Assembly: GCA_005882895.1 (NCBI GenBank)
Contig: VBBD01000028.1
Coordinates: 1 to 41,210, forward strand
Origin: Candidatus Bathyarchaeota archaeon
Lineage (GTDB): Archaea > Thermoproteota > Bathyarchaeia > 40CM-2-53-6
Length of the DNA stretch: 41,210 bases
Reading direction: 5' to 3'
Positions 1-41,210 of the stretch are shown in pieces (position 1 is the stretch's first letter; every line of letters begins with the position of its first letter). A program made the translations under genes and the position numbers. The notes beneath the pieces were generated by a model. The model had not been told where the DNA came from. It worked only from the letters and a program-made list of their open reading frames with translations, and ran no database searches.

Positions 1-623
1 TTGGCTCCGTCAGCAGCGATCCATTCCCTGTCGTCCACCGGGATTGTTGCTCCAGTAGGGTTTAGAACCCATGAGGCTCCCCCGTCATGGCTTGTGCTGA
101 CATAGACATTCGCTAGGGGAGGAGCGGTGGCCAAGCTGGCCACGTAGATGTTGTAGAAGCCGTTATTGTTGCGCACAGGTGCGACAGCTATGTCTGTGTC
201 GCCGCCAGCTGGTGAGAAACCGTTGCTGCCGGTTGAGACGCTGTCGGGCAGTGGGAGGGTTGTGAAGTGGTTCCCGTTGTCAGTTGATCTCCAGGCGAAG
301 GTCCCTCCGCACTGTCGGTCGACGACGCAGAAGACGTTCTCGCTTGAGCCGTAGAAGTTGCCGCTAGGGTCGGCCCGTATGGCCGGTTCCCCTTCTGTGT
401 TGGTGCATGTTCCGACGGTGTTGGGGCAGACGGTGCCTACGCTGTTTCCGACGACGAACGGGTTACCACCCAATTCGTAAGTTGTGAAGATGGATGTGCC
501 ATTGGTTTTGGCCGCAGATGCTGAGGTTAGGAGTCCCGAGGTAAGAACTAGCCCGCTGGTGAGAGTGAGCAGAAGTATTACAATTGTCCGAGTGTGATTT
601 GAGAATCGACTTGGTATATCCAT
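1..623 (-). CDS. Exported Asp-box (BNR/sialidase-like) repeat protein, 3' end outside window
   Basis: The minus strand is open from an ATG at 623 to the window edge, giving at least 207 residues without a stop, so the C-terminus is missing. The N-terminus is a signal peptide: a short basic stretch, then a hydrophobic run (TIVILLLTLTSGLVLTSGLL) ending ASAA. The mature part carries Asp-box style motifs (STDNGNHF near residue 120 and SHDGGASW near residue 185) and a GEPAIRADPSGNFY strand, as in sialidase/BNR beta-propellers. Such proteins are extracellular; some hydrolyse glycans, others only bind. The enzymatic residues would lie beyond the edge, so activity cannot be judged. Confidence 0.75.
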   Translation of the reverse strand, partial: MDIPSRFSNHTRTIVILLLTLTSGLVLTSGLLTSASAAKTNGTSIFTTYELGGNPFVVGNSVGTVCPNTVGTCTNTEGEPAIRADPSGNFYGSSENVFCVVDRQCGGTFAWRSTDNGNHFTTLPLPDSVSTGSNGFSPAGGDTDIAVAPVRNNNGFYNIYVASLATAPPLANVYVSTSHDGGASWVLNPTGATIPVDDREWIAADGA

Positions 624-646
624 GGATAGGTCGCTGTGCCTGAGAG

Positions 647-656
647 GTTATAATGA
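647..656 (-). promoter_or_regulatory. Putative TATA box of the exported Asp-box protein
   Basis: On the minus strand the sequence reads CATTATAACC, centred about 28 bases upstream of the ATG at 623. Archaeal transcription usually begins about 25 bases downstream of the TATA centre, so this mRNA would be almost leaderless. This is inferred from spacing and composition only. Confidence 0.35.
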
Positions 657-886
657 ATGTTCCGCACGGCGAACATTTCGGAAATCGAGAATATCGAAAC
701 GCGATACAAGTCAGCTTGAATACATTGTAATAAATCAAGACGGGGTAAGAGTTCCCGTGGGATCCAAGGTCGCGGAATGTAATCCGCTATTGACTTCTGC
801 TCCTGGAATCTGGTTGGCGATCTAATGACAGACCATCTGATGGAATTCACAAAACGTCCTTATTGAGCCGGACAATGGTTTCTGCC

Positions 887-1138
887 CTAGCTGCTTACTT
901 TTCCAGGGCGAGTTGCAGAGTTTGGAGCTAGAACGGTTATTCTGGCAACCTTGCCATCGGCTATGACCGCTTTCACCTCTTCCCCGACAGCATCAAGGTC
1001 GACTGTTACGTCGTCGGCCAACCTGACAGTGGCGACAGCAGGTTCACCTGTCTCCTCGTCGTCCACCAGTATCTCCATCTTCTTCTTGGCAATGCGGATC
1101 AGCTTCCCCTGAATGAATGAAGCTTCCTTGAAATCCAC
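887..1138 (-). CDS. Small hypothetical protein, 83 aa
   Basis: It starts with GTG at 1138 and ends at 887. The protein is acidic and beta-rich by eye: FIQGKLIRIAKKKMEILVDDEETGEPAVATVRLADDVTVDLDAVGEEVKAVI, followed by VARITVLAP. Alternating hydrophobic residues and a pattern of short strands suggest a small beta-barrel (OB- or SH3-like), but no family is recognised. It is a plausible real gene because of the regular strand pattern and coding-like composition. It sits alone between the exported protein and tRNA-Asn. Confidence 0.5.
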   Translation of the reverse strand: MDFKEASFIQGKLIRIAKKKMEILVDDEETGEPAVATVRLADDVTVDLDAVGEEVKAVIADGKVARITVLAPNSATRPGKVSS

Positions 1139-1440
1139 TAGTACTATGTCACGTCTCCTAAAGGGCTCGATCAGGCTTAGAAGAGTCTGACCTCCGGAAG
1201 ATAATAGTCGAGTTCAACCAGGCTGCGCTCGCCACGGTGACATCCAAAGGAGCTCCTTGTTGAGAGGGTCGCTGTGCAATCAGCTCTTTGCAGACAATGC
1301 GATCCATTCGAGCCTAATCTTTCCGTTCCCGTGCTCCATTCGACGAAGGCTCTAGCTAGCTTTTCGATACGCTGGAACTGGTACCGCAAGAAGGTCTTGA
1401 CGCTCGATTCAGAATCTTCTATGGGGGTTGCTCGAATTCT
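1139..1440. other. Intergenic, no supported gene
   Basis: Short open frames occur on both strands, but none has a recognisable domain, a convincing start or a credible protein composition. The stretch lies downstream of tRNA-Asn on the minus strand and just upstream of the 83-residue protein, so it may contain that gene's promoter. No clear hairpin was seen. Confidence 0.4.
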
Positions 1441-1584
1441 TGGCGCCGCCGACAGGGTTCGAACCTGTGACCAACGGGTTGCTACAGTGGACCTTCCACT
1501 TTAACAGCTTCAGCCTCAGCCACGAGCCGAGTCCGCTGCTCTACCACTGAGCTCGCGCCCCCAAACCTCTGAGGGAACGGCGGC
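1441..1584 (-). tRNA. tRNA-Asn(GTT) with three introns
   Basis: Removing three introns leaves a complete cloverleaf. The acceptor stem is GCCGCCG/CGGCGGC, the D stem GCTC/GAGC, the anticodon stem GCGGG/CCCGT, the loop CTGTTAA (anticodon GTT), the T stem ACAGG/CCTGT with loop TTCGAAC, then discriminator G and an encoded CCA at 1441-1443. Intron 1 (1554-1576, 23 nt) lies between T8 and A9. Intron 2 (1509-1532, 24 nt) lies between G30 and G31. Intron 3 (1480-1501, 22 nt) is at the canonical 37/38 site. Each fits bulge-helix-bulge cleavage after the second base of a 3-nt bulge. The central helices are CGCC:GGCG, CAGC:GCTG and CTGT:GTAG. Without intron removal the acceptor and anticodon stems cannot form, which supports the assignment strongly. 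Confidence 0.9.
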
Positions 1585-1651
1585 CCGCGTCTATAGCCGG
1601 CGGCAACCGACAACCGACAAGAGCCCGTTTATTAAAAGATAAGCAGAAACA

Positions 1652-1825
1652 CTATCTGAGGATAACTCCATCCAACATGACTAGGACTCCCACGGAAATG
1701 AGCCAGAACCACACCGCCGCAGGACTATAACGGGAGTTACTTTGAGTCGGACCCAAGCCCATGGAACGCGCAACGAGCCCAAACGAAACTAGGAAAACGC
1801 CGAAGAGTGTCCAAATCATGTCCAT
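1652..1825 (-). CDS. Small membrane protein, 57 aa
   Basis: An ATG at 1825 opens a 57-codon frame ending in TAG at 1652. The product has two hydrophobic helices, MDMIWTLFGVFLVSFGLVA near the N-terminus and AVWFWLISVGVLVMLDGVIL at the C-terminus, joined by a polar loop (RSMGLGPTQSNSRYSP). This is a classic two-TM small protein topology. A second ATG two codons later is an alternative start. It lies between two tRNA genes. No family is recognised; the amphipathic organisation makes coding likely. Confidence 0.55.
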   Translation of the reverse strand: MDMIWTLFGVFLVSFGLVARSMGLGPTQSNSRYSPAAVWFWLISVGVLVMLDGVILR

Positions 1826-1935
1826 TATTTTAGCCAGAGAACGCTGTCATTGAATCTAAGCCCAAGTCCGCATTCACGTATCCACTGGACTTCTAAAAGA
1901 TTAAGAATTCGGAGTGTGCGAGCGGCTTTCTTGGA

Positions 1936-2050
1936 GGGCCCGTAGCTCAGCTAGGTTTTCTTCAGGTTGAAGAACTGAAAGAGCGGCAGGCTCATAGCCC
2001 GAGTTCGGGAGACCTGACGGTCCCCGGTTCGAATCCGGGCGGGCCCACCA
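1936..2050 (+). tRNA. tRNA with CAT anticodon (Ile2 or elongator Met), two introns
   Basis: The acceptor stem is GGGCCCG/CGGGCCC with discriminator A and encoded CCA (2048-2050). The T arm is CCCGG-TTCGAAT-CCGGG and the D stem GCTC/GAGC. The anticodon loop after splicing is CTCATAA. A D-loop intron spans about 1957-1979; its core is a 7-bp hairpin (TTCTTCA/TGAAGAA), with a weak three-pair central helix. A second, 15-nt intron at 1997-2011 sits at the canonical 37/38 position and offers only a relaxed motif (CTC:GGG). Pair 27-43 would be G-A. The GGGCCCG acceptor resembles archaeal tRNA-Ile, so CAT is probably modified to read AUA; elongator Met is the alternative. Initiator Met is unlikely because the GGG/CCC anticodon stem is absent. 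Confidence 0.8.
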
Positions 2051-2051
2051 C
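2034..2051 (+). repeat. Left copy of tRNA 3'-end direct repeat (attL-like)
   Basis: The last 17 bases of the CAT tRNA plus one base recur at 2983-3000 with a single C-to-T difference (TCCGGGCGGGCCCACCAC versus TCCGGGTGGGCCCACCAC). A duplicated tRNA 3' end is the normal footprint of integrase-mediated insertion into a tRNA gene. Confidence 0.6.
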
Positions 2052-2982
2052 ATGCGTATGGCGAATTCTGGGGAATAAGGATTTACACGTCAGTTCTTGT
2101 GCAACTTGGTCTGGTGGTCGTTTCGAGTAAGTCACTCATTTCGTCTGCATGAGTTCGAAGGTGTCACGCACGGAGGATCCTACTATACTCGAACAGATTA
2201 TTCGCAACACCGAGCGTGTAAAATGCATGTTCAAATTGTCTGATCATCGGGCACCCCTAGCTGCGCCCATAGCATCTTGCACCGAAGCCGTGTGCTACCC
2301 AGTTCTTATATCTGAGAAGGCGCATTATACAAGAATCGGGATGTCTTCAGACACTTTCGAGTCTATCACTCTAGCGGTCCTGATCACTGGCGCATTTACG
2401 CCGCAAGTGCATACGATTGGACTCATCAATCCCGGATTGTCTAGTGTCCATCGTCGAGGTTTGTGATAGCTAGGAGCGTGGCTGAGATGGGGACGCAGAT
2501 GTTATTTAGAAAGACATTTGAACTCGCTGGACTTTCCGCACTTGTTTACGTAGATTCTTGGGTTTTTGCGCATCTTTCCGCTTCCCCATTGGTTCACACC
2601 TGTCCTGCAATTGGACCTTGCCGGCAAACGGCGGGGTTATCATCTCCGTTCTCCCTACTTGCTCTCATTCTCATTCCGATTACTTTCTTCGCAATTTTCA
2701 TCGTCGCACGATCTTTGCTTGAGAGCATGGGAAAGATCAGCGCACCCGAACTAGTACCCAAGGACGCTTTACATTTGGAAAAAATGTTTGGAGGGGTCTT
2801 TGGGCTCCACGAAATGGTCGCTCCAATCGAAATAGTCTAGGGACATAAGGTCCTGTCCGCTGACAAGTGGGCTAGAACTCGAACATACCGATTGGTGAAA
2901 GGATTTCAAAGAGAATACGTTCCACACGACCCGTAGAAATGAATCCTTTTCGGAGAGGGACCTGAACCCATGCTGAGATGAG
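2052..2982. other. Segment bounded by tRNA-derived repeats, possible decayed integrated element
   Basis: About 0.93 kb lies between the functional tRNA and the copied tRNA 3' end. It holds two weak, overlapping plus-strand frames (2149-2466, 105 codons without recognisable features, and 2463-2840). No integrase, transposase or replication gene is recognisable in any frame, so if this was an element only a remnant is left. A simple local duplication of the tRNA end is the alternative. Confidence 0.35.
2463..2840 (+). CDS. Possible single-pass membrane protein, 125 aa
   Basis: The frame opens with GTG at 2463, overlapping the end of a weaker frame. Its only clear feature is a hydrophobic helix near residues 60-85 (FSLLALILIPITFFAIFIVA), followed by an acidic/basic tail. 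The N-terminal half is cysteine- and alanine-containing and of unknown nature. It lies inside the repeat-bounded segment. No homologue is recognised and it may be a chance frame. Confidence 0.3.
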   Translation: MIARSVAEMGTQMLFRKTFELAGLSALVYVDSWVFAHLSASPLVHTCPAIGPCRQTAGLSSPFSLLALILIPITFFAIFIVARSLLESMGKISAPELVPKDALHLEKMFGGVFGLHEMVAPIEIV

Positions 2983-3000
2983 TCCGGGTGGGCCCACCAC
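2983..3000 (+). repeat. Right copy of tRNA 3'-end direct repeat (attR-like)
   Basis: It matches 2034-2051 at 17 of 18 positions. The bases upstream do not form a T stem-loop, D arm or anticodon arm, so this is only the 3' end of a tRNA, as expected for an att site rather than a second gene. Confidence 0.6.
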
Positions 3001-3016
3001 CCTATGTTGAAAACCG

Positions 3017-3580
3017 CTAGACCGGTGTTTCGAGTCGCTTTCGCACTACCAGATACCAGTCAGCGTCATGATGTGGGCTGAAGCCATTCTTTAGGTACAT
3101 CGACAATGGGCCTGGAAAGTTGTAAGCAGCCGACTGCGGCTTCTTGACAGGATAAGCTTCAGCGAACTCTAATCCCTTTTGGGAAAACCTCTTGCACGCC
3201 GCGTTCAGTAGCCGGGACGCGACTCCCTGGTTGCGATGAGAAGACGCCACTACGAAGCAGACGATTGAACCGACTCGCTCAGCCCTATCGGGACCGGGAC
3301 CCATCAACCACTGGACTCCAGGGTAGCTGCTGCGAGAAGCCGCGTTACACCAGCCAACGGGCTTTCCATTATCGTAGGCGAGCAATCCGTGCATCCTATC
3401 CTCCTCGATGAGGCTTGAGGCCTCGCGACGACTCTCGGACTTTCCCTTGTTTTCGAAATGATACGCCGAACAGTAGCAGTCAGACCAGTCAGGATTGTCA
3501 GCGAAAGCGACCCTGTCAAAGAAGAGTAGGAAGTCGTCTCTCAGAGACGGCGTCAGTTCTTTGATGACCAGCTCTCTCAT
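3017..3580 (-). CDS. GNAT-family N-acetyltransferase
   Basis: The product of about 187 residues begins MRELVIKEL at the ATG at 3580; a longer frame reaches 3673 but adds only a basic, low-complexity leader. The acetyl-CoA binding motif A is visible as VASSHRNQGVASRLL, a variant of the Q/R-x-x-G-x-G/A signature, preceded by the beta-4 strand GSIVCFVV. The C-terminal YLKNGF is typical of the last GNAT helix-strand. The N-terminal half contains WSDCYCSAYHF, seen in a subgroup of GNATs of unknown substrate. The substrate cannot be deduced. It is divergent from, and partly overlaps the extended 5' region of, the sugar dehydrogenase gene. Confidence 0.8.
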   Translation of the reverse strand: MRELVIKELTPSLRDDFLLFFDRVAFADNPDWSDCYCSAYHFENKGKSESRREASSLIEEDRMHGLLAYDNGKPVGWCNAASRSSYPGVQWLMGPGPDRAERVGSIVCFVVASSHRNQGVASRLLNAACKRFSQKGLEFAEAYPVKKPQSAAYNFPGPLSMYLKNGFSPHHDADWYLVVRKRLETPV

Positions 3581-3710
3581 GGAAGAGCGTGATAGCGAGC
3601 TCTTCGATATCTGCTTTCCGCCCTTGATGTTGTCTCTTGCTGACTTACTCTTCGAGTTGCCAACCCCTGGCATTCGTCAGGAGGGAATTTCGTCATCAGA
3701 AGGTTTTTTC

Positions 3711-5096
3711 GTGAGGCTTCGAACACCGACTGAGCTCCTGTTGGACCGAGTAACAACGAAGTCTACGAGACTGGCAGTGGAGGTCGTCTGCGTACTCATC
3801 CTATTGATCGCGCCTCACTTCTTGTCGCAAGCGCAGGCAATCCCGTCGGCCGTTACACCTGTTCTTACCGGTCTCAACTTTCCTGTCTCCCTGAAGTTTG
3901 CACCTGACGGCCGAATTTTCTTCACAGAGAAAGACACCGGCAACATACGGATCATTCTTGAGAATGGAACGCTCCTAGCAACCCCCTTCGTGACCGTCTC
4001 ACCTATCTTTACAGACGGCGAGGCCGGACTTCTGGGCATAGCCCTGGACCCATCCTTTTCCTCCAATGGCTACGTCTATGTCTACTATACGGATCGTGAT
4101 CCTCAGAATTATACGCAGGGGCATGTTCGACGCTATACCGCAACCGGCAATACGGGCGGAGATCAAGTCAGTATCTTCAACGTGACGAGCTCTGCTCCGA
4201 ACACAATCTACCATAACGGCGGTTACATCAAGTTCGGACCCGATGGCAGACTGTACGCGCAGGTCGGTGAATTTCATCAAAGCTCACAAGCGCAGAACCA
4301 GGGAACAATGGATGGAAAGATACTCCGGATGAACCCCGACGGTTCATTGCCCTCCGACAACCCATTTGCTGAGAGCCTTGTGTGGGCTTTGGGGATACGC
4401 AACGCGTTTGGCTTCGACTTCGACTCGTCAAATGGCAGGCTCATCGCCACCGAGGCGGGTCCTAGCAGCGATGACGAGATCAATATCATCGTCAAAGGCG
4501 GAAACTATGGCTGGCCGACATGCACGGGGCCTTGCAGTCCGCACAACCCAGCTTTCATCGACCCAATCGTAGACTTCAATCCGGTCGTTACTCCGACCGG
4601 AATTGCCACGGTAGAACCAAACGTCTACTACTTCGGTGAATGGAACACTGGCAACCTCGTTCGACTAAACCTCACCTCAACAGGATCAATCGTTTCCATG
4701 AGTCAAGTCTACACGCAGAGCGGGGGGATCATCGCCGTCGAAATGGGACCGGCCGGCAAACTCTACTACTCCTCACCTGACGGAATATACGTACTCAATA
4801 CGCAGTTCCGCACACCCGAACCATCTTCTGTACCTAATCTAGTCCTAATTGCGATTGCAACAGTTGGAGCAACAACGGTGGCAACAACAGTAGTCTACCT
4901 TTTCATCCGCCGAAACAGACGTTCCGCCATCAACGATCTGAATCTGGGCGCCAAGAGAACTGAAATCGCATCCCCGAGGATTACCAGCAGGGTGGACAGA
5001 TTCTGTTTTCTAGGCGTGACTGCATTGGGAGTCCAAGTCCTACGGAAAAGTAGAGGTATCCGTCCACGAAGTTGGCGTGTGATGAGACGAAGATGA
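3711..5096 (+). CDS. Membrane-anchored glucose/sorbosone dehydrogenase-like (PQQ-type) beta-propeller
   Basis: From a GTG at 3711 the protein begins MRLRTPTELLL and has a signal peptide (VVCVLILLIAPHFLSQAQA). The frame is open upstream to 3495, but that part overlaps the GNAT gene and precedes the signal peptide. The propeller shows family hallmarks: PDGRIFFTEKDTGNIRII, LLGIALDPSFSSNGYVYVYYT, HNGGYIKFGPDGRLYAQVGE (with the usual catalytic His), and WALGIRNAFGFDFD. A C-terminal TM helix (LVLIAIATVGATTVATTVVYLF) and a basic tail anchor it to the outer face of the membrane. Known relatives oxidise aldoses with PQQ, but many archaeal members have unproven cofactor and substrate. The last 116 bases overlap the convergent gene on the other strand. 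Confidence 0.85.
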   Translation: MRLRTPTELLLDRVTTKSTRLAVEVVCVLILLIAPHFLSQAQAIPSAVTPVLTGLNFPVSLKFAPDGRIFFTEKDTGNIRIILENGTLLATPFVTVSPIFTDGEAGLLGIALDPSFSSNGYVYVYYTDRDPQNYTQGHVRRYTATGNTGGDQVSIFNVTSSAPNTIYHNGGYIKFGPDGRLYAQVGEFHQSSQAQNQGTMDGKILRMNPDGSLPSDNPFAESLVWALGIRNAFGFDFDSSNGRLIATEAGPSSDDEINIIVKGGNYGWPTCTGPCSPHNPAFIDPIVDFNPVVTPTGIATVEPNVYYFGEWNTGNLVRLNLTSTGSIVSMSQVYTQSGGIIAVEMGPAGKLYYSSPDGIYVLNTQFRTPEPSSVPNLVLIAIATVGATTVATTVVYLFIRRNRRSAINDLNLGAKRTEIASPRITSRVDRFCFLGVTALGVQVLRKSRGIRPRSWRVMRRR

Positions 5097-6045
5097 AGTA
5101 GATGTAGTTCCATGGTAGTGGGAACGATGACGCGGGCGGGGTCCAGCCCATCGTAATCTGGGCCATGTCTCCAACCGGAATTATGATCGGAAGCTGTGAG
5201 CAGGTCAAGGATAGTATAGCTCCACACTGCACCTGGTGCCCAGAGGCAAGTTGCCATGACGGATTGCCGGCCAACGGGATGTTGGTCATGTAGGCTGAGA
5301 CAAATTTCACCGGTATCGATCCAGTGTTCTCGACGTCAACCTCAACATTGCCAACGCAGATGCCTTGGGTCCCGCCCAAGATTACGTTGTATCCGGTGCC
5401 GCACCAGCCGTTGGTGCCGTATTTTGCAATGCCGTTCACGGTATTCGAGGCAATTACGACCACACCGTTTTGGTCAAGGTCAAGACTCCCTACCGTATTG
5501 CCGATTATCGAGCCCTGATCGGCGCTTTCAACCTCCAACCTCCCGGTAACATGATTCCCTACGAAAAAGGTCTGATGACCAACTTCGTTTTCAATCTGTC
5601 CAGTTACGGTTGAGTTAGTCATGGCAAACGAGCCCCGACCACCACCGTACATCGCCGAACAGCAACCGTCATGGGATATTGATAGGTTGCCGGAGGTGTT
5701 GAGTGAGCTCCCTGAAATGCTGGTGGCTTGCACGTTGTACAAGCCGGTCCATCCGTAGACGTTAGCGTTTCTCAGAGTGATGCTTTGTGAGTAGTTGCCG
5801 ATTAGATCCCCGTTAATGGTTGCGCCTACCACTGTCAAGTTGGCGCCAGTCATCACAAACACGTTGTGAACTGATGCGGGTGCGGTAATCGTGCAGGCGC
5901 CGTTTATCGGGACGATGACGTCCCCGGAGTATGGTGACGTTATGGACCCGGTGCATGTCACGAATGGACTCGAAGGGGAACATCCTATGGGCGACGCCGT
6001 GCACGGATCCACTGTCTCGGGTATGGATTGGACAAATGTCGCCAA
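4981..6045 (-). CDS. Exported, Gly/Asn/Ser/Thr-rich right-handed beta-helix-like protein
   Basis: The 354-residue product is made of short repeats such as GANLTVVGATINGDLIGNYSQSITLRNANVYG and GSIIGNTVGSLDLDQNGVVVIASNTVNG, typical of parallel beta-helix or bactofilin-like surface proteins. Several NxS/T sequons and paired cysteines suggest an extracytoplasmic location. The C-terminal part (VEVDVENTGSIPVKFVSAY... ending in aromatic strands) resembles the end of archaeal surface/pilin-like domains. The best start is TTG at 6045, which leaves no signal peptide. A hydrophobic run LTLAIVTGSF lies just upstream in another frame, so the 5' end may contain an indel at the TTTT run or be mis-called. 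It lies downstream of the exonuclease gene on the same strand. Confidence 0.6.
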   Translation of the reverse strand: MATFVQSIPETVDPCTASPIGCSPSSPFVTCTGSITSPYSGDVIVPINGACTITAPASVHNVFVMTGANLTVVGATINGDLIGNYSQSITLRNANVYGWTGLYNVQATSISGSSLNTSGNLSISHDGCCSAMYGGGRGSFAMTNSTVTGQIENEVGHQTFFVGNHVTGRLEVESADQGSIIGNTVGSLDLDQNGVVVIASNTVNGIAKYGTNGWCGTGYNVILGGTQGICVGNVEVDVENTGSIPVKFVSAYMTNIPLAGNPSWQLASGHQVQCGAILSLTCSQLPIIIPVGDMAQITMGWTPPASSFPLPWNYIYFIFVSSHANFVDGYLYFSVGLGLPMQSRLENRICPPCW

Positions 6046-6114
6046 AAGGAACCTGTTACAATTGCTAGTGTCAGATTCGGACAGCCTTAGCGTCCAGTCA
6101 TGGGCTAAGTCTCG

Positions 6115-7029
6115 TTATCCTCGATGTTTCGACCTCCTGATCTTGGATTTTGGGCTCCGGGAGGCAGATATCTTGGCCACACGATCAATCAACTGAGGAT
6201 CATCGATTCGTTCACAGATTGATGGAAAAGCAGGTCCGGACCCATTCCAGGATACCTCGTCTGGCGAGGATATGTCTGGTTCTTTTGCTCGGAGAGTCGC
6301 GAGGTTGCGGAATAGAAGTGCGAGTTTGAAGTTGTCTTGCAGGACCATTGCGAGTCGGGCGGCGGATCGTGGCTGTACCTTCCAGTTTTCCGCCTTCGAA
6401 GGAACGGCTTCCAGATGCTTGTAGACTCCGAGAACAACGGCTGTTGACTTCTCTCCCCAGCCCTCAAGCCCAGGGTATCCGTCCGCGTCATCGCCTACTA
6501 GGGCGAGATAATCTGGAATGGAACCTGGGGGGACTCCGAACTTCTTCATCACACCTGCCTCGTTTCGAACATTTCGTGCACGACGATCCAGCTGAACAAC
6601 ACGGTCGTTGCGAACGCACTGGGCCAGGTCCTTGTCAGGGGTGCAGATGTAGATTCGGCCGACCTTCGCAAGCTTACTAAGAGAAGCGGCGGCACCGGCT
6701 AAAGCGTCATCAGCCTCCAGCTCGACCATAGGCCAGACGACAACTCCCATTGCTTTCAACGCCTCCTCGAGCAAAGGGAATTGTGCCAATAGTTGTGGAT
6801 CAACACCGTCGCTAGTCTTGTAGCCCGGCCAGAGATCGTTCCGGAAGGATTCGATGACTTGGTCCGTCGCAACACCGATATGAGTGACCCCAGACTCGAG
6901 CATGCCAGCTATGCTGTTCAGCACTCCCCTAGTCGCCGCAACCTCCTCACCTTTATCGTTAGCATGGGTCGGAAGTGCGTAGAAGTGACGGAACAGTTCG
7001 TAGGTGCCGTCCACGAGGTAGATATCCAC
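6115..7029 (-). CDS. 5'-3' exonuclease / flap endonuclease (PolA N-terminal-domain family)
   Basis: The 304-residue protein starts MDIYLVDGTYELFRHFYALP at the ATG at 7029. It contains the metal-binding acidic residues of bacterial 5' nucleases: D6, the VELEADDALAG cluster near residues 102-112, and CTPDKDLAQCV near 129-139. The helix-hairpin-helix region follows (DYLALVGDDADGYPGLEGWGEKSTAVVL). It has no polymerase domain. Family members cleave 5' flaps and RNA primers. Archaea normally use FEN1 of the eukaryotic type; this protein is much closer to stand-alone actinobacterial/chloroflexal proteins, recalled from general knowledge rather than searched. Lateral acquisition is likely. Confidence 0.88.
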   Translation of the reverse strand: MDIYLVDGTYELFRHFYALPTHANDKGEEVAATRGVLNSIAGMLESGVTHIGVATDQVIESFRNDLWPGYKTSDGVDPQLLAQFPLLEEALKAMGVVVWPMVELEADDALAGAAASLSKLAKVGRIYICTPDKDLAQCVRNDRVVQLDRRARNVRNEAGVMKKFGVPPGSIPDYLALVGDDADGYPGLEGWGEKSTAVVLGVYKHLEAVPSKAENWKVQPRSAARLAMVLQDNFKLALLFRNLATLRAKEPDISSPDEVSWNGSGPAFPSICERIDDPQLIDRVAKISASRSPKSKIRRSKHRG

Positions 7030-7120
7030 GGTAGAACAACTTCACCTCACCGGTAGAAATAGATGAGTCCCGAAATCGACAGATTTGTCTTCGGTTCCAA
7101 TCAGGCTGTAGGAAATTCTG

Positions 7121-7489
7121 TTACTTGTTTTCGTCTTGGATTTCTTTCATGCGAAACGTGACAATTTTCTTCACTAGATCGTAGGGTATTGGCTTTTCCA
7201 GCGGGAATCGGAGCGAGCCTTTCTCTCCCTCATAAGGCGATAATTCCTTTCTGAAAGTTTCATTGCCCCTGGGTATGGAGTAGAATCCGATATGATTTTT
7301 CCACGCGCTGAAATACACCAACCTCTTCCCGTTCAGTTTGAATGTGGGCATGTCATAGCTAATAGATTGCACCGCTTCAGGCGCTGCCTCCTGTACTGTA
7401 GCCCTCAGCTTTTCCAAAACACTCTGAACGTTCTCCGGGAAAGATTCGATATATTCGTCGATCGTTTCGAATTTCTTAGCGGACACCAT
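7121..7489 (-). CDS. DUF1801 / YdhG-like protein
   Basis: The 122-residue product reads MVSAKKFETIDEYIESFPENVQSVLEKLRATVQEAAPEAVQSISYDMPTFKLNGKRLVYFSAWKNHIGFYSIP, the standard layout of the DUF1801 alpha/beta fold, with PEAVQ-SISY-MPTF and the WKNHIGFY strand. It ends with a lysine-rich helix (ITFRMKEI-like). The fold resembles frataxin-like and SCP-like small proteins; some relatives are called iron chaperones but function is not settled. It stands alone with no operon partner. Confidence 0.8.
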   Translation of the reverse strand: MVSAKKFETIDEYIESFPENVQSVLEKLRATVQEAAPEAVQSISYDMPTFKLNGKRLVYFSAWKNHIGFYSIPRGNETFRKELSPYEGEKGSLRFPLEKPIPYDLVKKIVTFRMKEIQDENK

Positions 7490-7563
7490 TTCTCGTTCAC
7501 CGGTGGACTCTTCGATCTGTCCATATATTCCTTGAATGTTGCTCTAGCAATGGTGACTATGGC

Positions 7564-7836
7564 TTGAGGGGAATACCACACACAATAAAAGTTGAAAGGA
7601 AAGGGAATGAACTGATAGTTCATATTGCCTTGACCGAAAGACCAAGTTGGGACAGAACTGGCGTAATTCTAGCATCAGAGGGTTGGCAGGACATAGGATA
7701 TGGGTTGAAGATGCAACTGACAATTGCCTCAACTAATGTCATACTTCAAAAGGAAAGAATCAAGTTGATACAGAAACCTGGAATCCTCAATCGTCTACGT
7801 GGAAAGAAGATACCAATGCTGGAGGATAAGTCATGA
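7564..7836 (+). CDS. Hypothetical protein, 90 aa
   Basis: This frame starts at TTG 7564, directly divergent from the DUF1801 gene. The product is basic with a strand-rich N-terminal half (HTIKVERKGNELIVHIALTERPSW) and a C-terminal basic tail (LNRLRGKKIPMLEDKS). No family or motif is recognised. Regular alternation of hydrophobic residues favours coding, but the start and the reality of the gene are uncertain. Confidence 0.35.
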   Translation: MRGIPHTIKVERKGNELIVHIALTERPSWDRTGVILASEGWQDIGYGLKMQLTIASTNVILQKERIKLIQKPGILNRLRGKKIPMLEDKS

Positions 7837-7910
7837 GAAGGATAATCTCTAGGAAAAATCGTATTTCCTGATAAAGCCCAAGATTGTCGTATAGAACTGG
7901 ATTTTCGCTG

Positions 7911-8408
7911 CTAGAATGAGCCTTTCCGCAAATTGATGCCGTATTCGAGGTAGGCTTTCAGACAGAGGCCCATGTGAGTCCAGCCTTGGCAGTTCCCGTA
8001 TGAGCCTTGCAGACCGCCCTCTGTGGGTCGCCATTTTCCCTCGACTATCTTCACGAGCGTTTCGTTCGCGTTCAAAGGTTCGAAACTCATCTCGACAACT
8101 GTATCGTATCCACCGGAGTCTGGTATTGATCCAGTTTTCAGGTCAAAGAGACCCTCGCTCGCCTCCCAAGAGAACCGAATTAGTTTGTTTCGCACAACCT
8201 TCTGTACCTTCACGGGGGCAGTTACAATCTTGTCGCCAACGTCATTGAATTTCCACAACACCATCTTTCCTTCATCGAGTGGTCCGTCAGATCCACCAGA
8301 CGTGAAGTAGCTGCTAAGCTTCTTCGGGTTGTGAACGGCTTCAAAGACCTCGTTTACCGGTTTCTGGATTTTCGTCTGAACTGTGAAACTCAGATCCATG
8401 TTTTGCAT
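7911..8408 (-). CDS. SRPBCC (AHSA1-like) domain protein
   Basis: The 165-residue protein has the START/Bet v1 layout: an N-terminal strand with IQKPVNEVFEAVHNPKKLSSYF, GKMVLWKF, then VEMSFEPLNANETLVKIVEGKW and the long C-terminal helix with NCQGWTHMGLCLKAYLEYGINLR. Such proteins bind hydrophobic ligands or act as stress-related co-chaperone-like factors. It is divergent from an ArsR regulator, a pairing very common in bacteria and archaea where the regulator controls the SRPBCC gene. A palindrome lies in the shared promoter. Confidence 0.85.
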   Translation of the reverse strand: MQNMDLSFTVQTKIQKPVNEVFEAVHNPKKLSSYFTSGGSDGPLDEGKMVLWKFNDVGDKIVTAPVKVQKVVRNKLIRFSWEASEGLFDLKTGSIPDSGGYDTVVEMSFEPLNANETLVKIVEGKWRPTEGGLQGSYGNCQGWTHMGLCLKAYLEYGINLRKGSF

Positions 8409-8429
8409 CCTCCGACCCTGTCCCCTATA

Positions 8430-8447
8430 TGTTATACATTCATAACA
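8430..8447. promoter_or_regulatory. Palindromic operator candidate between ArsR and SRPBCC genes
   Basis: A perfect inverted repeat TGTTAT-N6-ATAACA lies 21 bases upstream of the SRPBCC start and about 70 bases upstream of the ArsR start. Its arm length and spacing suit a dimeric winged-helix regulator. Its position near the SRPBCC start would block transcription initiation. Binding by the neighbouring ArsR protein is inferred. Confidence 0.5.
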
Positions 8448-8517
8448 CTTTGTTCGCTAAGCTATCGGCCGTGACATTAACCCTGACAACGGATCCCCGT
8501 GAGAGGGTAGCTTGACA

Positions 8518-8838
8518 ATGCAAGACAAGTACGATCCGATCTTCAAAGCACTCGGCGACTCTCGACGGCGCGAAATACTTGACCTGCTCAAAGAGAGATC
8601 AAGAACCACGGGAGAGTTGGTCGAGCACTTCAGGCAACTGGATCGGTGTACTGTAATGCAGCATCTGAAGGTTCTTGAAAAAGCGGATCTCCTCATCGTG
8701 AAGCGTGAGGGACGTGTTCGCTGGAATTACATCAACCCGCTCCCCATTAAGGAGCTACATGACCGGTGGATCGGGAGTTATGCGGACGGCGCGGTCGATC
8801 TGCTAGCCCGCATGAAACGTGAAATCGAAGGATACTAG
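8518..8838 (+). CDS. ArsR-family winged-helix transcriptional regulator
   Basis: The start is taken as ATG 8518; an in-frame TTG two codons earlier is possible. The product (about 106 residues) shows the ArsR core: DPIFKALGDSRRREILDLLKE, then TTGELVEHFRQLDRCTVMQHLKVLEKADLLIVKREGRVRWNYIN with the recognition helix and beta-wing. The C-terminal helix has WIGSY and MKREIEGY. It lacks the metal-binding CxC of ArsR/SmtB sensors, as is usual for the subgroup adjacent to SRPBCC genes. It probably acts as an autoregulated repressor at the palindrome in the divergent promoter. Confidence 0.9.
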   Translation: MQDKYDPIFKALGDSRRREILDLLKERSRTTGELVEHFRQLDRCTVMQHLKVLEKADLLIVKREGRVRWNYINPLPIKELHDRWIGSYADGAVDLLARMKREIEGY

Positions 8839-8905
8839 TTCGAGTCCGACCTAACAGCGGCAGAGCATACATACACCATAGTCTGGAATCTGTCGGCGAT
8901 CGAAA

Positions 8906-9997
8906 TTGACTCAGGCGAAGACCATAGCAAAGCCTAGCATTGTCAACCTAGACGAACTAGAGCAACAAGCAAAGCAGCAGCTTGACCAAGCCAGCTACGA
9001 TTTCGTGGCCGGCGGTGCCGGGTCCGAGCAGACCCTTAGGGCTAACCGAGAAGCGTTCCAGAAAATAACAATCATGCCCCGGGTCCTTACCGGAATCAAA
9101 GAAGCAGATACTTCGACGATTCTTCTCGGGCAGCGATTATCGATGCCGATCTACATTACTCCTATGGCAAATCACGGCGTCGTTCACCCTTTGGCTGAAG
9201 TTGGAAGTGCACAGGGCGCGAAAAAGGCAGGCACACTTTTCGTCGCTCCGACGGGTGCTAGCAAGACCATGGAGGAAGTGGCGATAGCAATCAAGGACAG
9301 CCCCCGCTGGTTCCAGCTCTACTTCAACAAGGACCCTGGGGTTAACGAGCAACTGCTTCAGCGAGCTGAGAAAGCTGGCTACTCCGCGATCGTGTTGACA
9401 GTCGACTTGCCAGTGTTAGGCATCAGGGATCGTAATGTCAGAAACAGCTTCATGTTATCGAAAGATCTCGATCGATCAAATGTTCCATCCGAGCGATACG
9501 TTGCCGCGACGCGGAGCCTTCAGTCTCTCACTGCGGGTATCAAGGATGACCTCAGTTGGGACGACTACGAATGGACACGAGAGCACACTACTCTACCCGT
9601 CTTGATCAAGGGAATCCTCTCTCCCGAAGACGCTGAGGAGGCTGCAAGGCGCAAGGTCCCCGCGATTATCGTCTCGAACCACGGAGGAAGACAACTCGAC
9701 ACCGGGTTCGGAGCGATCGAGGCTCTAGGACCAATAGTAGAGAGAGTCAAAGGAAAAACAAGAGTACTATTCGATAGCGGAATCAGGAGGGGAACTGACG
9801 TCTTCAAAGCCCTCGCGATAGGTGCCGAAGCGGTCGGCGTGGGACGACCAGTATTGTGGGGCCTCGCTCTCTACGGAGCAGATGGGGTTGCTGCAGTCTT
9901 GGAGCATTTGCGTGCGGAACTGACAAATGTGATGAGGCTTGCGGGCGTATCACGACCTACTGACATAACTTCAGAATATGTAAAGGGGTTCAGCTGA
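8906..9997 (+). CDS. FMN-dependent 2-hydroxyacid oxidase/dehydrogenase (lactate oxidase family)
   Basis: The 363-residue protein starts at TTG 8906 and covers a full TIM barrel. Family signatures include YDFVAGGAGSEQTLRANREAF near the N-terminus, MPIYITPMANHG, APTGASKTMEE, RWFQLYFNKDP, AIVLTVDLPVLGIRDRNVRN, LIKGILSPEDA (FMN-contacting Lys), SNHGGRQLD with the catalytic His and the substrate Arg, and FDSGIRRGTDVFKALAIGA with phosphate contacts. It oxidises an L-2-hydroxyacid such as lactate or glycolate to the oxoacid. YDFV and AGGAG replace the more usual YDYY and SGA, so the substrate is uncertain. It follows the ArsR gene by 67 bases but has no clear functional link to it. Confidence 0.9.
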   Translation: MTQAKTIAKPSIVNLDELEQQAKQQLDQASYDFVAGGAGSEQTLRANREAFQKITIMPRVLTGIKEADTSTILLGQRLSMPIYITPMANHGVVHPLAEVGSAQGAKKAGTLFVAPTGASKTMEEVAIAIKDSPRWFQLYFNKDPGVNEQLLQRAEKAGYSAIVLTVDLPVLGIRDRNVRNSFMLSKDLDRSNVPSERYVAATRSLQSLTAGIKDDLSWDDYEWTREHTTLPVLIKGILSPEDAEEAARRKVPAIIVSNHGGRQLDTGFGAIEALGPIVERVKGKTRVLFDSGIRRGTDVFKALAIGAEAVGVGRPVLWGLALYGADGVAAVLEHLRAELTNVMRLAGVSRPTDITSEYVKGFS

Positions 9998-10175
9998 AGA
10001 GCTTAGAATCGGCAAAGCAGCGTTGTAGTCGACATTCATGGCGTTCAAGAGTAGACCTCCACGATTTACGCGAACCGTTCATTTTCCTCTAGGAAAACGT
10101 AGCCTTGGATTCGTACTCTGGCTGTGGGTTTCCGGCGTATCGGTGAGGACAACTGCTCAGTAACATCATGTCCAT

Positions 10176-10871
10176 GTGGTAGCTGACAGGCGGTTTGGTT
10201 CTGACGAAGAATCTTTGGCAATTGCTACGCGTTTACCGGGCAATGATCTAGACCCTCTCTCATCCACAACCGCAAACAATGGTCTGATCGGCCGAATCGT
10301 TCAAGCCAGCCCCGTAGTCGAGCGAGCGCTGACTCAAAACGAGATCAACTTCCTCCAAAGCATCCTCAAGAAGGGAGCAGTTCCAATCCTTCGAGTCTTA
10401 GGCGCGCTCACTGGGTTCAGTGCCATCATTCTTGTGATTGCCGCGGCGACTGGCCAGCCTGTGGACCCGGGAACGTACACTCCCCTAGTCATGATAACTG
10501 GAATCCTCGGCATGGCGTTTGGCGGCGCCTCCCAAAGCATACGATATCCTGTTAGAAAGGCCCTCGCAAAAGGGACTGCTCGCGAGGTCTACGGCGTCCC
10601 CGAAATAGGAACAGCAAGTTCGAGATCTGTCCCAGTCAACCTTGCAGGTCTCTCCTTCGCTTTGAGGCCGAGCCAGCTCGCACATCTTCTTCCCGGCCGG
10701 ATGAACAAAATTGCTTTCACGGAAGCCGGACCTTCTACGCGGAAAGGCTCGAAGAACGGACCATCGACAGCACTAGTGCTAGAATGGAACGGAAACACCG
10801 TTGCCAGGCGCGAGACACTACAGCTGCTCACCACTGGGCCTGTGACAAGGCCAAGGAACCGGGGAAAGTAG
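10176..10871 (+). CDS. Hypothetical membrane protein with two TM helices, 231 aa
   Basis: The frame starts with GTG at 10176. Two hydrophobic helices are visible around residues 67-90 (GAVPILRVLGALTGFSAIILVIAAAT) and 100-118 (YTPLVMITGILGMAFGG). The N-terminal 60 residues and the C-terminal 110 residues are soluble, the latter basic and possibly cytoplasmic (ALVLEWNGNTVARRETLQLL). No family is recognised. It is followed within 2 bases by the PKD-domain gene, so the two are likely co-transcribed. Confidence 0.55.
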   Translation: MVADRRFGSDEESLAIATRLPGNDLDPLSSTTANNGLIGRIVQASPVVERALTQNEINFLQSILKKGAVPILRVLGALTGFSAIILVIAAATGQPVDPGTYTPLVMITGILGMAFGGASQSIRYPVRKALAKGTAREVYGVPEIGTASSRSVPVNLAGLSFALRPSQLAHLLPGRMNKIAFTEAGPSTRKGSKNGPSTALVLEWNGNTVARRETLQLLTTGPVTRPRNRGK

Positions 10872-10873
10872 CG

Positions 10874-11400
10874 TTGCACCGACTCCTCTCGCGCACTCTA
10901 CAGCTTACTGCGGCAATGGTCCTTGTCGCATCAGTTATCGTCGTAGTGCCTGCACACGCATCAGCAGATGTTGCGTTGAACACGTACACTGCTCCGGATG
11001 GAAGCAAGCAGTTCATTTCGGATGGTGACTCAATGCCAATCGGATCTACCTTACAAATCGGCGTGTTCGTAAGCTTGGATTCTTGCGACCCGGTCACGGT
11101 CTCCTGGGGCGATGGAGCCTCAGGTTCTAGGAATTATGGTGGTTCCCTAGCGGAGAACTGGCAGCACACTTACAATTCCTCAGGCACCTTCACTATCAGC
11201 GCATCGGAGCCCTGTGGCAGCGGCACAGGCCAAACTCGAACCATCAACGTAGCGAGTAGTGGAGGACTGTTCGGAGGGGCGGTCTCTTTGACACGTCAGG
11301 GTCACAGTTCATCCCCACAATCTTCGGTCTCATTTTCGGATTCATAGGACTAGTCCTAGCGCTTGCCAACCCCCGAATCCCGGTTTCGGCCCAGTTTTGA
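10874..11400 (+). CDS. Exported PKD-domain protein with C-terminal TM, frameshifted
   Basis: From TTG 10874 the protein has a signal peptide (LQLTAAMVLVASVIVVVPAHASA) and a PKD-like beta-sandwich (DPVTVSWGDGASGSRNYGG, then HTYNSSGTFTISA). In this frame it stops at 11347 after an odd serine-rich tail. One extra G in the GGGG run at 11276-11279 would switch to a frame reading GGLFDTSGSQFIPTIFGLIF, continuing as a good TM helix (IGLVLALA) to a stop at 11400. Beyond that, losing one C from the CCCCC run at 11370-11374 would lead into the zinc-ribbon frame at 11363-11800. The simplest reading is one PKD-TM-linker-zinc-ribbon protein with two compensating homopolymer indels, either sequencing errors or real decay. 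Confidence 0.6.
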
Positions 11401-11800
11401 TTTCGACAAGCAAATCCATCAGGGTTCAGGTTCACCGTTCACTCCGACACTCATTACTCCGACAGCGATTACTCCAACAGAGATCAATCCTGTACAGGTG
11501 GATCCAAGACTGATCATTCCCAGAATGGTAACCCCAACAGAGGTAGTTCCGACGCCGATTATTCCGACCGGCATTGACCCCTCGATGACCACGCTGCCAA
11601 GCATGGTCGCCAATCTCGTATCATACTCGGACATTCCAACGGGAGCCCCTCGACAAGATGATCCACGGATCAAAATGGATCCTGGCAGAGCAACAGACCT
11701 CAACCAGCTAGTAGCATGTCCAACGTGCGGTGGCCGGCTGGGCTACGTGGCAGGCGGATGGTTTTGCCTCAACCCTGCATGCCCCTTGCGGCAACTATGA
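11363..11800 (+). CDS. Thr/Pro-repeat linker with C-terminal zinc ribbon
   Basis: The frame begins near TTG 11363 and encodes about 145 residues. Residues 27-75 are a low-complexity series of Pro-Thr units (FTPTLITPTAITPTEINP and further TPTEVVPTPIIPTGIDP). The C-terminus is a zinc ribbon, CPTCGGRLGYVAGGWFCLNPACP. It is in the original frame of the upstream PKD gene and is probably its cytoplasmic part, separated by two frameshifts; the alternative is an independent soluble protein translated from TTG. Confidence 0.55.
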   Translation: MPTPESRFRPSFDFDKQIHQGSGSPFTPTLITPTAITPTEINPVQVDPRLIIPRMVTPTEVVPTPIIPTGIDPSMTTLPSMVANLVSYSDIPTGAPRQDDPRIKMDPGRATDLNQLVACPTCGGRLGYVAGGWFCLNPACPLRQL

Positions 11801-11902
11801 TCTGATCCAATAGATCAAGTACGGTCTTGGGCTCGGAAATGGTTTGCAAAAAATGGACTAGTTGTGCGGTCGGATATGTTGGTTGTCTCTTGCTTACCGG
11901 GC

Positions 11903-12166
11903 CTAGTCCGTGTCTGCCGTGTTCTCGTTAGCATCGTCGACGTCAGCGTGGGTCATTGAATTATCCTCTGAAGTACCGTTGTCATCATGATCCTGATGGT
12001 TCTGATCCTGATGGTCATCATCATGGCCTGTAAGTGTATTGCTTGAGGAGGTATCCATAGCGTGAAGGATGGCTACCGTTGGAATCAGGACTGCTGCGGC
12101 GACTAGAAGGATTAGGGCTATCTTCTTCGAATCTCTCCACCTCTGAGGCAATGCCTCATCAGACAT
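11903..12166 (-). CDS. Small membrane protein with His/Asp-rich tail
   Basis: The ATG at 12166 gives an 87-residue protein: a basic start (MSDEALPQRWRDSKK), one TM helix (IALILLVAAAVLIPTVAIL), and a strongly acidic, histidine-rich tail (LTGHDDDHQDQNHQDHDDN and more). The frame is open upstream to 12265, but that adds no clear feature. The tail is encoded by an imperfect tandem repeat of GATCCTGATGG-type units (on the plus strand at 11985-12030). A His/Asp tail outside the membrane could bind divalent metal, which is inference from composition only. Confidence 0.5.
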   Translation of the reverse strand: MSDEALPQRWRDSKKIALILLVAAAVLIPTVAILHAMDTSSSNTLTGHDDDHQDQNHQDHDDNGTSEDNSMTHADVDDANENTADTD

Positions 12167-12552
12167 GTAGTCAACAGATAAGCCAACAATTCTGAACACA
12201 ACGTCCGCGTGATCTTCTAGTCCTGAAGGTCTAACTAATGCTCTGGCTCTATTGTGATTATCCAAGAGAGACGCGAAGTCATTTGCATCGTTGAGAAACT
12301 TCGATCCGAAGAACCATCATCAGCTCTTGAAGTTTCATAGGGATAGTGTCGTTGCCTTCCCAGCCCTCGCAGACATCGAGCCCTTTCTTTGACGAACCCT
12401 GGGGCCAACCAGATGTATTCCAGTCCCAGCATTGCTTTCGACTGTCAATTGTTTGCAAACACTGATTTAGACTGGTAAGCTCCCAGAGACTATTCTAGGC
12501 TAAACCGTATCGAGCATCGCCTATTATTCAATCAACCTTTGATACTCCTCCA
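12167..12552. other. Intergenic, no supported gene
   Basis: The 386 bases between the His/Asp-rich protein and the methyltransferase hold only short frames without domains. It may carry the minus-strand promoter of the His/Asp-rich protein. No hairpin-T-tract terminator is obvious. Confidence 0.35.
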
Positions 12553-13188
12553 TTACACGCGGACGCTGATCGAATGCCATTCGCCAGGAACCACGTATGT
12601 GCGGAAGTGAGGATCTCTTACAAGGCGTGTCAGATAGGACTGGATCGCTGGCTTTCCCGGCAACCTTCCACCCCAGCCGCCAAAGAGTGGGTTAAGATTC
12701 GCGGTTACAATAATGCTGCCGGGAAGCGTGAGACGACGGAGGTGTGGAATGTAGCTCGGGTATTCGCGCCAGTCACCGTCCAGAAACACGACATCATAGC
12801 GACCCTTCAGCTGGGGAAGGACGCTTTGTCCCCGGCCGCGGAGGACGCGGATGCGTCTGGAGAGGCCTCGTTGCAGGAAAGCCTGTTCGGCAAGTTCTGC
12901 ATGATGCGGGTCTCCTTCAATAGTGTCCACGTGGCAGTCAGGTCCTCCCGCGGAAGCCATCACAGCAGCCGTGTACCCGTGACCACAACCAACCTCCAAC
13001 ATTCGTCGCGCATGCGTTAGTGAAGCAAGCACCGTCCACAGAGGCGCCTGCAAAGGGTCGCTGGGGAACATGTCACAACCCCGCCCGTGCTTACGGCGAT
13101 GCTGGTTCGACAGTTGGTAAAGGTCTAGATGAACGTCAGCCCGGCCATCATAGATTTCTGCGAGCAGCTGTTTGACGCTTTTCCTCAA
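12553..13188 (-). CDS. Class I SAM-dependent methyltransferase, O-methyltransferase-like
   Basis: The 211-residue protein contains the SAM-binding motif I LEVGCGHGYTAAVMA near residue 64, motif II acidic residue in VDTIEGDPHHAELAEQAF, and motif IV YDVVFLDGDWREYPSYI, which closely resembles the DG-D-x-x-Y part of O-methyltransferase family 3 (catechol/caffeoyl-CoA type). LPGSIIVTANLNP would be the post-motif strand. It likely methylates a small molecule, but the substrate is unknown. Its start ATG at 13188 lies about 140 bases from the end of the PH-domain gene on the same strand. Confidence 0.8.
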   Translation of the reverse strand: MRKSVKQLLAEIYDGRADVHLDLYQLSNQHRRKHGRGCDMFPSDPLQAPLWTVLASLTHARRMLEVGCGHGYTAAVMASAGGPDCHVDTIEGDPHHAELAEQAFLQRGLSRRIRVLRGRGQSVLPQLKGRYDVVFLDGDWREYPSYIPHLRRLTLPGSIIVTANLNPLFGGWGGRLPGKPAIQSYLTRLVRDPHFRTYVVPGEWHSISVRV

Positions 13189-13265
13189 GATCCAATCGAG
13201 CCTCTGATCAATCTCGGACTATTAGTGCAAAAATATTATGGCCTAATTTCGACGCGAAGTTTCGT

Positions 13266-13283
13266 CCTAGTTTTTCAACTAGG
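13266..13283. terminator. Short stem-loop, possible terminator
   Basis: A 7-bp stem (CCTAGTT/AACTAGG) with a 4-base loop lies downstream of the PH-domain gene and upstream of the methyltransferase start, both on the minus strand. No long T tract follows on that strand, so a role in termination is weakly supported. Confidence 0.2.
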
Positions 13284-13326
13284 TCTCGCTTAGGTTTCAT
13301 CTAACTCCTGTATGCAACTACCCGGA

Positions 13327-13842
13327 TCACACGTCCGCGCCGCAATTGGGACACTTGGTAGCGCCACCGGGGATTCGCGAACCACAATAATTGCAGAAAA
13401 CCATGCCTGTAGCGCCCGCAGGAATCCCTCTGAGGCTCATCGAGCTGTGAACGATCAGGTTGGGCTCCTTCACGTGTTTGAAAGCGATCCATCTGCCCTC
13501 CCTCGAATCGAAATACACATTCCCAACACCACGGAACCTCCCTAGTCTCGATTGTTCCATGCGGACACTTGACAAATCTGGAACCAACAGAGTGGAGTTG
13601 TGCGCAATTATTCGACGATTGGTCAGATAGTATTTCCTTTCTTTGTCAACAATGAGGCTCACAAGACTCGCGACGAGAAATCCGAAGAAGAGGATAGTTG
13701 AAGCTGCGTCTACCGCATCTCCTAGCGATGCCCCGTTGATGTTCAAGATCCCGAAGAGGGACATGAAAGCCAAGAATGGGTATCGAAGATGGTAGGCCGG
13801 TCTCCCTTTCCAGATGAGTTCCTCACCTGACTCTAGTTCCAT
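13327..13842 (-). CDS. Bacterial PH (bPH)-like membrane protein with C-terminal zinc ribbon
   Basis: The 171-residue protein opens MELESGEELIWKGRPAYHLRYP, the typical start of bPH_2/DUF304 membrane proteins. Two TM helices follow (FLAFMSLFGILNI and ASTILFFGFLVASLVSLIV). The PH-like strand set is YYLTNRRIIAHNSTLLVPDLSSVRM, then VYFDSREGRWIAFKHVKEP. A zinc ribbon closes the protein (CNYCGSRIPGGATKCPNCG). The domain probably sits on the cytoplasmic side of the membrane. Its role is unknown. It is divergent from the PRC-barrel/zinc-ribbon gene, and both carry zinc ribbons of the same double-CxxC style. Confidence 0.75.
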   Translation of the reverse strand: MELESGEELIWKGRPAYHLRYPFLAFMSLFGILNINGASLGDAVDAASTILFFGFLVASLVSLIVDKERKYYLTNRRIIAHNSTLLVPDLSSVRMEQSRLGRFRGVGNVYFDSREGRWIAFKHVKEPNLIVHSSMSLRGIPAGATGMVFCNYCGSRIPGGATKCPNCGADV

Positions 13843-14195
13843 CCGAATCAGCTGCTCTCGTTGGAGACCGAACGCGGAGGGTAGAAGTTGGTTGGAATGA
13901 ATTTATACTGTTACCCGGATCTTGTCGCCTGACTTCGTTTTGCTGCGACTCTTGAGACTACTTTTTTGCGTAAATAGGGTAGTCCGGCAAACTATTAGCG
14001 CAGAGTGAAAACAAGACAGCAGAAATGCTCAAGGATTGACTCGAACGGATCAAATCCATTTCTCGAAACGTCGCATTGTCCTTTCTCTCGATCTTGACAC
14101 GTGCGAGGAATAAATCGCGGATCGTGGCGAAGATGTTAACTATGTAAAATGGTCATATTGGCAATTTCCGGCAAGACTATTTCTTGAAATCAGGT
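13843..14195. other. Divergent intergenic region with a TATA-like element
   Basis: The region separates the PH-domain gene and the PRC-barrel gene. On the minus strand CAGTATAAATTC lies around 13900-13911, about 60 bases upstream of the PH-domain start, and is the best TATA candidate. Nothing clearly coding was found. Confidence 0.35.
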
Positions 14196-14798
14196 ATGCC
14201 CACTATGTTCGAGGAAGAAGCTAAGGCGCGATGCCCAGATTGTAGTCAGTCGCTCACATTCATCCGAACAAAGTCGCACCAGAAAAGATGGTACTGTTAT
14301 GCCTGCGAGAAATATGTCGACCGTATAGCCGAGCCCACAATGGTGAAAGATGCGCATGCCAGAATAGAAGCGATAACTGGCCTCCAGGTGATTGACTCCC
14401 ATGGGATGATCGTTGGACGGGTCCGCAAAGCCATCTCAAACGATACCGGTGACGTCAGATCACTTGTCCTATCAGTTGATAAGGAACAATTCAAGTCTCT
14501 CCTGGACGAGAGAGATCTGCCGCGCGAGTTCGAGCTAGGACACGAGAAAATCGCAACAGTCGGAGATGTTGTAATCCTATCTGATGTATTCTCGCCGAGC
14601 GCGCTCGCACCACCCAAACCGCCGGAGGAGACCTCGAACATAGGCAAATGCTCGAGATGCAATGCTCCGCTTATCGCAGGCGCAAAACATTGCATCAAGT
14701 GTGGGGCATTGTTGACCTCTGCTTCCTGCGTATCATGCGGAACACTGAACCCAACTGAAGCCAGGTACTGCAAGAACTGCGGCAACAAGCTGACCTAA
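14196..14798 (+). CDS. Zinc-ribbon / PRC-barrel / double zinc-ribbon protein
   Basis: The start is taken as ATG 14196 (MPTMFEEEAKARCPDC); TTG 14184 and a further ATG three codons on are alternatives. The order is an N-terminal zinc ribbon (CPDC...CYAC), a PRC-barrel (LQVIDSHGMIVGRVRKAISN, then VRSLVLSVD and HEKIATVGDVVILSDVF), a proline linker, and two further zinc ribbons (CSRCNAPLIAGAKHCIKCG and CVSCGTLNPTEARYCKNCG). PRC-barrels in archaea occur in RNA-processing factors and in CdvA-like or photosynthetic proteins. The zinc ribbons suggest protein or nucleic acid binding. Exact function is unknown. Next gene follows after 109 bases. Confidence 0.8.
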   Translation: MPTMFEEEAKARCPDCSQSLTFIRTKSHQKRWYCYACEKYVDRIAEPTMVKDAHARIEAITGLQVIDSHGMIVGRVRKAISNDTGDVRSLVLSVDKEQFKSLLDERDLPREFELGHEKIATVGDVVILSDVFSPSALAPPKPPEETSNIGKCSRCNAPLIAGAKHCIKCGALLTSASCVSCGTLNPTEARYCKNCGNKLT

Positions 14799-14907
14799 TT
14801 TTGAATCGAATTTATCCCTAACAAGTCTGATTGCCACGGGTCAAGTTTGTTGACAGCCTAAATAGTCGACGACTGGTTCGAGCAGTTTCCGGCAGGGACC
14901 AGAGTCT

Positions 14908-15369
14908 ATGTCAGACATTAACGAAGATCTATGGTTGGACCTTGACCTTGCGGCGTCAAATGTGAATCGGGCGGGAACAGTTCTCGGGTCAACCATAGCT
15001 GTCTTTACCTTCCTTCTTTTCTTCCTCTATCCTCGCTATTCCTCGGGGCAGATCGACCCTATTCTCTTCCAGATTACTCTGACAACTGTAGTGCTGACCA
15101 TTCTTTCGTTCAGCTTATGCATCCTGTTCTGTTACCGGATCGGCGTATTGAAAATGGGCATAGTCGAGAAGCGTACAAGTATGCGGGTGGGGACCTTATT
15201 TTGGGTTATTGGCACACTTTTCTTGGTATTAGAGCCAGCTTTGATATTGTTCACGATCGGACTTCAGGTTGTAGGCGTTGTAGCGTTGGTAGCGTGGCTC
15301 TTGTACACTTTCTTCACATTGCGTGATGCCAGGAGGTATCAGGCGTATCACAAACGGCTGAAGGCCTGA
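14908..15369 (+). CDS. Hypothetical four-TM membrane protein
   Basis: The 153-residue protein starts MSDINEDLWLDLDLAASNVNRAG at ATG 14908. Four hydrophobic helices are visible: AGTVLGSTIAVFTFLLFFLY, ILFQITLTTVVLTILSFSLCILFCY, TLFWVIGTLFLVLEPALILF and LQVVGVVALVAWLLYTFFTL, ending in a basic cytoplasmic tail. No family is recognised. It lies between the PRC-barrel protein and the 189-residue protein, all co-directional. Confidence 0.7.
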   Translation: MSDINEDLWLDLDLAASNVNRAGTVLGSTIAVFTFLLFFLYPRYSSGQIDPILFQITLTTVVLTILSFSLCILFCYRIGVLKMGIVEKRTSMRVGTLFWVIGTLFLVLEPALILFTIGLQVVGVVALVAWLLYTFFTLRDARRYQAYHKRLKA

Positions 15370-15499
15370 GATTTATCCAGTGGCAATCTTGGAGAAGAAT
15401 ATGGAATAACACGCTTGCGTTTAGGCTCACGCCTTTCGCCCTTCGGCACCTAGACGATACAGAAGTGGTTCCCTCGCGTGACACTTTTTTGAGAAGAGA

Positions 15500-16069
15500 A
15501 TGTCTAACGTGATTCAGGAGAAGAGGCTGGCTCTACTTCATAGGGTCATGATTCCGGACGAGGAATATCCGAAAGAGTACGCGGTACTGGTTACAGATAG
15601 CAAGTCGATCTTTATTCTTCAGAAAAAGACGAGAGGCAACTTCTGGCTTCGTCGCGAGATGAGGTATGGAACCGCTCTAATCACCGACGTCGTGCCAAAG
15701 ACTCTCGAAGACTATCAACGAACCAGCTTGGAGTCACTCACGGCTGATGGTGCTAACATCACTATCCCCCATGAAGCGGTTATCTCGCTAGCGCTGAAGA
15801 AGGAAGTGCAGAAACCTCGTGCATACGACTTTTTCGTCCGCCTGACAATGAGAATGCAAGGAGAAGAATTCCAAGTATACTACTTCGAGATGATCTACCG
15901 GCAGACCCAGAACCATGAGACCAAGATCATGTTCTACATGGTGCCCTTAGGTGCGTATTTCAAGCCTAGAAGGCAAACCCAGACCAGGGAAACGATCCTC
16001 CGGGAATATGCCATGGAAACACTAGAAATTTTCCGGAAGCTCCTTTCGGCGCGAATCATATCCTCGTAG
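15500..16069 (+). CDS. Hypothetical cytoplasmic protein, possible PH-like fold, 189 aa
   Basis: The protein begins MSNVIQEKRLALLHRVMIPDEEYPKEYAVLVTDSKSIFILQKKTRG. It is rich in strands (ALITDVVPKTLEDY, YDFFVRLTMRMQGEEFQVYYFEMIYR, HETKIMFYMVPLG) and ends in a helix (TRETILREYAMETLEIFRKLLSA). The arrangement of about seven strands and a C-terminal helix is reminiscent of PH-like domains, which also occur in the nearby gene at 13327-13842; this is a visual guess. There is no signal peptide or TM helix. Composition and length make it a convincing gene. Confidence 0.6.
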   Translation: MSNVIQEKRLALLHRVMIPDEEYPKEYAVLVTDSKSIFILQKKTRGNFWLRREMRYGTALITDVVPKTLEDYQRTSLESLTADGANITIPHEAVISLALKKEVQKPRAYDFFVRLTMRMQGEEFQVYYFEMIYRQTQNHETKIMFYMVPLGAYFKPRRQTQTRETILREYAMETLEIFRKLLSARIISS

Positions 16070-16115
16070 CTTGGATATGGTGCTATCATCCAAATCTTCT
16101 CGGCCGTGATTTCCA

Positions 16116-16523
16116 TCATAAACCGCTCAGATCGTCCAGATCTTCCTCACCGGTTTCGCCAACTCGTTTAGCCAGTCTTGTCCGGTCCTGTCTGTAGTTA
16201 ACTATCAACCAGGCGATACTCAACCCGAGTCCGGCTGTACCAAAAGCTAAGAGCGCCACTGGAGAGAAGTAGAGGGAGAGCGTCTCATGAAAGTCAGTTC
16301 TGAAACTGGGATCATTTTCATACGTATAGACCACACAGAAGAGAAGGAAGATAATGAGGAGGGTTTGCAAGTATGCGAGTCTCATCGAACGTTCCGCCTT
16401 GTCCCGTTTCCCGGTGGCCGCCCCGGCCAGCGTGCGCGAATTTTTCGGTTCGTCGATAGGGCTGAAGATTGCATCAAGGCCTCTCTGTTTGCGGCGCTTT
16501 TTAGCCCTGATATTTTTCGCCAT
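16116..16523 (-). CDS. Small membrane protein with two TM helices and basic N-terminus
   Basis: The start ATG at 16523 gives MAKNIRAKKRRKQRGLDAIF; an upstream ATG at 16571 adds 16 residues without features. Two TM helices follow (LAYLQTLLIIFLLFCVVYTY and YFSPVALLAFGTAGLGLSIAWLIV), separated by an acidic/aromatic loop, and the C-terminus is acidic (GETGEEDLDDLSGL). No family is known. It is convergent with the 189-residue protein gene, whose end is 46 bases away. Confidence 0.6.
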   Translation of the reverse strand: MAKNIRAKKRRKQRGLDAIFSPIDEPKNSRTLAGAATGKRDKAERSMRLAYLQTLLIIFLLFCVVYTYENDPSFRTDFHETLSLYFSPVALLAFGTAGLGLSIAWLIVNYRQDRTRLAKRVGETGEEDLDDLSGL

Positions 16524-16648
16524 AGTACAAGCCTCTTGATGCTGGAGTTGGCTACCCCTCTTTGAGGTCATCGCAAGTACCCCAAATCACGTACGTTCCC
16601 AATGACTGATTCCAGCCCAGTGAGTAAGGCGGGCCTAGGAGGCGGATT

Positions 16649-17218
16649 CTAGAGCCAGCTGACGAAGACATCTGAACCTTGCGGCTGACTAAAGACCCCA
16701 TCAACACAATAGTCGTACGAGGACCCAGGCGAAGGTGTCCCAGATATCAAGACCTGCTGACCTGTTGACGAAGGTGGGCTCGCGGAGAGAAATAACACGT
16801 ATCCTCCCATGATCGAGGCACAGTCTACACTTATTGTTGATCCGTCGCTGACAAGGTAGAGATTGTAGGCGGAGTATCCGGCGGGAGATCCTGTGAGTTC
16901 GGAGCCTCCTTGGAGCTGGGAAACAACCGCGCTGGTAGAGCATTTTCCAGTTGCCTGCCCAGCAGGCGTTGAGCATGTCACCGGAGGCCCACCTTCTGAA
17001 CACTGGAAGATCGCGGAGAAAGCGGTGGTTGAGAAGCTGCTGGGGTTTGGAGAGATTGAGGGATTCGAACAGTTTGATGACAAAGTTCCCGCAAAAGGTG
17101 CCGTGGTGCTCGGGGCGCTCAACTTGTGGTAGAATAGCTCGGATGCCGCATAGACGGTCACCGCTGAAAACAGCACCGCGAGAATGATCGGTGCGGCGTA
17201 TCTCTTACGAATTCTCAA
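16649..17218 (-). CDS. Exported hypothetical protein, Ser/Pro-rich, 189 aa
   Basis: A basic start and TM-like signal or anchor (MRIRKRYAAPIILAVLFSAVTVYA) precede a Ser/Thr/Pro/Cys-rich extracellular domain. Cysteines recur (SSNCSNPSISP, FQCSEGG, VTCSTPAG, KCSTSA, VDCASIMGG, YDYCVDG), suggesting disulfides. The pattern ISPNPSSFSTTAFSAIFQC resembles immunoglobulin-like surface domains. No family can be named. The gene lies between two other membrane-protein genes on the same strand with gaps over 100 bases. Confidence 0.6.
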   Translation of the reverse strand: MRIRKRYAAPIILAVLFSAVTVYAASELFYHKLSAPSTTAPFAGTLSSNCSNPSISPNPSSFSTTAFSAIFQCSEGGPPVTCSTPAGQATGKCSTSAVVSQLQGGSELTGSPAGYSAYNLYLVSDGSTISVDCASIMGGYVLFLSASPPSSTGQQVLISGTPSPGSSYDYCVDGVFSQPQGSDVFVSWL

Positions 17219-17337
17219 GGCGCAATTTCACGTGCCCTTGTTCTACTAGAAAAGCCTCCCGTCCACCTTCAACCACTACCGAACACTCTTGACTGCATCG
17301 GGAAAATCATTCTCACTGAGAAACTATTCGACGCGAA

Positions 17338-18066
17338 TCATGCTCCTCTGAGAGGGGAAGCCTTCGGGGAAGAACTATCTCTGGGGCTTCTTGAGCGAAT
17401 CTTTCTCGGCAAGAGCTGGAATATCACGACTCCCAATAACCCGGCTAAGACCAGCACCGCGTTGTAGCTCAGAAGATAGCTTCCTAGAGCGAAGTTGGCC
17501 TGGATCCAGTTCTGCATGTTGACATTTGACGCGTACTCTCGTACAAGTCCGCTATAGATCATAATCAGTATCACCGCTTCGACAAGCGCAATCGAAAGCG
17601 CTTTTGAAACGGGGCCATATCGCGATTTTCCGACTGCCCTTACACCTGGAAGAGTTCCTAGATCCGGCGATGATCCTGGGGCCGCGTTCTTTTGTCCAAC
17701 AAGCGCCTCCAGTTCGTAAAGGGCCGACTCGATCCGATTGCGAGCCCGCCAGGTTCTTCGCATGGCAAAATAGTATGTGCAAAGGCTGACTCCACCGATC
17801 AGCATAGGTATGGATAGCGGCAGGAGAACAGCGGAGACCGATGAATCCCAGAGGATGAGGTTACCGAGTCCGAAGCCGCCAAGAGCTCGGGTAGAATACG
17901 CCCACGCCGCAGTGCCGATTCCGATGGCGATCAATCCAAGAGCAACTTGGACTCGTCCCTTCCAGCCCGCGTCTGCCGTAAAGACTGCCTGAACACCCTT
18001 CTGCGCCGTCCTCCGTCGTGTCTTAACGCCGTTGGCCAAAGGCGAATCAGTCCGCAGTGGATCCAA
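17338..18066 (-). CDS. Membrane protein overlapping the ParA gene
   Basis: The frame starts with TTG at 18066, overlapping the end of the ParA gene by 20 bases; a later TTG at 18036 would reduce this to a short gap. The 242-residue product has a basic N-terminus and four hydrophobic helices: VQVALGLIAIGIGTAAWAY, SAVLLPLSIPMLIGGVSLCTYYF, ALSIALVEAVILIMIYSGLV and YLLSYNAVLVLAGLLGVVIF, with an RRTWRARNRIESALYELEALVGQ helix between the pairs and a basic Ser/Arg tail. No family is recognised. Translational coupling to ParA suggests joint function. Confidence 0.6.
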   Translation of the reverse strand: MDPLRTDSPLANGVKTRRRTAQKGVQAVFTADAGWKGRVQVALGLIAIGIGTAAWAYSTRALGGFGLGNLILWDSSVSAVLLPLSIPMLIGGVSLCTYYFAMRRTWRARNRIESALYELEALVGQKNAAPGSSPDLGTLPGVRAVGKSRYGPVSKALSIALVEAVILIMIYSGLVREYASNVNMQNWIQANFALGSYLLSYNAVLVLAGLLGVVIFQLLPRKIRSRSPRDSSSPKASPLRGA

Positions 18067-18841
18067 GCTTGGTTAGAACAGTGTCCGCTAGCGATCCTTC
18101 GAGTAGTTCCTTTGTGAGGCGCCGGTACTCTTCCGAGGCAGCGTTTCTGGGGCTGTAGATTATTCCGGGTATTCCTTTGCTGGGAGCTTCTGCCATCCGG
18201 ATGGATCGTGGGATGACGATCTTGAGTATATGGTCGCCAAACGAAGTTCTGAGTTGTTGGACGATCTTCTTCGACAGTCCTGTTCTCTTGTCGAATAGCG
18301 TGAGTAATATTCGATAGTCGAATTCTGTTTTCGCTCGGGATTTCACAATTCGCATAAACTTCAACAGTGTGGGTAGTCCGTCCATTGACAAGAATTCAGA
18401 TTGTACCGGCACGACCATCAAGTCGCACGCGACAATCGCGTTTACCGTTAAAATTCCAATGTTGGGTGGACAATCGATCAGGATCGCGTCGTACTTCCGT
18501 CTGGCGACGGCGAGGGCCTCCCTCAGGACGAATTCGCGGCCAGGGATAGAGGATAGTTCGACCTCTGCTCCCGCAAGGTCCAGATTACTAGGGACAAGGG
18601 TGAGATTCTCGACCTTGGTCCCAAGCATTACCTCTTCGATTTTTCTCGACTGAGCGAGTGCATCGTATACGGTATAGAGAAGTTTGGACTTTTGGAAGCC
18701 TAGGCTGACTGTGGCGCTTCCTTGTGGATCGAGATCCACGAGCAGGACTCGTCTTCCAAGTTGTGCTAGCGCGGTGGCGAGATTGACCGCGGTTGTGGTC
18801 TTGCCGGTTCCTCCTTTGTTGTTTGCGAAGCTCAGGATCAT
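18047..18841 (-). CDS. ParA/Soj-family ATPase
   Basis: The ATG at 18841 starts MILSFANNKGGTGKTTTAVNLA, placing the deviant Walker A motif (KGGTGKTT) at the N-terminus as usual; the longer frame to 18913 adds an implausible leader. Further hallmarks are LLVDLDPQGSATVSLG (Walker A' / switch), DAILIDCPPNIGILTVNAI (Walker B) and LMVVPVQSEFLSMDGLPTLLK. The C-terminal IPRSIRMAEAPSKGIPGIIYSP matches ParA/Soj rather than MinD, and no membrane-targeting helix is seen. ParA proteins segregate DNA or position cargo with a partner. No ParB or parS-like array is adjacent; the downstream membrane protein overlaps it instead. Confidence 0.9.
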   Translation of the reverse strand: MILSFANNKGGTGKTTTAVNLATALAQLGRRVLLVDLDPQGSATVSLGFQKSKLLYTVYDALAQSRKIEEVMLGTKVENLTLVPSNLDLAGAEVELSSIPGREFVLREALAVARRKYDAILIDCPPNIGILTVNAIVACDLMVVPVQSEFLSMDGLPTLLKFMRIVKSRAKTEFDYRILLTLFDKRTGLSKKIVQQLRTSFGDHILKIVIPRSIRMAEAPSKGIPGIIYSPRNAASEEYRRLTKELLEGSLADTVLTKLGSTAD

Positions 18842-19255
18842 GGTCGAGAAATGCCCGTAGCCCCAAAGTTTGGTAAGAAATTCATTCGCAGATCGAGGTG
18901 AACTGGGCCTCATCCTCGAGCTGTGATTAGGCAGGAAAATGATCGGTGCTTCCAGACTTTCCGAGAGTTGCCAGCGACACTATATTACCGGTATCGTGAG
19001 GTGAGTTCGCATGTTGTTAGATAGTAGTGGAGTGAGAGTCGTGATGCCTGGCCCAGTTTCCACTTCTTGGTACAAGAAGGGGGAGATGATGAGTGCAAGA
19101 TTCACACTTCCATGTAAATCGCGAATTATCTGTGAAAACTTGAACCGGCTAGCGTTTTCGATGCTATCCCCCTGAAACCCCTGGCCTGAGTTCTAGGCAG
19201 AATTTCCCGTTGTTAAACGAAGTCTTAATCAGAAGACAGTCTGTTTTCCGATTTT
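18842..19255. other. Intergenic between ParA and the protease gene
   Basis: The 414 bases separate two divergent genes. On the plus strand, TTAAACGAAGTCTTAATC precedes the protease start and could be AT-rich promoter sequence. A 43-codon frame around 19044 lacks any feature. No ParB-binding-like repeat array was seen here. Confidence 0.35.
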
Positions 19256-20257
19256 ATGAACCGCGAAAACATTCCTCCGCAGCTATCCTCTGCAAAGAAA
19301 GAAGCTGCTACGCGCTTCTTGACCGACAGCGCTAGAGCCGCCTACTCGACTCGAGCCGTTTCCTACCAGCTCGACCTCAACATCGTCGGAGTGGGAATCG
19401 GCAAGAAGATCAAAGGAGGACAGCCGACAGGCACAGACGCGGTTCGGGTATATGTTAACAGAAAATTTCCCAAAGCCCAGATTCCCCAACCGCAGCTGGT
19501 ACCCGCGGCAATACGGGGCGTCCCTACGGATGTAGTTGAGACCGGCCGGTTCAGAGCCTTCACCATGCCACCTGCACCAACTCCTCGAGATCGCTTCCGG
19601 CCTATCAGACCAGGCAGTTCCATCGGTCCTCCCCCGATCGGAAACATGGTTGAGGCGGGGACCCTCGGCGCGATAGTAAAGAGTGGAGGGGCGCAGTACA
19701 TCCTGAGCAACAACCACGTTCTGGCCAACGAAGACAAGCTTCCAATTGGAACCTCGATTTTCCAACCTGCTCTTCTGGACAAGGGAAACCAGACAACCGA
19801 CACAGTCGCAACCCTTTCCAAAACCGTCCCCCTTTCACCGAGGGGAAACAATAGCGTTGACTGTGCCATAGCAGCCATCGACAAGGCTGTCCCTGCAGAC
19901 CCGACGTTCCTGGCGAAGGTTGGCAAGCTCGCAACCACCTTCCCGATCGACGCTACTGATGGGATGAAGGTCCACAAGGTCGGCCGGACGACAGGATACA
20001 CGACCGGGTCCGTTCTGGACATCAGCGCAGACGTCAACATCCAATACGATATCGGGACTCTGACCTTCCAGGGACAGATCCTGATCGCCCCAGACCAAGG
20101 ACAGATGTTCTCAGACGCAGGGGACTCCGGCTCGCTCATCGTTGACAGAGGCTTGGGCAGAGCGACCGGCTTACTCTTCGGCGGCTCGCCCAAATCAACC
20201 ATCGCCAATCATGTCTCGGATGTTCTAACGGCGCTTCAGATCCAGCTTGCAGGATAG
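19256..20257 (+). CDS. Trypsin-like serine protease with N-terminal domain
   Basis: The 333-residue protein has a chymotrypsin-fold triad: His154 in LSNNHVLAN, Asp202 in NSVDCAIAAID and Ser291 in DAGDSGSLI. There is no signal peptide, so it is probably cytoplasmic. The N-terminal domain (residues 37-100, LNIVGVGIGKKIKGGQPTGT... VRVYVNRKFPKAQIPQPQ... VPTDVVETGRF) is shared with bacterial and archaeal trypsin-like proteins of unknown substrate. The next gene encodes a stand-alone protein similar to this domain. The start ATG at 19256 follows an AT-rich stretch. Confidence 0.85.
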   Translation: MNRENIPPQLSSAKKEAATRFLTDSARAAYSTRAVSYQLDLNIVGVGIGKKIKGGQPTGTDAVRVYVNRKFPKAQIPQPQLVPAAIRGVPTDVVETGRFRAFTMPPAPTPRDRFRPIRPGSSIGPPPIGNMVEAGTLGAIVKSGGAQYILSNNHVLANEDKLPIGTSIFQPALLDKGNQTTDTVATLSKTVPLSPRGNNSVDCAIAAIDKAVPADPTFLAKVGKLATTFPIDATDGMKVHKVGRTTGYTTGSVLDISADVNIQYDIGTLTFQGQILIAPDQGQMFSDAGDSGSLIVDRGLGRATGLLFGGSPKSTIANHVSDVLTALQIQLAG

Positions 20258-20293
20258 GTTCAAGTCAAAGACTGTTGAAGATCTTAGCCAGAT

Positions 20294-20533
20294 TTGGCTC
20301 CGCCCAAGACTCCCTATGATCCCAGGGCCCTTAAACGAAAGGTATCCTCCCAGATACTAGAGCTCCCGGGAGTCAGCGGAATAGGAGTTCCAAAGGGTCG
20401 GCTTACAGTCTACTTAGAAGTGGACTCCCAGGACGTCCGTGATAGAGTTCGAGAAGTTCTGAAAGCGGTCTCACCCGAAGCAGACGTAGTTTTCATGGTT
20501 ACAGGGAAGTTCTCTAAGCAGGACCCCGACTAG
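20294..20533 (+). CDS. Small protein resembling the protease N-terminal domain
   Basis: TTG 20294 starts a 79-residue protein, 36 bases after the protease gene. LELPGVSGIGVPKGRLTVYL parallels LNIVGVGIGKK...VRVYV of the protease, and EADVVFMVTGKF parallels PTDVVETGRF, so it looks like a free copy of the protease N-terminal domain lacking the loop. Related arrangements in subtilisins have free propeptide-like proteins acting as inhibitors or folding aids. An inhibitory or regulatory role on the protease is inference. Homology was judged by eye. Confidence 0.65.
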   Translation: MAPPKTPYDPRALKRKVSSQILELPGVSGIGVPKGRLTVYLEVDSQDVRDRVREVLKAVSPEADVVFMVTGKFSKQDPD

Positions 20534-20536
20534 CAT

Positions 20537-21211
20537 ATGACTTCAGGCTCTGCTCAAACGAAAGGAATAGCTGAGACGTTTGATGATCTAGCCCATGACC
20601 GTTGTTGCAAGTACAAGTCGAACGGCCTCACCGCTAGCAGCCAAGTTCTACTCGATTTCATCTCCAACAAGGGCTTGGTCGGAAAGACTGTTCTCGAGAT
20701 CGGGTGTGGAACAGGCTTCTTCGCCTTGGAGACCCTCCGGCATGGAGCATCTTCCTGCCTGGGCGTGGATCTTTCGTCGGCGTCGATTCACGAAGCAAAC
20801 GAGTTCGCCAAAGAGTCTGGCCTACAGGATCGCGCAAGGTTCGATGTTGCAGACGCGGCCACGACTCGCCAACCTGCCTCTGACGTCGTCGTGATGGACA
20901 AGGTCCTCTGCTGTTATCCTGACCTGGAAGCGCTTCTGAAGACCGCTTCAAATTCTTCCAGGGAGCTGTTGGGTTTTGTTGTCCCGCGAGACGAAGGGCT
21001 GATGAAGCCGGCGATGAGGATCGGAACAGCGTTGATCAATCTGGTTGAGAAGTTGAGGAAAACAGGTTTCCGGCTGTACCTTCATCCCCTGCGTTCGATC
21101 GATGAGCTTCTCGCCGGGAGCGGATTCCAGCAGGAAAACAAGGCGAAATCTCGATTCTGGCTGGTGTTCTTGTACAAGAGAAACAGACCAGACGCGCCTA
21201 GGCGAGAATAG
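20537..21211 (+). CDS. SAM-dependent methyltransferase (BchM-like)
   Basis: The 224-residue protein begins 3 bases after the previous stop, so it is in the same operon. It contains AETFDDLAHDRCCKYKSNG at the N-terminus, SAM motif I VLEIGCGTGFFALETLRHGA, acidic motif II LGVDLSSASIHEANEFA and DVVVMDKVLCCYPDLEALL. The DKVLCCYPD block and surrounding order resemble magnesium-protoporphyrin O-methyltransferase-like proteins. Chlorophyll synthesis is not expected here, so the substrate is unknown. A C-terminal FRLYLHP...DELLAGSGF is also typical of that subgroup. Confidence 0.8.
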   Translation: MTSGSAQTKGIAETFDDLAHDRCCKYKSNGLTASSQVLLDFISNKGLVGKTVLEIGCGTGFFALETLRHGASSCLGVDLSSASIHEANEFAKESGLQDRARFDVADAATTRQPASDVVVMDKVLCCYPDLEALLKTASNSSRELLGFVVPRDEGLMKPAMRIGTALINLVEKLRKTGFRLYLHPLRSIDELLAGSGFQQENKAKSRFWLVFLYKRNRPDAPRRE

Positions 21212-21219
21212 ACGAGACC

Positions 21220-21903
21220 TTGGACGTCAAACAAGCAGTCGTTCGGCTAAAGTCGATGGGCGATCCGAAAGCTGTCGAAAGAATGGCCCGGTTCGGGATC
21301 CAATCAAGCAATTCATTCGGTGTTTCTGTTCCCAAGCTCAGAACTCTTGCCCGAGAGGTTGGACGTGATCATCTACTGGCGTTGAAACTGTGGGAGACTG
21401 GGTTGCACGATGCGCGACTCCTAGCTTCGATGGTGGATGATCCTGAGCAGGTGACTATCGATCAAATGGACAAGTGGGTCGGCGACTTTGACTCATGGGA
21501 TGTTGTCGATGGATCCTGTGGAAACCTGTTCGACAAGACCCCGTTTGCCGTTGTGAAAGCGAGGGAATGGTGCAAGCGTGAGGAGGAGTTCGTGAAGAGA
21601 GCGGGCTTCGTCTTGATGGCCGAGCTTGCAGTCCATGACAAGCATGCTAAGGACAAGCTGTTCCTAGATTTGCTACCACTCATAATCGCGGGAGCGTCTG
21701 ACAAAAGAAATTTCGTCAAGAAAGCGGTCAACTGGTCTCTGAGACAGATTGGCAAGCGCAATCTCAAGCTCAACAGAGCCGCCGTGTCCACCGCTCTAAA
21801 GATCCAGAAGAATCAGTCGGGCGCTGCAAAGTGGGTTGCCTCAGACGCCCTGCGAGAGCTGAAAAGCCCACAAGTCATGAAAAGACTTCGGGAGAACAAG
21901 TAA
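21220..21903 (+). CDS. AlkD-like DNA alkylation repair protein (HEAT-like repeats)
   Basis: The frame starts with TTG at 21220, 8 bases after the methyltransferase, and gives 227 residues of helical repeats. AlkD-family landmarks are visible: MARFGIQSSNSFGVSVPKLRTLA near the N-terminus, GLHDARLLASMVDDP, MDKWVGDFDSWDVVDGSCGNLF (with the conserved Trp-Asp in DSWD), AREWCKREEEFVKRAGFVLMA and FVKKAVNWSLRQIGKRN. Members are DNA glycosylases for alkylated bases, or non-catalytic relatives. It ends the run of four closely spaced genes beginning with the protease, but a functional link is not evident. Confidence 0.9.
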   Translation: MDVKQAVVRLKSMGDPKAVERMARFGIQSSNSFGVSVPKLRTLAREVGRDHLLALKLWETGLHDARLLASMVDDPEQVTIDQMDKWVGDFDSWDVVDGSCGNLFDKTPFAVVKAREWCKREEEFVKRAGFVLMAELAVHDKHAKDKLFLDLLPLIIAGASDKRNFVKKAVNWSLRQIGKRNLKLNRAAVSTALKIQKNQSGAAKWVASDALRELKSPQVMKRLRENK

Positions 21904-22148
21904 CCCCAACCTTCCCTGCAACCTCAATGTTGGCCGCATCCCCTAGACTGTCCTAGAAAAGCCGATCACAGTCTAGACGTAGCATGACGAAGGGAGGTCA
22001 GAGGAGTATACGAAACGCCTATGCCCCACGTTGCCCTCATTCTTCATGTGGGAGGGAATCCTTTCTCACATTGACGACTCGCAAATTCAGGACACAACTC
22101 CAATCTCTGCTGAGAAAGCTGCTCCCGGCGAATACTCGGCCAAGGAAA

Positions 22149-22373
22149 ATGGCGTCTCAGCTACGGCGACGAATGAAGGACCCGCGTGTTGACTACCGCC
22201 TTTACGAGGAGGCATACCATCTCTACGCTGAGGCAAATCCTCCCGAGACGCCAAGAACGCGGAGGGACAAGCTGAGAATTGTCTTCTGGATTGTTGTAAT
22301 CCTTCTCACTGGGGTTTTCAAGTTCTATTTCGCCTCGCAAGTACCCCTCTGTACCGAGTTTGGGTGCCCCTAA
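22149..22373 (+). CDS. Small single-pass membrane protein
   Basis: From ATG 22149 the 74-residue product reads MASQLRRRMKDPRVDYRLYEEAYHLYAEANPPETPRTRRDK, then one TM helix (LRIVFWIVVILLTGVFKFYF) and a short cysteine-bearing end (LCTEFGCP). The frame is open upstream to ATG 21984, where it would add a CPHSSCG pair; that start is less likely because the upstream part looks non-coding. No family is known. Confidence 0.45.
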   Translation: MASQLRRRMKDPRVDYRLYEEAYHLYAEANPPETPRTRRDKLRIVFWIVVILLTGVFKFYFASQVPLCTEFGCP

Positions 22374-22510
22374 GCACCCCTACGACCACTCGGGATCTTA
22401 TGCCCTTCGCCTAGCCCGGTATTCTGGAATGGTCATTACTACCGTGCCCATTTGGGGCGTTCACCGATAACCGGCAACGTACGTTCACCACCTGTACCTT
22501 CTCTCCAACA

Positions 22511-22554
22511 TTTCTTTTTCCTTAACTTTTGTTTTTTTTAGTAACTATTTTTTT
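22511..22554 (+). terminator. Cluster of T tracts, probable intrinsic terminator
   Basis: Four runs of T (22515-22519, 22527-22530, 22532-22539 and 22548-22554) lie on the plus strand after the small membrane protein gene. Archaeal transcription terminates at consecutive T tracts without a required hairpin, so this is a good candidate for the end of the protease operon. Confidence 0.55.
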
Positions 22555-22566
22555 CTGCTAAGTATT

Positions 22567-22617
22567 ATGTGACCCCCCGGGGGGGGTCGTTTTTCCCGCG
22601 CCGCGCCCTTCGTGAAA
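22567..22617 (+). repeat. Dispersed GC-rich repeat, copy A
   Basis: This 51-base element matches 41110-41160 at 44 of 51 positions with no gaps. It begins with ATRTGACCCCCCGGGGG, continues with TTTTCCCGCGCC and ends CCCTTC-N2-GAAA. The 5' part is an inverted repeat (GACCCCCCGGGGGGGGTC). It lies between T tracts and the pilin gene. Confidence 0.7.
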
Positions 22618-22808
22618 TCAACTCCGAAACCCGTTCACCGAACATAACCCGTCCCACGTCTCACCGTTCCCGAAGGGATCCACCCATTGCGCGCTGAGAT
22701 CGCCGTTGCCTGTTACCCTCTTGGCCAGGGGGAGGTTACGATAGGAGCATTTGACGATACACACGCTCAACCACTATTGCCGACCTATCCTGGAGAAGCG
22801 CTGAGCAC

Positions 22809-23288
22809 ATGTTTCGGAAGCTAGTTAGGAACAAAAAGGCAATCGACACTATAATGGCCACGCTGCTAATGGTCGTTATCGTGGTGGCGGCGTCTGCCAT
22901 GGTCTTCGTGTACGCTACTGGGCTGTTCGGAGCCCTGATGCGCGCACCGAATTTCCAGAGAGAAGCTCTCAGCCTGGAATTCTCCAACTTTGGACCGGTG
23001 AACCCCACCTACAACGTCACTCTGTACCTGAGAAACACCGGAAGCACACCGATCACCCTGACAAGCTACTACGTGAAAGACGCGAGCGGTAATCAGTACG
23101 CTAAGAACCCCTGGACCGGTCTGTCAGTTACCCCAACGGCGCTGGGACAGCCGCAGATCTTGATCTCGGGTTGCGGCTGCAACAACACAGGAGCCCCGTT
23201 CACGTTCCAGACAGGATATTCCTACACGATAACCCTGTTATCCTCCCGGGGGACCCAGTTCCAATACTCTGTCGTAAGATACAGCTGA
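22809..23288 (+). CDS. Type IV pilin-like protein (archaeal class III-type signal peptide)
   Basis: The 159-residue protein starts MFRKLVRNKKAIDTIMATLLMVVIVVAASAMVFVYA. A short basic leader, then KKA before a long hydrophobic helix, is the archaeal prepilin layout cleaved by a PibD/FlaK-like peptidase just before the helix. The remainder is a beta-rich globular domain (YNVTLYLRNTGSTPITLTSYYVKD) with an N-glycosylation sequon and CGCNNTG. It would assemble into an adhesion or secretion filament on the surface. No other pilus genes are adjacent. The convergent regulator gene ends immediately after it. Confidence 0.8.
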   Translation: MFRKLVRNKKAIDTIMATLLMVVIVVAASAMVFVYATGLFGALMRAPNFQREALSLEFSNFGPVNPTYNVTLYLRNTGSTPITLTSYYVKDASGNQYAKNPWTGLSVTPTALGQPQILISGCGCNNTGAPFTFQTGYSYTITLLSSRGTQFQYSVVRYS

Positions 23289-23570
23289 TCAGAGTCGGCT
23301 GATCTTCTCGTAGAACTCGACCAGGCTCCGGGCCGCAGGCTCTTCCTGGTTGAATGCGAAAATCTTCATCCCCTTCTCATACCTCTCAAACAACAGGACC
23401 TTTGACTTGACCAACGGCTCGGCTATCCTTGCCACGGTTGACGGTGACACGTCAAGCACCCGGGCGAGTCCGGCCTGGTTGAACACCTTCTGGCGATTCT
23501 GTAATAGATGCTCGACCAAGCGGACTTGAGCCTTCGACTGGAACAGATCAACCAATCTCAACAATGTCAC
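23289..23570 (-). CDS. Winged-helix transcriptional regulator
   Basis: From GTG 23570 the 93-residue protein has a wHTH core: VDLFQSKAQVRLVEHLLQNRQKVFNQAGLARVLDVSPSTVARIAEPLVKSKVLLFERYEKGMKIFAFN, with the recognition helix at SPSTVARIAEPLV and the wing at FERYEKGMKIF. It is convergent with the pilin gene, stop to stop, and is 5 bases downstream of UMP kinase, so it is co-transcribed with pyrH. Its targets are unknown; the adjacent pilin is a candidate. Confidence 0.75.
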   Translation of the reverse strand: MTLLRLVDLFQSKAQVRLVEHLLQNRQKVFNQAGLARVLDVSPSTVARIAEPLVKSKVLLFERYEKGMKIFAFNQEEPAARSLVEFYEKISRL

Positions 23571-23575
23571 CTATC

Positions 23576-24256
23576 TTAAGCGTAGAGGACCCTTGTTCCG
23601 ATATCCTTGCCCTGAAGCGCAGCGAGGACATTACTCGGGTCCCCGAGTGATACGAACCGTGTAGGAATCCTTGCTCTCTGCATGATCTTGATAGCTAGAG
23701 GATCAAGCAACTCGTACCGGCCGGCGAAAACCTCTCCGCTCATCGCCCAGTTCAACAGCTTGTCCACATGTACTGATCTGATTAGCTTCGCTTTCGGGTT
23801 CTTCTTCGGGTCCTCAGTATAGACGCCGTCCACATCCGTACCATTCACAAGAATCTCGGCCCGAGTGATCTCAGCCGCAAGGGCAGCAACCGCACTAGTC
23901 GACTGGCCTGGCTGCAATCCTCCCATGACCACAGCCTTTCCCGATCCAGCACAGTGAGGCAGATCGGACAAGGCCGTCGGAATCTTCGAGGACGCGATCG
24001 AGCCCAGTGCCAGACGCAATAGCTCCGCGTTGGCCCTAGTGATCTGGATTCCGAGAAGATCGCAGGTCGACTCTTCTGCGCCAAGCTTTCGAGCCGCCGA
24101 GATGTAAGTTCTAGCATTCTCCCCTCCCCCTGCAACCAGCACAAGCTGGTTTCCCTCCGCGACAAATCCCCCCAAGACCTTCCCCATCTCCTTGAGAGCT
24201 GTCACGTCAGGATCGCGGCGGAATAATGCGCCCCCGAGTTTGACGACTGCCCGCAT
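23576..24256 (-). CDS. pyrH: UMP kinase
   Basis: The 226-residue protein starts MRAVVKLGGALFRRDPD and belongs to the amino-acid kinase fold. GGALF and VLVAGGGENARTYI bind phosphate, and ILVNGTDVDGVYTEDPKKNPKAKLI matches the archaeal UMP kinase nucleotide-binding motif, followed by VFAGRYELLDPLAIKIMQRA. Its length fits archaeal PyrH (about 225 residues). It phosphorylates UMP to UDP in pyrimidine nucleotide synthesis. It is divergent from the ABC exporter gene, with a CTATATTA sequence between them. Confidence 0.9.
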   Translation of the reverse strand: MRAVVKLGGALFRRDPDVTALKEMGKVLGGFVAEGNQLVLVAGGGENARTYISAARKLGAEESTCDLLGIQITRANAELLRLALGSIASSKIPTALSDLPHCAGSGKAVVMGGLQPGQSTSAVAALAAEITRAEILVNGTDVDGVYTEDPKKNPKAKLIRSVHVDKLLNWAMSGEVFAGRYELLDPLAIKIMQRARIPTRFVSLGDPSNVLAALQGKDIGTRVLYA

Positions 24257-24395
24257 TCTCTCTCAACCTTCCGGTTGACACAGGCTCGCTATATTAGAAT
24301 CGAATGGAAGCTATCCGAGCGTTCTAAGATTCCTCTTGAAAACTCTTCGCAAAAGCTGAATAGGCCTTCTATCGAGCAAAAACGACCCTTCACCG

Positions 24396-27218
24396 ATGCT
24401 CTCTTACGCGCTAAAGAGAATAGTCCGATCATGGAAACTCTACGCGTCACTGATACTCGGTATGATGCTCGCGGCCACCTTCTTCGGTGGAATAAACGTG
24501 GGCGCTGACACCATCGGGAAACAAGCCCTCGACGCCGAGCTAGTTAACACCCCTGTCGACATCTCCCTCACACCAATGTCGGGCGGAGTTTCCGTACCTC
24601 GCTCCTCGTTCGACAATGTTGTTCTTCGAGCAAAACAGGTGAGCGGTGTAGTCGCTGCCGAACCCGTAGGAAGTGAAACCCAACAATTCTATCCCTACAA
24701 CGAATCAATACCTTACATCAAAGCCATTCAAGACAGCTCTCTACTCTACCAACACCTCACAATCCTGAACGGGCGAGAAATAGCCAATGCCAATGAATCC
24801 GTGATTAACGCGGACTCGAAGTTCGCCCAGAGCTACAAGCTGGGCCAGACCGTCAGGTACAGCTTTGGACAAACTGGACAAAGAAACAATCTGACACTGA
24901 TACTGAAAGTAGTCGGCGAGGTACAACTAGACAATATCGCGGTCAACACCCTGGGCGTTTCTCCGATCTACTACGGACCCCAAGGGACGACTCCGACGCC
25001 GGGGAGCACACTCATAGTGAGCTGGGACAAAACATTCAACCACATGTTCGACTGGGCCTACAATCAAACCCGATTCGGCAGATACTATCCTATCGCGGGC
25101 ATAGTGAACGTTTACCTTGATAGACCGAAGCTGTTGAGCGCCTTCAATGTCGAAGGCAGCATCGCACAAGTGCAGCAGATCGATGACCAGGTTGCGAACG
25201 TCGCGGCACTAAACGGATTCAATTCTCAACCGAACCTGATAAATCCCCTCCTCTCATTCTCCACCAGCATTTTCGCGCTCAGGCTCACATTCACCATCTT
25301 CTCAATCCCCGTCTTCTTCGTAGCATGGTTCGTCGGAAGAACTGTTTCCCAAGCATCCTTCAACCTCCGCAGAAGAGAAATCGGGCTATTGATGACCAAG
25401 GGCTTCTCCCAGAGCCAGCTCTTCAGACACTTCCTCGTCGAAGCCCTCCTAGTCGGCCTAATAGGAGGAGGATTCGGACTAGCGGCCGCGGTACTGCTCA
25501 ACCCATACTTCGTCCAAATACTAAGCGGAAGCTATCAGAGCGGAGTCTTCCTCAGCCAAGACACCGCCATCGCCACCATGATCTTCACGGTCGCCCTTAC
25601 CCTGCTAGCAATCTATTCACCCGCTCGAGCAGCAGCCAGTATGGATCCCGCGAAGGCCCTGCGCGAGTACGTCTATCTCGAGGATACACGTTCGTCAAAG
25701 AAGAGGGGCGCAATAATCGCCTTCTCCCTCGGCCTCTACAAGCTAATCATTCTTCTCCTTGGCATAAACTTTCAGAACATCAGTCGGTTTCTCTTCGGAG
25801 TAAACTTCCTCTTCGCCATTGTCCTGATAATATTGGCTATCCTCGATTTTGGGTTGAACATCATCGGCCCATTCCTATTCCTCTACGGAGCCACACAACT
25901 CTCCACGGGTCTAGCGATACGCTTTCACAAGAGATTCGCATCACTCTCCAAACGCCTAGTTGGAGATATCGCCTCTCTTGCATCCAAGAGCGTATTCCGA
26001 AATCCCCGTCGCGTCACTGCTCTAGTCTTCCTCGTCGCCCTGATAGCCGGTTACTCAATATGGGTGATAGGCGACTTGGCCAGCGTGCAGGACTACAACG
26101 TTCGACAGGCCGAAGTAGCGGTAGGCTCCGATCTGCACGCGTCGGGCAGGGTTCCTCTCAACCTCACCTATCCCGTTTTGGTAGCTAATCAGCTGCGTAC
26201 CTGGAACAATATCACGGGGGCTACTCCGGAGTTCGACACATCTGTCACCCTTTCGTCTCGGGCAGGGTTCCTCCAAGTCAAGGCCATAGACCCGCCGACG
26301 TGGAGACAGGGAGCATACTATGAAACCGACTGGTTCGGAGGAAACATCGACGCAGATTTTCAAAACCTGCAGAGTAATACCCAGAGCATTGTACTAGATA
26401 GGGGAGTTGCATCATACTACAATATTCTGCAAGGCGGGACAGTGAGCGCAAATCAAACTGTGAACCTCACTGTGATCAACTTCTTCGGTCCAGATTACTC
26501 CCAGCAGTCCTCAGGCCAACCCTTCGGTTTTTCCTATTTTCAACCCGAGGGATGGTCGTTCGTTCCACTGAGCCTCGTCAGCCAGTACCCAACCCTCTTT
26601 TCGGGGTCAGGTTCTGTCCTAGTCAAGGCTCGTCCAGGCGTATCCTTAACCGACCTCGCGGCCTCGATCCAGAAGGTATACCCGGCCCTAACGGTAAGCA
26701 CGGCTCAGGACTATACGCAAGGAGCAGTGCCCGTCGTTTCCAATGCACCCCAGGCTAGCGCCCAGAGTGCGGGAGCGGTGATCGCCAGTGGGACTCAGAA
26801 TGTTTTGCGGCTCGGAACAGTTTTCGCAGGACTCGCGGCTTCAATTGGAATCGGGGCAGTGGCCTACACTGGCTTCAAGGAGAGAGAAAAGGAAACCACG
26901 ATGTTAGCCGTTAGAGGCTTGTCCTACAAGCAGATGCTCGGACTCCTAGTCACAGAGGTCCTGCCGTTGGTTATTTTCGCGCTGATACTGGCCACAACAG
27001 TCGGATTGATCACCGTACGCGGCGACAGCCTCGCCCAGAATTCCCTGAACCCTAGCTATGCGAGCCTCCTCGCCCCTCGCAGGGTCGTCTTTCCACTATG
27101 GGCCTCTGAGAACATCTTGGCAATTATTGGGCTATTATTCCTGGGTGTTTTTCTGCCTGCGATAACGGCTGCGCGGAAAGACCTTTCAAAGATGAGCAGA
27201 ACGGTGAGATTTGCATGA
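24396..27218 (+). CDS. FtsX/MacB-like ABC transporter permease
   Basis: The 940-residue protein begins MLSYALKRIVRSWKLYASLILGMMLAATFFGG, an anchor helix, followed by a large extracellular domain (about residues 40-280). An FtsX-type TM bundle follows (FTIFSIPVFFVAWFVG, LVGLIGGGFGLAAAVLL, TMIFTVALTLLAIYSP), with the cytoplasmic coupling sequence NLRRREIGLLMTKGFSQSQLF. Further TM helices, a second external domain, and a final FtsX bundle (TMLAVRGLSYKQMLGLLVTEVLPLVIFALIL) complete the double-FtsX layout. The stop overlaps the ATPase start (ATGA at 27215-27218). The pair probably exports a lipid, lipoprotein or peptide; no periplasmic adaptor is present, as expected for a single-membrane archaeon. 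Confidence 0.9.
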   Translation: MLSYALKRIVRSWKLYASLILGMMLAATFFGGINVGADTIGKQALDAELVNTPVDISLTPMSGGVSVPRSSFDNVVLRAKQVSGVVAAEPVGSETQQFYPYNESIPYIKAIQDSSLLYQHLTILNGREIANANESVINADSKFAQSYKLGQTVRYSFGQTGQRNNLTLILKVVGEVQLDNIAVNTLGVSPIYYGPQGTTPTPGSTLIVSWDKTFNHMFDWAYNQTRFGRYYPIAGIVNVYLDRPKLLSAFNVEGSIAQVQQIDDQVANVAALNGFNSQPNLINPLLSFSTSIFALRLTFTIFSIPVFFVAWFVGRTVSQASFNLRRREIGLLMTKGFSQSQLFRHFLVEALLVGLIGGGFGLAAAVLLNPYFVQILSGSYQSGVFLSQDTAIATMIFTVALTLLAIYSPARAAASMDPAKALREYVYLEDTRSSKKRGAIIAFSLGLYKLIILLLGINFQNISRFLFGVNFLFAIVLIILAILDFGLNIIGPFLFLYGATQLSTGLAIRFHKRFASLSKRLVGDIASLASKSVFRNPRRVTALVFLVALIAGYSIWVIGDLASVQDYNVRQAEVAVGSDLHASGRVPLNLTYPVLVANQLRTWNNITGATPEFDTSVTLSSRAGFLQVKAIDPPTWRQGAYYETDWFGGNIDADFQNLQSNTQSIVLDRGVASYYNILQGGTVSANQTVNLTVINFFGPDYSQQSSGQPFGFSYFQPEGWSFVPLSLVSQYPTLFSGSGSVLVKARPGVSLTDLAASIQKVYPALTVSTAQDYTQGAVPVVSNAPQASAQSAGAVIASGTQNVLRLGTVFAGLAASIGIGAVAYTGFKEREKETTMLAVRGLSYKQMLGLLVTEVLPLVIFALILATTVGLITVRGDSLAQNSLNPSYASLLAPRRVVFPLWASENILAIIGLLFLGVFLPAITAARKDLSKMSRTVRFA

Positions 27219-28111
27219 GCGCCGTCCCGGTTATAGTGGATTCTCTCGTCAAAGCCTACAAGCTCGGCAGAGTAGAGGTGCAAGCTCTGCGCGGGATCAA
27301 TCTTAAGGTCGAAGCCGGAGGCATGGTCTCGATAATAGGTCCAAGCGGCAGCGGAAAGACCACACTACTCAATATCCTTGGAGGGCTGGACCGAGCTACA
27401 GCTGGAAACGTCCACATAGGCAACACTGTCCTGACGGACTTGGACCCGACAAAACTAGTCTATTACCGTCGACAGATCGTCGGTCACGTATTTCAGACCC
27501 TCAACCTAATTCCCACACTGACGGCCGCCGAAAACGTCGAGCTTCCAATGATGGCCGCTGGGACCCCTCGCGGGACCCGCTCGGCCAGAACCAAGGAACT
27601 CCTTGGCATTGTAGGCCTCGCTGACAGACACGACCACAAGCCCGACGAACTCAGTGGCGGAGAACAGCAACGGGTCGCCATAGCCGCTGCCCTTGCAAAC
27701 GACCCGCCGCTTCTCCTCGCAGACGAACCGACCGGAGAGCTTGATAGCGTGAATGCGAAGATGGTCACTGACTTTCTTGTCAAAATAAACCGCGAGCTAG
27801 GAAAGACCCTGATAATGGTCACTCATGACCAGAACGTTGCAAAGACGGCTAACAATATCATGAGAATAGAGGATGGAGTCATCAAGTCATCGCTCACTCC
27901 TAGCCAGATCGCCAGCCAAGACACGTCCAGCTCCTACCTAGACCAGCTCCGCCACCGCATGTCAGAGCTGGAGAAACAGATGAGACAATTGGACGATGAT
28001 TTCAAGACGGGCAAAGTTTCAGGCGATGAATACGCTGACCAACGCCTCAGGCTGCGACAAGTCAAAGCAGGACTACAGGATGAACTGCAGAGGCAGGGAG
28101 TCATAGGTTAG
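27215..28111 (+). CDS. ABC transporter ATP-binding protein (LolD/MacB type) with C-terminal coiled coil
   Basis: The N-terminal about 230 residues form an ABC ATPase: Walker A GPSGSGKTT near residue 42, Q-loop QTLNLIPTLTAAENVELPM, signature LSGGEQQRVAIAAAL, Walker B LLLADEPTGELD, and H-loop MVTHDQN. After SLTPSQIASQD a coiled-coil follows (YLDQLRHRMSELEKQMRQLDDDF) and a SHOCT-like tail (KTGKVSGDEYADQRLRLRQVKAGLQDELQ). This extension of about 60 residues is absent from LolD. It could regulate or cluster the exporter. Translation is coupled to the permease by the ATGA overlap. Confidence 0.92.
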   Translation: MSAVPVIVDSLVKAYKLGRVEVQALRGINLKVEAGGMVSIIGPSGSGKTTLLNILGGLDRATAGNVHIGNTVLTDLDPTKLVYYRRQIVGHVFQTLNLIPTLTAAENVELPMMAAGTPRGTRSARTKELLGIVGLADRHDHKPDELSGGEQQRVAIAAALANDPPLLLADEPTGELDSVNAKMVTDFLVKINRELGKTLIMVTHDQNVAKTANNIMRIEDGVIKSSLTPSQIASQDTSSSYLDQLRHRMSELEKQMRQLDDDFKTGKVSGDEYADQRLRLRQVKAGLQDELQRQGVIG

Positions 28112-28130
28112 CTCCGGTATCGGAAAAAGC

Positions 28131-28138
28131 ATTTTATA
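28131..28138 (+). promoter_or_regulatory. TATA box of the microprotein gene
   Basis: ATTTTATA at 28131-28138 within AAGCATTTTATACGC is a strong archaeal TATA match. The expected start of transcription lies near 28160, exactly where a GTG codon opens the microprotein frame and 18 bases before its ATG. Confidence 0.55.
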
Positions 28139-28177
28139 CGCAAAACCCACCTGTTCTTTGTGAGGACTCGCGGGCAA

Positions 28178-28234
28178 ATGTGTAGCACGTGCGCGAAGCA
28201 CAATCCGGGAAAGAAGAAAAAATCCAAGATGTGA
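28178..28234 (+). CDS. CxxC microprotein, 18 aa (24 aa from upstream GTG)
   Basis: ATG 28178 encodes MCSTCAKHNPGKKKKSKM and a stop at 28234; an in-frame GTG at 28160 would add MRTRGQ. The product has one CxxC followed by KH, resembling half a zinc knuckle, and a lysine-rich C-terminus. It has its own TATA box with suitable spacing and lies in the gap between the ABC ATPase and the release factor gene. Such tiny basic zinc-binding-like peptides could associate with the ribosome or nucleic acid; this is inference. Confidence 0.45.
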   Translation: MCSTCAKHNPGKKKKSKM

Positions 28235-28297
28235 ACGAGCCGGCCTAGAAGCGTAGGCCACAGTCCTTACTTTTTCTGGCTGGAGGTCGAATAGCCA

Positions 28298-29400
28298 GTG
28301 ACAAGTTCAGTCATATCTGCATCAGATTCGGTTGCGCAGTTCAAGTTCAGACGAACCCTGGAACAACTAGCACGGAAAGAAGGCCGGGGAACCGAACTTA
28401 TCAGCCTCTACGTCCCCCCAGACCGCAGAATCCACGAAGTATTGGGCCAGCTTCGGGAAGAAGCCGGCACTGCCTCCAACATCAAATCACGCACAACCCG
28501 GCAAGCGGTCCAGGACTCCATAGAGAGGGTCATGCAACGCCTGCGACTGTTCAAAGAACCACCCCCTACAGGACTGGTGATCTTCGCCGGGATGATTCCT
28601 CAGAATGGTCTTGGGAGCGAAAGGATGGAGATCTATGTGCTCACCCCTCCAGAGCCAATAACAGTCGGGTTTTACAGGTGCGACGCCCGCTTCCACGTAG
28701 AACCCCTCCTAGCTCTCGTCGTTGAGAAAGATACGTACGGAATAATCGTGATCGACGGGACAGAGGCCGTGGTTGCAACTCTCAAGGGTCGCAGGGTCGA
28801 GATCGTCAAATCCTTCACCTCAGGAATACCCGGAAAGAGCCGTGCTGGCGGACAGTCGGCTAGACGTTTCGAACGGATCCGAGAAGGGGTCACCCACGAC
28901 TACTACAAACGCGTCGGTCAACACTTCAACGAAATCATGCTCGCGATACCTGACTTGAAGGGAATTATCATTGGCGGGCCCGGACCGACAAAGTACGTCT
29001 GGTCCGAAGGAGAATACCTACAGTATACGCTGAAGAACAAGGTGCTCTCGGTCGTTGACACCAGTTATACGAGCGAGGCGGGTGTTGAGGAGGTTGTTGA
29101 GAAGAGCAGCGAGATCCTGAAAGGGGTCCGGTACAAGGAGGAGAAGCAGATGGTCCAGAAATTCGAACAAGATACGAGGCGCATGCAGTTAAGAGCGAAC
29201 TTTCCACGCGACCATGCAAGAAGTGCGGCAAACCAAATCTTGAGATTATTGAGGATAACGATATTATCGATAGCTTTCTAGACTATGCGGAGAAGGGCGG
29301 AAGCAAGGTCGAGGTTGTCTCAGAGGAGACTGAAGAAGGACGAATGCTCCGCGACGCGTTCGGAAAAATCGCCGCAGTCCTACGCTACGCCGCTAACTAG
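28298..29400 (+). CDS. prf1: Peptide chain release factor aRF1, frameshifted C-terminal domain
   Basis: From GTG 28298 (preceded by TGGAGGTC 10 bases upstream) domains 1 and 2 are normal: ASNIKSRTTRQAV holds the NIKS stop-codon-recognition motif and GKSRAGGQSARRFERIRE the catalytic GGQ. Domain 3 begins properly but after FEQDT (residue 293) the frame runs into RRMQLRANF and stops at 29281. In the frame shifted by minus one, EAHAVKSELSTRPCKKCGKP leads to DSFLDYAEKGGSKVEVVSEE and TEEGRMLRDAFGKIAAVLRY, the genuine aRF1 C-terminus, ending at 29400. A segment of about 40-50 residues that usually holds the GAVDTLLLSE motif and the first CxxC is not found. So the gene carries a frameshift near 29176 plus an apparent internal deletion, or an assembly error. 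Confidence 0.8.
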
Positions 29401-29415
29401 TTCGAGCGACTTTCG

Positions 29416-30123
29416 ATGGTGAGGGCCAAAGCGATCTTCTTCGATCTCGGAGAGACCCTAGTAACACAAAACATCGAAGATAACCTAGTCACGATGAAAG
29501 CCCTGGAAAAGATCAGCGAGATCATACCTCATCGCAATTCCCCATCCGAACTCTTCACGATCTACAAGCAAGGCTACAACGTAAACGAGGTCTTTCGCAC
29601 CAAGCATTACGTCGAGATTCCAATCCAGGCATGGATGGTACAGCTCCTCAGGCGAGCACTGGGCCAAGAGCCTGAGGATAGTTTGGTGGAGGAAGCCATT
29701 AAGATCGTCGTCTCCGCCCGAGCCGAAAACGCGGTTGTATTCCCGGACTCGAAACCTCTCCTCAAGAAACTTTCGAAACGGAAAATCAAGCTCGGAATAA
29801 TATCGAATGTGTCGTCTCACGATGTGGCGGTTGAGATCCTTCGCAAAGTTGGACTGCTAGAATATTTCAATATAGTCGTAACATCAGCTTTTGTTGGAAT
29901 TCGTAAGCCTGACCCTGGAATCTTTCTCTACGCCTTAATGCGATTCAAACTGTCGCCACTGGAAGCAGTAATTGTTGGGGATTCAGAGAGACATGATGTC
30001 TGGGGAGGCACGATCACGGGTATGAAGACGGTCCTGGTCTCAAAGAGACCCGTGACCGATAGCCTCGCCGATTATCGTTTTGCGAGTCTCGCTGAGGCAT
30101 CAGGGACCCTAGCGTCCCTATAG
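29416..30123 (+). CDS. HAD-superfamily hydrolase
   Basis: The 235-residue protein starts MVRAKAIFFDLGETLVT at ATG 29416. HAD motifs are FFDLGETLV (motif I; the second Asp is replaced by Glu), LGIISNVSS (motif II), RKPDPGIFLYAL (motif III with Lys) and AVIVGDSERHDVWGG (motif IV, with Asp and His-Asp). The helical cap follows motif I. It is probably a phosphatase of small phosphorylated metabolites. The missing nucleophile-pair second Asp (Glu instead) is seen in some haloacid-dehalogenase-like or phosphoglycolate-type proteins, so activity is not assured. It overlaps the convergent gene by 6 bases. Confidence 0.85.
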   Translation: MVRAKAIFFDLGETLVTQNIEDNLVTMKALEKISEIIPHRNSPSELFTIYKQGYNVNEVFRTKHYVEIPIQAWMVQLLRRALGQEPEDSLVEEAIKIVVSARAENAVVFPDSKPLLKKLSKRKIKLGIISNVSSHDVAVEILRKVGLLEYFNIVVTSAFVGIRKPDPGIFLYALMRFKLSPLEAVIVGDSERHDVWGGTITGMKTVLVSKRPVTDSLADYRFASLAEASGTLASL

Positions 30124-30972
30124 GTAACTGGCGAGGAGCATCCCCGCCACTCCTAGCAGCAGGGAGAACGGGAGGCCAGGAAACATCTCGTACTTCGACA
30201 ACGCTTTGAACCCGAGAAAAGTTCCGGCCAGTATCCCGATCGCGGCCCCGAAGAACGAGAGAACGCCTCCAAAATATACGAGGGCTGTTGTCGCGACCAG
30301 CGAATAGAAGACCATGTCTCCCATACCGATTGTCAGGTCCCCATAGGTGAACACCGCTCCCGGCAGATCACCCTCCTCGATCGTTTTCGCCAGCGCTCCC
30401 ACTGGGCCACGAAACACTGCGACAACATCATAGATCACGAGCGCTCCAATCAGGACTAATGCAGTCAAGGGCCCGATCGAGTAGCCCAAGAAAATCCCCG
30501 TCAGCGCACCGATTAGTGTCACTCCGATCAACTGATACTTTCTCGCCCTCCCGAATATCGTAAGGGCAATCGCCACTGCCGTTCCTAGCGAAACGCCTAG
30601 GAGGATAATCGTAGCTAGAGGGTCCGACGGAGAATTGGGAATCAGGAAGAAAATCGAGGACGCGTACCAGAAGGCTACTGCGAAAGATACGATGAGGACA
30701 GCGGCCTTGATCAGCGATCGGATGAACTTCATCCTGCCTCTCCGTACCATGAGAAGCATTGCAGTCGCGCTTGCTCCCAGAGCTATTACAAAGATGACGG
30801 CGTTGAGGCCTGCCGAGCTCAAAGTGTCGCCTTGGAAGGGTGTTACTTGCGCCTGGGGAACAGTCTGGTTTGAGATCGGATATCCGAGCAAGCCAGTCAC
30901 AGCTAGGCTGAGAATTACCGGATAGAGGTGGCGTGGGCGAGGCTTGAACGCCCTATGTTCTTCCTCTGCCAT
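30118..30972 (-). CDS. Presenilin/signal peptide peptidase-like aspartyl protease (A22 family)
   Basis: The 284-residue protein has nine or so TM helices. The two catalytic aspartates are in LVIYDVVAVFRG (YD motif) and LTIGMGDMVFYS (GxGD motif), and the C-terminal PGLPFSLLLG matches the family's PALP motif with Gly in place of Ala. The start ATG at 30972 gives a basic N-terminus (MAEEEHRAFKPRPRHLYP). It cleaves membrane-spanning peptides within the bilayer, such as signal peptide remnants. It lies 6 bases downstream of the aCPSF2-like nuclease, so the two are in one operon. Confidence 0.88.
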   Translation of the reverse strand: MAEEEHRAFKPRPRHLYPVILSLAVTGLLGYPISNQTVPQAQVTPFQGDTLSSAGLNAVIFVIALGASATAMLLMVRRGRMKFIRSLIKAAVLIVSFAVAFWYASSIFFLIPNSPSDPLATIILLGVSLGTAVAIALTIFGRARKYQLIGVTLIGALTGIFLGYSIGPLTALVLIGALVIYDVVAVFRGPVGALAKTIEEGDLPGAVFTYGDLTIGMGDMVFYSLVATTALVYFGGVLSFFGAAIGILAGTFLGFKALSKYEMFPGLPFSLLLGVAGMLLASYL

Positions 30973-30978
30973 GGAGCA

Positions 30979-32238
30979 CTAGATCTCGATAATGTCCCCG
31001 GTCTTCGGAGCCTTCGCATCCAATCCCTGTTCCTTGGAGGCCCACTCGGCAAGTTTCTTGCAGTTTCCTTCCGCGCCGTGCACGATGAACACTTTTGTCT
31101 TCTTGTCCAGATCGGACAGCGTCAGTTCTAGTTCTCGTCTGCCCCCGTGGGATGAGAAGTCGAACCGCTCGACTCTCGCGTCCACCGGTCGGGCTTTGCC
31201 ATGGATAACGAACTTCTTCCTCTCCAAGAGGATTCTGCCGGGGCTGCCGGGCACCTGGAAGCTTACCATGAACACCGCGTTCTGCTTCTTCGCAGCCACA
31301 TTTTCCATATAGAAAACGGAGGCGCCGCCCTTCAACATCCCTGCCGGCGATATTATTACGCCCGCGGTCTTTGCAGCTCTCCGCCGATCATTCCAGCCGT
31401 CGACCCAGTGAGCCATCTTGCTGGCCCGCTCGAACACTGACGAGTCCCTCAGGGATGATGGATATTTCAGCAGCATCTCCATTGCGTCGAGAGCCATTCC
31501 GTCGACGAATACAGGATGCTCGAAGTGGTAGGCTGAGAGAACTGAGAGAAGTTCTTGAGATCTGCCGACGCCGAAGGCAGGTACGAGGACTGTTCCGCCG
31601 CCCTCGACCACTTCCGTCACCTTCTCGACAAACTCTTTTTCCAAACCATCGCGAACCGGGTGGTCTTCAGTAGCGTACGTCCCTTCGATGATAATCGCGT
31701 CCAGATCCTTGTAGTTACCGGGATCTGCGCCGTCGACCAACCTAGTTGGTTGACGATTGAAATCCCCAGTATACAGCAACCGTTTCCCTTCAGAATTGAT
31801 TATCGCCTGAGCGCTACCCGGAATGTGGCCAGCATTGACTAAGGTTAGGGAGGCGTCTCCGACGTCGATCGACTGATGATACTGAAGCTCCCGCGTGTGC
31901 TTCAACATCGTCTGGAGGTCCATGAACTCGTATGGCGCGTAGTATCCGCTGAGCTTGAGGAAGTCTTTGATGATCAGACTGGTAAGCGTGAAGGTTGGCT
32001 GTACTCCATAGAGCGGGACACCGCCGTGAATGTAGAATATCGGAGCAGACCCTACATGGTCCAGGTGAGCGTGTGTAAGCACAATCGCCTCCACCTCTTT
32101 CGGAGGAATGTGCATCGGGAATCCGACGTGATGGTTTACCATTACGCCATAGTCAAGAACGAGGTACTTGCCGCCGACGCTTACTGCGAATGCGGACCTG
32201 CCTACTTCCTGGCAGGCGCCTAAGAACCTGATCTTCAT
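30979..32238 (-). CDS. beta-CASP ribonuclease, aCPSF2-like
   Basis: The 419-residue protein starts MKIRFLGACQEVGRSAFAV. The metallo-beta-lactamase motif HxHxDH is LTHAHLDHVG; further metal ligands lie in GHIPGSAQA and YTGDFNRQPTRL, and EGTYA is typical of the beta-CASP fold. The beta-CASP motifs continue with VLVPAFGVGRSQE and ISPAGMLKGG, then DFSSHGGRRELE and VHGAEGNCKKLA. There is no N-terminal KH domain, so it is aCPSF2 rather than the longer aCPSF1. These enzymes cut or degrade RNA from the 5' end. Its divergent neighbour is the PAC2 gene. Confidence 0.88.
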   Translation of the reverse strand: MKIRFLGACQEVGRSAFAVSVGGKYLVLDYGVMVNHHVGFPMHIPPKEVEAIVLTHAHLDHVGSAPIFYIHGGVPLYGVQPTFTLTSLIIKDFLKLSGYYAPYEFMDLQTMLKHTRELQYHQSIDVGDASLTLVNAGHIPGSAQAIINSEGKRLLYTGDFNRQPTRLVDGADPGNYKDLDAIIIEGTYATEDHPVRDGLEKEFVEKVTEVVEGGGTVLVPAFGVGRSQELLSVLSAYHFEHPVFVDGMALDAMEMLLKYPSSLRDSSVFERASKMAHWVDGWNDRRRAAKTAGVIISPAGMLKGGASVFYMENVAAKKQNAVFMVSFQVPGSPGRILLERKKFVIHGKARPVDARVERFDFSSHGGRRELELTLSDLDKKTKVFIVHGAEGNCKKLAEWASKEQGLDAKAPKTGDIIEI

Positions 32239-32403
32239 CCGTTCACCGTAACAGTATGAAATGGATTATCGCGAGGAAACCTTGTTCACTCTACAACCGG
32301 CCGGGTTTGAAAGACTACAATAAAAGCCCTACAACTGAGTCTCCGGAGAGATTTTTAGGCACGATAAACTAAGACGAATCCACCTTACTCAGTTGGTGTC
32401 AGA

Positions 32404-33102
32404 GTGCCAGTTCAGCTCCTAGTAGATTCAAAGAATCTCAAAGGCTCCACGCTGGTCACGGGATTCCACGGCGTCGGACAGACAGGCTACATAGCCACCT
32501 CCTACATGATACACGCACTCAAGGCCGAGCGAGTAGGCTTTGTCCAGGTCGCAAACCCTCCGCCCTGGGTCGGGACAGCAGATGGCGGACTGGTTACACC
32601 TTTCGAGGTCTACCGAAGAGGCAAGACAGTCCTGGTCAAGCTGGAATTTTCTCCCCATAGATCGGAGGAGGCGGAGTTTGCTAAGGCTCTGGCAAACTGG
32701 GCGGTGAAAGGCAAGTTCAAAGACGCGATTTTGATTGGTGGGTTGGATTCATCTTTCAGGAACAACAACGACGAATTCTGCGTCGTTCCAACCGGTGCGT
32801 ACATAGACCGAGCAAAAGTGTTCAAGGCGCCAATCCTCGAGCCCGGCCTGCTAGTTTACGGGCCTCTTGCAGTGATGTTGAGTGAGTTTGAAATACACGA
32901 CTTCCCAGCCATCGCAGTTCTTCCATACGCGGAGCCAGCGCGGGCTGACCCTGCAGCCGCCGCGCTAGCGATCCGGAAAATCTCGAAAGCGTACAATTTC
33001 AAGGTCAACCTAAAAGAACTATTGAAGGACGCGAAGCTTATCGAGCGAGAATATGATCACAAATCCAGGCTTACGAAATCGCATGAAAGACTGTACGCCT
33101 AG
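32404..33102 (+). CDS. PAC2-family protein (proteasome assembly chaperone-like)
   Basis: The 232-residue protein starts MPVQLLVDSKNLKGSTLVTGFHGVGQTGYIATSYMIHAL from GTG 32404. LVTGFHGVGQTGYIA and VANPPPWVGTADGG are landmarks of the archaeal PAC2 group, followed by FKDAILIGGLDSSF, VVPTGAYIDRA and GLLVYGPLAVML. Archaeal PAC2 proteins are related to eukaryotic chaperones that assist 20S proteasome assembly, although some have other roles. The sequence AGAGATTTTTAGG about 50 bases upstream is a possible promoter. It ends 4 bases into the convergent TGT gene. Confidence 0.85.
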   Translation: MPVQLLVDSKNLKGSTLVTGFHGVGQTGYIATSYMIHALKAERVGFVQVANPPPWVGTADGGLVTPFEVYRRGKTVLVKLEFSPHRSEEAEFAKALANWAVKGKFKDAILIGGLDSSFRNNNDEFCVVPTGAYIDRAKVFKAPILEPGLLVYGPLAVMLSEFEIHDFPAIAVLPYAEPARADPAAAALAIRKISKAYNFKVNLKELLKDAKLIEREYDHKSRLTKSHERLYA

Positions 33103-34511
33103 CCCGATCGCCGAATGATCGAACCTACGGTACGATCCGGCTTCGACCCCTTCGCCTGGACTCTGATGACCTTGAGCTTCGGAGTCGCTCTGGAGAGTTC
33201 CTTTCCAAGTGTCGCGCCGTATTCACCCTCGGAAATAAGGAAAACTTGTTTTGGTGATAATCGCTTGACCCAGGCGGCTACCTGCTCTGCTTTCTGCTCG
33301 TACATTCTCGGATCGTGACTGTCAAAACTCTCGGTCTGCGCTAAAGGAAAGGTCTCATCGAGTTCCATCGGCACTGGTCCGAAGGGAATAGTGTAGAAGC
33401 TGTGATCGCTTGCCTCACCGAAGTGGGAGATTCCACGAGGCTTGACGGTCGGCGTAAACTGTTCCAGAAACGCGGAATACTGAACAATCTTCGCTAGGAA
33501 CTTCTCGAAAGCGGGGTTAGCGTAAGCCCGATGCTCGAGTAGCTCCCACAAGTGACCCGTCCTAATCGCTTCTCGTATCTTGCGCAGTTCGGAGAAGCAC
33601 GCGAGAAGGTTGTGTTTTGATAGGAGTTGCTCTCTCTCAGAGGCGTCGAGACGCCTCATCTCCTCGGGAGTGGTGCTGTCACAGATCCTGCACAAGCAAG
33701 AGAATTCCTCGATTTGGGCCAGTTCGTACGTCCCGTCAGAGGTGAGGTACCTGCCTGTCCGAGCGTAGAGCGCATAGGCTGCGGAGTCGAACAGGTCGCA
33801 ACCGAGTGCGACTATGAACGGGAACATGGCAGGGTGGCCTGCGCCGAACAGATGCAAGGGTCGGGAGTGAGGGAGACCCTTCTTAGCTGCGACAATCATG
33901 TCCACTAGAACGTCGAAGCGCTGCGCCTCCATCAGTTCCGTAGGGCTGCCGAGCGCGTAGATCGAGAACGGTCGCTTTCCCATCTCCACGGCGGACCGAG
34001 CGACCTCTTTGATGTGAACTCCCCCCTGGACCGGACCCACCCAAAGAATATCCTTCCGTTTGATTCTCTTGAGAGCCTCGTCTGCTCTCCGAACCGTCTC
34101 GTCAACAGTCCATCCGGCTCGTCTAGCATCGCTGTGAAAGCCCGTTGGAAAATCAAGAATTACTCCAATGTCAGTATCAATCTTCTCCTGGTAAACAACG
34201 ATCTCCGAGGGCTTTACCCCCACATGTCCGTACTCAAGAATCTGGTACGCCCCCGAGTCTGTGGCCACCGTCTCTTTGAAACCAAGGGTCCTATGAACAT
34301 CCTTCGGCAGCCGACCCGGTCTCCCCCTCTTCAAGAGGTAAGCATTGGTCATTATCGCTTTGATGCCGGCCTCGCCATAGAATTTTGGATCTAGAACTGG
34401 ACGGTTCGGGTCCACGACGGGAAACATATGGGGTGTTTGAAAGCTGCCGCTCTTAGTTGTCAGTATTCCGATTCTTCCGAGAAGATCTTTGCCCTGTACC
34501 TGAAAGGACAA
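33099..34511 (-). CDS. tgtA: tRNA-guanine(15) transglycosylase (archaeosine synthesis), short form
   Basis: The 470-residue protein starts at TTG 34511 and carries the TGT catalytic barrel: ATDSGAYQILEYG (base-exchange Asp), VILDFPTGF (nucleophile region), VGPVQGGVH and PLHLFGAGHPAMF, with the zinc motif CLCRIC...H. It inserts preQ0 at position 15 in the D-loop, the first step to archaeosine. Archaeal TgtA is often near 580 residues with a C-terminal PUA domain; here the chain ends after LKVIRVQAKGSKPDRT, so the PUA part is absent and may be encoded elsewhere. It is the last gene of the AK6/zinc-ribbon/SmAP/TGT operon. Confidence 0.92.
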   Translation of the reverse strand: MSFQVQGKDLLGRIGILTTKSGSFQTPHMFPVVDPNRPVLDPKFYGEAGIKAIMTNAYLLKRGRPGRLPKDVHRTLGFKETVATDSGAYQILEYGHVGVKPSEIVVYQEKIDTDIGVILDFPTGFHSDARRAGWTVDETVRRADEALKRIKRKDILWVGPVQGGVHIKEVARSAVEMGKRPFSIYALGSPTELMEAQRFDVLVDMIVAAKKGLPHSRPLHLFGAGHPAMFPFIVALGCDLFDSAAYALYARTGRYLTSDGTYELAQIEEFSCLCRICDSTTPEEMRRLDASEREQLLSKHNLLACFSELRKIREAIRTGHLWELLEHRAYANPAFEKFLAKIVQYSAFLEQFTPTVKPRGISHFGEASDHSFYTIPFGPVPMELDETFPLAQTESFDSHDPRMYEQKAEQVAAWVKRLSPKQVFLISEGEYGATLGKELSRATPKLKVIRVQAKGSKPDRTVGSIIRRSG

Positions 34512-34519
34512 AACGGGGT

Positions 34520-34960
34520 TTAGGCCTTAACGCCTTTTTCCCTCATGAACTCGTCAAAGACTCTCTGAACCCGCTCAGCAGCAGGACCAGCGCCCTCGAT
34601 AATGCCTTTCTCGTTAACCCTGATCCTATCCATTACAACGATCACCCCAGCCTCATCCATCACCCGGACCATTCTGGGGAAGACTCGTTCAAGTCTCTCA
34701 CCGAGACTCTGCAGATCAAACGGCTTCTCGAAACTAGATATCTGGACAATAGTGTCGCCGTTCAGGAAGACCTTGTGAATATCTCCCGCGTCCGACTTCG
34801 CGTTGGTGAGGCAGACGCTAAGGGTTTCAGTGTCAACGCCGGTCAGAGTGCCGATGAAAGTCTTGCCCTGCGCCGTCAAGACGCTGACGTGCTTTTGGAG
34901 AAGATTAGAGAGCTCCTCCATGAATTTCCGGCCAGCAGTTGAAGACAGTGAAACAGGCAC
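34520..34960 (-). CDS. Sm-like archaeal protein with C-terminal domain (SmAP3-like)
   Basis: The 146-residue product contains an Sm fold: LLQKHVSVLTAQGKTFIGTLTGVDTETLSVCLTNAKS, then HKVFLNGDTIVQISSFEKPF (Sm2). A C-terminal domain follows (LGERLERVFPRMVRVMDEAGVIVVMDRIRVNEKGIIEG), as in the extended SmAP3 type. The start is GTG at 34960; an ATG at 34921 (MEELSNLL) is an equally good alternative and would begin at the Sm domain. Sm rings bind U-rich RNA. It is 8 bases upstream of the TGT gene on the same transcript, which also holds RNA-linked proteins. Confidence 0.85.
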   Translation of the reverse strand: MPVSLSSTAGRKFMEELSNLLQKHVSVLTAQGKTFIGTLTGVDTETLSVCLTNAKSDAGDIHKVFLNGDTIVQISSFEKPFDLQSLGERLERVFPRMVRVMDEAGVIVVMDRIRVNEKGIIEGAGPAAERVQRVFDEFMREKGVKA

Positions 34961-34987
34961 CCTTGAAGCGTGCGGACCCGGAGACCG

Positions 34988-35212
34988 CTATATCACCTTT
35001 GGTTCAGACGCAGCGGTTCTCGGCATCTTGAAGTCTGCTAAGATAGCTCTCGCCTCTCTCGCGTCTTTAGCAGACGCGAGGATAGGCAGATCGAGAATCT
35101 CAAACCGTCGTGAGCATTGAGAACAAGTCTTGCTCTTGTTCCTAGAATCGGCAATCTGATGCGTGTGGCAACGTGGGCATTTGATAATCCAGAACCTCTT
35201 TTTGTCAGTCAT
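34988..35212 (-). CDS. Small zinc-ribbon protein (DUF1922-like)
   Basis: The 74-residue protein reads MTDKKRFWIIKCPRCHTHQIADSRNKSKTCSQCSRRFEI, an N-terminal zinc ribbon with two CxxC pairs, and ends with a helical tail (ASAKDAREARAILADFKMP). It resembles archaeal DUF1922-type small zinc-ribbon proteins. Its ATG at 35212 overlaps the stop of the AK6 gene by 4 bases, so translation is coupled. It probably binds RNA or a ribosomal partner, which is inference from its operon. Confidence 0.8.
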   Translation of the reverse strand: MTDKKRFWIIKCPRCHTHQIADSRNKSKTCSQCSRRFEILDLPILASAKDAREARAILADFKMPRTAASEPKVI

Positions 35213-35778
35213 AGCGTTCTCTCCAGTTCCAACGGAACGTAGCGAGCAAGCCAGTTTACTACCCCTGACCTGCCAGTTCTCCCCCTTGACAAAACTCGTA
35301 ATGCTTCCCTGTAGACTGCCAAGGCCGACTTTCGAGTAGTGTCAATCTCATACACTTTTCGGGGTCCGAGAAGCAAACGCGACTCTTGAAGGCACACGTC
35401 TAATATCTCTGCCTCCGTATTTTCCCACGCCTTCCGTTTCGTCCACCCTCTCACTCGCAAGCGCTTATACAGGACGACCGGGTCCAGTCGAAGGACCAAG
35501 GCCAATTTCACTCTGCCTTCGGGAAGAAATCTTCCAAGCAAATGAGTAGGCAAAACTATTCCCTCTGATGATCGCGACAACTCCTCCAGTCTCCTTCGAA
35601 GCTTTCCTTCATCAACAACGTAGGTTTTCCTAGTTCTATCAAAGCGAGTGTAGAGCTTTTCCTTCCGTACTAAGCGGTTAGGTTCAATTAGTTTGATCTC
35701 TGAATTCCGGGAGAGGTTCTTGGCCAGTGTGGTCTTTCCGACCCCAGGTGTGCCGGTAACGAGTATGATATTGGCCAA
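35209..35778 (-). CDS. Adenylate kinase-like AK6/Fap7 family protein
   Basis: The 189-residue protein starts MANIILVTGTPGVGKTTLAKNLSRN, with P-loop GTPGVGKTT. YVVDEGKLRRRLEEL, IVLPTHLLGRFLPEG and VLRLDPVVLYKRLRVRGW-x-x-x-K are characteristic of AK6/Fap7. The NTEAEILDVCLQES helix and YEIDTT are also conserved. AK6/Fap7 is an NTPase involved in final maturation of the small ribosomal subunit rRNA together with uS11. It is the first gene of the operon with zinc ribbon, SmAP and TGT. Its start is 13 bases downstream of tRNA-Glu, so the tRNA and mRNA may share a transcript. Confidence 0.9.
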   Translation of the reverse strand: MANIILVTGTPGVGKTTLAKNLSRNSEIKLIEPNRLVRKEKLYTRFDRTRKTYVVDEGKLRRRLEELSRSSEGIVLPTHLLGRFLPEGRVKLALVLRLDPVVLYKRLRVRGWTKRKAWENTEAEILDVCLQESRLLLGPRKVYEIDTTRKSALAVYREALRVLSRGRTGRSGVVNWLARYVPLELERTL

Positions 35779-35791
35779 GTTTGTAATCTAG

Positions 35792-35902
35792 TGCTCCGGC
35801 CGGGACATCCAGGCCCTTTAGAGCCTTTTGAACCCGGGTCGCCGGATCGAGAGTCCGGCATACTCTCGGCCAAAATTGTGGACCGGGCTATACTACCGGA
35901 GC
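35792..35902 (-). tRNA. tRNA-Glu(CTC) with D-loop and T-loop introns
   Basis: After splicing, the gene gives acceptor GCTCCGG/CCGGAGC, D stem GTAT/GTAT, anticodon stem CCGGA/TCCGG with loop CTCTCGA (anticodon CTC), T stem CCGGG/CCCGG with loop TTCAAAT, and discriminator A; CCA is not encoded. Intron 1 (35865-35879, 15 nt) lies in the D-loop before A21. Its central helix is CGGT:GCCG, with bulges CCA and AGA. Intron 2 (35806-35826, 21 nt) lies in the T-loop between A59 and T60. Its bulge-helix-bulge is excellent: outer helix is the T stem, central helix TTCA:TGGA, inner helix GGCTC:GGGCC, bulges AAA and TGT. Both cuts fall after the second bulge base. The anticodon arm is uninterrupted. Confidence 0.92.
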
Positions 35903-35990
35903 AAAGGCTCCCGGAAATGAGTTTCAGTTAAGGATTGTCGTTTTATCGAACCTTATCGCAGCCCTGACCTTTGGGAACGCTTACCAAAAA

Positions 35991-36227
35991 TCAGCCTAGA
36001 TGGCGACGCAATAGAAGAACTACAATGAAGAGCAAGAACACGAACATTATCGTCGCCCCTAGTGCAATCTTCTTCCGGTTTGTCAGCGGCTTTCCGGTCG
36101 GTGGGGGACGAGGAGGGGCGTAAGCAGGAGGAATGGAGTTGAAGGTAACATATCTCACTTTCTCCTGCCATAGTCTCTTGCGGGCCAAACCAGCTAAAGA
36201 CAAGTCGAAAGAAGGTAGGCTCGTCAT
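35991..36227 (-). CDS. Small membrane protein, 78 aa
   Basis: The product starts MTSLPSFDLSLAGLARKRLWQEK at ATG 36227 and has a proline-rich middle (YAPPRPPPTGKPLT) and a C-terminal TM helix (IALGATIMFVFLLFIVVLLL) ending in RRHLG. This is the layout of a tail-anchored small protein. No family is recognised. It is divergent from the 330-residue anchored protein by about 40 bases and lies upstream of tRNA-Glu. Confidence 0.5.
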   Translation of the reverse strand: MTSLPSFDLSLAGLARKRLWQEKVRYVTFNSIPPAYAPPRPPPTGKPLTNRKKIALGATIMFVFLLFIVVLLLRRHLG

Positions 36228-36269
36228 AAATATAATGGTAGGCTCCAGGTGCCCCCAAAGAATTTTCTG

Positions 36270-37259
36270 ATGAATCTAGATATGCTAAGATTAGTCTTTG
36301 GACGAATGAAGAACTGGACTCCGAGCCTCGCAACTGCCTTCCTAGCCTTTACAATCCTACTGTCGGTCTTTCTTGTCCTGTCCGTTCAAGCCTTAGATCA
36401 ATCCGACATTCAGAGCCAGAGCATACTGTCTGCCCTGAACTATCTTGCCGGAAACTACAACGCCAGCATGGGGCTAATCCACGAATCCCCAGACTCCGCG
36501 AACCTCTCTAACACATATTGGCTCTACTCGGACAACTTCCTAGCGAACTTAGCCTTTCAGAGAACCGGAGCCAGCAACGCGAGTCTGGCTTCACTTGCCG
36601 AAAACGTCACGCGCTCCGCTGCTCGCTATTTTCAAGGGCAGCCCAATCCCGTAAACCAATATCAAGTTTTCACCAATACTTCTCGCTTCCCGTTCAACGC
36701 TTCGAAGGACTTCATATTCAGAACCTATGGTGTTGCCGTCGTGAAGTCCACGGTCAATAATCAGAGCGGAATGCTTGACCCCAAAAAATACGCCGACATA
36801 GCTTTTCTCGAAGCGATATGGTACCACAACGTCCGACAGGACCCTTACGCTCTTTCGGTCTTTCACGACGGATTCGCCTTATGGAACGGAACGGGTTTCA
36901 AGGATGACGCCTTCACGTCTACCTTCGCCACATACAAGATCGCTCTGTATCTTTACGCAGCCAAACTCCTAGGGCAGGCTCCAGACTCGTCGATAGTGGA
37001 CGGACTCCTTGCCCTTCAGTTGCACAGAGGAGTCGACTCTGGTGGATTCGTCACCGAGTACTCGGGAAGATTCGGCCCTGTAGGAGGGTCTAACACGGAG
37101 ACAACTAGCCTAGCGATTCTTGCTCTGTCTCAACAAGGCTTCATACCCTCGAACATAGTCAGCCTAGCATTTCAGTTGATAATCATCGGCGTGCTAGTCG
37201 CATTCGCGGCTTTGATAGCCGCTACAGTCGTCAGACGTTCCGTAAAGCAAGATGTTTGA
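36270..37259 (+). CDS. Exported, membrane-anchored helical protein (alpha/alpha-toroid-like)
   Basis: The start is taken at ATG 36270; an upstream GTG at 36249 is possible. The signal/anchor is TPSLATAFLAFTILLSVFLVL. The extracellular part repeats helix pairs (SNTYWLYSDNFLANLAFQRTG, YADIAFLEAIWYHNVRQDPYAL, FATYKIALYLYAAKLLG and GGSNTETTSLAILALSQQG), similar in style to alpha/alpha-barrel glycan-active or terpene-cyclase-like toroids. Many NxS/T sequons fit a glycosylated archaeal surface protein. A C-terminal TM helix (FQLIIIGVLVAFAALIAATVV) and basic tail anchor it. No catalytic residues can be assigned. Confidence 0.65.
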   Translation: MNLDMLRLVFGRMKNWTPSLATAFLAFTILLSVFLVLSVQALDQSDIQSQSILSALNYLAGNYNASMGLIHESPDSANLSNTYWLYSDNFLANLAFQRTGASNASLASLAENVTRSAARYFQGQPNPVNQYQVFTNTSRFPFNASKDFIFRTYGVAVVKSTVNNQSGMLDPKKYADIAFLEAIWYHNVRQDPYALSVFHDGFALWNGTGFKDDAFTSTFATYKIALYLYAAKLLGQAPDSSIVDGLLALQLHRGVDSGGFVTEYSGRFGPVGGSNTETTSLAILALSQQGFIPSNIVSLAFQLIIIGVLVAFAALIAATVVRRSVKQDV

Positions 37260-37338
37260 ATCAGTACGCATACTTACGCATGGAATCTGTTTGTGTGCCT
37301 AAACTAGAGGCTAAGATTCTTTCTCTGTCTTCAGAGAG

Positions 37339-38955
37339 CTACTCTGGAGGAGGACCACCTTTCGGTGGAGGAGGCGGCTTAGCAGCAGCGATGACATCGT
37401 CGATTCTCAGGATCATGGACGCGACTTCTACAGCTGAACCAATTGCGTGTTCCTTGACCTTGACAGGCTCCAGCACTCCTTCTTTCCACATGTCCGAGAC
37501 CTCGCCAGTGTGAACGTTGATTCCGCTCCACAGGCCCTTGTTTTCGTGGGCCGCTCGTAGTGCTACTAGAATGTCGATTTGTTCGAGACCCGCGTTGTCC
37601 GATAGGGTTCGCGGAATAGACTCCAGCGAATCGGCAAACGCTTCAATGGCGAGCTGTTCTCTTCCGCCTATCTTCGGCGCTAGGTCGCGGATTCTTTTCG
37701 CCAACTCGATCTCAATTGCACCTCCACCAGCAACTATCTTGTTTTTCTTCACGACGTCAATGATCACTGAGAGGGCGTCTTTGAGGGCTCTTTCCGCTTC
37801 GTCAACAAGCCTTTCCAAGCCCGCTCTAATCAGGATGCTAACAGACTTAGGATCCTTCGCGTCTTCGATGAAGACCATCTTATCGTCGCCTACCTTTCGC
37901 TCTTCAACAAGACCCGCGAATCCGAGGTCCGCGCTGCGGATGTCCTCTAGGTTGGTAATTATTCGAGCGCCCGTTGCTCTTGACAGCTTTTCGATGTCCG
38001 ACTTCTTGATACGTCTAGCGGCCAATATTCCATTCTTGGCCATGAATGACTGAGCTACTTCGTCGATCCCCTTCTGGCAGAGGACAACATTGGCACCGGA
38101 CTTTTTGATCTTCTCGACCATGTCCTTCATCAGCTTTGTCTCCTCGTCGAGGAAGGACTGCATCTGTTGCGGGTTGCTGATCTTGATCTCAGCACTAAAC
38201 TCGGTCTTCTCAATCTCCAGCGGCGTATCCAAGAGCGCGATCTTCGCTTTCTCAATCCTCTTCGGCATGCCAGGATGGACGACTTCCTTGTCCACGATTA
38301 CGCCTTTGATCAGCTCGGTGTCTAGGAGGCTCTTGCCTTCCTTTTTCACCAGCTGAATATTCTCGATGTCGGCAGAGAAAGCATCGCCTCTTTTCTCAAT
38401 GACATGGTTAACCGCGTCGACAGCGATACTCGCAAAGTGTTCTGTCGCTCCTCCAAGGGACTTCCCGCGCATCGCGGTCACAGCGATCTTCCGAAGAGTC
38501 TCAGTGTCTTTCAGATCTACTGGTTTCCCGAGCTCGTTCAGAATCTCACGCGCCTTCTCAGCGGCCTTTTTGAAACCGGCGTTAATCACAGTCGGGTGCA
38601 AACCCTTGTCCAGCAAGAGCTCGGCCCGTTTTAGAAGTTCGCCGGCGAGAACGACGACCGATGTAGTTCCATCACCTACTTCATCGTCTTGGGTCTTTGC
38701 TATCTCAACAAGCATCTTCGCAGCTGGGTGTTGAACATCTAACTCGTCAAGTACAGTGGCTCCATCGCTTGTCACGGTGACATCGCCGAGGCTGTCGACA
38801 AGCATCTTGTCCATACCCCGAGGTCCGAGGGTTGTCTTGACAACTTCAGAGACGATCCTAGCAGCACTAATATTGCTCCTCTGGGCGTCCTTCCCACGGT
38901 TACGGTTAGAGCCTTCTTTTAGAATCAGGACCTGTTGGTTAGCGAGATACGACAT
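37339..38955 (-). CDS. thsA: Thermosome subunit (group II chaperonin)
   Basis: The 538-residue protein starts [58 protein letters not shown]. Nucleotide-binding motifs are [10 protein letters not shown] and [18 protein letters not shown]. The apical part includes [22 protein letters not shown], and the C-terminal equatorial part [18 protein letters not shown]. It assembles into a double-ring cage that folds proteins with ATP. The C-terminal tail is [16 protein letters not shown], instead of the Gly-Met-rich tail common in thermosomes. The symbol thsA is a generic choice, since subunit type is not determined. Confidence 0.96.
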
Positions 38956-38995
38956 TTACTCTTAGCACTCGGAAAGAGGGACCGGCGGAGCTGCG

Positions 38996-39005
38996 AATAA
39001 AAACC
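38996..39005 (-). promoter_or_regulatory. TATA box of the thermosome gene
   Basis: On the minus strand GGTTTTTATT lies 41-50 bases upstream of the thermosome ATG. Transcription would begin about 25 bases downstream, leaving a leader of about 20 bases. Confidence 0.5.
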
Positions 39006-39033
39006 TTATCTCAAGTGTAGGCGAGTTTTCGGG

Positions 39034-39255
39034 CTATTCCTTCTGTATGCGCTTGACAGCGAGACGGATATCCTCTGATCTCACCGTTTTTCGCCCTGCG
39101 TGCGTTGCCAGTTCCAGAGCTTCCTTCCCCACCCGGATGGCAAACTCTTCAACCACCTTTCTCAGTTCCTCCGCTGCATCATCCCCTATTCGCCCGGCAC
39201 CGCCTCGTTTTATGAGCCGATGAACCGCAGCGGTTGATATCTCGCTCTCTCCCAA
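39034..39255 (-). CDS. Archaeal histone (HMf-like)
   Basis: The 73-residue protein starts at TTG 39255 (MGESEISTAAVHRLIKRGGAGRIGDDAAEELRKVVEEFAIRVGKEALELATHAGRKTVRSEDIRLAVKRIQKE). It has the three-helix histone fold, with RIGDDAAEELRKVVEEFAIRV as the long central helix and the RKTVRSEDIRLAVK end matching HMf family. The dimer wraps DNA into nucleosome-like particles. A TATA box lies close upstream, giving a very short leader. It is divergent from the eS17 gene. Confidence 0.95.
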   Translation of the reverse strand: MGESEISTAAVHRLIKRGGAGRIGDDAAEELRKVVEEFAIRVGKEALELATHAGRKTVRSEDIRLAVKRIQKE

Positions 39256-39286
39256 GGATGGGACCGATTTCGGTTCCCAAACCAGA

Positions 39287-39295
39287 CTATAAAAG
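39287..39295 (-). promoter_or_regulatory. TATA box of the histone gene
   Basis: The minus strand reads CTTTTATAG, about 35 bases upstream of the TTG start at 39255. The inferred leader is around 10 bases. Confidence 0.55.
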
Positions 39296-39328
39296 AGTTA
39301 GTCGAGTGCACCGGCGTTTTCCGCGCCA

Positions 39329-39338
39329 ATATTTAAAA
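39329..39338 (+). promoter_or_regulatory. TATA box of the eS17 gene
   Basis: ATATTTAAAA at 39329-39338 is a strong archaeal TATA element about 45 bases upstream of the GTG start at 39378, giving an expected leader near 20 bases. It lies about 40 bases from the divergent histone TATA box. Confidence 0.6.
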
Positions 39339-39377
39339 GTCCAGCAAAGGGTCCGCGGTCCTCTCGGATGTGCTAGC

Positions 39378-39620
39378 GTGGGAAAAGTTCGGATAGCCGC
39401 GGTAAAGAAAGTGTCGAGAGAACTCGTCGCCCGGTATCCGGACAAGTTCAGCAAGAATTATGAAGAAAACAAGGTGGCCCTAGCCGTACTTGTCGATGCA
39501 AGAACTAAACGACTCAGAAACAGGATCGTTGGCTACGTTACCCGGCTAAAGATAGTTGAAGCCAAACGCGCCGCAGCACCCGGCGAAATTGGACCCGAAG
39601 GACCAGACGACCAAGCATAG
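39378..39620 (+). CDS. rps17e: Ribosomal protein eS17 (S17e)
   Basis: From GTG 39378 the 80-residue protein starts MGKVRIAAVKKVSRELVARYPDKFSKNYEENKVALAVLVDARTKRLRNRIVGYVTRLK. The RIAAVKKVSRELVARYPDKF and K-x-LRNRIVGYVTRL blocks are the hallmark of eS17. The longer frame upstream (to 39234) overlaps the promoter and is not translated. It is a small-subunit protein near the mRNA exit region. The following gene starts about 22 bases downstream. Confidence 0.93.
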   Translation: MGKVRIAAVKKVSRELVARYPDKFSKNYEENKVALAVLVDARTKRLRNRIVGYVTRLKIVEAKRAAAPGEIGPEGPDDQA

Positions 39621-39642
39621 CACAGCTGGCCACGTCAGCCTC

Positions 39643-40494
39643 TTGGAAGCCCACTCTTCCCAAGGCTATTCGATCGCCGGCGGCAAAATACCCATTCTTA
39701 TCACGCTCAGGAGAACATCAGATCTCAAGCCGCACGAAGAGACCGTTGCGGAAGACCTGAATAGGCTTGTTAACGCTCTGAGAGACACCCCGGTTTTGCG
39801 ACACCCAATCATTGCAGACAGGAGAACGGGGATCGTTCTAGACGGGACGCACCGATTGGCCGCAATCAAACAGTTGAAGTGCAACTTCATCCCCTCGGCC
39901 CTCGTGGACTACGACGACGCGCAAATCACAATAGAAAGATGGTTTAGGCTATTTTCAGGATCAAACGTTCGGAATCTTGAGAACCACCTTAGACAACTGA
40001 AACCCAGGGAAGTTAGTCATGACGAATGCGAGGACGGACTTTCAAAGAGGCGATGGTACGCGACGGTCGAGAAAACCATGTCCTGCCTGGCCTTCCCGGT
40101 CCGCAGACCTAGTCCTTACGAGATGGTCCGAGACTCTCACGACATAGAAATGGCGGCTCGACAGCAGGGCGTTAGCATCGCCTATCAAGACAACAAAGAC
40201 ACGGGACCTCAAGATACGGCCAGCCTTGTCATGTCAACGATCAAGATAGAGAAAAAAGAGGTCGTGGAGACAGTTAAAAAGGGAAAATTGTTCCCCCCGA
40301 AATCTACCCGCCACCTAGTTCCCTCAAGGCCACTGGGAGGAGGCGTCCCAATCGATTGGCTACAAGATTCTGATTTTTCCAAGGCACAATCCCGATATCA
40401 GGATTATATGCAATCTAGGAAGGTCAAACGGCTGCCCGAGGGATCGCGGGTCGGTAGCAGGCGTTACTTAGAAGAAGTCTTCCTGTTTGAATGA
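39643..40494 (+). CDS. ParB-like / SerK-type (ADP- or ATP-dependent serine kinase-like) protein
   Basis: The start is taken as TTG 39643; the frame is open further upstream but overlaps eS17. The N-terminal domain contains SDLKPHEETVAEDLNRLVNALR, HPIIADRRTGIVLDGTHRLAAIKQLKCNFIPSALVDYDD, the ParB/Srx fold with GTHR in the position of the GERR/GCHR motif, and matches the free serine kinase SerK layout, including an acidic LKPHEE. The C-terminal 150 residues (SHDIEMAARQQGVSIAYQD, then a basic end) extend beyond the ParB fold. It may phosphorylate free serine or act on another small substrate; DNA binding as ParB is unlikely because no HTH is seen. Confidence 0.7.
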   Translation: MEAHSSQGYSIAGGKIPILITLRRTSDLKPHEETVAEDLNRLVNALRDTPVLRHPIIADRRTGIVLDGTHRLAAIKQLKCNFIPSALVDYDDAQITIERWFRLFSGSNVRNLENHLRQLKPREVSHDECEDGLSKRRWYATVEKTMSCLAFPVRRPSPYEMVRDSHDIEMAARQQGVSIAYQDNKDTGPQDTASLVMSTIKIEKKEVVETVKKGKLFPPKSTRHLVPSRPLGGGVPIDWLQDSDFSKAQSRYQDYMQSRKVKRLPEGSRVGSRRYLEEVFLFE

Positions 40495-40512
40495 AACAAT
40501 AACTGCCTCCGC

Positions 40513-40517
40513 GGAGG
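40513..40517 (+). promoter_or_regulatory. Shine-Dalgarno deciding the start of the ubiquitin-like protein
   Basis: GGAGG at 40513-40517 lies 8 bases before GTG 40526 and overlaps no better start. It favours GTG 40526 over an upstream TTG at 40487 that would overlap the preceding gene. Confidence 0.5.
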
Positions 40518-40525
40518 CCGTGCCA

Positions 40526-40804
40526 GTGAAGCTCATCGGAGTTCTCGGCTCGGCGGCCGGAAACAGGGAGATCATACTGCCAGCCCCGAATATCTTTACA
40601 GTCCAAGAACTAATCTCCGCGTTATTGAAGACAGTTGGCAGCAACTTTTTCAGAGAACTCTTGGTCGATGCTGGGACAGAGGACCCAAGACCTAATGTGA
40701 TCATTCTCCTGAATGATCAGGACTGCAACATTTTCGATGGTCTAAATACCCAGATCGAACCCGGGACGAAGGTTACGATTATCCCGGTAGCGCACGGCGG
40801 CTAG
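40526..40804 (+). CDS. Ubiquitin-like/MoaD-ThiS-SAMP family protein ending in Gly-Gly
   Basis: From GTG 40526 the 92-residue protein begins MKLIGVLGSAAGNREIILP. The beta-grasp features are strand-loop-strand at the N-terminus, helix VQELISALLKTVG, the strand VIILLNDQDCN and the C-terminal TKVTIIPVAHGG. The Gly-Gly end is the activation site in MoaD, ThiS and SAMP. It could donate sulfur or modify proteins. It sits in an eS17/SerK-like/Ubl series, which points to a small-molecule or translation-linked role. The stop codon overlaps the eL38 stop by 4 bases. Confidence 0.85.
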   Translation: MKLIGVLGSAAGNREIILPAPNIFTVQELISALLKTVGSNFFRELLVDAGTEDPRPNVIILLNDQDCNIFDGLNTQIEPGTKVTIIPVAHGG

Positions 40805-40995
40805 ACTTCGACTATCTCGCATTTTAGCCGCTTGATGACATCGTCAGCCCGTTCCACTTTCACTTTGTAGGTGTAGAGCTGTCGCGGGGTCCGGAGCTTC
40901 AACTTTACCAAGTCCTTCGCGCGCTTTACCCGGCATTCCAGCGCGCCCTCTGACAGACTAACGAATTGATCTGTGCTTGTGATTTCCGACGGCAT
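40801..40995 (-). CDS. rpl38e: Ribosomal protein eL38
   Basis: The 64-residue protein reads MPSEITSTDQFVSLSEGALECRVKRAKDLVKLKLRTPRQLYTYKVKVERADDVIKRL. The MP-x-E start, VKRAKDLVKLKLRTPRQLYTYKV and the following KxK-IK end match eL38. It belongs to the large subunit and is found in part of the archaea, chiefly TACK groups. The ATG at 40995 has a TATA box close upstream. It is convergent with the ubiquitin-like gene. Confidence 0.85.
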   Translation of the reverse strand: MPSEITSTDQFVSLSEGALECRVKRAKDLVKLKLRTPRQLYTYKVKVERADDVIKRLKCEIVEV

Positions 40996-41028
40996 CTCAT
41001 ACCCTGACTGAACGGGTTAGACTCTCTC

Positions 41029-41034
41029 TATAAA
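41029..41034 (-). promoter_or_regulatory. TATA box of the eL38 gene
   Basis: The minus strand reads TTTATA at this position, inside CCGTTTATAGAG, about 37 bases upstream of the eL38 ATG, giving a leader near 10 bases. Confidence 0.5.
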
Positions 41035-41109
41035 CGGTTCGCCTCCGTAGGCTCAGATAGAATCCGGTCGGCCCATGCGTCGACCCCCTTTTCGCAAACA
41101 TTCTTTTTC

Positions 41110-41160
41110 ATATGACCCCCCGGGGGTGATCGATTTTCCCGCGCCCCGCCCTTCACGAAA
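41110..41160 (+). repeat. Dispersed GC-rich repeat, copy B
   Basis: This copy matches 22567-22617 at 44 of 51 positions with no gap and in the same orientation. AACATTCTTTTTC immediately precedes it; in copy A nearly the same words (AACATTTCTTTTTC) lie about 45 bases upstream. Its flanks are intergenic, so it is not protein-coding. Confidence 0.7.
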
Positions 41161-41210
41161 CCCTAAACTAGGCAACTCGAGGAAGAAATCCATGAGCTAT
41201 AATACAACAT

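Follow-up and report, generated by a model that had tools for sequence, protein, structure and literature searches.

A leader segment complementary to the tRNA 3' end accompanies acceptor-proximal introns in archaeal tRNA genes

Archaeal tRNA genes that carry an intron between positions 8 and 9 or between positions 9 and 10 were found to be preceded by a short segment complementary to their own 3' acceptor end. It is likely that this segment, located near the 5' end of the transcript, is an expendable substitute for the 5' acceptor strand that would impose splicing before 5' trimming and would have been either kept or evolved anew across Asn, Lys, Met and Thr genes, in no fewer than 12 Bathyarchaeia families and in certain other Thermoproteota. 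The evidence base consists of genome sequence, mostly from metagenome-assembled genomes, and of structure prediction.

Structure of the tRNA-Asn gene and its host genome

The gene from which this analysis started, tRNA-Asn(GTT), is located on the minus strand (1584..1441) of the window, that is, the whole 41,210-nt stretch of DNA analysed, and is composed of four exons, as established by running ARAGORN on the joined exons. Exon 1 (GCCGCCGT, 1577..1584) supplies tRNA positions 1-8 and is followed by a 23-nt intron at 8/9 (1554..1576), whose central helix CGCC (1582-1579):GGCG (1559-1556) is kept in relatives. Exon 2 (1533..1553, positions 9-30) contributes the D arm and the 5' strand of the anticodon stem; the latter is interrupted at 30/31 by a 24-nt intron (1509..1532, central helix CAGC:GCTG), and introns at this site are visible in relatives too. 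The anticodon GTT is carried by exon 3 (1502..1508, positions 31-37), which is separated by a 22-nt intron at the canonical 37/38 site (1480..1501) from exon 4 (1441..1479, positions 38-76), comprising the 3' acceptor strand at 1451-1445, G73 at 1444 and an encoded CCA at 1443-1441. The central helix of the third intron, CTGT:GTAG, includes two G.U pairs, and the GCAG found in relatives in place of GTAG turns G.U into G-C.

The joined exons (GCCGCCGTAGCTCAGTGGTAGAGCAGCGGGCTGTTAACCCGTTGGTCACAGGTTCGAACCCTGTCGGCGGCGCCA) form a perfect 75-nt tRNA-Asn(GTT) with all stems paired according to ARAGORN. Joining the exons confirmed the positions of the introns at 8/9 and inside the anticodon stem (30/31) that had been proposed in a first-pass annotation of this DNA, and its coordinates, strand, intron lengths and anticodon agree with those given above, as do its three bulge-helix-bulge (BHB) central helices with 3-nt bulges, which were verified from the sequence. 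The same annotation held that no cloverleaf can form until the three introns are removed, and ARAGORN indeed detected no intronless tRNA in the precursor; a one-intron alternative, obtained when an anticodon-loop intron was allowed, was a low-quality tRNA-Val whose anticodon stem is mismatched. A split or permuted tRNA was ruled out as well, the exons being in order and contiguous within 144 nt. The annotation's claim that the 8/9 splice motif draws on leader bases holds for this gene, where bases -2 and -1 add two outer pairs (GGGC:GCTC), but not for several relatives, which are without these pairs. Excision yields a cloverleaf with Asn identity, each junction has a BHB, and the sequence supports a real, functional-looking tRNA-Asn with three BHB introns that are predicted to be spliced. 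Neither ARAGORN nor Rfam at the gathering score called a tRNA in the window, and in a genome-wide Rfam tRNA search the Asn gene was only a partial match of 29 bits, at the cut-off.

The host genome assembly (1.97 Mb, 92 contigs, 86.6% complete), which belongs to the class Bathyarchaeia, has a visibly intron-rich tRNA set. Two sequence patterns, one of which also accepts intronless forms, found no second Asn gene in this assembly, and the gene described here is apparently the sole Asn gene of the genome. Two PF01974 paralogues of the splicing endonuclease EndA are encoded, one of them close to the catalytic subunit of Aeropyrum pernix (3p1z_B, E 1.7e-43) with the HAPF and VRK motifs kept, which we take to be active-site motifs, and the other divergent. 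As expected, this pair fits a broad-specificity (alpha-beta)2 enzyme with predicted two-subunit assembly; a two-subunit splicing endonuclease of broad specificity has been described (PMC4090602, PMC12397907).

Several other tRNA loci were noted in passing. A tRNA-Met(CAT) gene at 1936-2047 (plus strand), divergent to the adjoining Asn gene, has two introns, located in the D-arm region and at 37/38, and with neither an intron at 8-10 nor the leader element it is a natural negative control. A GGGCCCG tRNA adjoins the Asn gene, and the same pairing is seen in many relatives. Five loci hold lone tRNA-Asn 3' T-arm and acceptor pieces that lack the 5' part and resemble one another upstream; these may be attachment sites remaining from integrated elements. 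Six tRNA-Arg-like genes have a D arm (GGACAGTAGC) with an extra T relative to the usual form.

Conservation of the 8/9 intron and four-intron relatives

Comparison of related genomes, which the first-pass annotation had named as the check on conservation of the 8/9 intron, bore it out: the intron recurs in Asn genes of 20 genera from 12 families of Bathyarchaeia (one gene, L055, being read by eye). A pattern for tRNA-Asn with 0-30 extra nucleotides after position 8 matched 52 of 101 genomes, intron-containing and intronless genes alike. An unbiased class-wide search by the tRNA-Asn 3' end gave matches in 125 of 257 genomes and 110 distinct, completely readable Asn genes, of which 51 have the 8/9 intron and 59 lack it; as exact-match patterns miss divergent genes, gene counts are lower bounds. 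The loop sequence of the intron is variable and three or four of the four central pairs are kept in relatives, about one third of the distinct 8/9 splice motifs having only three. The same kind of Asn gene is present in 15 of the 17 other members of the genus, all of them incomplete assemblies. Within a phylum-wide sample, the Asn 8/9 intron was confined to Bathyarchaeia and a single genome assigned elsewhere (G479), which may be contaminated.

Six relatives yield the same tRNA only after excision of a fourth intron in the T arm, and L020 is also a four-intron gene apart from an assembly fault, as its 47-nt 'intron' contains an N and a repeated segment and is probably an assembly artefact. Another tRNA-Asn relative (L283) was judged by eye only to have four introns. 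Archaeal tRNAs with three introns are already known, and the four introns read from the sequence of several relatives exceed the published maximum of three per archaeal tRNA gene (PMC8450103).

Distribution of the leader element

The putative surrogate acceptor strand of the Asn gene is an 8-nt segment (TGCCGCCG, 1598..1605, minus strand) complementary to 1451-1444, i.e. to the 3' acceptor strand and the discriminator. Located outside 1584..1441, the segment 1605-1598 was absent from the first-pass annotation. A second GCCGCCG lies shortly upstream of each 8/9-intron gene that was read, and none precedes the first intronless gene examined. The leader score was defined as the complementarity between the last 50 nt before a gene and the tRNA 3' end (CGGCGGCGCCA); its threshold was set after the data had been seen, and the intron-containing and intronless groups barely overlap. 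A leader helix of 7-11 bp with the gene's own 3' end is present in all 51 Asn genes that have the 8/9 intron, compared with two of the 59 that lack it.

A search for GGGCCCG-type tRNAs revealed 9/10 introns in Lys(CTT), Lys(TTT) and Met(CAT) genes, including a tRNA-Lys(CTT) of the host genome itself (L311/L359, contig C14), whose leader matches its own 3' end. Among distinct Lys and Met genes with a 9/10 intron the leader helix with the own 3' end is found in 17 of 17, versus 3 of 59 comparable genes without the intron. When Asn, Lys and Met are pooled, the helix accompanies the 8/9 or 9/10 intron in 68/68 genes and occurs in 5/118 without it (Fisher p = 2e-45, relatedness uncorrected); a safer statement than this p value is that it is found in 20 of 20 genera for Asn and in independent isotypes with different sequences. 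Three of the 68 genes belong to two families outside Bathyarchaeia, and a further Asn case outside this class (L306) has a leader copy. Thr genes with an 8/9 intron have the leader in seven of seven cases (four by alignment, and L380, L381 and L385 by inspection), and one match (L372) was obtained when Phe genes were searched for introns of this kind.

The leader element is present without an 8/9 or 9/10 intron in a few genes, such as L269, L282 and L378, the last being an intronless Thr gene retrieved by a search pattern that selects such cases. L269 is intronless with an intact leader and shares its genome (G222) with an intron-bearing copy, and a related intronless gene of the same genus, L264, has what seems to be a decayed version of the L269 leader. 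Judged from these sequences, the two genes look like possible stages of intron loss followed by leader decay.

A chance effect of GC-rich sequence is disfavoured by tail swapping and by the intron-free genes of the same GC-rich tRNAs: the mean leader score is about 25 with a gene's own tail, about 13 with the tail of another isotype and about 11-12 in genes without the intron. Per-gene shuffles of the score were clear in most families and weak (p up to 0.055) in the GC-rich genus of the window. A broad pattern scan of contigs for leaders was discarded, its matches being mostly bacterial tRNA leaders hit by chance.

Specificity and position of the leader element

The exons of L381 and L385 begin with GCCTCGG, which leaves a T.G pair in the acceptor stem, and their leaders read GCCCCGG, the exact complement of the tail. 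Opposite the discriminator, the leader has T against A73 in Met genes and A against T73 in some Thr genes. Leader complementarity is 0.86 at position 73, 0.53 at 74 and 0.59 at 75, and is near chance at 76 and in the trailer (rough values, a few rows being misaligned). The isotype-specific tail pairing, the L381 and L385 leaders and the pairing into 73-75 together argue that the leader tracks the 3' end and is not a copy of the 5' strand.

A TATA-box-like element (TTTTAATA) is located at 1630..1637 on the minus strand. In 46 intron-containing genes the centre of such an element is 20-30 nt (median 28) upstream of the start of the leader helix, in contrast to a distance of 34-61 nt from the TATA element to tRNA base 1 (G1). 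As the former distance is fixed and the latter variable, the leader would lie at or near the predicted transcript start.

Proposed mechanism and predicted folding

On the evidence of sequence and folding models, it is quite likely that the leader acts as a surrogate acceptor strand, holding the 3' end and freeing the real 5' strand for splice-motif pairing with the intron. Because tRNA bases 3-6, required by the 8/9 splice motif, are also part of the acceptor stem's 5' strand, the two structures compete for the same bases. Transcription would start near 1608, and the transcript would open with the leader segment 1605-1598, which would pair with the 3' acceptor strand and discriminator, and often with CC, as an acceptor-like helix. 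The real 5' strand, kept free, would pair with the 8/9 intron to form a BHB cut by EndA, and the introns at 30/31 and 37/38 would be excised by the same enzyme. Excision of the 8/9 intron would allow the true 5' strand to replace the leader, which RNase P would then remove; as this replacement would take place only after 8/9 excision, in the proposed mechanism 8/9 splicing must precede 5' trimming. That splicing comes before 5'-end trimming had already been inferred in the first-pass annotation, and the present data would strengthen this view for a reason other than its own, since a conserved leader tracks the 3' acceptor strand in all 8/9 or 9/10 genes. The predicted order is the reverse of that in Methanopyrus kandleri, where end trimming precedes intron removal (PMC3695527), and this counts against the proposed mechanism, as do the 8/9 splice motifs with only three central pairs and the few genes that have the leader element but no such intron.

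In 50 precursors folded with their leaders by RNAfold, the true acceptor stem was predicted at 0.05 and the leader:3' strand helix at 0.82, as opposed to 0.84 and 0, respectively, without the leader. The acceptor stem reached 0.88 in intronless genes with their own leaders and 0.55 in intron genes given the leaders of intronless genes. The average cost of imposing the splice motif was 8.8 kcal/mol in the absence of a leader, 6.3 when the leader was scrambled and 5.2 when it was intact. The 8/9 splice motif is not the best structure of RNAfold and has a mean probability of 0.06; as it is not recovered, these values are relative costs only and no proof of the motif. The leader helix continues to be predicted (0.82 versus 0.08) even when the 8/9 intron has been removed. 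A hand-over by secondary-structure energy alone is not supported, the leader helix being favoured after 8/9 splicing, and since this helix is predicted to persist, the hand-over would depend on tertiary folding, on trapping by RNase P or on some other factor.

Alternative explanations

This predicted persistence of the leader helix beyond splicing is in line with a role in end processing, in which the leader would provide the 3' end with an acceptor-like helix for the action of tRNase Z, for the CCA end and for protection against exonucleases, and its help to the splice motif would be secondary. The complementarity, which passes the discriminator into CC and stops there, and the trimming of termini before splicing in M. 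kandleri (PMC3695527) also speak for such a role; however, by itself it gives no reason for keeping the real 5' strand out, and in 49 of 49 genes the splice motif is computed to be less costly with the leader. End processing as the primary function is rather unlikely, and the two roles are compatible.

It is very improbable that the leader has no function and was merely left behind when the intron was gained through a duplication of the acceptor 5' strand. The leader is identical to the exon 5' strand in many genes and L269 retains it without an intron, but it pairs with 73-75, which are not part of the 5' strand, its pairing is preserved by wobble variants, and in L381 and L385 it matches the tail and not the exon; moreover, it is retained in 68/68 genes across divergent families, against 5/118, and is decayed in the intronless L264. 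Even less credit can be given to the leader copy being the real first exon, with everything up to A9 forming one long intron. In its favour, the predicted transcript start lies near the copy, and bases 1-7 would be unchanged where the copy is exact; against this, the genes read differ in the base that follows the copy, so that most of them would lose U8, helices over 73-75 would enclose the end that has to receive the amino acid, and wobble variants would weaken the acceptor stem. That the Asn gene is a decayed pseudogene whose tRNA is supplied by another gene can be practically dismissed, because the 8/9 intron is shared by 20 genera in 12 families: standard tools miss the gene in the window and the assembly is 86.6% complete, but all stems are intact, two patterns find one Asn gene, and 15 of the 17 other genus members have the same kind of gene.

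Relation to known systems

As a surrogate acceptor strand, the leader suggests how an intron can sit where the splice motif and the acceptor stem share bases. It would also offer a simple signature for acceptor-proximal introns overlooked by tRNA finders, and leader and 5' strand would constitute a self-contained strand-exchange system, testable in vitro with known endonucleases. The four-intron genes would widen the known range of archaeal tRNA introns. No description of the leader/intron arrangement was found in a search of open-access full texts, and with this scope priority is not certain.

The multi-intron tRNAs of Pyrobaculum, Thermofilum and Caldiarchaeum likewise have short introns at canonical and noncanonical sites, 3-nt bulges around a 4-bp helix and genes for (alpha-beta)2-type endonucleases (PMC4090602, PMC3218864, PMC3293823, PMC8450103). 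In contrast to these, the 8/9 or 9/10 introns reported here go together with a leader that can pair with the 3' acceptor end, and relatives have four introns in one gene. In Thermoproteales, the noncanonical intron at 3/4 (Sugahara 2008, as cited in PMC4090602) is similarly acceptor-proximal and in conflict with the acceptor stem. The split and permuted tRNAs of Nanoarchaeum, Caldivirga and Thermofilum share the principle that extra transcribed sequence outside the tRNA pairs and sets up the splice motif, whereas here the exons are contiguous and ordered. The pairing partner of the extra strand is in this case the mature 3' end, and its predicted fate is to be lost together with the leader.
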